From the IMG/VR virus record IMGVR_UViG_3300035199_000514, positions 1 to 41,153 of that record: 41,153 bases of DNA. One strand, given 5' to 3'. A program made the position numbers and the translations under genes. This DNA comes from a virus. The notes under the pieces were generated by a model. That model was not told the origin of the DNA. It saw only the letters and a program-made list of their open reading frames with translations, and made no database searches. Positions 1 through 41,153 of the stretch are shown piece by piece; position 1 is the first letter of the stretch; each line of letters opens with the position of its first letter.

Positions 1-163
1 GGGTCGAATAAACTTCGCCTTCCCACAACACATGGGCGTGAGTAACAACAGTCCACCCATCTTTATCTAATGCGGTTGCATAGGTATCATCCTCAATAAA
101 AATGCCAGTGATGGGTTTTTCATTCGGGCCAAAACTTACTTTTACCAGATCACCCAGCTTCAC
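1..163 (-). CDS. GDLV-family small protein, partial (array member)
   Basis: The 3' end lies beyond the window. The first 54 codons are visible, and the start is GTG at 163-161. A GGAGGT ribosome site at 169-174 lies inside the upstream gene's last codons. The protein opens K-L-G-D-L-V-K-V, has a G-I-F-I-E strand after about 20 residues, and a V-L-W-E-G segment near the edge. This matches the pattern of its neighbours: GDLV opening, GIVVE strand, VxWxDG strand. The start overlaps the upstream gene by 14 bases. Function is unknown. The pattern suggests a small SH3-like beta barrel, which is an inference. It shows that the array continues past the left edge. Confidence 0.75.
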   Translation of the reverse strand, partial: MKLGDLVKVSFGPNEKPITGIFIEDDTYATALDKDGWTVVTHAHVLWEGEVYST

Positions 164-308
164 TCACCACCTCCAGCGAGCGATAGCCCACGTCCTGAAT
201 GGTTCCGCACGCCCATCTGACCATGACATAATGAAATCCAAGTTCAATGACAACTCCCAGCGTATCCCACGGATCACCCTTCGTCTTTACCAGATCACCC
301 AGCTTCAT
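150..308 (-). CDS. GDLV-family small protein (array member)
   Basis: A 52-residue protein opening M-K-L-G-D-L-V-K and ending L-E-V-V-S-E-A-G. The middle holds T-L-G-V-V-I-E-L-G and V-M-V-R-W-A-C-G, which are the two internal beta strands shared by the family. GGGAG precedes the ATG and lies inside the upstream gene. Both ends overlap neighbouring paralogues by 14 bases, so translation is very probably coupled. The gene stands on its family pattern and junctions. Function is unknown. Confidence 0.8.
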   Translation of the reverse strand: MKLGDLVKTKGDPWDTLGVVIELGFHYVMVRWACGTIQDVGYRSLEVVSEAG

Positions 309-483
309 TTACCAACTCCCAATCATCGGCGCGGAGCCAGCCCACAGATTCTCCATAGGCAAGCACCTTTATCCAGTTGATTCGTGTCTCTGTTACGATA
401 TGCACGCTGCCGTTTTTGAAGATAACCGCCGTAGGTAGAGCGCGTTTTGTGTGTATCTTTCTAACCAAGTCACCGACTTTCAT
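295..483 (-). CDS. GDLV-family small protein (array member)
   Basis: A 62-residue protein opening M-K-V-G-D-L-V-R-K and ending D-D-W-E-L-V-N-E-A-G. The frame stays open upstream, but the start is placed at 483 because GGAGGT sits five bases before this ATG and the GDLV motif begins here, as in the neighbours. The central segment (A-V-I-F-K-N-G) differs from other members while the two ends are conserved. It overlaps each flanking paralogue by 14 bases. Function is unknown. Confidence 0.82.
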   Translation of the reverse strand: MKVGDLVRKIHTKRALPTAVIFKNGSVHIVTETRINWIKVLAYGESVGWLRADDWELVNEAG

Positions 484-676
484 TGATGACCTCCAGATCA
501 TAACACCCGCGAGTTGCGATTTGTTGAGTAGCAAAAAAGTATACCTCGCACACCTTTTTACCCGTGGTCCCATCCGGCTTCGACCGGTTGACACCCCAAC
601 GAGGCTCCGTGGCGATGATACCCATGTTTCCCTGTCCTCGGCTATATCTTATTTTCACCAGATCGCCTATTTTCAT
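470..676 (-). CDS. GDLV-family small protein (array member)
   Basis: A 68-residue protein opening M-K-I-G-D-L-V-K-I and ending Y-D-L-E-V-I-N-E-S-R. It has a G-I-I-A-T strand and a V-C-E-V-Y-F segment. GAGGTGATAA precedes the ATG. Its second and third residues are encoded ATA GGC rather than GTC GGT, which removes the stop codon that the upstream gene would otherwise use, so the upstream gene runs on for 35 bases of overlap. Its own end overlaps the next gene by the usual 14 bases. Function is unknown. Confidence 0.82.
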   Translation of the reverse strand: MKIGDLVKIRYSRGQGNMGIIATEPRWGVNRSKPDGTTGKKVCEVYFFATQQIATRGCYDLEVINESR

Positions 677-857
677 TTATCACCTCGATGTATCCAACCG
701 GATACCACTTAGCCTGTCCGTGTTCCAAAATCTTAATCAAGTGCATGCCGTTACGATGCATTTCGGGAGTGCAAATCGCCAGCACAATGCTGATGTAGCC
801 TTCGCCGGGTTTTGGGCGCGTGTTGTATGACACTCTGACCAGATCACCGACCTTCAC
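642..857 (-). CDS. GDLV-family small protein with extended C-terminus
   Basis: A 71-residue protein starting with GTG at 857 and opening K-V-G-D-L-V-R-V. After the family ending Y-I-E-V-I-N-E-N-R it continues R-S-G-E-N-K-I. The extra residues arise because the next gene's Gly codon is GGC, so the TGA normally formed by GGT-GA is absent and reading continues to the next stop. The tail is therefore a by-product of a wobble change in the neighbour, or has been tolerated. It overlaps the upstream gene by 14 bases and the downstream gene by 35. Function is unknown. Confidence 0.8.
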   Translation of the reverse strand: MKVGDLVRVSYNTRPKPGEGYISIVLAICTPEMHRNGMHLIKILEHGQAKWYPVGYIEVINENRRSGENKI

Positions 858-1017
858 TAATCAACCTCAAAAACTTTATCCACTCAAACGATTCGTCGCC
901 GTCAAACCACTTGACACGGCATGCTGGTCCGTTATTCGCGTCTGCGTGCGAACCCACTTCCACAACAATCCCCCGAATAAAATGATGGGGGGATTCTACC
1001 ATGTCACCGACTTTCAT
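844..1017 (-). CDS. GDLV-family small protein (array member)
   Basis: A 57-residue protein opening M-K-V-G-D-M-V-E-S and ending L-R-L-I-S-E-G-R. It is one of the clearest members: R-G-I-V-V-E-V-G for the second strand and C-R-V-K-W-F-D-G-D for the third. The frame is open for 60 codons upstream, but that stretch is out of register with the 1004-1228 gene and has no ribosome site. GGAGGTCATCA directly precedes the ATG at 1017. There are 14-base overlaps at both ends. Function is unknown. Confidence 0.83.
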   Translation of the reverse strand: MKVGDMVESPHHFIRGIVVEVGSHADANNGPACRVKWFDGDESFEWIKFLRLISEGR

Positions 1018-1228
1018 TGATGACCTCCAAATCGTGAGCGAGAAACGGGCGAGTTCCTCCATCTCCGAAAAGTTTAACGCAGGGGCGAAACTTGCGGTGC
1101 ATACCGCCGAGATGATAGGCTGGCACCACGATCCCCATCGTACCAGCGGGTATAATATGTTGATCCCCTCCGGGTGCAGTTCCGCGAATATCATCACCTT
1201 TCAATCTTACCAAGTCACCTACTTTCAT
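1004..1228 (-). CDS. GDLV-family small protein (array member)
   Basis: A 74-residue protein, one of the longest in the array, opening M-K-V-G-D-L-V-R-L-K and ending H-D-L-E-V-I-N-E-S-R. The second strand reads M-G-I-V-V-P-A-Y and the third P-C-V-K-L-F-G-D-G-G. The ribosome site is the weaker GGTGG, shared with the end of the upstream gene. It overlaps both neighbours by 14 bases. Function is unknown. Confidence 0.82.
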   Translation of the reverse strand: MKVGDLVRLKGDDIRGTAPGGDQHIIPAGTMGIVVPAYHLGGMHRKFRPCVKLFGDGGTRPFLAHDLEVINESR

Positions 1229-1379
1229 TTATCACCACCAAAAAATCACCAGAGATCATCGCCTTTTGACCACTGACCATCAGAATATCGAAAATGTTAT
1301 GCCCTCGCGTACTCAGAATGACAGCGGGGCCACTCAAAGCACGACATTCAGACACTTGAACCAAGTCACCGACTTTCAT
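1215..1379 (-). CDS. GDLV-family small protein (array member)
   Basis: A 54-residue protein opening M-K-V-G-D-L-V-Q-V and ending F-L-V-V-I-N-E-S-R. The core is poorly conserved (A-V-I-L-S-T-R-G-H-N) and lacks the usual W-x-D-G, yet both ends match the family. It is supported by the same 14-base overlaps at each side and by GGTGG upstream of the ATG. Function is unknown. Confidence 0.78.
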   Translation of the reverse strand: MKVGDLVQVSECRALSGPAVILSTRGHNIFDILMVSGQKAMISGDFLVVINESR

Positions 1380-1560
1380 TTATCACCACCAATCTTTGAG
1401 TGCCGACCCACCAAGTCTCGCCGTCGTTAAACAGCACTTGTGCTGACTCTGTGTTGTGTCCTGTCTTGGACATTTTAACCACCAAACCAAGTTCTGAGCT
1501 ATACCGATCCATGTCGTCGTTCAAAATACTTTCAAATCTTACCAAGTCGCCAATCTTCAT
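1366..1560 (-). CDS. GDLV-family small protein, first gene after promoter
   Basis: A 64-residue protein opening M-K-I-G-D-L-V-R-F-E and ending R-L-V-V-I-N-E-S-R. It has L-G-L-V-V-K-M and A-Q-V-L-F-N-D-G-E-T-W-W, matching the family's second and third strands. The frame continues upstream through the promoter, so the start is placed at the motif Met at 1560. This start has no Shine-Dalgarno sequence: the promoter -10 box ends seven bases before it, so the mRNA may begin at the ATG itself. It heads the downstream run of eight array genes in this window. Function is unknown. Confidence 0.8.
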   Translation of the reverse strand: MKIGDLVRFESILNDDMDRYSSELGLVVKMSKTGHNTESAQVLFNDGETWWVGTQRLVVINESR

Positions 1561-1577
1561 ACATATAATATAGCACC
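1559..1577 (-). repeat. 19-bp promoter repeat, copy 1
   Basis: A 19-base segment containing the -10 box and the bases just before it is identical at 1559-1577 and 3314-3332. In both places it belongs to a sigma-70-like promoter in front of a small-protein gene. This suggests that the promoter was copied along with the array. Confidence 0.75.
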
Positions 1578-1595
1578 CAAACAGGCGCAAGTCAA
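1567..1595 (-). promoter_or_regulatory. sigma-70-like promoter
   Basis: On the minus strand the -35 box is TTGACT (1590-1595), the spacer is 17 bases, and the -10 box is TATATT (1567-1572) preceded by an extended-type TGC. The expected transcription start, about seven bases past the -10, falls on the A of the start codon at 1560, implying a leaderless message. It lies in the short gap between genes 1627-1833 and 1366-1560. Confidence 0.75.
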
Positions 1596-1626
1596 CCTCT
1601 AAGTTGTCAAGTGTTTGTTGGGTGCG

Positions 1627-1833
1627 TTAAACTTTTGTCGTCTTCCCGCTTGGGCTAACAACTTTTAGTGCAGTTCGTGACCACCACCCGACCGGATGGT
1701 TCTCGGATGACCACTGAACCTTGCATTCGATTCCCTTAGTCTCCATCACCAACCCAACGCAAGAAATATCGCGCTCCACATCGTAGAGCGCGACAACAAG
1801 ATCGCCGATGGATGGCGCTCCGCTATCTTTCAT
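1627..1833 (-). CDS. GDLV-like small protein
   Basis: A 68-residue protein. Starting at the Met at 1833, it reads M-K-D-S-G-A-P-S-I-G-D-L-V-V-A, so the GDLV motif sits ten residues further in than in the array members. It then has V-G-L-V-M-E-T-K-G and C-K-V-Q-W-S-S-E, the family's second and third strands, and ends K-V-V-S-P-S-G-K-T-T-K-V. GGAG lies seven bases before the chosen ATG. It overlaps the upstream gene by 11 bases. It is the last gene before the 1567-1595 promoter. Function is unknown. Confidence 0.75.
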   Translation of the reverse strand: MKDSGAPSIGDLVVALYDVERDISCVGLVMETKGIECKVQWSSENHPVGWWSRTALKVVSPSGKTTKV

Positions 1834-2044
1834 CCAGCAACTCCAGTTCAACGAGCGGGATGGTTACCACCCTCTCGCTAATCATCACATCGGCCACCGG
1901 CTCAGGATCGATCTTGTTCCAGTCAATCTTGCTACCGAGTTCTGCCGTGCGCCAAATCTTCTTTTCAAAGAGTTTGACGACAACGCCCATCTTGCCTGCA
2001 CCACGCGAGGATTTGAACGCTCTAACCAAATCACCTACTTTCAT
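1823..2044 (-). CDS. GDLV-family small protein
   Basis: A 73-residue protein opening M-K-V-G-D-L-V-R-A-F and ending V-E-L-E-L-L-D-E-R. The second strand reads M-G-V-V-V-K-L-F. The middle is diverged (K-I-D-W-N-K-I-D-P-E-P). AAGGAGG precedes the ATG inside the upstream gene, and there is a 14-base overlap there. Function is unknown. Confidence 0.82.
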   Translation of the reverse strand: MKVGDLVRAFKSSRGAGKMGVVVKLFEKKIWRTAELGSKIDWNKIDPEPVADVMISERVVTIPLVELELLDER

Positions 2045-2252
2045 TAAGAAACGCCTCCTTCGTCAAATCTTCTACATAGCCAAGATTAACCAACCGTTGC
2101 CATTCATCTGCCATAAAAGCATCAGGGTGGGGCAGCACCCATTCCACCTTTACCATCGGCCATCCGTTCGTCACTCTCTCATCAACGACAATGCCAAACA
2201 AAATATAGTTGTGGCCTATCGCCTTCCAAACACGCTTATCCATATTGCTCAT
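2031..2252 (-). CDS. diverged GDLV-like small protein
   Basis: A 73-residue protein without the GDLV opening: it begins M-S-N-M-D-K-R-V-W-K. It then has F-G-I-V-V-D-E-R and M-V-K-V-E-W-V, matching the second and third family strands, and ends A-F-L-N-E-S-R, the same ending as the array. The last 14 bases overlap the next gene exactly as in the array. AAAGGAG lies 11 bases before the ATG, and the start overlaps the upstream stop as ATGA. It is probably a diverged relative. Function is unknown. Confidence 0.7.
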   Translation of the reverse strand: MSNMDKRVWKAIGHNYILFGIVVDERVTNGWPMVKVEWVLPHPDAFMADEWQRLVNLGYVEDLTKEAFLNESR

Positions 2253-2482
2253 TTATTTTCAGGCTCCTTTTGACAAATAACGATGGCATCGTGCAGCTCG
2301 GAAAGTTTAACGACATAAAATGTGTTGCCTTCCTTCACCTCGCATGGAAACGCAGCAACCGGCATCACCGCCATCGCAGGTCCACCATTCGTTGCTGGAT
2401 TTAGATCAAGTTCGACTGTCGCAAACTGACCATCGTGAGAATCTATCGTTCCCACCAAAATAAAAACTTTAAGTGCTGTCAT
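2249..2482 (-). CDS. hypothetical small protein
   Basis: A 77-residue protein of unknown function. It contains a distinctive A-V-M-P-V-A-A-F-P-C-E-V-K-E-G-N-T-F-Y-V segment (about residues 38-57) and no predicted membrane span. It overlaps the upstream and downstream genes by four bases each (ATGA), so it is translated in the same coupled operon as the small GDLV proteins. Confidence 0.7.
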   Translation of the reverse strand: MTALKVFILVGTIDSHDGQFATVELDLNPATNGGPAMAVMPVAAFPCEVKEGNTFYVVKLSELHDAIVICQKEPENK

Positions 2483-2784
2483 CCTTCCACCTGTGTCTGA
2501 TGTATCTGATATTGTGCATGCTCATTTATATCAAATGAATACTCCCACCAGTCGTTGACAATACCTCGCAGTTGTTTGCTGTCGTACTGCATCAAATCTT
2601 CCTCATGGTTGTGGGGCATGCCCGCACGCATATCTTCAAGTTCATCTTCGTCAAAGTCATCGCATAAGTCCTCTCGCACGGCTCGGATAGCTGTGATCAA
2701 CGCACCCTTTTCTGTCATGTGTGTGCTTACATAAGTATCGTTATCATACGTGCAAGTCTGTCGCACTACCCAAATGTTCATCAT
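2479..2784 (-). CDS. hypothetical protein, tandem paralogue of 2781-3119
   Basis: A 101-residue acidic protein opening M-M-N-I-W-V-V-R-Q. It shares a layout with the next gene upstream: I-W-V at the start, T-H-M-T-E-K-G-A near residue 22, D-S-K-Q-L-R in the second half, then D-W-W-E-Y-S-F-D. The two are therefore tandem paralogues. GGAG sits eight bases before the ATG, which overlaps the upstream stop as ATGA. Function is unknown. Confidence 0.72.
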   Translation of the reverse strand: MMNIWVVRQTCTYDNDTYVSTHMTEKGALITAIRAVREDLCDDFDEDELEDMRAGMPHNHEEDLMQYDSKQLRGIVNDWWEYSFDINEHAQYQIHQTQVEG

Positions 2785-3119
2785 GCTTGAATCTCCACAG
2801 TGTTGCAGTCAAGATTATAACCACGATCTGCCATTCTGTCCCAACTAATCTCGCACCAGTCAGAAAAAATCTTCCAAAGCTGCTCGCTCGTCATTTCTTT
2901 CAGCTTCTCTTGGTCCCACTCAATCGCTTCGGTTTGCTCGCCATCGGTTTCTGCATACGGGTTGCAAGCGTTCATCATCGACAAAGCGGTTTCATCATCT
3001 TCAACATCCAAGAACTCTAATATATCAGAAATGCACGCCAGCGCACAACCTTTCTGTGTCAGGTGTACGCTGCTAAACAACTCGCCTTCGTAGCTTCCCT
3101 GCATAACCCAAACTTTCAT
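2781..3119 (-). CDS. hypothetical protein, tandem paralogue of 2479-2784
   Basis: A 112-residue acidic protein starting at M-K-V-W-V-M-Q-G-S. The frame stays open upstream, but AAGGTGA lies just before the Met at 3119 and that ATG overlaps the upstream stop as ATGA. It shares V-H-L-T-Q-K-G and D-W-C-E-I-S-W-D with its downstream neighbour. Function is unknown. The N-terminal part recalls small phage proteins of the M-K-[IV]-W-V type. Confidence 0.72.
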   Translation of the reverse strand: MKVWVMQGSYEGELFSSVHLTQKGCALACISDILEFLDVEDDETALSMMNACNPYAETDGEQTEAIEWDQEKLKEMTSEQLWKIFSDWCEISWDRMADRGYNLDCNTVEIQA

Positions 3120-3298
3120 GTTATCACCTTCAAATCTACAACTGAACAAAAGCCACTCTTTTTCGTAGCCATCCAGAACACGCGAGCGATCTTGCCCTCC
3201 CCCATCAAACTAATGACAAGCCCGAGGCCGCTGCCCCAAGTTTTGGTGCGACCCTGTATAAAGCCGGTGTTCTCCACAATGCTGCCAACTTCGATCAT
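3116..3298 (-). CDS. GDLV-like small protein, first gene after promoter
   Basis: A 60-residue protein opening M-I-E-V-G-S-I-V-E-N-T-G, a variant of the GDLV motif, with L-G-L-V-I-S-L-M and A-R-V-F-W-M-A strands and the ending V-V-D-L-K-V-I-T. AAAGGAGAG lies six bases before the ATG at 3298, so the open frame further upstream is not used. It is the first gene behind the 3322-3350 promoter. Function is unknown. Confidence 0.75.
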   Translation of the reverse strand: MIEVGSIVENTGFIQGRTKTWGSGLGLVISLMGEGKIARVFWMATKKSGFCSVVDLKVIT

Positions 3299-3313
3299 GT
3301 TTCTCTCCTTTCT

Positions 3314-3332
3314 ATACATATAATATAGCACC
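3314..3332 (-). repeat. 19-bp promoter repeat, copy 2
   Basis: Identical over 19 bases to 1559-1577. It carries the -10 box and the extended TGC of the second small-gene promoter. In this copy the promoter is followed by a leader with a good Shine-Dalgarno site, which copy 1 lacks. Confidence 0.75.
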
Positions 3333-3350
3333 GAAAGCGCCCCAAGTCAA
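3322..3350 (-). promoter_or_regulatory. sigma-70-like promoter
   Basis: Minus strand: TTGACT (3345-3350), 17-base spacer, TATATT (3322-3327), with TGC before the -10 box. The -35 box overlaps the stop codon of gene 3347-3553. It would drive 3116-3298 and the genes down to about 1627. Confidence 0.78.
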
Positions 3351-3553
3351 GTCAAGGAGTTGTCAAGATACTTCAAACAACTTTCTTGAAGATTCTGGTA
3401 TCTGCCGAGACTATACCAGAACACACGGTAGCACGGAAACTCGTATTGATCGTCGGTAAACAAGTCATCTCTCACCACCACACCCTGCAACTTGTCGAAG
3501 GGGTGGACGGTTCCTCTTGCATGCACAACAAGATCACCGGGCTTATACTTCAT
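3347..3553 (-). CDS. GDLV-like small protein
   Basis: A 68-residue protein opening M-K-Y-K-P-G-D-L-V-V-H, with Q-G-V-V-V-R-D-D and Y-R-V-F-W-Y strands and the ending C-L-K-Y-L-D-N-S-L-T. GGAG lies four bases before the ATG, inside the upstream gene, and the overlap is 11 bases. It is a clear member of the same family with two extra residues before the motif. Function is unknown. Confidence 0.78.
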   Translation of the reverse strand: MKYKPGDLVVHARGTVHPFDKLQGVVVRDDLFTDDQYEFPCYRVFWYSLGRYQNLQESCLKYLDNSLT

Positions 3554-3752
3554 ACTTCTCCAGATAACTTATCCATTCTTCTGATATTTGCCCGTCGTGC
3601 CACCGTACCTCAAATCGTCGCGTAGTTGTGCCTTTAGCCTCTACCTCTCGCACAATAATGCCGGGTAGCGACTTGAAGGCATCCGTGTACCTCTCCCACT
3701 TAAATGTGGCAGAGGGGCTCGGAATATACTGAACCAGATCGCCTACACGCAT
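3543..3752 (-). CDS. GDLV-family small protein
   Basis: A 69-residue protein opening M-R-V-G-D-L-V-Q-Y-I, with P-G-I-I-V-R-E-V and F-E-V-R-W-H-D-G-Q strands, ending S-Y-L-E-K-Y-E-V. No strong Shine-Dalgarno sequence is visible, but the start lies 10 bases inside the end of the upstream gene, so re-initiation after that gene is likely. Function is unknown. Confidence 0.8.
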   Translation of the reverse strand: MRVGDLVQYIPSPSATFKWERYTDAFKSLPGIIVREVEAKGTTTRRFEVRWHDGQISEEWISYLEKYEV

Positions 3753-3904
3753 GCCGACTTGTCAAGAATCTCAAGATTAAAAGAGCTGCTGTGGTTGAGC
3801 GAACCACATGCCCAGCGCACCCACACCGCAACTCCATCAATCAGTTGGACGACGCCAACTCCCTTCCTGTCGTGCTTTACAATATCGCCAATGTTAAAAT
3901 CCAT
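3743..3904 (-). CDS. GDLV-like small protein
   Basis: A 53-residue protein opening M-D-F-N-I-G-D-I-V-K-H, with V-G-V-V-Q-L-I-D-G and V-W-V-R-W-A-C-G strands and an N-L-E-I-L-D-K ending. W-A-C-G is also found in the 150-308 protein, linking the two. GGAG lies six bases before the ATG. It follows the tRNA and a small membrane protein in the same transcript. Function is unknown. Confidence 0.78.
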   Translation of the reverse strand: MDFNIGDIVKHDRKGVGVVQLIDGVAVWVRWACGSLNHSSSFNLEILDKSACV

Positions 3905-3924
3905 TTTGTTCTCCTTCGGTTTAT

Positions 3925-4116
3925 TTAGTCTTTAGTTTGAGAAGCGACCTCGTTGGCCCCTTCGTGTATTGCGCCTTGGATTGTAACCAATCCGTCCTCT
4001 AACAACCGGTTCATGTGTTTGCGAAACACCTTTACGTGATGAGGGTGATCCGCAATCCAGTTTATACCAACATAGATGGCCGCTCCAATAACAAGCCAGT
4101 TTATTATATTTCTCAT
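3925..4116 (-). CDS. small single-pass membrane protein
   Basis: A 63-residue protein opening M-R-N-I-I-N-W-L-V-I-G-A-A-I-Y-V-G-I, one hydrophobic segment at about residues 4-20, followed by a charged, mostly polar C-terminal part. The frame is open back through the tRNA gene, but AAGGAG lies just before the Met at 4116. It is co-transcribed with the tRNA-Leu 26 bases upstream. Function is unknown. Confidence 0.65.
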   Translation of the reverse strand: MRNIINWLVIGAAIYVGINWIADHPHHVKVFRKHMNRLLEDGLVTIQGAIHEGANEVASQTKD

Positions 4117-4141
4117 TGTGTACTCCTTGGTAAGAAATAAA

Positions 4142-4227
4142 TGGTAGCTGATGCGGGGATCGAACCCGCAAGCCCAAACGGGCGGGAGATTTTGAGTCTC
4201 CTGTGTATACCATTCCACCAATCAGCT
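4142..4227 (-). tRNA. tRNA-Leu (anticodon CAA)
   Basis: An 86-base class II tRNA. The acceptor stem (4221-4227 with 4146-4152) pairs at all seven positions. The discriminator A is followed by an encoded CCA (4142-4144). The anticodon stem is GGAGA/TCTCC, and the loop carries CAA at 4192-4194, reading UUG. A long variable arm (CCGCCCGTTTGGGC) and a GCGGG/CCCGC T-arm with TTCGATC are present, as expected for leucine. The promoter at 4236-4264 would start the transcript about two bases before the mature 5' end. Confidence 0.95.
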
Positions 4228-4235
4228 ATACCTTT

Positions 4236-4264
4236 ATCATAACGCGCATGGTTCTCTCTGTCAA
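4236..4264 (-). promoter_or_regulatory. sigma-70-like promoter for the tRNA operon
   Basis: Minus strand: TTGACA (4259-4264), 17-base spacer, TATGAT (4236-4241). The expected start near 4229 leaves almost no 5' leader before the tRNA. It also serves the small genes down to 3347. Confidence 0.75.
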
Positions 4265-4275
4265 TCCTTTAAATG

Positions 4276-4524
4276 TCAAACAAATGTCAACCAGCAAATA
4301 GGCTCCAACTCATCTTCCAAAAAGTATCGGTAGCAGCCATCTGTGCAATACACTTCGTAGATGATGCCTCCGAAAAAAAAGTTTTCGTGTTCGGCGGTGA
4401 CCACTACTCCATAATACAGGGCCGGTTCTGGCGGATCGTCGGGAAATATATATTTGAAAAACTCATATGTATCGTAACCACACTTTACAAGTTGGCCGAT
4501 TTCGTATTGTTGGTGTAGTTCCAT
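4276..4524 (-). CDS. diverged GDLV-like small protein
   Basis: An 82-residue protein opening M-E-L-H-Q-Q-Y-E-I-G-Q-L-V-K-C. It has Y-Y-G-V-V-V-T-A and I-Y-E-V-Y-C-T-D-G strands and the ending L-E-D-E-L-E-P-I. The order of elements matches the GDLV family, with G-Q-L-V replacing G-D-L-V and a longer first loop. The ribosome site is weak (AAGGGT next to the ATG), so expression may depend on the upstream gene. Function is unknown. Confidence 0.7.
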   Translation of the reverse strand: MELHQQYEIGQLVKCGYDTYEFFKYIFPDDPPEPALYYGVVVTAEHENFFFGGIIYEVYCTDGCYRYFLEDELEPICWLTFV

Positions 4525-4542
4525 ACCCTTAAATAGATAAGG

Positions 4543-5181
4543 CTATGTTCTTCTCCCTTTCTTTAAAAAGCGTTCCTCTACAATAACTGGTACACTTTCG
4601 CCGATAGGCAACAACCTATATCTTTTTGCTCCCTGTGCGGCACTTTTAATGTTACCACATACCTCAACAACAAACCCCCCTCGTTTTACAAAGTGTAGCA
4701 CAACTTCATTTTGGTGACCCCATCCCATGTTCGGCGGGAACTCCACATTTTTATGAATGTTGAGCTTTTTACGTGGTAACAAATAATCTCCCACCTCATA
4801 CTTGGAAGTTGCGTTGTGCTGGGCCAAAACCTTTTTGGAATACTTGTTCTCATACATACGCAAAAACTTAGAACGGACCGGCACTCTTCCTGCCAAGATG
4901 TCTGCCGCCATTGGCCGATAATATATCTGATGTTGGTGATAAAATGCCAGTATTAGTGCTTCTTTTTTATAGTTCGTTTCATACGCTCGGACCCAGCCAG
5001 CATGCTCTTTTTGGTTTTCTTCGGTGTTGCGTGCCAATACCTTCCCGAGTGTCTGCTTTTGTTTTATTGATAAATCTCGACCTTTCGCTATTTGTTCAAG
5101 GATAGATTCCAAAAAGGTCCGATCCCATCCTCCGCATACATCGCGGGTGAGGGCTGATTCGATTTTCTGTTGATAACTCAT
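4543..5181 (-). CDS. hypothetical protein with GRxLSxKQ motif
   Basis: A 212-residue protein of unknown function. Residues about 17-51 (W-D-R-T-F-L-E-S-I-L, then G-R-D-L-S-I-K-Q-K-Q-T-L) match a short motif often seen in phage replication-associated and hypothetical proteins. The region near residue 127 (Y-E-V-G-D-Y-L-L-P) resembles the opening of the small GDLV proteins, followed by V-V-L-H-F-V-K-R-G-G and F-V-V-E-V-C-G. It may therefore be a fusion of an N-terminal helical domain to a GDLV-like domain. It is driven by the 5207-5235 promoter. Confidence 0.65.
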   Translation of the reverse strand: MSYQQKIESALTRDVCGGWDRTFLESILEQIAKGRDLSIKQKQTLGKVLARNTEENQKEHAGWVRAYETNYKKEALILAFYHQHQIYYRPMAADILAGRVPVRSKFLRMYENKYSKKVLAQHNATSKYEVGDYLLPRKKLNIHKNVEFPPNMGWGHQNEVVLHFVKRGGFVVEVCGNIKSAAQGAKRYRLLPIGESVPVIVEERFLKKGRRT

Positions 5182-5206
5182 TTGGAAATTAATTGCCTTC
5201 TCTTAT

Positions 5207-5235
5207 AATATAGCTGATGGGCGTCTTAATGTCAA
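5207..5235 (-). promoter_or_regulatory. sigma-70-like promoter
   Basis: Minus strand: TTGACA (5230-5235), 17-base spacer, TATATT (5207-5212) with AGC before the -10 box. It lies in the 75-base gap between 5257 and 5181 and would drive 4543-5181. Confidence 0.8.
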
Positions 5236-5256
5236 GAAAAACTTGTCAACAGGGCA

Positions 5257-5559
5257 TTAGTAATCAGAAGTGTCGCGGTTCGTAATAGCATCAATATAGC
5301 CTGGTGGTACTTTAACAACCACTACGCGCCATCCCATCCATATAGGCCATATCTCAAAAAATGGAAAATCTGGTACCTGATCGTCTAAGTTCTGATTTAC
5401 TTCTGGGACTTCTACTTGTACTTCAAGGTGGTTTCCCCCGTCGTCGGACGCCATTCGCACCTCATATCGCCCACTGTGATAGTTTGAAATCATAACCACC
5501 AACTCGTTGATGGCTTCTTGTTTGGGTGCCTTTTCGCCAGTAAAGAATAAGTTAGCCAT
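5257..5559 (-). CDS. hypothetical protein
   Basis: A 100-residue protein beginning M-A-N-L-F-F-T-G-E-K. A GTG four codons upstream is possible, but the ATG at 5559 has at least a weak GAGTGG before it. The C-terminal half is rich in hydrophobic and aromatic residues (F-F-E-I-W-P-I-W-M-G-W-R-V-V-V-V) but too short for a confident membrane span. The start overlaps the upstream gene by eight bases. Function is unknown. Confidence 0.6.
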   Translation of the reverse strand: MANLFFTGEKAPKQEAINELVVMISNYHSGRYEVRMASDDGGNHLEVQVEVPEVNQNLDDQVPDFPFFEIWPIWMGWRVVVVKVPPGYIDAITNRDTSDY

Positions 5560-5860
5560 TTGGCATGCCACTCAAGATTTCAAAATCATCATGTATCATA
5601 TTGAGTACCATCCAACTGCCCTCCCTCTTTTTCTTACAGTCATAACAATAAACGACTACTGCGTTGCCGTCTACCTCTGACACTTCTATGATAATGCCAT
5701 GCCTATAATTAGGCTTTATACCGCGTAAAACATCGCCGTTGGACTCATAGATTTCATGATCTATCACCCACCGCACTAAATCGCCTCGCTTAACGTCCAC
5801 AGTAGTAACTATATGGGCATTTATTTTATAGGAATAAACTATCCCTAATGTATGAGTCAA
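5552..5860 (-). CDS. GDLV-family protein with N-terminal extension
   Basis: Up to 102 residues if read from TTG at 5860, which overlaps the upstream stop by two bases. A GTG at 5800 just before V-K-R-G-D-L-V-R-W is an alternative and would give a length close to other family members. After the GDLV motif come H-G-I-I-I-E-V-S and A-V-V-V-Y-C-Y-D-C, then D-D-F-E-I-L-S at the end. Neither start has a good ribosome site. Membership of the family is clear, but the start is uncertain. Confidence 0.68.
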   Translation of the reverse strand: MTHTLGIVYSYKINAHIVTTVDVKRGDLVRWVIDHEIYESNGDVLRGIKPNYRHGIIIEVSEVDGNAVVVYCYDCKKKREGSWMVLNMIHDDFEILSGMPNG

Positions 5861-6138
5861 TCAGGGGATCTGGCATCTTTTGCTAATAGCGCACACAATT
5901 CTTCATATCCGCCAACAAGTTCTTCATGATCCGCATCGCACCTAACGATTATTGGAAAAGTGTGCCAATTCATCTTGCGTTTCAGACGATTTCGGTAAGA
6001 AACAGAGAAGTCGGCCTCAACAAAAACATACTGATGGTCGGCCTCCATGAGATCTGCGCATGCGCGCAAACAAGCAGGACAATCGCTGATACCATATACA
6101 ATGTAAACTGTTGAATTGTCGCGGGAAGGAGGATTCAT
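5857..6138 (-). CDS. glutaredoxin-like protein
   Basis: A 93-residue protein with a thioredoxin-fold layout. V-Y-I-V-Y-G leads into the redox motif C-P-A-C at residues 20-23. Then come Y-V-F-V-E-A-D, the cis-proline strand T-F-P-I-I-V (about residues 60-65) and G-G-Y-E-E-L near the end, as in glutaredoxin's G-G-x-x-[DE]-L. Glutaredoxins reduce disulfides using glutathione and can supply electrons to ribonucleotide reductase. The phage's own reductase is class II, so this protein or the thioredoxin at 24033 could be its donor. That link is inference. Confidence 0.82.
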   Translation of the reverse strand: MNPPSRDNSTVYIVYGISDCPACLRACADLMEADHQYVFVEADFSVSYRNRLKRKMNWHTFPIIVRCDADHEELVGGYEELCALLAKDARSPD

Positions 6139-6139
6139 G

Positions 6140-6406
6140 TTATTCTCGTAATTTGGTTTTTAAAATAACAGCTCTGTTGGTGTCGGAAACATATACTACT
6201 TTAGTGTTGATTTCCCCCTTAAAGAGTCTCCTGAGCAAACTCAGAGAGGTTGGCTGCGGAGCGCCTGTGCCATATTTTATTAGCACTGGGGAAATCCCTT
6301 GATTGCAGATTTTTATTGCATCGCGATGGACTGCTTTGAGAGAGGAGTAAACGCCTATCAGGATGTCATCCTTGTCGTAGAGGCAGTAAATATAAATTTT
6401 GGTCAC
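6140..6406 (-). CDS. hypothetical protein
   Basis: An 88-residue protein starting with GTG at 6406, overlapping the upstream stop as GTGA. It opens T-K-I-Y-I-Y-C-L-Y-D and contains G-V-Y-S-S-L-K-A-V-H-R-D-A (about residues 18-30), a pattern seen in small phage proteins. No catalytic motif is visible. Function is unknown. Confidence 0.65.
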   Translation of the reverse strand: MTKIYIYCLYDKDDILIGVYSSLKAVHRDAIKICNQGISPVLIKYGTGAPQPTSLSLLRRLFKGEINTKVVYVSDTNRAVILKTKLRE

Positions 6407-6678
6407 GATTCGCGGCCATCAGCTATCTTATAAATGAGGTTAAAGCCCAGCAGGTTATCGGCATAATCAATTTGTTTTCTCTTTTCTTCTATCTCGGCGT
6501 CGGAGGTGTCGTCGTCCTGTAAAAGAATCTCGTAGTCTTTTTCCATCTTCAGTTGGGCATGGAGCGAGTCACGGAGAAGCAAAGAAAAATAAATGTTTGA
6601 AGCAATAACTTCAGCGTTGATGGAGGCAGACGCGAAGGGTCCGCTGGTAAACATGTTATTAGAGAATTTGGGTGACAT
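6403..6678 (-). CDS. hypothetical protein
   Basis: A 91-residue protein, mostly helical by composition, with an acidic and lysine-rich centre (K-M-E-K-D-Y-E-I-L-L-Q-D-D-D) that could form a short coiled coil. AAAGGA lies upstream of the ATG. Its stop overlaps the next gene's GTG. Function is unknown. Confidence 0.62.
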   Translation of the reverse strand: MSPKFSNNMFTSGPFASASINAEVIASNIYFSLLLRDSLHAQLKMEKDYEILLQDDDTSDAEIEEKRKQIDYADNLLGFNLIYKIADGRES

Positions 6679-6700
6679 GGTTTTGATTCCTTTCTGGTAT

Positions 6701-6946
6701 TTAGGCTTTTCCTCCGCGACAGCCTTTGCAGCGCGTAGCCATTCGTTTGTTGTGTTCGGCGTGGGTTAGCTTAATCTTTTTAAAATTTTCAATTATGTCT
6801 TTAAAAATTCTACCATCCCCAATTGCTTGAATATAGTTTTCGCGAAGATCAAACTTTCCGCAAAGTACAATTTGTTGAGTAGGTTCGTGAAACAGGTACT
6901 CGCCCTGTTCCGCGACCATTTTTTTATTTATCGTGTAAAGTTCCAC
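6701..6946 (-). CDS. hypothetical protein with C-terminal CxxC
   Basis: An 81-residue protein. The start chosen is GTG at 6946 because GGAG lies eight bases before it. It then reads E-L-Y-T-I-N-K-K. It begins 23 bases inside the end of the upstream nucleotidyltransferase gene. The C-terminus carries C-K-G-C-R-G-G, the only clear motif, which could bind a metal only with partners. Function is unknown. Confidence 0.6.
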   Translation of the reverse strand: MELYTINKKMVAEQGEYLFHEPTQQIVLCGKFDLRENYIQAIGDGRIFKDIIENFKKIKLTHAEHNKRMATRCKGCRGGKA

Positions 6947-7877
6947 CGTGGCTCTCCTCAATGCTCATCATATCATCATGTATTGTATCTTTTAAATCAT
7001 TTAGCATCTCAAGCACTCCATTCCTACGAAGTATCTTAAATGCTATGTTTTCTACCGAGAATTCTTGTTTGCGGCTTTCTAATCCGGCTCGGCGCATGTT
7101 CTTTATCTTTGTTTTGAGACGGTCAATATTTTTAGACGCCTTCTTAAACTTGCCAACATTCACCAAATTATCTATGACATTCGCTTGAAATTCTATATCT
7201 TGTGCTTTTTTACGTGCGGCCGGAAAGTCAATTTGGCTTTGAAATTTGCGTGGGCGCTCTACCCACTCATCATTCAAAATAGAATAAACACCTGATGATA
7301 GGTGCTTCTCTTGTGCGTTTTCGACGTATATTTCCACGTCGTACCCCTTAATTTGAATCTGGTGGTTCTGGTTCCAGCGCATGCGTGCATTATCAAAAAA
7401 GGCTTTTACCAACTCTGTATTTTCGTCCACATCTAAAAAATTTACCACAATATGTAAATCAACATCAGAATAGTTTGACCAATTATAATTTGCGAGGGAG
7501 CCCGTTAGCCTTATATCCTCTACGTTGGCTTCGATGGGCAACTTGTCCATGAAAAAGTTTGCTATCTTTAGGAGTTGAGTTCGCACCAAGCCTTTGAGAG
7601 CCATATCTTTCCACAGCCGCGGCTCCAATCCCTCATGAGAATTAAAAGAATCTGCGTCTACTTCTTCTTCTAAGCCCCCAACCGCGCCCGGCGGTGCCGA
7701 AACATCGTTAAACTTTTTCCCTTTGAACTTCGCTCTTTTGTTTTTGTAGCCTCCCTTCTTTTGGGGGCCAGTGTCAAGATAGTCTGCCATATCGCTATCT
7801 AAAGTTTTAATTCTGTTTCGATAGTTTCCTTCTCTGTGTAGAGAATCAACAAAATCTTTCCAATTGTTACCGTTCAT
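6924..7877 (-). CDS. pol-beta-type nucleotidyltransferase domain protein
   Basis: A 317-residue protein. Residues 126-143 read G-S-L-A-N-Y-N-W-S-N-Y-S-D-V-D-L-H-I, the G-S-x(n)-S-D-x-D signature of the DNA polymerase beta nucleotidyltransferase superfamily. D138 and D140 are the expected metal ligands, and a likely third acidic residue is in Y-D-V-E-I (about 180-182). These enzymes transfer a nucleotide to protein, RNA or small molecules, and the substrate here is not evident. The N-terminus (W-K-D-F-V-D-S-L) and the lysine-rich linker precede the domain. It sits just downstream of tail-fibre-like genes, so it may be a virion protein (inference). Confidence 0.78.
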   Translation of the reverse strand: MNGNNWKDFVDSLHREGNYRNRIKTLDSDMADYLDTGPQKKGGYKNKRAKFKGKKFNDVSAPPGAVGGLEEEVDADSFNSHEGLEPRLWKDMALKGLVRTQLLKIANFFMDKLPIEANVEDIRLTGSLANYNWSNYSDVDLHIVVNFLDVDENTELVKAFFDNARMRWNQNHQIQIKGYDVEIYVENAQEKHLSSGVYSILNDEWVERPRKFQSQIDFPAARKKAQDIEFQANVIDNLVNVGKFKKASKNIDRLKTKIKNMRRAGLESRKQEFSVENIAFKILRRNGVLEMLNDLKDTIHDDMMSIEESHGGTLHDK

Positions 7878-7900
7878 ATTAATAAATAGCTTCTTTTAGA

Positions 7901-8977
7901 TTAAAACGGCTTAACCTTATTGTATTCAACAGCCACCAAACTTTGATTGGCCGACATAGTATGGGGAATTGTCCAGCTAACCCCAAGGTCGGTAGAGACG
8001 TTAATGAATCCATTTTTTCCCACAACGACAACACTAGTCCCATCCGATGCCATTGAATAAGGATTGTTATTTGTTTGGCCGCCACCGGGATTGTCAAGTT
8101 TTGTTACATCCGTCCAAGAAGCTGCGTTATCTGTGCTTTTATATATATTTCGCCTTGCTGCGCCGATCATCCATGTACTGCCGGTGACATGCGTGATAGG
8201 ATCGGCGGCCCGGTTCCAGACGGGAGGATTAATTGCGGTCCAAGTATCTGTGGAGGTATCTGCACCCACATCGGTACATATGTTAATTGTTTCTCCCTCT
8301 TCTGTGGCCACCCACACCCCATTCGCATATTCTAAGCCAATATGTTTATCGTTTCCAAGGTCTGCCGACTTATACCAGTTGATCCCATCATCATAAGATT
8401 TCAAAATAACACCAAGGGAGCCCATGCCCGCTAACCAAATGCCATCGCCATCTGTCGCTAACGAATCGGTTGCCTTGGAATTGTTTGCATTGTGGATGGT
8501 TGAATCAACCCAATTGAGGGCGTAATCTGTGGAGCGACGTATTGTATAGTTTTCATGTTCTCGGCCCATTATTAGGGTTTCTGTCGCACCATACTCTATG
8601 GCCGTACCCCCTCCGGTACCCGGAGGATTTACAACAGTCCAAGAAGCTGCGTCTGTAGGATCTGTACTATAACCAACTGCTTTCGAATCTGAGGTGGAGC
8701 ATCCATACCATGTGTCTGTCCCGCTAGCGTTTTTTCCGAATGTGAGATCTTTAAAGCTGAAAACGCCAGCTGTCGAAACCTCAGTCCAACTGCCTGTGGG
8801 TATGGCATCGGTCGAATATGCCAGCTTGTTGCCGCCGACCGCGACCCACATTGGGCTGTGGACTGCTGGGGTACTGGAGATCGTCACTCCATTTATCTTG
8901 GTGTAGCTATCAACCGTTTTGCCATTTATCTTGGCGATGCTTACTACCGCAATGCCGTTAATCTTATCAACGCCCAT
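7901..8977 (-). CDS. Asp-box beta-propeller tail protein
   Basis: A 358-residue protein. The first 35 residues hold three K-I-N-G repeats, a short motif common at the N-terminus of marine phage tail proteins. The rest is built of repeated Asp-box-like units (S-x-D-x-x-x-x-W): S-Y-D-D-G-I-N-W at 194-201, S-T-D-N-A-A-S-W at 281-288, S-T-D-L-G-V-S-W at 328-335, with weaker ones near 104 and 149. Asp boxes mark beta-propellers of the sialidase and Vps10 kind. No sialidase catalytic arginine triad is obvious, so a receptor-binding or structural tail role is more likely. The start directly follows the upstream stop. Confidence 0.75.
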   Translation of the reverse strand: MGVDKINGIAVVSIAKINGKTVDSYTKINGVTISSTPAVHSPMWVAVGGNKLAYSTDAIPTGSWTEVSTAGVFSFKDLTFGKNASGTDTWYGCSTSDSKAVGYSTDPTDAASWTVVNPPGTGGGTAIEYGATETLIMGREHENYTIRRSTDYALNWVDSTIHNANNSKATDSLATDGDGIWLAGMGSLGVILKSYDDGINWYKSADLGNDKHIGLEYANGVWVATEEGETINICTDVGADTSTDTWTAINPPVWNRAADPITHVTGSTWMIGAARRNIYKSTDNAASWTDVTKLDNPGGGQTNNNPYSMASDGTSVVVVGKNGFINVSTDLGVSWTIPHTMSANQSLVAVEYNKVKPF

Positions 8978-9793
8978 CTATGCCAACTCCAGAAAAGTCG
9001 ACTCCGGGCAAAAATATATGACGTTAGCTGTGTCGGTGCAATAGCCCACACAGCGCACTATATCTGCGGTGCCCGAAGGCTGCGTTGTGTCCATGGATGC
9101 TGCCGTTGTCGAAAGATATACAGGAAGCCCCGAAACAAAATTTGAAAGATAGGTGGTTGCATCAAAAAAACCACGCAACAAAATACCGTTAGCGGGGGCT
9201 GTCCCTAACGCAATTCCAAGCAGTCCGTCGCTCGTCGCTATGGCATCCGCATCCGTTTCTTGCCACTCTCCGCTGCTGTTAAGAAAATATATTTTCCCGG
9301 CAGTTAAGCTTGCATTAGCCACTGTATCGCCAAAGGTGACGACTTCTCCGCCGCCTGTGTCATTCGATAGCGAAGTAGGATCGTGGACCACATCCAGTCC
9401 CACTTTCGGAGCAGTTGTATTGATGCCGATCTCGCCTGTTCCCAATATTACCATCCTGTCGTCATCTACTGTGAAGAACCGTAGCTCACTCGTATTGGCT
9501 GGTTGCCACACCCACGCCGAATCTCCCGTACCGCCTTTAACATTGAGGGCACCATATGACCCCGGTGGGCCTTGGACTCTTAACACGGTGTCGGTGGTAC
9601 CGGAAACATGGAGATTCTGAGTAGGGATCGGTGTTCCTACTCCTACGTTGGCGCCGGAGACAACCAATACTTGGCTGCCGCCAGTTTTTAACGCTATAAA
9701 ATCGTCCTCGAAGTCGATTTGAGTTTCATCGGGATCTCCTTCAAACTCAATGTCCCCTAAGCCTCGGGAACCTGTCGAATATAAGTAGGCCAT
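8978..9793 (-). CDS. tail-fibre-like structural protein
   Basis: A 271-residue protein starting at M-A-Y-L-Y-S-T-G-S-R-G, with GGAGG eight bases upstream. The longer open frame is not used. It has repetitive, glycine- and threonine-rich segments typical of trimeric phage fibres: V-G-V-G-T-P-I-P-T-Q-N-L-H-V-S-G and I-G-I-N-T-T-A-P-K-V-G-L-D-V. The C-terminal part (G-L-P-V-Y-L-S-T-T-A and V-G-Y-C-T-D-T) resembles a domain frequent in phage and marine-virus fibres. No S74 self-cleaving chaperone domain is seen. It lies next to the Asp-box protein, with which it probably forms tail or receptor structures. Confidence 0.72.
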   Translation of the reverse strand: MAYLYSTGSRGLGDIEFEGDPDETQIDFEDDFIALKTGGSQVLVVSGANVGVGTPIPTQNLHVSGTTDTVLRVQGPPGSYGALNVKGGTGDSAWVWQPANTSELRFFTVDDDRMVILGTGEIGINTTAPKVGLDVVHDPTSLSNDTGGGEVVTFGDTVANASLTAGKIYFLNSSGEWQETDADAIATSDGLLGIALGTAPANGILLRGFFDATTYLSNFVSGLPVYLSTTAASMDTTQPSGTADIVRCVGYCTDTANVIYFCPESTFLELA

Positions 9794-9797
9794 TCGC

Positions 9798-10130
9798 TTA
9801 TCCTCCCTCGTAGGTGGTTTGTTCCCCATCCTCGAAAGTGATGATCGTCTTGTTCGAGGGATGAGGTTTAACGTGAACCTTCAAAAAATCATCCAAGGAG
9901 TCAAAGATCGCAATTCCTCCTCGGGGTGGAGGAAACAGCCAGTGAATAATACAGTGACCAGAAGCCAACGAAACTCCTTCAATCACCACCCCTTCGCCGC
10001 TTACGCCCGTTTCATCATTCTGGCGGCACACAGTAAAGGTTCGGATGCCGCGAGGGGCTAGCCGCGGTGGCGGCTTAGGTTTAAGATCCTCTGTTTCGGT
10101 CACCAATTCTATAACTTCATCTACAGTCAT
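9798..10130 (-). CDS. hypothetical protein, conserved GEGVVIEG domain
   Basis: A 110-residue protein. A proline-rich linker (K-P-K-P-P-P) near residue 18 precedes a domain beginning T-G-V-S-G-E-G-V-V-I-E-G-V and continuing C-I-I-H-W-L-F. This resembles small conserved proteins of phages and bacteria with S-G-x-G-V-V-x-E-G-V and a W-L strand, whose function is not established. The stop lies five bases before the next gene's ATG, and its last codons supply the GGAGG for that gene. Confidence 0.62.
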   Translation of the reverse strand: MTVDEVIELVTETEDLKPKPPPRLAPRGIRTFTVCRQNDETGVSGEGVVIEGVSLASGHCIIHWLFPPPRGGIAIFDSLDDFLKVHVKPHPSNKTIITFEDGEQTTYEGG

Positions 10131-10357
10131 TATGCATCACCTTGCGATTCAACATCTAAAAGCGACTCTAAACACATGTCCTGTATGGTTTCCAAAGCCG
10201 ATGTATCTGTTGTCGGACTCCGGGGGTGCGGTGCGCCATCATCCAGCACCAAAAAGCTTTTCAGTTCTCGCAGCTGTTCTCCCACTCTCCCCAGTTGGAC
10301 TTCTAAGCCGTCTAGTCTAGCTATTAAATTTATATAACAATCTTCTTTTTCTTTCAT
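10130..10357 (-). CDS. hypothetical coiled-coil protein
   Basis: A 75-residue protein. Residues about 8-36 (L-I-A-R-L-D-G-L-E-V-Q-L-G-R-V-G-E-Q-L) have leucines at heptad spacing and probably form a coiled coil. The rest is polar. The stop overlaps the next start by one base (TAATG), so the two are coupled. Function is unknown. Its position between a protease and tail genes suggests a small structural or assembly protein. Confidence 0.58.
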   Translation of the reverse strand: MKEKEDCYINLIARLDGLEVQLGRVGEQLRELKSFLVLDDGAPHPRSPTTDTSALETIQDMCLESLLDVESQGDA

Positions 10358-10387
10358 CTCTTGAATTCCTCACTTTGCTTAATTTAA

Positions 10388-11158
10388 TTAGTTTAGAACA
10401 ATGCTCCAGTCCACATTAAATGCGGGAGCAACTATTACTATGTTTTCCAATACATCTGGACCCCACTCGGTAACACCTACGTCAATGGCCACAACATATC
10501 CAATATATTTCCCGTCATGAGTAAAAACACCAGAGCCAGAGGCGCCACCATAGGCATGTGAGAAAACATAAACATATTCATCTCCATATCCTATCACATC
10601 TCCGCGCAAAGTTAAAGGGCCCACGGTGTTGGGATATCCTGTATATATGATACCATTCAATATCGAATACGAGGGTTTCCACTCTCCCCCGTGAGGTAAA
10701 TCCGCCGGAATTTGGACCGGTGTACGATTGGAAAGAAGCGTCTCCATTTCCATTATGACATAATCATTTTCTTTATCGACTAGTGTATACTCTTTGCAAC
10801 TGTATCCTTCGTCATCGTGAAGAACGACAATCAGCCCGCACGGTCCGTGAATGCCGTGATGAACCGTCACAACATACGGCTTACTGTTGGCCACAAAATA
10901 AGTTCCCGTCATGGTAGAGGTGCCCCCCCAAAAGCCAGCACTCGTTGATTGTACTAAAACTGCACTATCACGCGATTTTCTAATAGCGATAGAGGAAGGA
11001 TCGGCGGGGAGACGGGCCACATTATCATCAGTGATGACATCTTCCCAACTGGGGATGGTGTGATATTCGATTGCCGATACAGCCACAAAAGAAGCGGCGA
11101 TTAGGGTGATTAGCGTCACCCAGAAGCCAACCTTCACCAATTTTAAAAACTTTAGCAT
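10388..11158 (-). CDS. membrane-anchored trypsin-like serine protease
   Basis: A 256-residue protein. A hydrophobic segment at about residues 10-30 looks like a signal anchor. The rest fits the chymotrypsin fold: T-V-H-H-G-I-H (His at 100 or 101), K-E-N-D-Y-V-I-M-E-M (Asp132) and G-G-A-S-G-S-G-V-F (Ser207), followed by I-G-Y-V-V-A as in trypsin-like enzymes after the G-x-S-G motif. It should act outside the cytoplasmic membrane or in the virion. The ATG has no clear ribosome site and begins 15 bases after the giant upstream gene. The target is unknown: prohead maturation and cell-envelope attack are both possible. Confidence 0.78.
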   Translation of the reverse strand: MLKFLKLVKVGFWVTLITLIAASFVAVSAIEYHTIPSWEDVITDDNVARLPADPSSIAIRKSRDSAVLVQSTSAGFWGGTSTMTGTYFVANSKPYVVTVHHGIHGPCGLIVVLHDDEGYSCKEYTLVDKENDYVIMEMETLLSNRTPVQIPADLPHGGEWKPSYSILNGIIYTGYPNTVGPLTLRGDVIGYGDEYVYVFSHAYGGASGSGVFTHDGKYIGYVVAIDVGVTEWGPDVLENIVIVAPAFNVDWSIVLN

Positions 11159-11172
11159 TCATAGTAAGTATA

Positions 11173-14100
11173 CTATACTTGCCTTTGGTAGCTTAAAAAT
11201 ACGGGTAACTCTTCGAGACCGCTCTTTTTAGCGAACCAAACTAAATCTTCGTTTCCTGTAATTTTTATCCGGCCATTCTTACCAACAGCCACGTAAACGG
11301 GTGCTTCGGCGCCGCTTTTAATAAAATTCTGATACATCCCTTCGAAGCCGTCCATTGGCGCTCGGAACTCTCGCCCCATCAACGGTAAAAGTTCCTCTAC
11401 CGGCAGCATAACATGATACGCCATATTTGTTGTATCCATGGGAATGTCGTAAGTCATGACTCCACCCTGTTGCCAATCATCTAAAATTCCCTTTAAAGTG
11501 TCACGGGGAGTAGGAAGAGGCGGTGTGCTACGGCTGCGTTGGGCGCCCAAATTGCCCCCTAATCCTCCCAGCGATCCGCCTACATATTCTTTCATGACCG
11601 CTTTGTTCTCTCGCACAGTCCGAATTGTTCCCCGAGCATTGGTGCGGTGAATTGGGCTGACCGTAAGTATACGGAGCCCCCTCACTCCCCGCAACGCTGG
11701 CAACAAAATTCTGTCTCGATACTTGACGCGACTGAGCGCGCCCAACAATTCAAACTTGATCTCATACGTCGCCAACAATGCCTGGAGGGTATTTCGAGTG
11801 TCGCCTACGGTTCGCACTGTCGTAACCCCTTCGATGCCTCGAATTTCAGTTTGAGTTTCCTGAATCTCGCCTCCGATGTCCTTTTGAACTGATACATCAA
11901 GCTTAATGCTGTATAATCTCAGATCATAAGTTGGATCTTTCTCTTGCAACAATCTCTCAATCCTATCAATCTGCTGCTCTGCGCTCTCTCCTACGGACTG
12001 TGGCTCTCCAAGCGTACCCGCCACAGGCTCTTGGACCTGAACGCCACCATAATCCCTCACAGAGCCAGCCCACGCGCCTAATTTCTTCATCTGATCTTGG
12101 ACCCACTCCTTCCACCAGCGTGGTCGACCAAGATTGGCGTTGTCGTCCATCTCGACCTCGCCATGGCGTGCGATGTTAAAGCGCCCCTCTTTAATTGGCG
12201 ACAAAAACTTGAACCAAGCAACCCATTTCTCAACTTCATCCATCTGATCGAAGTTTTCCTTGATCCATTTGGCAATCATTATTTTGCGTTCTGCCCATTC
12301 ATCGGAGCCTGACATTGCTGCAGCGCCGTACTGGCTGTCAATAGTTTGAATGGCCTGCTGTGGCCACTTGCCTGACATAACATCGTTCTTGGTGGCGTCT
12401 GCGAGTGCTTTCACTGACTCCATTGGGACACGGATTGTTTGGGCTGCAGCTTCCTCCACCATATCAGGGTGTTCGTTAAAGTATTTCACTATCTTTTTGA
12501 CGGTTTCAATTTCTTCGGGAGAAGATTTAGCATCCACCCCAATCTCATACTTCCAGTTGAGCAACATGGTGGGGTATTGTTGGGGTTGGCGAGTAGTCTC
12601 TGGCATAATGATGAAGCGTGAATCCTTCGCTAACACCAGAGATGGCGGGGGTGCTTCGTATTCATCGCCAAGTGCTAACTGCTGCTGTCCTGCTGCTGGC
12701 TGTTCTTCTGCTCTATAAAGTTTCTCTAAGTTTCTCGCCATGTTGCGGCTAAGATCGTCGTTCTCTATGCGTCCCATCCGGCCAGCGGTGGGTCGCGAAC
12801 CAAACATTTTACTGTATAATCCGTCCATGTGTCCGTCGCGGCCTTCATCAAATCCCCACATCTTGACTGATGGCGGGATGCTGCCGACTTCTCCGCCAGA
12901 GTTTAACACCGCTCCGGGATCATTCTTACTGCGGCGAAACCAGAACTCCAGCTTTGGGCCGTCTTTGTAGACCTTCCAGTAGTCAAGCTCCATTTCGCCC
13001 ATGCCTTGCTGCTCGCGATCAAAGGCAGTCTTGGCTGAGTAGCCGTCTTCTGCTAGCTTGGCGCGTATGTGCTCGTGGATCTCTGCGTATTTATCTTCGA
13101 AGTTCTCCATGATCGCATCCGCAAAATGTTGTGCATTGCGTGTTGCGTCGTCATCGTCGTCTACGCCTTCCTGTTCAGCCATACTAATCTGAATCTCAAG
13201 CACGGCTGTCTGCGGGCCGGGTGCGTACACATCTCCCTCGTATCCGGGGGGGTGGACGCCTTCCAGCATTTTAACTTCCCACTCAATCTCGCCCTCACCG
13301 GGCAGATCCCATTCGACATTCTCTACCTCTGTGTCGCTTAAAAACTCGCGAGCTTCTCCACCCCACGTATTTCCGGGAATGGTCTTGAATCGCTCGTCTT
13401 GTGTGGTGTCGTCGGGACCAAGGGTGGGCGTGTATTCGTTGTTTCTGTGTTCAACTCCTTTCCAACCCAGTTCGATCTGTATGCTACAATAAGCATTCAT
13501 GTACACATACACGCCACCATCGCCGCCGTGATCATTAGGTCCGTACACCTCTCCGCTAATAGATGAGTTCTCGCCCTCGTAATTGTTTACCACCTCGTCT
13601 ATCGCCTCTTGAATGGCATCTTCGTCGATCACACCTTCGAAGCTGACGGCAGGATTCTGTCCTTGGAGATAGTTGTTCATCTCTTGGAAGCCGTCCATAT
13701 CGTTTGAGTGCTCGCCGCTCTCTTGGACTGCGGTGATGCCCGTGTTCTTAATGAACCAATCGATGTGATCCCAGGTTTCGTGGGGTGGTGCGTCGTTGGA
13801 TCGGCCCTTGATTTGATATAGGTAATTGCCGCCGTAACCTTCATCTTCCCATGTCATTGTGATGTAAGACGAGGATGCCTTGCGTCCTTGGTGGCGCTTG
13901 CGGAGAGAGACGAGGACGCCGCGGCTGTCTGAGCCACAGTGTCCCATGCGCTCGCCTTCCACGGAGCAGTTAGATGTGTTGAGGTTATACCAGTAGGAGC
14001 CATCGTCGAATTTGTGAATGACATTATCGGGATCTTCGCGGCTCTGTAGATCTTCTTCGGCTGTGCTGTGGGCGGTGTCAATGTTATCTTCGCCCTTAAT

Positions 14101-14721
14101 CATTTCGTAGTTGGTGGGCTCCGCGTTTAACCAAGAGAACAACAGATCATACCGATTCCAAAACCTACGGAACTCGCTCATCATAAAGTTTTGGAGGAAT
14201 TCTTTTACTTTCTCGACCTTTTCAGAAGGAACACCCGATTTGCTTAGTGACTTGAGTGCTTTCATAAATGATTTGCGCCAAGTGCCATTGGGCTTGGCCA
14301 TGGCAGCCTTTACATTCTGCACAACGAAAGCGATCTTCTTGTTTTGCTCGATGGTTTCTTCATCGTATTGTTCGCGCTGCTGCGGCCCAACGTCGCGGTC
14401 GACGCGATAGGGGGTGATTGTGCGTGCGACAATCTCGCCCGTGGCGGCGCGCTCATCCCCAGCCATCTTTACCATTATCTCGTTCTCGAAGTTCTCCCTC
14501 ATCCAGTCAACCCAGAACCCTTGTGGGCGCGAGACGTAGCCTGGGTTTAGCTTGTTCTCCTTCCACTGATTGCCTGCGTATGTCTTTGACTTCTCGGGTG
14601 CCTGCGGCATCGCGTTCTCAATAAAGTCGACGATCCGTTCGGGGAGCCCTATGTCTCGCAGCCCCTCTGTTAAAACTTCTTCTCGAAGATACTCAAACCA
14701 ACTGCCTGTAGAAATATCCAT
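11173..14721 (-). CDS. giant protein with PcfJ-like and ParB-like regions
   Basis: A 1182-residue protein, the largest in the window. Residues about 240-310 contain W-Y-N-L-N-T, then E-G-E-R-M-G-H-C-G-S (M-G-H-C at 259-262), then Y-I-T-M-T-W and Y-Q-I-K-G-R-S-N-D, the order seen in PcfJ-like domains of phages and plasmids. The last 100 residues (P-V-Y-V-A-V, G-R-I-K-I-T-G-N-E-D, G-L-E-E-L-P-V-F-L) resemble a ParB/Srx-type N-terminal domain. The N-terminus reads W-F-E-Y-L-R-E-E-V-L-T-E-G. GGAG lies eight bases before the ATG. Function is unproven. The size and the neighbours favour a virion or injected protein. Confidence 0.7.
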   Translation of the reverse strand: MDISTGSWFEYLREEVLTEGLRDIGLPERIVDFIENAMPQAPEKSKTYAGNQWKENKLNPGYVSRPQGFWVDWMRENFENEIMVKMAGDERAATGEIVARTITPYRVDRDVGPQQREQYDEETIEQNKKIAFVVQNVKAAMAKPNGTWRKSFMKALKSLSKSGVPSEKVEKVKEFLQNFMMSEFRRFWNRYDLLFSWLNAEPTNYEMIKGEDNIDTAHSTAEEDLQSREDPDNVIHKFDDGSYWYNLNTSNCSVEGERMGHCGSDSRGVLVSLRKRHQGRKASSSYITMTWEDEGYGGNYLYQIKGRSNDAPPHETWDHIDWFIKNTGITAVQESGEHSNDMDGFQEMNNYLQGQNPAVSFEGVIDEDAIQEAIDEVVNNYEGENSSISGEVYGPNDHGGDGGVYVYMNAYCSIQIELGWKGVEHRNNEYTPTLGPDDTTQDERFKTIPGNTWGGEAREFLSDTEVENVEWDLPGEGEIEWEVKMLEGVHPPGYEGDVYAPGPQTAVLEIQISMAEQEGVDDDDDATRNAQHFADAIMENFEDKYAEIHEHIRAKLAEDGYSAKTAFDREQQGMGEMELDYWKVYKDGPKLEFWFRRSKNDPGAVLNSGGEVGSIPPSVKMWGFDEGRDGHMDGLYSKMFGSRPTAGRMGRIENDDLSRNMARNLEKLYRAEEQPAAGQQQLALGDEYEAPPPSLVLAKDSRFIIMPETTRQPQQYPTMLLNWKYEIGVDAKSSPEEIETVKKIVKYFNEHPDMVEEAAAQTIRVPMESVKALADATKNDVMSGKWPQQAIQTIDSQYGAAAMSGSDEWAERKIMIAKWIKENFDQMDEVEKWVAWFKFLSPIKEGRFNIARHGEVEMDDNANLGRPRWWKEWVQDQMKKLGAWAGSVRDYGGVQVQEPVAGTLGEPQSVGESAEQQIDRIERLLQEKDPTYDLRLYSIKLDVSVQKDIGGEIQETQTEIRGIEGVTTVRTVGDTRNTLQALLATYEIKFELLGALSRVKYRDRILLPALRGVRGLRILTVSPIHRTNARGTIRTVRENKAVMKEYVGGSLGGLGGNLGAQRSRSTPPLPTPRDTLKGILDDWQQGGVMTYDIPMDTTNMAYHVMLPVEELLPLMGREFRAPMDGFEGMYQNFIKSGAEAPVYVAVGKNGRIKITGNEDLVWFAKKSGLEELPVFLSYQRQV

Positions 14722-14763
14722 TAATTTAACTCCAACACTATAAATAGTTGTTTTTATCAGTAT

Positions 14764-15522
14764 CTACGCAAATGGTGGCGTCTTTAATAGTTCTGCTGTG
14801 TCTTGCCACGTTTTGACTTCGTAGGCCGATCCGTTCGGGTGCTGACGGAGCGCCGTGGCTATCGCGTGATCGTTTCCCGGGAAAGCCACTTTATCGCCTA
14901 CGAATACAATCTTATTGTGTTCTAGTGCTTGTTCAAAATGGCGCTCCACCACTTGGGATTTATCATTGCCAATGTTGAAAATATCTATGCTGACGGCGCC
15001 CCCGATCGCAAAGTCTAGTTTAGGATATACATCCTTTAATCTCTCTACGATAGCGTACCTCTCGCACTCAACAGCGTCATAATCTGCGTATCTTGCGCGC
15101 TGTTCGGGAGAGGCATTTCTCCCGACGATCGAAAAGTTTACCATCCCAACTCGCTCTTCGTGATGGTGGCCGGTTTTCTCTGGGTATTCCGATTTTTTAA
15201 CTTCGGTCTCGAGAGTTTTATAAAAGCCCCGCGGGGATTTAAATTTATTTTCATAAATTATTTCCCATTCGTTGAAGCCCGTCGGATTTACCAATTCTCG
15301 TTTCTGGAGAAAGGAATTCCCCATACACGCAAAAACCCCTTCGCACTTGTTGGTGATAGAGTCTCCGAGTTGTCCGATAATCCGCACAAATGAGCCTCCC
15401 GAAATTATATACACTTCTTTTTCATTCATCCATTTTTTAAAAAAGGCTGAGAATGACGTGTCCATGGAGGCTTTCGACGGAGTAAGAGTCCCGTCTACAT
15501 CGAACAAATAAATAATGCCCAC
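14764..15522 (-). CDS. phosphomannomutase-like HAD enzyme
   Basis: A 252-residue protein starting with GTG at 15522 behind GGAG. It carries the HAD signature F-D-V-D-G-T-L-T at residues 7-14, I-S-G-G near 40, M-V-N-F-S-I-V-G-R-N at 127-136, F-A-I-G-G-A-V-S-I-D-I-F at 171-182, and F-V-G-D-K-V-A-F-P-G-N-D-H at 207-219. The last three match the eukaryotic-type phosphomannomutase family (HAD IIB), where they bind the sugar phosphate and Mg. Its length equals that family. It would convert mannose-6-phosphate to mannose-1-phosphate, for surface glycans or nucleotide sugars. It is unusual in a phage. A related HAD phosphatase remains possible. Confidence 0.8.
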   Translation of the reverse strand: MGIIYLFDVDGTLTPSKASMDTSFSAFFKKWMNEKEVYIISGGSFVRIIGQLGDSITNKCEGVFACMGNSFLQKRELVNPTGFNEWEIIYENKFKSPRGFYKTLETEVKKSEYPEKTGHHHEERVGMVNFSIVGRNASPEQRARYADYDAVECERYAIVERLKDVYPKLDFAIGGAVSIDIFNIGNDKSQVVERHFEQALEHNKIVFVGDKVAFPGNDHAIATALRQHPNGSAYEVKTWQDTAELLKTPPFA

Positions 15523-15523
15523 T

Positions 15524-15838
15524 TTATCTCCAAAAGAGTTGAATACTTACAATCGCGAACGACAGTAAGACACAGATCATCGTTTTGGTAGTAAACATGC
15601 TTTCATTAAGAAACCACCACGTCAGCACAGGAAAGGTCAAGTAAGACATTCCAAAACCTAATAGGCGCGCTGTCCACGCCTCCTCCGTCGCATCCACGGC
15701 CATCTTGGTGCCATACCAGAAACACAAACTCGCTGGAATTCCATATATTAGCGCTGCGTGGAAGGGCTTGCCCTCCCACCATTCCCAAATATAGTGAGAA
15801 TATAATTGAAACCAGATGAGCATCTGACCTGTGGCCAT
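15524..15838 (-). CDS. multi-pass membrane protein
   Basis: A 104-residue protein from the ATG at 15838. A TTG 12 codons earlier would overlap the upstream gene by 23 bases. Three or four hydrophobic segments are visible: residues about 4-16, 28-43, 59-75 and 82-102. The charged loops contain W-E-W-W-E-G-K-P-F and T-K-T-M-I-C. The layout resembles small DMT/DUF486-like membrane proteins. Transport function is not shown. Its stop lies directly before the phosphomannomutase-like gene. Confidence 0.62.
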   Translation of the reverse strand: MATGQMLIWFQLYSHYIWEWWEGKPFHAALIYGIPASLCFWYGTKMAVDATEEAWTARLLGFGMSYLTFPVLTWWFLNESMFTTKTMICVLLSFAIVSIQLFWR

Positions 15839-15851
15839 GATGGAGCACGCC

Positions 15852-16622
15852 CTAGCTAGTTCGGAAATTTGCAATTAGCACCTCTTTGGCAGCCTTGGGA
15901 TCTTTAACGGTGGATCCGTACTCATTTAAATACGTTTTATCAAAATCTTTATAAAAAGACGCTAGGGCTGGATGTATATTATAGGCCAGAAGGGTTCTCT
16001 TGGCAGTGGCCTTAAGGAAGTCTCGCACTTTAGAGTGATCCACTTGTGTGGTCTCCCAGCCGGAACTCTGCCCTTCTTGAAAAAAATTATATTTGAACGC
16101 TCCGATCGGCATTAAGATATGATCAGAGGCAGGAAGTGAATCGAGATTGGATAAAAAATCGTCCTCAGCGATTAGATGCAGATCCAAATTGTGATCACTG
16201 ATTTTTCTCAGCCGGCTCAAAGAGATGGGATTATAATTATCGTAACTTAGGGCGCCGTGCGATTGATAACCGCTGGCGGAGAACCGATTTAATAGAAAAA
16301 ACAGCGCGGATCGAAGATAGGGGTCTTTATATTTGGGCCAATCTTCTTGTAAATAAAAAAGCATGTTTTTATCCCGATTGGCATACACATGCTCTGCAAT
16401 CTTTATGATCCGCGTAGGATCGTGAAAGGCACATTTCCAAAATTCGTATACAACGTACTTATTGGTAATTGCTCGAATATTATATCCTGAGCTAGCTAGA
16501 GAAAATTCTAAATTGCCCGAAAAGAATATTGGAACATTAATAGTAGATCGCTCAGGAATAATATTCTTGAGTGCACGGGCACATTGAAAGTTATAGGGAT
16601 CTTTTATCGGTGAGAGTATCAT
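15852..16622 (-). CDS. hypothetical protein, degenerate D12-methylase-like
   Basis: A 256-residue protein. Residues about 102-118 (Y-L-R-S-A-L-F-F-L-L-N-R-F-S-A-S-G) recall the R-A-A-L-F-x-x-L-N-R-T-x-x-x-G segment of D12-class adenine methyltransferases, and S-G-N-L-E-F-S-L near 34-41 could be a diverged version of the cofactor region. The catalytic D-P-P-Y motif is absent where it would be expected. An inactive relative is one explanation, and a different Rossmann protein is another. No clear ribosome site is seen. Function is unknown. Confidence 0.5.
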   Translation of the reverse strand: MILSPIKDPYNFQCARALKNIIPERSTINVPIFFSGNLEFSLASSGYNIRAITNKYVVYEFWKCAFHDPTRIIKIAEHVYANRDKNMLFYLQEDWPKYKDPYLRSALFFLLNRFSASGYQSHGALSYDNYNPISLSRLRKISDHNLDLHLIAEDDFLSNLDSLPASDHILMPIGAFKYNFFQEGQSSGWETTQVDHSKVRDFLKATAKRTLLAYNIHPALASFYKDFDKTYLNEYGSTVKDPKAAKEVLIANFRTS

Positions 16623-16625
16623 TGA

Positions 16626-17045
16626 TCATTTGGGTTGCTTATTAAGCTTATCAACTTTTTCTTGAAGACCGTTCAGGTCTTTAAAGAGCATGTTGGCGTG
16701 AAGCTCTTGAGGGGGAGGCTCTTCCTCCAATCCGGGCATCGGCTGCTCTGGTGGCGCTGATTCAGGGAGCATAGCCTTCGCCTTAAACTCCAAGTACCCG
16801 CTGACAATGTTCATCACATCATTTAAGATATAATCTGCTGCAGCAAGCTGTCTACGGTGCCGATCGATATCCTGTAGCATAGCGACCGACATCACATCAC
16901 TATCTACAGTTGTGCCGGCACTTGGGCCGCTTGATGTATGTAGACTTTTGATGAGTTCGTTGGCGCGGACCAGTAAGCGCTTTACTTCCGCTGGTAGTTC
17001 GTCGACGTCCACTGAATATTGAATATTTACTCGTTCTGAAAACAT
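16626..17045 (-). CDS. hypothetical protein
   Basis: A 139-residue protein. The N-terminal two thirds look helical (E-L-P-A-E-V-K-R-L-L-V-R-A-N-E-L-I), followed by a proline- and glutamate-rich linker (about 95-112) and a C-terminal helix with leucine spacing (L-F-K-D-L-N-G-L-Q-E-K-V-D-K-L) that could be a coiled coil. AAGGGGATAAC precedes the ATG. The gene is one base from its upstream neighbour. Function is unknown. Confidence 0.62.
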   Translation of the reverse strand: MFSERVNIQYSVDVDELPAEVKRLLVRANELIKSLHTSSGPSAGTTVDSDVMSVAMLQDIDRHRRQLAAADYILNDVMNIVSGYLEFKAKAMLPESAPPEQPMPGLEEEPPPQELHANMLFKDLNGLQEKVDKLNKQPK

Positions 17046-17046
17046 G

Positions 17047-17340
17047 TTATCCCCTTAAAAGTTTTTTTGAGTTTTTGTTAAGCTGCGACTCAATCGCGTC
17101 TGGTGACCCCACCACTACAATATCGGTACCCGTCTGGCCGCGATTAATTGTTAGCTTTGTAAAAAAGTGACTTGGATTTAGTTCTGGGTCAAGCTGGCCT
17201 TCTTCGTTTAGTTTGCGTAACCTTTTTTCTTCGCGAATCATCACAACGTGCTCAGGATTTACAAAAACTTCTCGCAAACTGTATTGCTGATGCGTGGTGT
17301 AAGCTCCATTTGTGCACACTTCGGTAAGTTTAATCAGCAT
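17047..17340 (-). CDS. FlbD-like small protein
   Basis: A 97-residue protein opening M-L-I-K-L-T-E-V-C-T-N-G, with V-F-V-N-P-E-H-V-V-M-I near 25-35, then F-T-K-L-T-I-N-R-G and D-I-V-V-V-G-S-P-D-A-I-E towards the end. This is the order of elements in the FlbD family (M-I-x-L-T, N-x-x-x-I, T-x-x-x-L-x-x-G, V-x-E-S). FlbD-like proteins occur near flagellar genes in bacteria, and the role in phages is unknown. GGAG lies five bases before the ATG. Confidence 0.6.
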   Translation of the reverse strand: MLIKLTEVCTNGAYTTHQQYSLREVFVNPEHVVMIREEKRLRKLNEEGQLDPELNPSHFFTKLTINRGQTGTDIVVVGSPDAIESQLNKNSKKLLRG

Positions 17341-17554
17341 ATCCTCTCCCCATTCGGTATACGGACTTCCGCTTTACCACGGCCTGTCGGCCGAGAGCAT
17401 AAATCGTATATGTGCCTGTTTGCCATTGAGAGCCCGCGGGAGTTTCTCTCAGAAAGACCCCCACAGTAGGTCTTTCGGTCTTGTCAATAAAAATGTTCTT
17501 AGTGTCAAACAATAAGACATCTTGTGGGATATAAAGCAAATCTCCTCGCTGCAT
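17330..17554 (-). CDS. GDLL small protein, distant relative of the array family
   Basis: A 74-residue protein from the Met at 17554, where CAGGAG lies six bases upstream. It opens M-Q-R-G-D-L-L-Y-I-P-Q-D, has V-G-V-F-L-R-E-T in the middle and V-K-R-K-S-V-Y-R-M near the end. The element order matches the GDLV family, but it sits alone 12 kb from the array, between groEL and the FlbD-like gene. It overlaps the next gene by 11 bases. Function is unknown. Confidence 0.65.
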   Translation of the reverse strand: MQRGDLLYIPQDVLLFDTKNIFIDKTERPTVGVFLRETPAGSQWQTGTYTIYALGRQAVVKRKSVYRMGRGYAD

Positions 17555-17555
17555 A

Positions 17556-19136
17556 TTATTCTCCTGTTTGTATGATTCCATAATTGGTAGTAATTAGTGT
17601 TCCTGCGCAGCTAGCTGCGTTCTTTAGGGCCGACTTAGTTACTTTAACAGGGTCCACTACTCCATTTTTAACTAAGTCGGTCAGAGTGCCAGCGCGAAAG
17701 TCCCATCCGTCAGTGCCAGTTGCGGCGCTGACTTGGGTTATTATGATATCGGGAGACTCGCCGGCATTAAGAGCCATTTGGCGAATGGGCTCCTGACATG
17801 CGGCCTGTATAACCGCGGCGCCGGCGCCCTGATCTCTATACGACCCCTCGGTCACAATTACCATCTTTTGGGTTGCGCGCAACAGGGCCGTACCACCGCC
17901 GGGAACAATGCCTTCTTCTTGTGCTGCGCGCACGGCTTCGAGAGAGTCTTCTATGCGATGCTTGCGTTCGGTCATTTCAACTTGCGTGGCGCCACCCACT
18001 CTGATGATAGCGACACCCGAAACAAGGCGCACAACGCGGCCTTGGTATCTTTCGCATTCTTGCAAAGACTCGGTCTGCTCAATGAGGGACTTTAGCTGCA
18101 GCACTCTCTCTTCTACTGCCTCATGATCACAGGCGCCCCCCACAATCGTGGTCTGATATTTGGTGCTTTCGATAAAATCAGCTGTTCCCAGGTGTGACAG
18201 CTGTACGTCTCCTAATTTAATCCCAGAGTCACGAGATATGAATGTGGCGCCCGTAGAAAGAGCGATGTCATCCAATGTCTCTCGGCGCTCTTCTCCATAG
18301 GACGGCGCTTTCATGGCGGCTACTTTTAACGTGCCTCTCATGGCATTCATAATCAAGGCGGCGAGCGCTTGCCCCTCAATATTTTCTGCAATGATTATAA
18401 GCGGGCGCCCCTCGCGGGCTGCCATTTCAAGAATTCCAATAACCTGATCGACTGTTGAAATCTTATAATCTGTCACTAGAATAAGCGGCTGTTCCTGCTG
18501 CAATATGGCGCGGCGATCGTCGGTCACAAAAGCGCCGGCGCAATATCCAGACTCAAATTTAAACCCTTCGCTTATATCTAAATTAGTATCTAGGGAACGA
18601 GACTCTTCAATAGTAATTGATCCATCTTGACCAACGCGATCCACAGCCATAGCGATAAGCTTTCCAATGGACTTGTCATTATTGGCAGAAATCGTGGCGA
18701 TATGTTCGATATCGCCCAAGCTTGTGACCGGTTGAGCCATGTCCGATAAGCTGCGTAAAACTTCTTTAGTTGCAAGATTAATCCCCCTTTGCAGTTCAGT
18801 AGGTGATGCGCCGGCTGCAATAAATCTTTGCGACTCGCGCAGGATAGCTCGGGCCAAGATCGTAGCAGTAGTGGTTCCGTCGCCGGCATCGTTATTAGTT
18901 TCAACGGCGGCCTGTTTAATAATTTGAGCAGACGCATTTTCAAAAGGGTCATCCAGGGCCACAAAGTGGGCCACGGTGACACCGTCTTTGGTAATAAACG
19001 GCGATTTGCCCTGCTCTTGAAGGAGGACATTTAGGCCACGTGGGCCCAAGGTAGACGCCACATTGTCGGCCAGTTTGTTGGCCCCGGTCATTATTTTTTG
19101 TTGTAATGTTTGATTGTCGTCATATTCACGACTCAT
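17556..19136 (-). CDS. groEL: chaperonin GroEL
   Basis: A 526-residue group I chaperonin covering the whole fold. Key ATPase residues are kept: T-K-D-G-V (Asp51, equivalent to E. coli Asp52), G-D-G-T-T-T-A-T at 85-92, I-E-D-S-L for Asp398, G-I-V-P-G-G-G and V-V-D-P-x-K-V-T near the end. The flexible G-G-M tail of bacterial GroEL is missing, and the protein stops at Q-T-G-E. It would form the folding cage used with a GroES partner, and a GroES-like gene is at 35575. AGAGGT precedes the ATG. It has its own promoter with a palindrome at 19157-19185. The divergence from bacterial GroEL argues against recent host transfer. Confidence 0.97.
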   Translation of the reverse strand: MSREYDDNQTLQQKIMTGANKLADNVASTLGPRGLNVLLQEQGKSPFITKDGVTVAHFVALDDPFENASAQIIKQAAVETNNDAGDGTTTATILARAILRESQRFIAAGASPTELQRGINLATKEVLRSLSDMAQPVTSLGDIEHIATISANNDKSIGKLIAMAVDRVGQDGSITIEESRSLDTNLDISEGFKFESGYCAGAFVTDDRRAILQQEQPLILVTDYKISTVDQVIGILEMAAREGRPLIIIAENIEGQALAALIMNAMRGTLKVAAMKAPSYGEERRETLDDIALSTGATFISRDSGIKLGDVQLSHLGTADFIESTKYQTTIVGGACDHEAVEERVLQLKSLIEQTESLQECERYQGRVVRLVSGVAIIRVGGATQVEMTERKHRIEDSLEAVRAAQEEGIVPGGGTALLRATQKMVIVTEGSYRDQGAGAAVIQAACQEPIRQMALNAGESPDIIITQVSAATGTDGWDFRAGTLTDLVKNGVVDPVKVTKSALKNAASCAGTLITTNYGIIQTGE

Positions 19137-19156
19137 AAGTACCTCTAGTTATATAT

Positions 19157-19185
19157 ATTATAATCACATTTACAGTAAATGTCAA
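19157..19185 (-). promoter_or_regulatory. sigma-70-like promoter of groEL
   Basis: Minus strand: TTGACA (19180-19185), 17-base spacer, TATAAT (19157-19162). Both boxes are perfect consensus. The start would lie about 15 bases before the groEL ribosome site. Confidence 0.85.
19166..19182. promoter_or_regulatory. 17-bp palindrome inside the groEL promoter (possible operator)
   Basis: ACATTTAC and GTAAATGT form a perfect 8-bp inverted repeat around one central base. It fills most of the promoter spacer and reaches into the -35 box. That is a position where a bound dimeric repressor would block RNA polymerase. It differs from the CIRCE element of bacterial groE operons. No cognate regulator is identified. 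Confidence 0.5.
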
Positions 19186-19191
19186 ATTAAT

Positions 19192-20583
19192 TTATGATTT
19201 TTCAATATTGCTGATGGCCGCATCGGTTGACGTCTGGAGATTGCCGGCGTCAGATATTGCTGCCTCGCCATATTGAGTCCTAGATGTCTCTTCCGTGGGT
19301 GATGCCAAGAAGTAAAGATTTATATTATTTGTGAAAGAGTTTAATGCTCCATAAACGGGGGCGATAGTTGACATTAACCGCTCACCGTACGCCATCCACG
19401 TCTTCTTGAGCGCAGGATCGCCCAGCTGCAGTGTACCCAGGTCTCGATGAGATGGAATTTTTTCAGTCTGGGCACGTGTCAGCATAAACTGCTCTGGTTT
19501 TTTATAAGCTGGAGTTTGGCGTAGCGCATTAAGAATGGCGTTTTTGTCTTTCTTTGCAACGGCATCCTGCACGGCGTTGAAGATGCGCGCATTACCATAA
19601 TATTGTTTGACCTTGCCGCTAAACTTTTCATCAGAATATCGGATCTCAAAGGGTCCATAATCTTTAAGGTCCGGCATGCTCAACAATTCTTCAAACTCTT
19701 CAGGTTTTACAATATTGCGCCCATTAATTTTACTAGCAGCCTTAATTGCAAAAATCTTTTCTCCATATTTTCCAATAGCATTTCTTAATTTCCTATCGGT
19801 GAGACCACCCAGAGATTTCTTTTGATATCTAACGAAAGGATAGTAAAATGTCTCAAGGAAAGTCGGTAGCGTGATATCAAATTCAGAAAATTCCAGATTC
19901 GTGCCGCTTCTACGGGCATCCAAATAGGTGACATGATCAATTTCAGCAAAGTGTTCCACCATGTTTTTAAATGAACCCGCAACCCCCGTCGACGGGCCTA
20001 GAAGTTTAAGAGAGTAATGTCTTCCCGACAATACCACATCCGTAATTGGCTTTCCTGCGGCCGATACAGTTTCGCCCGTGGCTGCTTCGATATCAGAGGG
20101 CTCTGTGATCTGAACTGACTTTCCACCAAAAAGGCCTGCGATAAAGCCCTCAAAGATGAAGCCGCCGGCCGATTCGGTGAACTCTTCCAGAATGGAACTC
20201 ATGATTTCAACTACCATCATTGTTGTTAAAATTTCCGAGATGTCATCACCACCTCCTTGGCCTTCGATAACCTGATTCATAAGTTGGATTTTGTCAGCAA
20301 CGCTGGTGCCTTCTCCTCCCAAGCGCGCAGTGAAGGACTCGATGACCCCACGATCACGGTTGCCAATCTTTCCCCAGTCCTCGGTAATTTTGAGGACCGG
20401 CAACAGATCTCTAATTTCTTCAGCCGTCGTGGGGGATGCCATCTGTGGAGATCCCTCGGCGAGTGTAGGAATGGGAACACCCCACTCCATTAGAGCTTCT
20501 ATAACCTCCACCATGGAGCGAACATCGACAGTGTTCTCTTTCTTTTTATATTCTTCTTTTAATATGTTTCTTAAGTTAGACAT
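19192..20583 (-). CDS. hypothetical protein, possible PD-(D/E)XK nuclease fold
   Basis: A 463-residue protein from the Met at 20583 (GAGGT six bases upstream). It opens M-S-N-L-R-N-I-L-K-E-E-Y-K-K-K. Near residues 143-195 lie F-I-F-E-G-F-I-A-G-L, I-T-D-V-V-L and Y-S-L-K-L-L, spaced like the E, D and x-x-K elements of PD-(D/E)XK nucleases (E145, D182, K193). The usual Glu before the Lys position is Ser, so activity is uncertain. The rest has no known motif. It lies between clpP and groEL. A nuclease or a virion protein carrying this fold are both possible. Confidence 0.6.
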   Translation of the reverse strand: MSNLRNILKEEYKKKENTVDVRSMVEVIEALMEWGVPIPTLAEGSPQMASPTTAEEIRDLLPVLKITEDWGKIGNRDRGVIESFTARLGGEGTSVADKIQLMNQVIEGQGGGDDISEILTTMMVVEIMSSILEEFTESAGGFIFEGFIAGLFGGKSVQITEPSDIEAATGETVSAAGKPITDVVLSGRHYSLKLLGPSTGVAGSFKNMVEHFAEIDHVTYLDARRSGTNLEFSEFDITLPTFLETFYYPFVRYQKKSLGGLTDRKLRNAIGKYGEKIFAIKAASKINGRNIVKPEEFEELLSMPDLKDYGPFEIRYSDEKFSGKVKQYYGNARIFNAVQDAVAKKDKNAILNALRQTPAYKKPEQFMLTRAQTEKIPSHRDLGTLQLGDPALKKTWMAYGERLMSTIAPVYGALNSFTNNINLYFLASPTEETSRTQYGEAAISDAGNLQTSTDAAISNIEKS

Positions 20584-20591
20584 CCAAAACC

Positions 20592-21254
20592 TCAAATAAT
20601 TATATCAGCTATACCTAATTCTACAGCTTCTTCTGCAGATAAATAGACGTTTACCTTGCGTTCAAGCATATTTTTAATTTGTTGTTTCGTCATCTTGGTT
20701 TCCGAAACTAGTGCTTTTATATAGTCTTCTTGCAGTTGCTGTATGGCTTCCATCTCATTTGCCAAGTTCGGCAACGTGCCGTGGCCGCCGCCCATAACAG
20801 AATGGATCATAACACGACAATATTTTCCGATTCGGCGGTGGCCGTGGGTGCCCGCTGCGAGCAACAAGACTCCGGCAGACATTACCTTTCCCACTCCGAT
20901 AGTGTTGATCTGCGACGTTTTCTTTACAAGTCTCATGATATCATAAAGAGCAAACATGTCGTCAGCAGAGCCGCCATAAGTGGATAAGTAGAAATCAATC
21001 GGCTGCCTCTCTTCTTCGTTCTCTTCCAAGTGATTTACTTGGTCGTGGTATAGAATCCCCTGTACTACCTCTGCCACCTTTTCTTCGGCCACATCGCCAA
21101 AGAGGCCAATCACTCTCATTTCTGGCTCAGGTTGTAATTCTTTGGGGAGCGAGAGCGGATCCACCAAGATAATCTTTTGTTCATCCCCCGATGAGTCCGG
21201 ATCGGCTGCCTCTGTCAGTATCTCGTTTATCTTGTCCTTAATTTTCCCAATCAT
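20592..21254 (-). CDS. clpP: ClpP-like protease subunit, catalytic Asp replaced by Asn
   Basis: A 220-residue protein from the Met at 21254, whose ATGA overlaps the upstream stop, with GGGAG five bases before. The ClpP core is clear: Y-G-G-S at 93-96, G-K-V-M-S-A-G-V with Ser126, V-M-I-H-S-V with His151, and L-S-A-E-E-A-V-E-L-G-I-A-D near the end. By alignment with E. coli ClpP (D-R-F-L-S-A) the catalytic Asp is Asn202 here (N-V-Y-L-S-A). An Asn at this position is known in Listeria ClpP1, which needs ClpP2. About 45 extra N-terminal residues precede the core. A second ClpP is at 27985. Confidence 0.88.
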   Translation of the reverse strand: MIGKIKDKINEILTEAADPDSSGDEQKIILVDPLSLPKELQPEPEMRVIGLFGDVAEEKVAEVVQGILYHDQVNHLEENEEERQPIDFYLSTYGGSADDMFALYDIMRLVKKTSQINTIGVGKVMSAGVLLLAAGTHGHRRIGKYCRVMIHSVMGGGHGTLPNLANEMEAIQQLQEDYIKALVSETKMTKQQIKNMLERKVNVYLSAEEAVELGIADIII

Positions 21255-21652
21255 TCTAGCTCCCAAAATTTTAAAATTACTTCTTTATGCTGCTCTGCGT
21301 ACTGCATAGCTTCCTCCCAGTCATTAAAATCTACTGTATTCTTGAAGAATGTGGGATGGAGGGCTCGGAGGGCGCCGATGGAGCGTTCCCTCGTCAGTTT
21401 TACGTCCGAATCGAATTGCTGCTCAAAAAGGCTTATTTGCGTGGCGCTCTTTTGAGAGACTGCCATGTGCTCGAGCATAATTTCTCGAGAATACGAAAGA
21501 TTCTCAAGAGCCTTTATGATAACAGAAAGATAAACCAAATGGGCAGCTTTTAAAAGTGTAAGACTAAGGCGCGCCGATCTAAAAAAATAGAAGGTGCGGC
21601 ACGTTACATATCCAAACACAAAAGTTAGTAACCCTAATAACCAATATTCCAT
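21251..21652 (-). CDS. membrane-anchored hypothetical protein
   Basis: A 133-residue protein with one N-terminal hydrophobic segment (W-L-L-G-L-L-T-F-V-F-G-Y-V, about residues 4-17) and a long helical cytoplasmic or periplasmic part (A-L-E-N-L-S-Y-S-R-E, F-E-Q-Q-F-D). GAGGT precedes the ATG, and the promoter at 21691-21719 drives it. It is coupled to clpP by an ATGA overlap. Function is unknown. The coupling suggests a role beside the ClpP-like protein. Confidence 0.65.
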   Translation of the reverse strand: MEYWLLGLLTFVFGYVTCRTFYFFRSARLSLTLLKAAHLVYLSVIIKALENLSYSREIMLEHMAVSQKSATQISLFEQQFDSDVKLTRERSIGALRALHPTFFKNTVDFNDWEEAMQYAEQHKEVILKFWELE

Positions 21653-21662
21653 CTAACCTCAC

Positions 21663-21690
21663 AAAAAATGGTCACCGGAGTGACCATTTT
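21663..21690 (-). terminator. rho-independent terminator
   Basis: An 11-bp stem (21665-21675 with 21680-21690) around a 4-base loop, followed on the minus strand by an unbroken run of six T (21668-21663 including the end of the stem). It lies just after the acidic protein gene. The next promoter's start point falls inside its upstream arm, so transcripts begun there cannot form the full hairpin. Confidence 0.8.
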
Positions 21691-21719
21691 ATTATAACAT
21701 TTCATAAAGCAATTGTCAA
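21691..21719 (-). promoter_or_regulatory. sigma-70-like promoter
   Basis: Minus strand: TTGACA (21714-21719), 17-base spacer, TATAAT (21691-21696). Both boxes match consensus perfectly. The predicted start, near 21684, lies within the terminator stem. It drives 21251-21652 and the ClpP-like gene. Confidence 0.85.
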
Positions 21720-21721
21720 GC

Positions 21722-22357
21722 TTATTTGGCGGTTAAGCGCTTGAGGATTCTGGCCGCAAGCTCCTCGGACAAGTTTTCTTTCTTTTGCGAAGCAGCCAGT
21801 CGGGCCACAACGCGTTTGGCAACCTCTTGGACGATTTGATCATCTGAGAGGGTCTCATACATCCGGGATCCCGGCAATTCTTCCTCTTCTTCGCCGCCGA
21901 CAACCTCAAGGTCGTCAGTAGGAGCAGGCTCCATGCCCATGTCCAGGCTCAGCTCTTCTTCATCGCCGGGTAGGGGCTCGCCTAAGTCTTCATCACCCCC
22001 TTCGCCGCCTTCTACCTCAACACGATCTTCGATTCCCCATGCTGCAGCCAGGGCTTCAACGCCTTGCGCTAGCATGTCTTCTAATTCAGCATCCATTCCA
22101 CCGCCGACGTCTGTTTCGTCAGCAATGTCAAGATCTGTTTCAAGGGCGCCAAGTTCGTCGCCCTCTTCGTCGGCCATGTGATCTTCGGCCCCAAGTTCAT
22201 CCTCGGTGGCGCCAAGCTCATCTTCTAATTCTTCTTCTTCGCCTCTTTCGCGAACGGTGCCGAATTCTTGCAGGCGTGTATCGCCCACAGGATCGAGACG
22301 CGCTAGTTTCATAAATTGACGAATTTCGTTCTCTGTTAATAGTGCTTTACGAGCCAT
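21722..22357 (-). CDS. acidic protein, candidate prohead core/scaffold
   Basis: A 211-residue very acidic protein. It opens A-R-K-A-L-L-T-E-N-E-I-R-Q-F-M-K-L-A-R-L, then a long Glu/Asp/Gly-rich low-complexity stretch (about 35-165), then a basic helical end (V-A-K-R-V-V-A-R-L-A-A and I-L-K-R-L). Acidic linkers flanked by helices are typical of phage prohead core or scaffolding proteins, and the N-terminal L-T-E-N-E-I-R pattern occurs in marine T4-type phages. The role is inferred from composition only. AAGGAG precedes the ATG. Confidence 0.6.
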   Translation of the reverse strand: MARKALLTENEIRQFMKLARLDPVGDTRLQEFGTVRERGEEEELEDELGATEDELGAEDHMADEEGDELGALETDLDIADETDVGGGMDAELEDMLAQGVEALAAAWGIEDRVEVEGGEGGDEDLGEPLPGDEEELSLDMGMEPAPTDDLEVVGGEEEEELPGSRMYETLSDDQIVQEVAKRVVARLAASQKKENLSEELAARILKRLTAK

Positions 22358-22425
22358 TATAGATTCTCCTTAAACTGTAACTCATGTATAAATAGTTAGT
22401 GTTTCTCTTAACTTCCAAAAATTCG

Positions 22426-22677
22426 TTAATCAGACAACAAAGAGTTTTTTCTCATCTTCTTCAGCGCTGCGGATTCAATTTGTTTAACTCTCGCAAACGA
22501 AACTCCGATGCGGTCACCAACTTCTCGAAGAGTCATATTGCCATTCTCAGAGATAGAGATCAGAGAACAATTTTTTTCTTCAGGGAAGTCTATCCATAAT
22601 CGACACTCTGTTTCTTTACAATCTACATTTAACTTTAAGCATTTCATTGAGCATGCACGCAACCCGTTTCCTCTCAT
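22426..22677 (-). CDS. sigma-region-4-like HTH protein with Cys cluster
   Basis: An 83-residue protein. Residues 48-77 (M-T-L-R-E-V-G-D-R-I-G-V-S-F-A-R-V-K-Q-I) match the helix-turn-helix of sigma-70 region 4, which binds the -35 box (compare T-L-E-E-I-G-x-x-x-G-V-T-R-E-R-I-R-Q-I-E). The N-terminal half carries Cys at 9, 13, 20, 25 and 37 and may bind zinc. No region 2 is present, so it is not a full sigma factor. It may redirect host polymerase or act as a regulator. It is coupled to the upstream gene (ATGA). Confidence 0.75.
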   Translation of the reverse strand: MRGNGLRACSMKCLKLNVDCKETECRLWIDFPEEKNCSLISISENGNMTLREVGDRIGVSFARVKQIESAALKKMRKNSLLSD

Positions 22678-23000
22678 AAATCTGGGTGCTCCTGCTCAAG
22701 AATATCAAAGATGTTATCGACCTCTCCTTCATTGAGGCCCAAATCGCTCAGGGCGGACTGGCCGCGCTTGGAAAGATTGGCAGACTTTGCTTTGCGTTTT
22801 TGAGAGTGCGTACTTTTTTCAGCAATAAAATTATTAATTCTCTCATCGCCGCTCACATACCCCTCTATTAAACATCTAAAAAATTGGGACTGCTTGAGAC
22901 CATCATGTTTAAGGCGCAATAACAACTTGGCATGCTGGTGGTCGTTTGCGGTGAACACAATTCTCTTGTTATTTTTGCCATAAATTATGGTATCTGACAT
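22674..23000 (-). CDS. hypothetical protein, possibly DNA-binding
   Basis: A 108-residue basic protein. Residues 13-50 (R-I-V-F-T-A-N-D-H-Q-H, then Q-S-Q-F-F-R-C-L-I-E-G-Y) look like a beta strand followed by two helices, as in ribbon-helix-helix proteins. This is followed by a lysine-rich stretch (K-R-K-A-K-S-A-N-L-S-K-R). The C-terminal helix is acidic. It is coupled to the sigma-like gene and two bases from the IMPDH gene. Function is unknown, and DNA binding is a guess. Confidence 0.55.
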   Translation of the reverse strand: MSDTIIYGKNNKRIVFTANDHQHAKLLLRLKHDGLKQSQFFRCLIEGYVSGDERINNFIAEKSTHSQKRKAKSANLSKRGQSALSDLGLNEGEVDNIFDILEQEHPDL

Positions 23001-23001
23001 C

Positions 23002-24036
23002 TTACCACTTCCTCCCCATAATGTGAGGCGCGCTTTCGGAGATTCCAGAAGGTGTTTGAATTACAAACTGGGCTCGGGACTGCAGTTCTTTGATGTTTTT
23101 GCACCCAGAGTAAGATAAGCCAGAACGAATACCGCGTTCTAAATCTTTTATAATTTCTTGGACTGGGCCGCGGTAGGGGACGGTGGCAGCAACCCCTTCA
23201 AAAGAGGAATACTTGCCGCGCCAATCTATTTGAGCCTCTTTGCTGGCCATACCTCTATACACTTTCCACTTATGGCCGTCCTTGTCTTGTAGGATGTTTC
23301 CGGGAGTCTCATCGGTGCCGGCGATCAGAGAACCGACCATAACAGCATCGGCGCCAGCAGCGAGCGCCTTCACCATATCACCAGAATTTCGAATACCTCC
23401 GTCTGCTACAATAGCTACGTCACGATCGGTTTTTGCACACTCGAAAATAGTTTGAAGCCCGGGCATGCCATGGCCAGTCTGAACACGGGTAGAACAAATA
23501 GATCCTCCCCCAATATTACACCTAACTGAGTTGGCGCCCCAATCAGCCAAATCATTAACACCCTCAAGGGTGGCTACGTTTCCGGCCATAATATGTATCT
23601 CATCCCCCAAGGCGGTGCGTAGGGTTTGGAGCGCCTCTTTCATCAATACGTGGTGGCCGTGGGCCACATCTACACATATGAGATTCACCCCAATCGCCTT
23701 AAGAATGGCCGCACGATTTAAAAAATTGCCGCTGATACCGACTGCGGCGCCTACAATTGTCCCCGGGGAGTGAGCGAGTGCTTCTCCTACAAGAGTGGCC
23801 TGCTTCTCTATAGTATTATAGCGATGAACGATGGCGCATGCTCCAGACTCGGAAAGCTTTTCGGCCATGGCCTTTTCGGAAATTGTATCCATTGGAGAAG
23901 AAAAAATCGGTAACCCCAACTTCAGGCCTTTACCCATGTTGATGCTAATGTCTATATCACTTCTAGATCTAATATCAGAGTATTGGGGCACTAACAGAAC
24001 ATCATCGTAGGAGAAGGCGGTCTTTTTTTGGATCAT
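23002..24036 (-). CDS. IMP dehydrogenase/GMP reductase family enzyme
   Basis: A 344-residue TIM-barrel enzyme. The catalytic loop reads G-G-G-S-I-C-S-T-R (Cys181), preceded by V-D-V-A-H-G-H and followed by V-A-D-G-G-I-R. The C-terminal V-P-Y-R-G, A-Q-F-V-I-Q-T and S-E-S-A-P-H fit IMPDH better than GMP reductase. The CBS domains are missing, and the Arg-Tyr flap of IMPDH is shortened, so the length is close to GuaC. It either oxidises IMP to XMP (towards GTP) or reduces GMP to IMP. Both fit purine-pool control during phage replication. Its start overlaps the thioredoxin gene. Confidence 0.88.
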   Translation of the reverse strand: MIQKKTAFSYDDVLLVPQYSDIRSRSDIDISINMGKGLKLGLPIFSSPMDTISEKAMAEKLSESGACAIVHRYNTIEKQATLVGEALAHSPGTIVGAAVGISGNFLNRAAILKAIGVNLICVDVAHGHHVLMKEALQTLRTALGDEIHIMAGNVATLEGVNDLADWGANSVRCNIGGGSICSTRVQTGHGMPGLQTIFECAKTDRDVAIVADGGIRNSGDMVKALAAGADAVMVGSLIAGTDETPGNILQDKDGHKWKVYRGMASKEAQIDWRGKYSSFEGVAATVPYRGPVQEIIKDLERGIRSGLSYSGCKNIKELQSRAQFVIQTPSGISESAPHIMGRKW

Positions 24037-24404
24037 GATTCCTTCTCTATAAATGTTTTAATATCTGACACCTTATACCATGTCTTCTGGTTGGGGTGAT
24101 CTGGCTCTGGCATAATACGCACTGTGCTTTTGCGAGGGCCCTTTTTTGATTGAATCACTGAAATTGTGGGCACTCCGTCGAATTTGAGGCGCCTTTCGAT
24201 AGGGGGGTGGTCATCAACATTGAAAGCAAAAAAATGTAAGTCAGAGTATTGATCCTCTTTCGCTATGCTGGCGTAATATTCCTGCAGCGCGTGGCACAAG
24301 TGGCAGCCACTTGAATAAAATTTAACCACACAGGTCGCGTCTTCGTTTACTCGCCCATCGATTATTCGCTCGAGGGCTGCTAAATTAAGTCTTGTTATGC
24401 TCAT
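24033..24404 (-). CDS. thioredoxin-like protein
   Basis: A 123-residue protein from the Met at 24404. AAGGA lies before it, and the longer open frame is the upstream gene's shadow. V-V-K-F-Y-S-S-G-C-H-L-C holds the redox motif C-H-L-C at 34-37, then F-A-F-N-V-D-D, then the cis-proline strand G-V-P-T-I-S-V. It would exchange disulfides and could reduce the phage ribonucleotide reductase. It overlaps the upstream zinc-ribbon gene by 20 bases and the IMPDH start by 4. Confidence 0.85.
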   Translation of the reverse strand: MSITRLNLAALERIIDGRVNEDATCVVKFYSSGCHLCHALQEYYASIAKEDQYSDLHFFAFNVDDHPPIERRLKFDGVPTISVIQSKKGPRKSTVRIMPEPDHPNQKTWYKVSDIKTFIEKES

Positions 24405-24678
24405 CGGCTGTTTCCTTGGTTTCTTTAGATTTAAAATATTCGGCGGCCACATCGGTGGCCATGGTCCAGCAGGCCGGGCAGTACAATCTAACCGTATCTG
24501 GGTCTTTAATAACCACATTCCATGTTTGCACCATCTCTTTATTCTTTTTGTCAAATGGCTCTTTGCATGCGGTACACATTTGCGGCAGATTCCCAAACTG
24601 GGCAACCTTCAGGGCCATCTCGTCGGTGGCTTCTTTGTCGGCATGCTTTTGTATTTGTCGGCGCGCCTTACGATTCAC
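24385..24678 (-). CDS. zinc-ribbon-type protein
   Basis: A 97-residue protein. The start chosen is GTG at 24678, which has GAGG five bases before it and gives N-R-K-A-R-R-Q-I-Q-K. A TTG further upstream lacks a ribosome site. Two C-x-x-C pairs (C-T-A-C about residue 35 and C-P-A-C about 67) flank a strand-rich stretch, a probable zinc-binding site. The basic N-terminus may contact nucleic acid. It overlaps the upstream gene by 11 bases. Function is unknown. Confidence 0.65.
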   Translation of the reverse strand: MNRKARRQIQKHADKEATDEMALKVAQFGNLPQMCTACKEPFDKKNKEMVQTWNVVIKDPDTVRLYCPACWTMATDVAAEYFKSKETKETADEHNKT

Positions 24679-25021
24679 TCTTCCCTCTTTTATGCCTCTT
24701 TTGGCTCTTTTTGAAAGTCGGAGACATCTCGGCAGTAACAACTTTCGGAGATGCCGGCGGTTCTTCCGGCTGCTCGGGGCTTGTCTCCTCCTCGCTATCT
24801 TCTTCGGGTGGCTTGTTTATTAACTCGACAAGATTTGGGGCGTGCTGTTGTAAGGTGATTAGCGCGCCTTCCAGCGTTGCTAGGTTTAATGCCATGTTGG
24901 CGAGCCTCTCCATGTCGCCGGCTTCTGAGGGGCGCTTCATGGCGTCTGCCAGCAGGCCTAGCTGTTCGTATACCTTTGCTTGTAGATACACAATTGATGA
25001 ATTTAAAGTGTGTTTGGTCAT
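24668..25021 (-). CDS. hypothetical protein
   Basis: A 117-residue protein: a helical N-terminal 70 residues (Q-A-K-V-Y-E-Q-L-G-L-L-A-D-A-M and L-A-N-M-A-L-N-L-A-T-L), an acidic and proline-rich linker (E-E-D-S-E-E-E-T-S-P), and a basic tail (K-K-S-Q-K-R-H-K-R-G-K). AAGGAG precedes the ATG. Function is unknown. It lies between the methylase and the zinc-ribbon gene. Confidence 0.6.
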   Translation of the reverse strand: MTKHTLNSSIVYLQAKVYEQLGLLADAMKRPSEAGDMERLANMALNLATLEGALITLQQHAPNLVELINKPPEEDSEEETSPEQPEEPPASPKVVTAEMSPTFKKSQKRHKRGKSES

Positions 25022-25032
25022 TTCATCTCTCC

Positions 25033-25506
25033 TTACCTGTTGATTGTTCCGAAAACTTGCTGTCTATTGGTTCCATCAAATACCACGATAGCCGATGGAA
25101 AGGGGGCACTATTTGTGCTGTCTCCAAACTTAAGGCGCCCCTTTACAAAATACACCTCATCTGCTTTCATAATATATTGATGCCAATACTTCGTGTCTGT
25201 TCGAGAGGGGATAAGCATTACTACTTTAGTTTCTTCATTGCGAGACTCTTCATATCCCTTCTTGATCCAACTTTCGATGCCTCTCCCGTACGGAGGATTA
25301 ACAAAGCTTGTGTATCCTTGCCAATCCTTGGTCAGACCATCTTCCGCTTCTGTGAAGAAATTCTGGCACTTGGTGTTGACCGGGTTAGCACACGGATCTA
25401 AGTCAAACGGGCCAAAGCGCCAATTGAGTTTATCAAAAAAGTCTTGTGGGGTCGACCATTCGCCGGTCTTAGATGAGAACATAACTACTTGTGTGTTTTT
25501 ATTCAT
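25033..25506 (-). CDS. dam: phage Dam-type N6-adenine methyltransferase
   Basis: A 157-residue protein from the Met at 25506. It matches the phage DNA N-6-adenine-methyltransferase family: W-S-T-P-Q-D-F-F at 18-25, F-D-L-D-P-C-A-N-P at 34-42 (part of the cofactor pocket) and F-V-N-P-P-Y-G with the catalytic N-P-P-Y at 70-73. It would transfer methyl from S-adenosylmethionine to adenine in DNA, probably to protect phage DNA from restriction. It sits next to a DUF262/HNH nuclease-like gene. The neighbour pair could be a modification-restriction couple (inference). Confidence 0.88.
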   Translation of the reverse strand: MNKNTQVVMFSSKTGEWSTPQDFFDKLNWRFGPFDLDPCANPVNTKCQNFFTEAEDGLTKDWQGYTSFVNPPYGRGIESWIKKGYEESRNEETKVVMLIPSRTDTKYWHQYIMKADEVYFVKGRLKFGDSTNSAPFPSAIVVFDGTNRQQVFGTINR

Positions 25507-25510
25507 TATA

Positions 25511-26935
25511 TTATTGCCCCTTCTGGTGATTAAAATGTGGTTGATTAGATGCGGCACCTTTCTGGCGGTTATCGTAAACCGTCATCAGTTCTCCATTATC
25601 AATTGTCGTACTACCGCCATCTTTAACGGATATCATATGATCTGCTTCTAGTTTGCCAGTGTAAAGATCTAAAATAGAAACCTCTTCTCCAGTTCGTAGC
25701 TGGCCCTCTTGAAGATAAAATATCTTGAGTCGCTGACTCGTAGAAAACACATCAGAAGAAGTTCTAACGCTGGCCATGGTGCCGTCCTCAAGTAGTGCTA
25801 CGAGATCTCTTGTTATGGCGCGCTTGAACAAATTAAGGCTCTTTAGAAGCGGAGTTCTTTGAGTATACACTCGTAGCCAATAAATGTAAGACCTCTCGTG
25901 CTGATCTTCTTCTAAAACCTTAAGAGAAATTTGCCGGAACGCCTGATCTGTTTCTAAAAACCAAGTCATAAACTGCTTATGATTATCAATTTTTATTTCT
26001 TTTTTGTGGGAATTAATATAAGCAACCAAATCAAAAAGGACTTGTACGAGTCCCGGGCTCATTCTGTGGCGCTTAACCAGCTTAATATCTTTCGCGATAA
26101 GTGCTACGTCTTTCATTACCCCCGCAACAAGACTTGTGGTGGTTTTTGATAACTCTGGTGTGTCTTCATAAAACGAATCCAATTGTTTAGCGCCGGTTTC
26201 GGTACTGTAATTGTTCTCTATCTTCTGTACAAGCTGTGCCAAAGCTTCTTCATGTTTGCGTTTGTCCAGATCTCCTGCGGACATAGTCATTAGGTTTTCG
26301 AAAATCAATCTATTCTGTGGTTCGTTAGCGGTGTCTCTGACAAATTTAGCCATGGGTGACCATCGAGCTTGACGATATTCTTGCTTGTTGAGGTGGGTTG
26401 ATGTATTCTCTCTTCGAAAAAGTTCACACATCTCAATAATTCCGATTTTGCGGAATGTATAATACGTCAGCTTTTCTGTGTAAAGTAAGTCCTCTTGCTC
26501 TGACTCCGACAAATCTCTGAAATACTTCTTCTTTTTTCCTTTTCCGCGAGTAGTTGGATCTAAATCAGTATAAACCGCGAATTCATTGTTAATATATGCA
26601 TTAAATGTGCTAGCGCTGTTGTTTCCATCTATGCTGACGTATTTGTGCCCTTCATCCAGCAGTGCTTTGAAGTATGTTTCGGATTCTTTATCTCTGATAT
26701 CGACAGCACAGCGATAGCACGACTCTACCTCTGCGTTCATAATCTTATTAAACACTTTGCCAGCAAATACGGACTCCATGTACTGTTCTGCCGCTTTCTT
26801 CGTCCAGCCAGAGCCTCGCTCCATACCACCCCATCGCTGAAAGCTGCCGTCCAATTTAGTTTGATTATATTTCTTTTTAATAATGTGTAAAGATTCTTTA
26901 GTTTCTTTTACATCGTAAACGTCGTTCCCTTTCAT
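25511..26935 (-). CDS. DUF262 plus HNH protein (GmrSD-like)
   Basis: A 474-residue protein. The N-terminal part follows the DUF262 (ParB-like) layout: F-Q-R-W-G-G at 32-37 with W44, then S-I-D-G-N-N-S-A-S-T-F at 101-111, equivalent to D-G-Q-Q-R-x-T-x-L but with the Arg lost. The C-terminus has E-A-D-H-M-I-S-V-K-D-G-G (about 430-441) and Y-D-N-R-Q-K-G, an HNH-type site. This pairing is that of the type IV enzyme GmrSD and relatives, which use nucleotide binding to cut modified DNA. The start overlaps the GapR-like gene as ATGA. The role in a phage is unknown: defence against rival phages or host-DNA attack. Confidence 0.72.
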   Translation of the reverse strand: MKGNDVYDVKETKESLHIIKKKYNQTKLDGSFQRWGGMERGSGWTKKAAEQYMESVFAGKVFNKIMNAEVESCYRCAVDIRDKESETYFKALLDEGHKYVSIDGNNSASTFNAYINNEFAVYTDLDPTTRGKGKKKKYFRDLSESEQEDLLYTEKLTYYTFRKIGIIEMCELFRRENTSTHLNKQEYRQARWSPMAKFVRDTANEPQNRLIFENLMTMSAGDLDKRKHEEALAQLVQKIENNYSTETGAKQLDSFYEDTPELSKTTTSLVAGVMKDVALIAKDIKLVKRHRMSPGLVQVLFDLVAYINSHKKEIKIDNHKQFMTWFLETDQAFRQISLKVLEEDQHERSYIYWLRVYTQRTPLLKSLNLFKRAITRDLVALLEDGTMASVRTSSDVFSTSQRLKIFYLQEGQLRTGEEVSILDLYTGKLEADHMISVKDGGSTTIDNGELMTVYDNRQKGAASNQPHFNHQKGQ

Positions 26936-27183
26936 GCGTTGGTTTCTCCCGAAATCGCGTTGAAATTATCAACTACCTCATCGATGTTGAACTTGCCCTT
27001 ATAAAGACGATATGCCTTTACTGCTGCGCGGATCTCATCCGTACCGAGCCAGCCGTTCTCTCGGAACTCAGTGCGCAGTTCGCGCTTTTGCTCCTGGTAG
27101 GGCTCGATGCACTCCTCAATTGCTGCCAGTGAGCGGATATACTCCTTGACATATTGCTTCTTCTCGTCTTGTGTTGTGGCCAT
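26932..27183 (-). CDS. GapR-like (DUF2312-type) small protein
   Basis: An 83-residue helical protein from the Met at 27183 (AAGGAG six bases upstream). The sequence V-K-E-Y-I-R-S-L-A-A-I-E-E-C-I-E, then K-R-E-L-R-T-E-F, then I-R-A-A-V-K-A-Y-R-L-Y resembles the coiled-coil plus helix of GapR/DUF2312 proteins, which clamp overtwisted DNA ahead of polymerases. The match is by pattern only. It is the first gene after the 27208-27236 promoter. Confidence 0.55.
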   Translation of the reverse strand: MATTQDEKKQYVKEYIRSLAAIEECIEPYQEQKRELRTEFRENGWLGTDEIRAAVKAYRLYKGKFNIDEVVDNFNAISGETNA

Positions 27184-27207
27184 TAGGCTCTCCTTGATTA
27201 CTATATT

Positions 27208-27236
27208 AATATAGCATCTTGACAATCTCTTGTCAA
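27208..27236 (-). promoter_or_regulatory. sigma-70-like promoter
   Basis: Minus strand: TTGACA (27231-27236), 17-base spacer, TATATT (27208-27213) with TGC before it. The -35 region is part of a short repeat, CTTGACAAGAGATTGTCAAG (27218-27237), whose arms CTTGACA and TGTCAAG are inverted. It lies in the 57-base gap and drives the GapR-like to methylase genes. Confidence 0.82.
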
Positions 27237-27240
27237 GCGT

Positions 27241-27951
27241 TTATTGTAGTCTAATATTAAAAAGGTGAGCGATAAACTGCTTCACAAGGTTGTCCTTCTG
27301 TTCCTCATTTTCACATTCAGAGAAAATATAATTATACGTGGCTTTTTGTTCATTTGTTTCATTTTGTAGTAGCACACATTCCTTCTTCATCCAGCGAGTC
27401 TGCTGTTCGTAGTTGCGCGGCTGTGTTATTCTATACCTGTCGGCAAGATCAATTAACATAAAATACTTCTTTTTTTCAAGAGCCTCCTTCGCTTCTTGAA
27501 AAAGGCGAAGATTTTCCATTCCCTGTTCCACGGTAACGCTCCCTGTTATTTTATCGGGATGAAGCTTTAAGGCTAATTTTTTGAATAATTTTCTAAAGGA
27601 CTCGTGGATCTCTTTATCATCCTGGGTCGTAGAGTATTCAATATCTTCTGGTTCGCCGGTGGCGGGGTGCACAAAAGGGACAAGGGCCCATTCTTCTACG
27701 GTCTCAAAATCTGAAAAATTATCTGCGGAAATTTCAAGAGGTTTTGGCGTATAGATTTTATCAAGGCGCACCTCGTTGGTCTTATTTAGCTCTGCGACAT
27801 CTAAACCACTCTGGGCAGCTACTCGGAGATAGTGCTCATGAAATAGTGGTGCATTTTCGGTGATTATTTCTTTCACGAGATCTTTTTCATTATAAATGTA
27901 TCTCACCTGATTAACCATTCTTTTCCATAGAATTTTCTTTGAAATACTCAT
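27241..27951 (-). CDS. J-domain (DnaJ-like) protein
   Basis: A 236-residue protein from the ATG at 27951 (AAGGT nine bases upstream). Residues about 117-160 hold a J domain: F-R-K-L-F-K-K-L-A-L-K-L-H-P-D-K, with the H-P-D at 131-133 that stimulates Hsp70 ATPase, then L-F-Q-E-A-K-E-A-L. No Gly/Phe linker or zinc centre is present. It would recruit the host DnaK, perhaps for replication-complex assembly, as host DnaJ does for phage lambda. It lies downstream of dnaE and the second ClpP. Confidence 0.8.
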   Translation of the reverse strand: MSISKKILWKRMVNQVRYIYNEKDLVKEIITENAPLFHEHYLRVAAQSGLDVAELNKTNEVRLDKIYTPKPLEISADNFSDFETVEEWALVPFVHPATGEPEDIEYSTTQDDKEIHESFRKLFKKLALKLHPDKITGSVTVEQGMENLRLFQEAKEALEKKKYFMLIDLADRYRITQPRNYEQQTRWMKKECVLLQNETNEQKATYNYIFSECENEEQKDNLVKQFIAHLFNIRLQ

Positions 27952-27984
27952 TGGCGCCAACCTTTACCTCTAAATAGGCCGGCC

Positions 27985-28590
27985 TCACTTAAACTTGAAA
28001 TTCACCTTTGTCTCTATCTTCATTTCGGGAATGCGTATATGGTTGGCTAATTTATGTTTCTTGGCCTCATCGGCTTCTAAAAACCAATCGGCATGACCCT
28101 TTTCGTGAACAATGTCTAGAAAATATTCTTCATGGTGGCCACAATTCTGTGCCATCTTACGATAAATTTTCTGATTGAGGCGCTCAGCTTCCTCTGTAGA
28201 CGCTTTGATTTCTTCTATCTTTCCCCAGGCCATTGAACTCACATCATGAATCATAAGAGTGGCATCTTCATCCATATAGCGATAATCTTCGGTGCCAAAA
28301 CTAAACAGAATTGCGCCGCAAGACATTGCCTTCCCTTGTACGATGGTAGCCACTGGGATTTTTGAATGTCTGATGTCCGAAATCATAGACATTAGACTGT
28401 AGACTTGGCCGCCGTAACTATCGATTATAACAGGCACAACTGGCTGGCCACTATTCTGGGCGCGCATCATTAGATTGGTAAATTCCTTTGCTGCCGGTTC
28501 ATCAAACTTTCTAACTCGTATAACAACCGGCAGATCGTCTATAAGTTTTGGCTCTTTTAATAAAGGGCTAAAATATTTAATAATATTCAT
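27985..28590 (-). CDS. clpP: ClpP-like protease subunit, full triad
   Basis: A 201-residue ClpP-family protein with all catalytic residues: G-K-A-M-S-C-G with Ser90, L-M-I-H-D-V with His115, and A-D-W-F-L-E-A-D-E-A with Asp168. The substrate strand D-S-Y-G-G (57-61) is present. It is only distantly similar to the other phage ClpP at 20592. AGGA precedes the ATG. It follows dnaE by three bases. It may form a mixed ring with the other ClpP, cut phage structural precursors, or work with host ClpX/ClpA. Confidence 0.9.
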   Translation of the reverse strand: MNIIKYFSPLLKEPKLIDDLPVVIRVRKFDEPAAKEFTNLMMRAQNSGQPVVPVIIDSYGGQVYSLMSMISDIRHSKIPVATIVQGKAMSCGAILFSFGTEDYRYMDEDATLMIHDVSSMAWGKIEEIKASTEEAERLNQKIYRKMAQNCGHHEEYFLDIVHEKGHADWFLEADEAKKHKLANHIRIPEMKIETKVNFKFK

Positions 28591-28593
28591 GGT

Positions 28594-31500
28594 TTATCCT
28601 AATTGTCTGAATGTTCTTCCAATCGCATAAGTGCTGAATCCCCAATTAGGATCATACTTCAAATTGGCCATGTACGGTCGATTTAATTGAATGCGGTCTT
28701 TTTCAGGTTTAACTCCCCAGCATCTAATTCTAGTTAGTTCATTGTTAGAGTCAATCACCTCTACAATCCAATAATCTTTACCATTCTTGGTTTTCTTGGG
28801 GATTATCTTTCTCGGTATAAACCAGCACAGCTGCAAGGATGGATCATATTCTGAAATGGGGGGTACAAACTTTTCTTGTAGCTTCTTAATTGTAGCTGGA
28901 CTAATAACTAGGTTCATGGGAAACATGCCGGTCAGGTCGGTCTTGAATTGGATGATTTCTTCCTCTGTAAAGTCTCCCTCTGGTCGATATAACTCTAGGT
29001 TAGACGCAAATTTCTTGAGACTCTTGGGGCGATCAACGATGCAAGTGGACCAAAAATGTTTACGGCCACTGAACCGGTCATCAACAATATTGTCTAGAGC
29101 GCCGCCGCGACACAAAGCATCCAAGGCGCGCTTATTTAGCTTGCTATACGACACTCCCTCGCGAAATAACAAGTCCTCGGCATTCATAAACGGCCTGTTA
29201 TTCAACACTTGTTCAATGGCGGCCATACCTAAGCCCTTGATAGATGTCAACGGCTGAATAAGAGTTTTTCCATTTTCGCTGATCTCCCACACAGTGCCCG
29301 ACTTGTTAACGTCAAGCGGAGCAATATCAAATCCATACTGCTTTGCAATATTGATTGCCTTTTCCTTGCGAGCTTCTGGTTCCTTATCCAAGAATGCCGC
29401 CATCCACTCGGCCGGGTAATAGTTCCACAACCACGCACACTGGAATGAAATGATGCTATATGATACCGCATGCGACTTATTAAACCCATAGCCGGAGAAG
29501 TATTCGAACTTATCCCACAGTGCTTGAGCCTCGCCTCTCGCGATCTTATTCTTAAGACAGCCGGAGATAAACTTGTCGTGCAGCTTGCCCTTAACGGATC
29601 CCTTGCCTGTTCCCTTCTTGGTCAACACCTTCCGAAGCGTGTTCCCCTCATCCAAAGTCAGGCCACCGAGCTTGTGTGCGAGTAGCGCAATCTGCTCCTG
29701 AAAGATCAGGAACCCAAACGTCTCTTGGGTGATGTCGTGCGCGTCCTCATTGAGATACTTAATGTAGTGTGGACTTTCTTTGGCCTCCACATATTCATCG
29801 TGCACATTTGCAGATAATGGGCCTGGCCGATAGATTGAAGTGATGGCCGACACGTCAATGATGTTGCGAGGCTTTGCGCGGACACAGAACTTCTGGGCGC
29901 CCGACTCAGTAAACTGAAAGACTCCGGCCCAGCGGCCTGCATGAAAGACGTTTTCATACACTTCTTGGTTATCGAGATCAATCTTGTCGGGATGTAGATG
30001 TTCGTTATAATATTCCCTCACTTGTGCAAATGTTGGACTCTCAATCCCATGGTGCCGACGTAGGATGTGCTCAATGCACCCCTCCATCATCTTGAGGGTC
30101 GATAGACCAAGTAAATCGAATTTGATGAAGCCCATGGGCTCAAGATGTCGGACATTCTGTCCCTCTGCCCATGGCGCTTGTCGCACGCCGCCTGAGTTAA
30201 TCAGCGGCATATTCTTATCAAGATTCTCAGCGATAACAACTCCGCCGGCATGCCGGGAACAAGAACGAACTTGCCCAACTAGCCCCTCAACGTGTGTCTT
30301 GACTGCGGGGTGCATCGCCAGATACTTACGAAGCGACGGTGAGAACTCCATGACCTCTTCCCAGGTGGGAGCATAGATACCAGACTTAATGCCATGCTTC
30401 TTCTTGGCTTCTGGTAGTGCTTCTCTCATCATGATAGCAGTAACTGTGTTAACTTCAGTGAAGGGAATGTTATATAGCTTTGAGATATCCTTAATTAAAC
30501 TTTTGAGCTGCAGCGTGTTCCAGTTGGAGATTGGAGCAACGCAGTCGGCGCCCCACATATCAACCAGCTTCTCTTTCAAAGCCATACTGTCTGACACATC
30601 ATAATCAATATCAGGATAGTCGGAGGCATCGGAGCGCAGGAAGCGCGAGAACAGCAGCCCATGTTTAATTGGGTCTACTTGTGTGATACCCAAGGCGTAC
30701 GCCACTAGAGAGCCGGCCGCACTGCCGCGGCCAGGACCAGCTAGCATCATATCAGTGGCCACATCAACAATTGATTTCATTGTTAGGAAATATTTTGAAA
30801 ACCCTCGCTCGTCGATCACTCCTAATTCTCGCCGTAGGCGATCCGTGTATTCCTTGTTGGTGTGAAATCCTTGTTCCTTCAATCCCTCTAACGCAAAATT
30901 AACAAGTGCTTGTGTCGCCGTAAAGCCTGCGGGTACCACAAACTCTGGCAAGCGCACTGTGTTGTCCGGCAAGAACGAGTCGATGCGATCAAACGCAATC
31001 CGGTGCGTCTCTTCAATGCTCTGCATAACCAAGTCATCATCGTATTCAAAGCCCTGATCGTCAGAGTACTGCTTGTAGCTCTCCCATATCTGATCACCGT
31101 TCTTTGGATACAACTCATAACCAATTTCTTCAACACCCGCAGGTAGTTGGGACTCTTCCTCGGCCCAAGATGGGCGCCCCTTACCAAGCCAGCCAAGACG
31201 CTTGTAAAGCTCTCTGTCCTTCCATGCGTCAGGGTTGGGGTAATGGCTGTCGGCTGTCGTCACGAGCCTGACGCCAAACTCTTTGGCAACCTGTATAACA
31301 TACTGATTCAGTTCGTGCTGTTCTTTGATGTTGTTCCACTGAATCTCAGCGTACCACCGATCTCCGAAAATATCGACCATTTGTCGTGTAGACTCTCTCA
31401 TTGCCTCTAGGACGGCTTCATCGCCTTCCTCCCGGTGCTCCCAGTAGTTACCGGCGTAAACGCCCCCTAGGCATGCTGACGAGGCTATAATACCCTCATT

Positions 31501-32025
31501 GTACTTCTTCAGGAGTGCGTAGTCAATACGCGGGTACCGATAGAAGTTTTCCGCTTTGTAGGACTCAGAAACAAGTTTGAACAAGTTGTTTAGCCCTGTC
31601 TGATTTTGAACGAGCAGAACAAGGTGCCGGCGGCGCTTGAGTATTCCTTGAATCTTCTTGCTATCGCCTTCATCTTCAACGGTGGCGCCAGACTGCTCAT
31701 CCTTTTTGATGGAGCGAGCCTTCTTTTTGTCTTCCATCGCCTGTTCGTACGCTTCGTGCCATTCCGAGATGGAAGGAGTAAAATAAGCTTCGCACCCAAA
31801 GATTGGTTTAAATTCTTTTCCGGCTTCTTGCATTTTTTTGGCATGCAATACCTGATACGCTAGACCATTCATGTTCCCGTGATCCGTCAGCGCTAGCGCA
31901 TCGCACCCATTCTCATATGCAAAATCCATATGCGCTTGGGGATACCCGATGGCATCGAAAATAGAGCCCGCCACAGAGTGAGCGTGCAGGCCAACAAATT
32001 TAATTTTAGAATCAGTTCGACTCAT
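28594..32025 (-). CDS. dnaE: DNA polymerase III alpha subunit (DnaE type, family C)
   Basis: A 1143-residue family C replicative polymerase. The PHP domain opens with G-L-H-A-H-S and A-L-T-D-H-G-N (residues 12-51). The palm has P-G-R-G-S-A-A-G-S-L at 431-440, the catalytic P-D-I-D-Y-D at 471-476 and I-K-F-D-L-L-G-L for the third Asp. Fingers carry Y-R-P-G-P-L, F-Q-E-Q-I and Y-G-F-N-K-S-H. A C-terminal OB-like region follows. It extends DNA 5' to 3' on the phage genome. No separate epsilon or beta-clamp gene is in the window. GGAG precedes the ATG, which overlaps the upstream membrane gene by 14 bases. Most phages of this style use family A or B enzymes instead. Confidence 0.96.
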   Translation of the reverse strand: MSRTDSKIKFVGLHAHSVAGSIFDAIGYPQAHMDFAYENGCDALALTDHGNMNGLAYQVLHAKKMQEAGKEFKPIFGCEAYFTPSISEWHEAYEQAMEDKKKARSIKKDEQSGATVEDEGDSKKIQGILKRRRHLVLLVQNQTGLNNLFKLVSESYKAENFYRYPRIDYALLKKYNEGIIASSACLGGVYAGNYWEHREEGDEAVLEAMRESTRQMVDIFGDRWYAEIQWNNIKEQHELNQYVIQVAKEFGVRLVTTADSHYPNPDAWKDRELYKRLGWLGKGRPSWAEEESQLPAGVEEIGYELYPKNGDQIWESYKQYSDDQGFEYDDDLVMQSIEETHRIAFDRIDSFLPDNTVRLPEFVVPAGFTATQALVNFALEGLKEQGFHTNKEYTDRLRRELGVIDERGFSKYFLTMKSIVDVATDMMLAGPGRGSAAGSLVAYALGITQVDPIKHGLLFSRFLRSDASDYPDIDYDVSDSMALKEKLVDMWGADCVAPISNWNTLQLKSLIKDISKLYNIPFTEVNTVTAIMMREALPEAKKKHGIKSGIYAPTWEEVMEFSPSLRKYLAMHPAVKTHVEGLVGQVRSCSRHAGGVVIAENLDKNMPLINSGGVRQAPWAEGQNVRHLEPMGFIKFDLLGLSTLKMMEGCIEHILRRHHGIESPTFAQVREYYNEHLHPDKIDLDNQEVYENVFHAGRWAGVFQFTESGAQKFCVRAKPRNIIDVSAITSIYRPGPLSANVHDEYVEAKESPHYIKYLNEDAHDITQETFGFLIFQEQIALLAHKLGGLTLDEGNTLRKVLTKKGTGKGSVKGKLHDKFISGCLKNKIARGEAQALWDKFEYFSGYGFNKSHAVSYSIISFQCAWLWNYYPAEWMAAFLDKEPEARKEKAINIAKQYGFDIAPLDVNKSGTVWEISENGKTLIQPLTSIKGLGMAAIEQVLNNRPFMNAEDLLFREGVSYSKLNKRALDALCRGGALDNIVDDRFSGRKHFWSTCIVDRPKSLKKFASNLELYRPEGDFTEEEIIQFKTDLTGMFPMNLVISPATIKKLQEKFVPPISEYDPSLQLCWFIPRKIIPKKTKNGKDYWIVEVIDSNNELTRIRCWGVKPEKDRIQLNRPYMANLKYDPNWGFSTYAIGRTFRQLG

Positions 32026-32311
32026 TTTTTCTCCTAGAAATTTTAATCCAAAGTCCCCAAATTATAGGAACTGCGACGGGGTGAAGGCACAAGAGCCAAC
32101 TAATTGGGGCACCAGTTATAAACCATGGATTTACATTATGACCAAGCCATATAAATAGCATTGGAAAAAGGATATCTTCTATGATCTCCCACCCAACAAT
32201 AATTATAACTAAAGCAAGCCCATGTTCCTTGAGCGTATCCAACAGGCGCGCCGGATGGAAATGGGATAACTTATGCTTAAGGCGATCGTAGACCCAGCGT
32301 AACGGCTTCAT
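32012..32311 (-). CDS. small membrane protein
   Basis: A 99-residue protein with two or three hydrophobic segments (about residues 32-56 and 63-90), a basic N-terminus (R-L-K-H-K-L) and a basic end (K-I-S-R-R-K-N). It is the first gene after the 32333-32361 promoter and overlaps the dnaE start. Function is unknown. Its position suggests it could tie replication to the membrane, which is speculation. Confidence 0.65.
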   Translation of the reverse strand: MKPLRWVYDRLKHKLSHFHPARLLDTLKEHGLALVIIIVGWEIIEDILFPMLFIWLGHNVNPWFITGAPISWLLCLHPVAVPIIWGLWIKISRRKNESN

Positions 32312-33189
32312 GTTTCTCTTGTGGTATATGGTATTTTAACGTGTTTGTGGGCTTTTGTCAAGTGCTTTGGGGGAGTTTTAAGGCCTTGGCGTGTATTTAA
32401 AAAAGCACAATAAGCATCCCACTCTGATATATCATAAAACCAGTCAACCTCAACTGTGGTGGCTGCTGTTGTGTCCGTCTTTTCTATGACCTCTCCCAAT
32501 TCAAAATGACGAGCGGACCAGCGTTCTTCAAGCGGCAACTTAGCAGATGGATATTGCTCTCCGGGCGCCGGAGGTAGATACTCGCGAGTAGTCTTTTTGT
32601 TGACGTCCCTTCGGCATGTTTGAAAATCGCAGCCAGTCATCGTAAAAGAGAGAGGCAAACCATCCTTGACGGTTTGTTGTTTGTGGGATAGAAAAAAATT
32701 ATGAGACCGATCAGCTATCTGCTGCCTGTGTTCTCGTATGGTATATATATCGTGAATGCCCAGAGGAAAGGAGATATAATATTTGTCCGGGATTAACCAC
32801 CGTGAAATGTTGTTGGCTGTATGCCAAGCGGAGTAGATCCCGTATAGGATAGACCACCCGTAGGAGTCTCTTCGGTCGCGATCTTTGGGGTGAATGGGAA
32901 CATAGTAGATGGGGATCTCTTTTCTCTTCTCTGAACTAAAGCCGGCTGGTCTTTTATAATAAACTGGATCGTATATCCACTCCCCTACTACTGCGCGAAC
33001 AAGGGGCGCTAAATCATCATTGGCCACAATCCAGATAGTGTTACAGCCGGCCATGGCACATTCAATAACTGACTTCTGAATGGCGACAAAGTCTTTGCCG
33101 ATCGGCAACAGGCACTCCGGAGTGGGCAAATTAAAATTAGTTTTAAGATTGGCAACGGGCACAATGCCGGCCAAATGAAGGCGGCTCAT
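32308..33189 (-). CDS. nucleotidyltransferase-like (GT-A) hypothetical protein
   Basis: A 293-residue protein. The first 60 residues (G-I-V-P-V-A-N-L-K-T, C-L-L-P-I-G-K, V-I-E-C-A-M-A-G-C-N-T-I-W-I-V) follow the layout of sugar-nucleotide pyrophosphorylases (G-I-I-P-A-A-G-x-G-T-R, L-L-P-I, I-x-x-x-x-x-x-G-x-x-x-I-x-I-V), but the glycine-rich G-x-G-T-R loop is degenerate. It is coupled to the gene upstream by an ATGA overlap, and its 3' end carries the dnaE-operon promoter. It may supply a nucleotide sugar, perhaps with the phosphomannomutase-like enzyme. That is inferred. Confidence 0.55.
   Translation of the reverse strand: MSRLHLAGIVPVANLKTNFNLPTPECLLPIGKDFVAIQKSVIECAMAGCNTIWIVANDDLAPLVRAVVGEWIYDPVYYKRPAGFSSEKRKEIPIYYVPIHPKDRDRRDSYGWSILYGIYSAWHTANNISRWLIPDKYYISFPLGIHDIYTIREHRQQIADRSHNFFLSHKQQTVKDGLPLSFTMTGCDFQTCRRDVNKKTTREYLPPAPGEQYPSAKLPLEERWSARHFELGEVIEKTDTTAATTVEVDWFYDISEWDAYCAFLNTRQGLKTPPKHLTKAHKHVKIPYTTRET
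32333..32361 (-). promoter_or_regulatory. sigma-70-like promoter of the dnaE operon
   Basis: Minus strand: TTGACA (32356-32361), 17-base spacer, TAAAAT (32333-32338). It lies inside the end of gene 32308-33189 and would drive the membrane gene, dnaE, clpP and the J-domain gene. Confidence 0.7.
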
Positions 33190-34064
33190 AGGTGTTTTAA
33201 AAATCTATTGTGGGCGGAGATGCCAGTCGATATATCTGAAAGCAAATCTTCTTCAGAAAATTGCTCGACTTTAATATTATTATACGTCGACGTGAGTGTT
33301 GTTGATGTCGCTTCTGTGTTGCGTGTGATGTGTGTTGTTCGAAACTTGTAGTGTTTTGGGTTTCCATTGGGTCCATATCCATTAAAGAGTCCTTTCATTC
33401 CTCGAGCTTCCATCTCTGAAATCATTTTAAATTTAACCATCGTCTCCGAGTAATCAAAGTCGGCCAACTGTTGGTGGGTTAGTCTTGACACTACGCATGC
33501 GTCCTTGACGCGGGTAGCTCCATCAATCCTGCCCGACGGGTAAAACCAAATTTCCGACGCCAGATCGTCACCGGTGTATATGTAATCAGTCTCATGTTTC
33601 CCCCCTTTGTTGAACGCTATATAATCATAACACATGTGGAGGTCCGGGTCAAGTGTTTTCTGTTCTATCATGCCAAAGCTATTCCTGTCTCCAAAGTGAT
33701 GACACTCATCGAAGGTGAGTTCCAGTATTTTGGAATATTCGTTCGAACAAACTAGCCTGTGGCCATCATATCGTATGCCACGACACAAATTCGAAAGAGG
33801 TACATTTCCGCTCAGCGATAACAAAAAAAGCAATCTTTCCCAGAGCAGCTCTTTGGCAACCCCAACCTTCTTCTTTCCGTCAAACGTCGTTAAACTTTTA
33901 TTGCAGGTGGGGATCTTTAAGCGCGATAAGTCTATAGCCGGCTCTAAGTAATCGAATCGAAATGGCCGGCGCTCTTCAGCAAAAAAAATGGGCAAATTAT
34001 TATTGAACGCATACAAAACTGCCGTTAATGAGCTTCCAATTACTATCTTTTCATATTGAAGCAA
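33186..34064 (-). CDS. hypothetical protein, Rossmann-like N-terminus
   Basis: A 292-residue protein starting with TTG at 34064, supported by AAGGA six bases before. It opens L-Q-Y-E-K-I-V-I-G-S-S-L-T-A-V-L-Y-A-F, similar to the first strand and helix of a dinucleotide-binding Rossmann fold, but the GxGxxG is replaced by G-S-S-L. Similar proteins occur beside nucleotidyltransferase-like genes in marine phages. Function is unknown. Its stop overlaps the next start as ATGA. Confidence 0.58.
   Translation of the reverse strand: MLQYEKIVIGSSLTAVLYAFNNNLPIFFAEERRPFRFDYLEPAIDLSRLKIPTCNKSLTTFDGKKKVGVAKELLWERLLFLLSLSGNVPLSNLCRGIRYDGHRLVCSNEYSKILELTFDECHHFGDRNSFGMIEQKTLDPDLHMCYDYIAFNKGGKHETDYIYTGDDLASEIWFYPSGRIDGATRVKDACVVSRLTHQQLADFDYSETMVKFKMISEMEARGMKGLFNGYGPNGNPKHYKFRTTHITRNTEATSTTLTSTYNNIKVEQFSEEDLLSDISTGISAHNRFLKHL
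33624..33652 (-). promoter_or_regulatory. possible internal promoter
   Basis: Minus strand: TTGACC (33647-33652), 17-base spacer, TATGAT (33624-33629). It lies within the coding sequence of 33186-34064 and could add transcripts for 32308 and the dnaE operon. It is weaker than the intergenic promoters and may be chance. Confidence 0.4.
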
Positions 34065-34065
34065 T

Positions 34066-34599
34066 CTATTTCCTTATACCACTTCGATCATAACCCCCCA
34101 TATACCATGTTGGATGCATTATGTGATATCGTTGGCGGTAATGCATCCATCCCAAGGCGTGGCCTATTTCATGTTCTATGACACGCTCCTTGCGAGCATG
34201 CTTGGGAAGAATGTGTATCTTCACTTTCACTATATCACCAGTTTTAGAATCTGTGTATAGGCGCGTGGATGCCATGTGGTGGTTGGAGAAGCCGGACTCT
34301 GGGAGGGTAATTAATATTTCCCCTCTTCGCGGATTCATACAGGTGGAGAAGGGATCTCTTGTGATGGTGTCAAATCGATAGCCGGCGCCTTCCCAGTATC
34401 TTGCAGCCTGTGCTGCTCTCGATAGGGAGACTCCCGTGGAGGTGCATACTCTAATGCTAGGGGTACCAGCCCACGTAGCCTGTCTTTGTGGTTTCCCAAT
34501 CGCAAAAGAGGGAGCATAAGGAGGTTTGTTAACCTTTAAAATGGCCTCATCAGTGAGAGGGGATGACACGCAGGTAAGCATCAATAGTAGTAAAACCAT
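34066..34599 (-). CDS. metzincin-type zinc metalloprotease
   Basis: A 177-residue protein. A short hydrophobic start (M-V-L-L-L-L-M-L-T-C) looks like a signal peptide or lipoprotein signal. The active site is H-E-I-G-H-A-L-G-W-M-H at 143-153 (H-E-x-x-H-x-x-G-x-x-H), followed by a Met-turn in Y-H-I-M-H-P (Met161). This identifies a metzincin zinc protease. It should act outside the cytoplasm. It overlaps no neighbour but follows the endolysin by 25 bases, so a lysis-time role in the envelope is plausible. The start codon lies in a 6-bp inverted repeat and has no ribosome site. Confidence 0.8.
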   Translation of the reverse strand: MVLLLLMLTCVSSPLTDEAILKVNKPPYAPSFAIGKPQRQATWAGTPSIRVCTSTGVSLSRAAQAARYWEGAGYRFDTITRDPFSTCMNPRRGEILITLPESGFSNHHMASTRLYTDSKTGDIVKVKIHILPKHARKERVIEHEIGHALGWMHYRQRYHIMHPTWYMGGYDRSGIRK

Positions 34600-34624
34600 A
34601 TAATAAATATGGAGTTATGCTTTT

Positions 34625-35557
34625 TTAGCTATTCTTTATCTGCTCTAAGATGTCAATTTCGTGTTCCGTCTCTTCTAAAAGAGTTTTAATGTCCAGGCCG
34701 GCGCAGTCTATCTTTGACTTGCTTATGTGATAGTGGCTTACAAACCCCTTGTAGCTGCCATAAGCCACCTCCTGCTCATATTGGGTGGACGTTTTCCCAA
34801 ACTGATTGACAGGAACTTCGTAAGGAATTCCCGTGGCGCCATGAATGGCCTTCCACAGCGCTTTCAGTGCCTCGATCTGTACCGGGTAAAAACCCAGAAA
34901 TGGATCGAGTTTGCTTCCGTGGACCCACGCATCCTCAATTAGCGGACGATCTCCAAAGCCGTTACTCTTATACCAATTTTGATATTTTAGATAATAAGCG
35001 TTACTAATCTCGACGCCCACGGAAGGCCGATTGGTGCGTGAGGATCCGGCATGCCATGCGGCGTGCTGCATATCTAACGTCTGATAGATAGTGCCGTCAT
35101 TGTCAATTAAAAAATGAACTGAGATTCCGCGCCTATCCAGAACGCTCTGGCAAGATTTTGAGGTTAGGCATACATCCCAATGGTTGACGAAATAGCGAAT
35201 TTTACGTTTAGGTCGGCCGGAATAATCATAATAGTGGCCTGGCTTTGTGGCATGGCCACCTTTTTCAGACCATAATACAAACTTGTCCCAATCGATAGGA
35301 TGAAATTCTCCATTATAAACAACGTAGTTAGAATAGTGACAGTCTGAAGGCTTGTAGTCGTCGATGTCTGCTTGTCTTTCGGTCCATAGGCGCCGAAAAG
35401 TCATCGGACCACAAAGGCCGTCGCCGACTAGCCCTCGTGCCTTTTGCCATTTCTTAACTGCACGCACAAGCTTGTCATCAAAATATTTTTCCCCAAACCA
35501 GCTGGGCTCCCATCCTAGTTTTTTAGCAGATGCTTCATTGTAAAAATGTTTGTCCAT
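34625..35557 (-). CDS. endolysin, N-acetylmuramoyl-L-alanine amidase
   Basis: A 310-residue protein. Residues about 28-58 form a peptidoglycan-binding domain (A-V-K-K-W-Q-K-A-R-G-L, D-G-L-C-G-P-M-T). The amidase_2 domain follows: F-V-N-H-W-D (His126), Y-Q-T-L-D-M-Q-H-A-A-W-H-A-G, S-V-G-V-E-I-S-N, and S-H-Y-H-I-S...D-C-A-G-L-D near the end for the other zinc ligands (His275 or 277, and the Asp284-Cys285 region). It cleaves the bond between MurNAc and L-Ala in peptidoglycan at lysis. No signal peptide is seen, so a holin should be needed. None is identified for certain. Confidence 0.9.
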   Translation of the reverse strand: MDKHFYNEASAKKLGWEPSWFGEKYFDDKLVRAVKKWQKARGLVGDGLCGPMTFRRLWTERQADIDDYKPSDCHYSNYVVYNGEFHPIDWDKFVLWSEKGGHATKPGHYYDYSGRPKRKIRYFVNHWDVCLTSKSCQSVLDRRGISVHFLIDNDGTIYQTLDMQHAAWHAGSSRTNRPSVGVEISNAYYLKYQNWYKSNGFGDRPLIEDAWVHGSKLDPFLGFYPVQIEALKALWKAIHGATGIPYEVPVNQFGKTSTQYEQEVAYGSYKGFVSHYHISKSKIDCAGLDIKTLLEETEHEIDILEQIKNS

Positions 35558-35574
35558 GCATCTCTTTCTCCTAT

Positions 35575-35844
35575 TTATTCCATAACTCCAAGAATATAAT
35601 TGTCTAAAATTACATTATAAATAGTGCCGGCAACACTTATTTCCTCGATCATCGATCGATCTACAACTAAGCGAGAAGGATGAGAAATATCAAAACGAAC
35701 ATCAGATGCGGAGCGTACCGACACAACTTCAATGAATTTTTCAGCGGCGGCCGTATAGTCATCCGGCAATACTATAAGTTGCTCTTCTTTGGTTTCGGTC
35801 GGTGGATACTCCACCACCACATAACGATTAACTGGTACAAGCAT
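35575..35844 (-). CDS. GroES-like co-chaperonin
   Basis: An 89-residue protein from the Met at 35844 (GGGAG seven bases upstream). It opens L-V-P-V-N-R-Y-V-V-V-E, has E-E-Q-L-I-V-L-P-D-D-Y at 20-30, and ends T-I-Y-N-V-I-L-D-N-Y-I-L-G-V-M-E. Length and layout fit GroES and the phage co-chaperonins such as T4 gp31. The I-V-L at 24-26 corresponds to the GroEL-binding tripeptide of the mobile loop. It would cap the phage or host GroEL, perhaps for capsid folding. It lies 16 kb from groEL. Confidence 0.68.
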   Translation of the reverse strand: MLVPVNRYVVVEYPPTETKEEQLIVLPDDYTAAAEKFIEVVSVRSASDVRFDISHPSRLVVDRSMIEEISVAGTIYNVILDNYILGVME

Positions 35845-36064
35845 TGTGAATCTCCCTCTCAATAAGACGTCTCTGGATTTCATAGTCGGCGCGGCTCAAA
35901 AATATGTCTTCTCTTTTGCCGCACTTGCGGCAGATCATTGTCATGTGAACATTGTCGCCATGAGTGGACCGAATGTTTCCAACTGGTATCCAATAGCACT
36001 CGCTGCTTGTGGCCGAGCATTTTCTTTTTACAAATTTAGCTTCCATTAAGTGGTTAAAATTCAC
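35828..36064 (-). CDS. zinc-finger-type small protein
   Basis: A 78-residue protein. The start chosen is GTG at 36064, directly behind AGGAGG. An ATG at 36046 has no ribosome site. Cys residues in K-C-S-A-T-S-S-E-C and in M-I-C-R-K-C-G form two pairs that likely bind zinc, then a basic helix follows (R-R-L-I-E-R-E-I-H). It overlaps the GroES-like start by 17 bases. Function is unknown. Confidence 0.62.
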   Translation of the reverse strand: MNFNHLMEAKFVKRKCSATSSECYWIPVGNIRSTHGDNVHMTMICRKCGKREDIFLSRADYEIQRRLIEREIHNACTS

Positions 36065-36072
36065 TTTTCCTC

Positions 36073-38040
36073 CTATATGGTGCACGTATCGTTTGTGCAG
36101 TACTTATCTCCGGAACCCCCTTGGTTATATTCTATCCGCTGCAGGGGGTTGATCTTGGAAGTCATCTTTTCATACTTGCGCTTTGAGATGGCCTCATACG
36201 GCGCTTGCTCATATCCTGTTTCTTCGAATCGAACGAAGGAAACAGCCTTGAGGCGCGTCTCATAAAGTTCAAGCGCAGACTTAATCTGAGACGCTTCCTC
36301 TGGTTTAAAAGTGACTGTAACAGACACCGAGTTATCGGCCCAATAATACTGATACTGGGCTGCAATCTCAAGCTGTTCCCAGATGGATACTTCTTGTTTT
36401 CCGCGGGCGTAATAGGGCTCATGGACAGGAAACTCCACAACAACAGTATTCGGAGAATATTTATCATCTTCTATAGTATAGCCTGCTTCTTTAAGTTTGT
36501 CAATTAAACTTGATGTTGTCGAAAATCTAATTCGACGAATATAGTATTCATTTTCCGGGAAATGGATTCCCGGGGTGGAACCATTAAGCAACGATACAGT
36601 TCCAGAGGGCTTAATGGACGTCATTCTAATTGATTTAGGAATGCACAGCCAATTCGAATATTCTTCATCGAGTTGCTTTACGTATTCATATGCACGATCG
36701 CACATATCATATACTTCACGGCGGCCGAACTTGTTGAACGCTTGTACGACGCCAGATTGGGAGAGCCCAATGCGACGATTTTTAAGCATTTTGGCGTTCG
36801 TCTCTGGCCAGTGAGTATTTGACAGGGTTATCGTTTTGCCATATAGATATGCTATTTTAAGCGTGCGCAGATAGTCGTCGAGATCATCGTGTTTTGCTGG
36901 ATATGTCTCCACCAAGCAGCACAGCTCTGCGTCTTCAAGTTGCTGCTCCACACATGGATTAAAGCCCGCGACATTAACGTCGTCAAATCTTTCTCCATCT
37001 TTGAAGCGGCCGCGGGTGCGCGCATTGTTGAGCCAAATATATCCCGGCTCGCCGTTTTTCTGACTTTGTTCGGCGTGCCATGTATAATCCATTCCAACCT
37101 CTGCGTTAAACGAATTGTTGGATCCCCACCGGTGATGATATAGCTTTTCTTGATCGTTCTTCATTTCGAGATACCGCATATCATCATATTTGCCCATGGC
37201 CAGGGCCGCCGATCGCCGTACATTTCCCGACACCACACATCTTCCAATAAGATTTTCTGTGTCCACAAGGTCAACTGAGGTTATGTCTTCCCCCATCTTA
37301 GATGAGAATAGCTCCCTTAGATTTTCATGAAGCTCAATAAGAGGCTTTGGGCCGCTGGATGTGCCTCCAAAGCCTTTGATTTCGGCGCCCAATTCTCGGA
37401 TGGCCGAGTAATCAAATTTTGGTACCTTACCTCCGAAGAAGAACCCATCCAACAAGGTGTGCACGGAATTCACCCAGCCTTCGCGGGAATCATCAATCAC
37501 CAAAGTATCATTAGTATACTCGGGTTCTTTAATAGTAACGGTGCCCGCGCCCTCTGTGTCAAAGCCAACCCCTACTCCCACCATAAGAGCGTCCATCATC
37601 CACGCGAAAAGGTATCCCCCCTTCGTGGCAAGATCTCTGGTGGATCTAAACGCGCAGTTAAACAATCCGGCAGCAGTGCGCTCTTCAATAAACTTCGTAC
37701 CCATCATCCATAGGCCGCGGCCAGGAGGCGTCCACTTTAAACTAAATAAGCGTTCATATGCTTCCTTGGCGGTCTTTTGCGCCTTGTGATCGTTCCACTC
37801 TAGGCCCAATTGAAAAACATGACGCTTTTGCATATTGAACATCCCCTCCACGACGCGCCGGCATGTCTGCCACCACTCTTCGCTTCCGACTGCTTCTGGA
37901 TCAAATTCACTCAAACGTCTAGAGTAGGTGCGTTTAAAAGTTACATATCCAACGGGGCCCCATGGCACCGGTGCTGCTTTATAAGGCTCGATAAACGTGT
38001 CAGAAAGCCTAAATCTTCGAATGTTCTCAATTGTTCTCAT
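36073..38040 (-). CDS. nrdJ: class II ribonucleotide reductase (adenosylcobalamin-dependent)
   Basis: A 655-residue reductase of the monomeric class II type (Lactobacillus leichmannii-like). Residues for the radical and redox chemistry are present: F-N-C-A-F (Cys129), N-P-C-V-E-Q (Cys363 and Glu365), E-L-C-C-L (Cys374/375) and a C-terminal C-T-N-D-T-C pair. G-F-G-G-T-S-S-G at 223-230 fits the substrate loop. It makes deoxynucleotides without oxygen dependence but needs cobalamin. The C-terminal pair would be re-reduced by a thioredoxin or glutaredoxin, both encoded here. It overlaps the helicase stop by one base. Confidence 0.92.
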   Translation of the reverse strand: MRTIENIRRFRLSDTFIEPYKAAPVPWGPVGYVTFKRTYSRRLSEFDPEAVGSEEWWQTCRRVVEGMFNMQKRHVFQLGLEWNDHKAQKTAKEAYERLFSLKWTPPGRGLWMMGTKFIEERTAAGLFNCAFRSTRDLATKGGYLFAWMMDALMVGVGVGFDTEGAGTVTIKEPEYTNDTLVIDDSREGWVNSVHTLLDGFFFGGKVPKFDYSAIRELGAEIKGFGGTSSGPKPLIELHENLRELFSSKMGEDITSVDLVDTENLIGRCVVSGNVRRSAALAMGKYDDMRYLEMKNDQEKLYHHRWGSNNSFNAEVGMDYTWHAEQSQKNGEPGYIWLNNARTRGRFKDGERFDDVNVAGFNPCVEQQLEDAELCCLVETYPAKHDDLDDYLRTLKIAYLYGKTITLSNTHWPETNAKMLKNRRIGLSQSGVVQAFNKFGRREVYDMCDRAYEYVKQLDEEYSNWLCIPKSIRMTSIKPSGTVSLLNGSTPGIHFPENEYYIRRIRFSTTSSLIDKLKEAGYTIEDDKYSPNTVVVEFPVHEPYYARGKQEVSIWEQLEIAAQYQYYWADNSVSVTVTFKPEEASQIKSALELYETRLKAVSFVRFEETGYEQAPYEAISKRKYEKMTSKINPLQRIEYNQGGSGDKYCTNDTCTI

Positions 38041-39416
38041 TATGTTTTAATTCCTTTTCTAAATTTTTCATACTTATTTTGCAAAAGATCCTTCTGCATG
38101 CTCGCGCTTAGGGCTACGGGATTGAGGGGGACTGTAGTGTTGGGGACGCCGGTGGTGGGGAGGATTCTAATTTTGGCGCTGGAAGGATCCATAAAAATAT
38201 TATAGATAATGCCATCTGGGCCATTTCGATTTTTGGCTATGAAAATTTTACCATGATTGGTCTGTTTATCTTCGATAGTGCGCGAAACAGAGAAAATAAA
38301 ATCAGCCACAAAACACTTGTTAAAGGCTTCTGATATTTGTTCCATTGTGATAACTTCAGCGTTGAGCCCAGATCGATTTGTTTGAGAAGCGGTCCAAACT
38401 GGACATTGAAACTCGGTGGATATCGCTCTTAGCTCTTCATAAATAGATTCCAATTCTGTTCTTTTCTCTTTTCTCACTGTTACCGGCTTTAAGAGATCTC
38501 CATAATCGACGATAATCATGCCGGGCTTTATACCCCGCTTTAGCAGCCTTGTTAGGTGGGATTTAATAGTATTAGTGCTGGCGGATTTAGTAGGATATTC
38601 TTTAACAATAAGTTGTCCATCCAAATCTTTAATCTCCTCATAAACTTCTTCTTTGAAATCAATGATATCAGAAAGAGGGTACCCTGTTAAGCAACTATCG
38701 TAACGATTCGCGATAATTGTGTCTTGTAGCTCTAATGTATAGTGTATTACCACCTTCCCTTCTTTTAGCGCCTGGGCGCCAAGATGAACGAGACAAAATG
38801 ATTTACCGGCGCCCGTGGGGGCAATCACTACTCCAAGTTCGCTCTTTCCGAGGCCGCCACCGCAGATAGAGTCGATCTCTTTCCATCCCGTGGTGACCGG
38901 GAGGCGATGCTTGGGAACAAATCTCTGCTCAAAATCAGCTAAATAATCATATCCAAAATTGGTGTCCGATCCGAGTCTCAGCGAGTCGTTGATAGTTTTA
39001 GAAATTTCATCAAAAGAGCACGACTGGAGCAAGTTTACAGATTTGAGCATCGCCTCCTTCAGATTCTGTTTGCGACAAAAATCCAAGGACTGCTCTTTTA
39101 TAAAATCGATGTCTGTGGTCTCTCGGCAAGTTATCTTGGCAAAATAATCTCTAACTTGTTTTTGTATTACTTCGTCTTCGTTATCTAACTCTGTGCGCAG
39201 AATGGTGATGACCGCTTCTGCTGATGGGTGTGTTCCATAGCGTTCGCGGTAGTTAACAATTTTCTCAACAAAAACACGTAGATACTCTAATTCTAAGAAA
39301 TTAATATTAAGAACTTCTGTGATTTGATCAGCGAAAGGCCTGTCCTCGTATATGATTTGTACGAGTCCCTCTTGGAAGGCTTTTCCGTATCTGCTAAAAG
39401 TTGTCTTATCAGTCAA
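38040..39416 (-). CDS. DnaB-type replicative helicase
   Basis: A 458-residue protein starting with TTG at 39416. No in-frame ATG lies nearby, and GGGGT precedes the TTG. Residues 199-206 (A-P-T-G-A-G-K-S) are the Walker A motif, I-I-V-D-Y-G-D near 315 is Walker B, and W-T-A-S-Q-T-N-R-S-G fits the DnaB/gp41 glutamine loop. The N-terminal helical domain (F-S-R-Y-G-K-A-F-Q-E) resembles gp41-type phage helicases. It would unwind the replication fork 5' to 3' together with the phage DnaE. Confidence 0.88.
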   Translation of the reverse strand: MTDKTTFSRYGKAFQEGLVQIIYEDRPFADQITEVLNINFLELEYLRVFVEKIVNYRERYGTHPSAEAVITILRTELDNEDEVIQKQVRDYFAKITCRETTDIDFIKEQSLDFCRKQNLKEAMLKSVNLLQSCSFDEISKTINDSLRLGSDTNFGYDYLADFEQRFVPKHRLPVTTGWKEIDSICGGGLGKSELGVVIAPTGAGKSFCLVHLGAQALKEGKVVIHYTLELQDTIIANRYDSCLTGYPLSDIIDFKEEVYEEIKDLDGQLIVKEYPTKSASTNTIKSHLTRLLKRGIKPGMIIVDYGDLLKPVTVRKEKRTELESIYEELRAISTEFQCPVWTASQTNRSGLNAEVITMEQISEAFNKCFVADFIFSVSRTIEDKQTNHGKIFIAKNRNGPDGIIYNIFMDPSSAKIRILPTTGVPNTTVPLNPVALSASMQKDLLQNKYEKFRKGIKT

Positions 39417-39441
39417 TTTTTACCCCACTGCCGCATTACTA

Positions 39442-39469
39442 AGTATAACAGAACTTGTTCGAAAGTCAA
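39442..39469 (-). promoter_or_regulatory. sigma-70-like promoter of the helicase-reductase operon
   Basis: Minus strand: TTGACT (39464-39469), 16-base spacer, TATACT (39442-39447). It lies in the 58-base gap after the exonuclease and drives the helicase, the reductase and probably the following genes. GAAC and GTTC form a small inverted repeat in the spacer. Confidence 0.72.
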
Positions 39470-39474
39470 GCAAA

Positions 39475-40446
39475 TTAGCGCTGCGCATTAATTTTATTAA
39501 GATGTAATTCAAGGTCTTTCCAGTTTAACTCTCCAAACCCGTCATCGCGCATTTTCTTGATGATTTCTATCTTGTTGAAATTGCACTCAAAGTTCTCAAC
39601 AGCGTTCCTAACAAAGTCTTTAGATTGGGGTGAGAGCATGGGAGAATAAAGTTGCATCATCTTATAATTGTGTTCGATTATTTCTTGACCCTCGATAATG
39701 TTGTCATGAAATTTTAATGGCTTGTCGACTTTTTCGCAATAGTTAACCACATCAACAGCAGTATAATCTTTGTTGGCGCCCAAAAACCCTAAGCGGCGCT
39801 GAATGGTTTTAAATCCGACTGCTTTGATTCCCGGCAAATTATCAGACGCATCTCCCACAAGAGCCCGGGCTAGTGCCATATTCCGCGGGTGTACGCCCAA
39901 CTCCTCAACAATACGTCTTTTGTTGTAAACTACATCGCTAGTGGGGCGATATACAACCGTTTCATCATCACACAGCTGATAAAAATCTTTATCATTGGAG
40001 ACAATCACTTTCTGCCATCCGTCATAATAAGACATTCTGGTGAGATAAGCAATTACATCGTCCGCTTCTACCTCCGGGAGCATCACCTGAACAATGGGCA
40101 TTTCATTGAAATATTCGATGGCGCGCTGTTGCTGCCAAATACGATTTTTCATCTCCTCGTTTTCTGTAAGTGCTTTTACGTTTCTGTTTAAGCGAATTGG
40201 CTTTCGGCCGGCCTTATAGTTCTTGTCGAGTGACCGGCGCTTACGCGATCCGTTAGGGCCATCCCAAACGATCACGACCTCTTCCGGCTTTGTCATCCTT
40301 ACAAGTTTTTGTACAATCTTTAAAGAACCTTTGAAGCCCCCAATTGGTTCACCATTGGTTGATAAACTTGGATCTACGATATAAGCTCTCAAAAACATGT
40401 TAAGTGCATCAATAATTAGAACGCGTTTTTTATCAGTCTGTGTCAT
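39475..40446 (-). CDS. 5'-3' exonuclease (RNase H/flap endonuclease family)
   Basis: A 323-residue protein from the Met at 40446 (GGAG six bases upstream). The FEN/5'-nuclease signature is complete: L-I-I-D-A-L-N near the start, V-W-D-G-P-N-G-S-R-K-R-R, L-P-E-V-E-A-D-D-V-I-A-Y, V-S-N-D-K-D-F-Y-Q-L and V-G-D-A-S-D-N-L-P-G-I. It removes RNA primers and flaps during lagging-strand synthesis. The phage polymerase is DnaE type without this activity, so the separate gene makes sense. Confidence 0.9.
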   Translation of the reverse strand: MTQTDKKRVLIIDALNMFLRAYIVDPSLSTNGEPIGGFKGSLKIVQKLVRMTKPEEVVIVWDGPNGSRKRRSLDKNYKAGRKPIRLNRNVKALTENEEMKNRIWQQQRAIEYFNEMPIVQVMLPEVEADDVIAYLTRMSYYDGWQKVIVSNDKDFYQLCDDETVVYRPTSDVVYNKRRIVEELGVHPRNMALARALVGDASDNLPGIKAVGFKTIQRRLGFLGANKDYTAVDVVNYCEKVDKPLKFHDNIIEGQEIIEHNYKMMQLYSPMLSPQSKDFVRNAVENFECNFNKIEIIKKMRDDGFGELNWKDLELHLNKINAQR

Positions 40447-40488
40447 TGGGTTCTCCACCAAGAAGGAGTTTGTGTAAAACAAATATAT

Positions 40489-40923
40489 TCATAGTTTATA
40501 GCTTCCTGCTTTTTTGTTGTTAATAGTATATACCACTCGCTTTACTCCTACGTGTTTCAGGGCTTCGTGGCACATGGCACACGGCTTTGAAAGCTTATAG
40601 TCGCCCTCTCTACCTACGCGAGCTACATAAACTGTGGCGCCGTCGGTAATGCTGCGATCCATGCCCAGGATCGCGCCAAGTTCTGCGTGCAGCGTGGTTC
40701 GGCCTGCATGCTCGCGTTGGAATCGGGACCCGAATGCGCAGTAATTATTCTTATTGAACGAGGCATTACGAATGGAGCCTTTGACAAGAACGGCGCCATG
40801 GCGATAATCGGGATAAGTCGATTGGTGTGCCATGCGCTTTGCTAGCTCCATATAGCGTCGGACTTTGCCAGAGTATTTGTGGAATCTGTCCGCACTATAG
40901 TCTGAGTCGTATTCCTGCGCCAT
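40489..40923 (-). CDS. dCMP/cytidine deaminase-like protein
   Basis: A 144-residue protein. H-A-E-L at 79-82 and P-C-A-M-C at 114-118 are the zinc-binding H-A-E and P-C-x-x-C motifs of the deaminase superfamily. Deoxycytidylate deaminase makes dUMP for dTMP synthesis, the usual phage use, though other deaminase targets are possible. The ATG at 40923 is chosen. An in-frame TTG three codons earlier has better spacing to GGAGG, and the first ATG at 40956 falls inside the promoter's start zone. Confidence 0.85.
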   Translation of the reverse strand: MAQEYDSDYSADRFHKYSGKVRRYMELAKRMAHQSTYPDYRHGAVLVKGSIRNASFNKNNYCAFGSRFQREHAGRTTLHAELGAILGMDRSITDGATVYVARVGREGDYKLSKPCAMCHEALKHVGVKRVVYTINNKKAGSYKL

Positions 40924-40957
40924 GGTAGACAAAAGCCCTCCTACAAGCTTATACATA

Positions 40958-40986
40958 AGTATAACTGATTACAGGAGAGCTGTCAA
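40958..40986 (-). promoter_or_regulatory. sigma-70-like promoter of the deaminase gene
   Basis: Minus strand: TTGACA (40981-40986), 17-base spacer, TATACT (40958-40963). The expected start lies near 40951. It drives the deaminase and 5' exonuclease genes. Confidence 0.78.
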
Positions 40987-40992
40987 GCGTTT

Positions 40993-41153
40993 TTATTCAG
41001 GATCAGAGTAAAATTGATCTGCAGAGCCTTCTCTTCGATCAAACTTTTGAACTACCTCTTCATCCATCAATTTGATAATATTGTTCTTAAACTCTTCGTC
41101 TGTTTGAATAATCTCTGCCCACTTAGATGGCTGAAACTTCTTCTCATAGCCGC
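40993..41153 (-). CDS. hypothetical protein, C-terminal end only
   Basis: The last 52 codons of a gene that begins beyond the right edge, ending in TAA. The visible part reads Y-E-K-K-F-Q-P-S-K-W-A-E-I-I-Q and F-D-R-R-E-G-S-A-D-Q-F-Y-S, charged and helical, with no recognised motif. It ends just before the deaminase promoter, so it is the last gene of the upstream operon. Function is unknown. Confidence 0.6.
   Translation of the reverse strand, partial: GYEKKFQPSKWAEIIQTDEEFKNNIIKLMDEEVVQKFDRREGSADQFYSDPE

Follow-up and report, generated by a model that had tools for sequence, protein, structure and literature searches.

The window, meaning the whole stretch of DNA analysed here, is an entire viral record of 41,153 bases. 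On its minus strand, running from about 1560 to 1, nine genes encoding proteins of 52–74 amino acids lie head to tail and share an N-terminus of the form MK(V/I/L)GD(L/M)V (GDLV genes, referred to below as cassettes). Elsewhere the window encodes a DNA polymerase, a DnaB-like helicase, a ribonucleotide reductase, GroEL and ClpP-like proteases. Genes were defined as open frames by their boundaries, and their products are putative proteins. The start module RTGAARRTNGGTGAYNTNGT is present in six copies in the window and in none of 100 dinucleotide-preserving shuffles. Consecutive genes overlap by 14, 14, 14, 14, 35, 14, 14 and 14 nt along the run. The original prediction of nine head-to-tail paralogues of 52–74 residues held for all coordinates, with the genes on the minus strand, as did its exact 14-base overlap at seven of the eight junctions and at 2031/2044; the exception is the 35-nt overlap, which arises because the Gly4 codon of the gene after cassette 5 is GGC and not GGT, so that the out-of-frame TGA is gone. 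The run comprises the following features.

1366..1560, minus strand: cassette 1, 64 amino acids, MKIGDLVRFESILNDD...LVVINESR; AF2 model an SH3-like barrel
1215..1379, minus strand: cassette 2, 54 amino acids, NESR end
1004..1228, minus strand: cassette 3, 74 amino acids, DLEVINESR end
844..1017, minus strand: cassette 4, 57 amino acids, LRLISEGR end; AF2 model (pLDDT 92.6) an SH3-like barrel
642..857, minus strand: cassette 5, 71 amino acids, GTG start; runs 35 nt into the next gene
470..676, minus strand: cassette 6, 68 amino acids; relatives L006 and L085 lack exactly this one cassette
295..483, minus strand: cassette 7, 62 amino acids, WELVNEAG end
150..308, minus strand: cassette 8, 52 amino acids; not in L085 between the orthologues of cassettes 7 and 9
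1..163, minus strand: cassette 9, GTG start, VKLGDLVKVSFGPNEKP...; truncated at the record end
1366..1379, minus strand: junction 1, 14-nt stop/start overlap ATGAAAGTCGGTGA
1215-1228, 1004-1017, 844-857, 470-483, 295-308, 150-163 and 2031-2044, minus strand: equivalent 14-nt overlaps
1023..1028, minus strand: Shine-Dalgarno GGAGGT within the LEV codons of cassette 3
489-494, minus strand: second copy of GGAGGT, within cassette 6
1567..1595, minus strand: sigma-70-like promoter TTGACT-17-TATATT, 6 nt upstream of the cassette 1 ATG
3350-3322, minus strand: sigma-70-like promoter

Exact NESR endings are found in four of the eight complete members (genes ending at 1366, 1215, 1004 and 470); the other four end in SEGR, NENR (followed by seven further residues), NEAG and SEAG, each set by the next start. 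The claim that the codons for E-V-I-N-E-S-R-stop lie over the next start thus stands as regards a dual-coding junction, and the exact NESR form is limited to half of these members. Other small genes on the same strand resemble the cassettes to varying degrees.

2031..2252, minus strand: gene without a GDLV N-terminus, upstream of the 2044/2031 joint; its FLNESR end results from the 14-nt overlap with the next start
1823..2044, minus strand: GDLV member, LELLDER end, 11-nt overlap with the next gene (MKDSGAPSIGDLV)
1627..1833, minus strand: family member in terminal position, GKTTKV end; no start after it and no NESR tail
3116..3298, minus strand: GD/GS-type small protein, DLKVIT end, tail absent
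3347..3553, minus strand: GDLV-type member (MKYKPGDLV), stop codon inside TTGACTTGAC, tail absent
3543..3752, minus strand: GDLV-type member (MRVGDLVQY), 11-nt overlap with the next gene, tail absent
3743..3904, minus strand: GDIV-type member, NLEILDKSACV end, tail absent

The sigma-70-like promoters at 1595-1567 and 3350-3322 suggest that the arrays are transcribed by the host polymerase, which fits an early role; over the whole region, the count of promoter-like sites is not above that in shuffles. Promoters ending 4–6 nt before the next ATG, as at 1560 in the window and in L006 and L052, would yield a leaderless message, and cassette 1 is probably expressed from one. In 18 of the 77 terminal members of array phages the stop codon lies inside TTGAC, usually with a -10 box next at promoter spacing. 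This second type of joint, with the stop within a -35 box, would often end one run and open a new transcript. A run would thus seem to consist of coupled joints, with a promoter joint at its end.

A 14-nt joint with a ribosome site in the upstream gene

Relatives were sought with the neighbouring 212-residue protein as query, which returned L005 and L006 at about 62% identity and three more at 24–39%. Arrays with the 14-nt joint are present in L006, L007 and L009; for L005 and L008, none was found in the stretch examined. Related contigs reach 293 kb, and a longer junction pattern occurred in all 20 related records tested, the same pattern reversed in none. Among cultured phages, tblastn of three family queries against 50,697 phage records gave no match, a fourth member gave only weak matches in unrelated genes, and in a nucleotide search a tRNA-Leu was the only match among the best matches listed. 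Nine matches in a genome collection, all in metagenome-assembled genomes, were taken as phage contigs binned with bacteria.

Two samples were used. The first consisted of the IMG/VR matches listed for the start pattern alone, with Gly4 left free and no upstream requirement; an enlarged set, from a second scan with the joint itself (1033 genes, 190 loci), is enriched for joints and served the tail and order tests only. The contigs are metagenomic fragments whose number of lineages is not fixed, and counts from related sequences are non-independent observations. Family members overlap most often by 14 nt, as counted in up to 190 related phage loci; among the matches listed in the first sample, 174 joints had 14 nt and 40 had 4 nt. 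Overlaps longer than 8 nt are reported to be rare in cellular genomes (PMC10666635), which makes this 14-nt mode unusual. The backward step of 14 nt likewise exceeds the -4, -1 and -8 overlaps that prevail there (PMC10666635).

The joint, RTGAARGTNGGTGA, is read in two frames: frame 1 gives the downstream M-K-V-G-D and frame 2 the upstream N/S-E-S/G-R/G-stop. No intergenic DNA separates joined cassettes. The Gly4 codon is GGT at 164 of 164 joints and at 69 of 127 other starts (first sample, among the matches listed), and GTG is the start codon at 47% of joints and 12% of other starts. Codon choice at Leu6 and at codon 8 did not differ between joined and other starts of the same phages; additional constraint on the downstream codons past the overlap was thereby rejected.

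Ahead of the joint, the L-E-V codons hold GGAGGT at a fixed distance. Among the matches listed in the first sample, the Glu codon of LEV at joints is GAG in 118 cases and GAA in 4, whereas GAG makes up 40% of the other Glu codons of joined genes, and terminal members have 18 GAG and 15 GAA at this strand motif. Removal of duplicate contigs and resampling over records gives a GAG fraction of 0.96 (0.91–1.00). Pairing with the 16S tail averages -9.8 kcal/mol at joints, against -6.2 kcal/mol at non-joined starts of the same phages and -5.3 kcal/mol in shuffled sequence. A LEVI-like final strand is nonetheless kept in 69 of 122 terminal members (first sample, among the matches listed), and in predicted models the LEVI motif is the last beta strand of the barrel, with the tail beyond it. 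LEVI thus serves as protein and ribosome site together and is not purely an RNA feature.

From this anatomy, the joint would most likely be a translational-coupling element, at which ribosomes ending one protein reinitiate a few codons back. Its strong Shine-Dalgarno site is also compatible with independent initiation.

A possible, rather unlikely alternative is that the overlap merely saves space and each start is used independently on its own Shine-Dalgarno site, with no coupling. The conserved GAGGT at a fixed, good spacing, and ribosome sites that are much stronger at joints than at the family's other starts, would be expected on that reading. The fourfold higher frequency of GTG starts at joints would be odd for strong independent starts, however, and the upstream gene is translated across both the ribosome site and the start. 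Nor does compaction alone predict an overlap of 14 nt, given how rare overlaps above 8 nt are in prokaryotes (PMC10666635). Coupling remains the reading we prefer.

Exchange of cassettes between related phages

In related phages, orthologous cassettes meet different neighbours through the same 14-nt joint. At 60% identity or more, 64 of 74 cassette orthologue pairs had unrelated successors, against 45 of 187 pairs of larger genes drawn from the same set of loci, orthology calls being approximate for proteins of about 50 residues. The difference held where the cassette middles were at least 80% identical (26 of 33 pairs; larger genes 2 of 14) and at 60–80% identity (38 of 41; larger genes 43 of 173). 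A search of related contigs for changes in copy number, as had been proposed, revealed one-cassette differences between the window and both L006 and L085: the cassette at 470-676 sits exactly between orthologues that are joined directly in these two relatives. Cassette 8 (150..308) is flanked on both sides in the window by an identical 22-nt direct repeat, TGAAGCTGGGTGATCTGGTAAA.

The position of the exchanges was examined by position-by-position comparison. Where the upstream genes are orthologous and their successors unrelated, excess identity extends to about +15; where the downstream genes are orthologous and their predecessors unrelated, it begins at about +5. These limits place the exchange point within the overlap itself and, on this comparison of sequences, the breakpoints fall inside the joint. 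The joints are nearly identical and keep the same frame relation, so recombination within them would swap whole cassettes while keeping stop, ribosome site and start. In this way recombination inside the joint could insert, delete or replace whole cassettes, by an enzyme and on a substrate that we infer.

Homogenisation of joints within one phage was considered and rejected: identity was 0.725 for joints of the same phage and 0.714 for those of different phages, a difference that was not significant, and adjacent joints were not significantly more alike than others (p = 0.19). Exact shared runs at joints average only 11–14 nt, short for RecA-type exchange. A RecA-like recombinase is encoded in 17 of 20 related records and a tyrosine integrase (PF00589) in 0 of 20, the records being fragments. 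With joints not homogenised, RecA-like proteins common and tyrosine integrases not found in these records, we favour recombination at short shared sequence, combined with selection for working joints, over reciprocal unequal crossing-over. The suggestion that unequal crossing-over at the fused junction adds or removes whole genes was strongly supported in its outcome, gain and loss of whole genes, and less so in its mechanism.

An improbable explanation is a founder effect, in which a gene overlapping its copy by 14 nt was tandemly duplicated and the joint has been inherited since, without a role. Joint and N-terminus are indeed common to all members, such an overlap would be hard to lose, and the lack of extra joint homogenisation within phages is as a founder effect would have it. 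Inheritance of this kind does not account for the constraint on synonymous sites at the ribosome site (GAG 96%), for new joints with unrelated upstream genes (16 of 164 among the matches listed), or for neighbours that reshuffle much faster than those of other genes, with breakpoints in the joint. Very improbable is recognition of the joint by a site-specific recombinase devoted to moving the cassettes, in the manner of an integron; single-gene units in one orientation per genome with precise boundaries would suit it, but no tyrosine recombinase was found in the 20 records, themselves fragments, and the joint is coding, with variable positions that follow the flanking genes. That the 14-nt joint combines a coupling element with a universal recombination seam, and so provides an integrase-free, integron-like platform on which large phages exchange cassettes of one fold with expression kept, is a proposal to which we give about even chances.

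The C-terminal tail is an out-of-frame reading of the next start

Among the matches listed in the first sample, a tail of the form [N/S]-E-[S/G/N/A/C]-[R/G] ends 129 of the 174 members with a 14-nt overlap, and all 129 of these genes have a start codon exactly 14 nt before their end, opening a frame of at least 35 codons. The original prediction had asked whether members that are not followed by a paralogue keep this ending; it was present in 0 of 122 terminal members and 0 of 49 members with 1- or 4-nt overlaps (same sample, among the matches listed). Five apparent exceptions in the enlarged set each have DNA leading to a GDLV start or its remnant.

The residues of the tail follow the start that overlaps them. 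The start codon decides the first residue (ATG gives N, 185 cases; GTG gives S, 298 cases) and the codons after it decide the rest, with AAA GTC giving ESR, CAA GTC giving ASR and AAG GTC giving EGR; an MQVGD start accordingly goes with an upstream NASR tail. Of 164 upstream open frames in the first sample, 16 are non-GDLV, some clearly unrelated, yet these have ESR-like ends. In orthologue clusters with both kinds of junction (enlarged set), the tail is found in 117 of 145 joined members and 4 of 103 others. For example, cassette 7 and its L006 orthologue, both followed by MKLGD, end in WELVNEAG, and the L085 orthologue, followed by VKHGD, ends in WELVSETR; in another orthologue set the end is NESR only in L094, where a joint is next, and YLTSS, YLTGS or YLTTP elsewhere.

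Because it tracks the joint in this manner, the N/S-E-S/G-R/G tail arises incidentally from the start codon and the MK-V-G-D codons of the following gene, and NESR is neither a selected peptide nor a ribosome site. The final residue of the tail is not entirely neutral, since GTT, which would give a Trp tail, accounts for 1% of cases at joints and 21% at the other starts of these phages. The idea that the C-terminal motif is conserved for RNA reasons is thus borne out in that the tail mirrors the next start, and needs amending in that LEVI is also a real protein strand and the last residue is not free. A functional C-terminal peptide, for protein interaction or as a stability signal, is scarcely credible despite the strong conservation in joined members and the avoidance of Trp, and was rejected: the tail is missing in terminal members, lost in orthologues with another neighbour, present on unrelated upstream proteins too, and altered along with the start that follows.

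Predicted fold and comparison with known systems

Two divergent members were modelled as five-stranded SH3-like barrels (AF2 pLDDT 92.6 and 82.6), so that members are related in predicted structure, a point on which the earlier reading had been staked. The closest solved folds are YorP, PetP, ribosomal KOW domains, HspQ and PWWP domains, all weak, and the closest viral models, also weak, are gp30.5 and DUF2158 proteins of T4-like phages; fold matches have E-values of 0.001 or weaker and indicate no function. Profile similarity to the NusG KOW and DNMT3B PWWP domains is weak. Pfam and PHROG gave no significant family for nearly all of 71 members, with only isolated single-member Pfam matches (E 0.0007 or weaker) and one PHROG of unassigned function; no named SH3-like family was matched significantly by sequence. 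A resemblance to the DfrB (R67) fold is weak (E 0.05–0.1), and no DfrB chain was found among profile matches to solved structures.

The median dN/dS across orthologue pairs is about 0.16, so the proteins are maintained under purifying selection. They may be interchangeable small binding proteins that act on the host, or against it, at an early stage of infection; that their role is host-directed or one of counter-defence is a guess. Overall, we consider it likely that the array belongs to a large tailed phage and consists of single-gene cassettes that can be exchanged, each encoding one small SH3-like barrel protein, joined by a dual-coding joint with roles in coupling and exchange.

The usual view of overlapping genes is that they lock gene order in place, as altering one of them harms its partner. 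In these arrays all joints have the same shared bases, which lets any two cassettes fit together, and the overlap permits order to change; and since the same 14 bases are stop, start and swap point, reshuffling would leave the reading of the neighbours intact. If coupling is confirmed, the joint offers a natural way to build polycistronic arrays from interchangeable parts and accounts for a conserved C-terminus without a protein function, a caution against inferring function from conserved tails of phage proteins. The arrays also mark uncultured large phages as a rich source of small barrel proteins that are shuffled fast and are candidates for host-directed activities.

The original prediction knew of no description of this arrangement, and our full-text literature searches found no earlier account, an absence that is not proof of novelty. 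Several known systems are comparable. Coupled co-directional overlaps are mostly of 4, 1 or 8 nt and concern particular gene pairs (PMC6728339, PMC10666635). Like such termination-reinitiation pairs, the cassettes have a stop/start overlap and a Shine-Dalgarno site in the upstream gene, and dependence of the downstream gene would be expected; unlike them, the overlap is of 14 nt and uses downstream codons 1–5, and one joint serves any two members as well as unrelated genes. The SAS of cluster K mycobacteriophages are 13-bp elements located 3–7 bp before the starts of unrelated genes (PMC3203893). They are similar in being short repeated elements near the starts of many small phage genes, with a proposed role in initiation, and different in that the elements described here are stop/start overlaps in one paralogous family. 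The 13-bp SAS sequence GGGATAGGAGCCC is absent at the junctions of the window, where GGAGGTCATCA or GGTGGTGATAA precedes the ATG.

Mosaic phage genomes are the subject of modular theory, and conserved boundary sequences at the borders of genes and modules have been discussed for mycobacteriophages (PMC3029335). Exchange at gene borders, perhaps guided by short shared sequence, is common to both cases; the boundary here differs in being one defined 14-nt dual-coding element with many copies per genome. At the protein level, the cassette products resemble YorP of SPbeta, PetP, HspQ and gp30.5/DUF2158 of T4-like phages as predicted small SH3-like/KOW/PWWP-like barrels.

Integron arrays consist of promoter-poor single-gene cassettes in one orientation, with attC sites and a tyrosine integrase (IntI). 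The phage arrays are like them in their exchangeable single-gene cassettes, single orientation and an order that differs between relatives. They differ in that neither an attC site nor a tyrosine integrase was found in the phage records, which are fragments, and in that the phage joint codes for both of its neighbours and the cassettes share one protein fold family.

Joints between cassettes

Beside the common 14-nt overlap, a dual-coding joint of a second type, 11 nt long, also recurs; here a cassette (one small GDLV protein gene) ending in DER, DES or DEG overlaps a MKDSGAPSIGDLV-type start. L numbers denote loci of related phage contigs carrying the same gene family.

Window 1823-1833; L006, L036, L045, L097: 11-nt joint

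Across the joints in all loci, GTT is avoided as the Valine-3 codon (1% versus 21%); GTT at this position would make the upstream C-terminus Trp.

Promoters at the ends of runs

Some genes that open a run of head-to-tail cassettes have their ATG merely 4–6 nt past the end of a promoter -10 box, a spacing that would yield leaderless mRNAs.

Window 1560-1600; L006 ~12995; L045 ~11645; L052 (several); L097 ~572: -10 box close to ATG

These predicted leaderless messages contrast with the very strong ribosome sites elsewhere in the GDLV family. At the other end of the run, the stop codon of the last member lies within a TTGAC -35 box in 18 of the 77 terminal members of the array phages, often followed ~17 nt later by TATATT or TATACT. 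This arrangement amounts to a stop/promoter fusion joint.

Window 3347; L013, L016, L021, L031, L045, L062, L085, L097 and others: stop within TTGAC

Other genes and fold likeness

The window, a single contig, also encodes a phage GroEL, two ClpP-like proteases and a eukaryotic-type phosphomannomutase (HAD family). Its tRNA-Leu shares ~80–88% identity with tRNAs from large phages of enterobacteria and Aeromonas.

Window 17556-19136, 20592-21266, 27985-28590: GroEL and two ClpP-like proteases
Window 14764-15522: phosphomannomutase
Window 4142-4227: tRNA-Leu (CAA), immediately upstream of the region of small genes

The predicted SH3-like barrel of the fourth cassette (844-1017, minus strand) matched R67/DfrB dihydrofolate reductase folds with TM-scores of ~0.74 in both directions, but the E-values are weak. 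DfrB enzymes are SH3-like and of unknown origin, with homologues reported on phages (PMC9835603).
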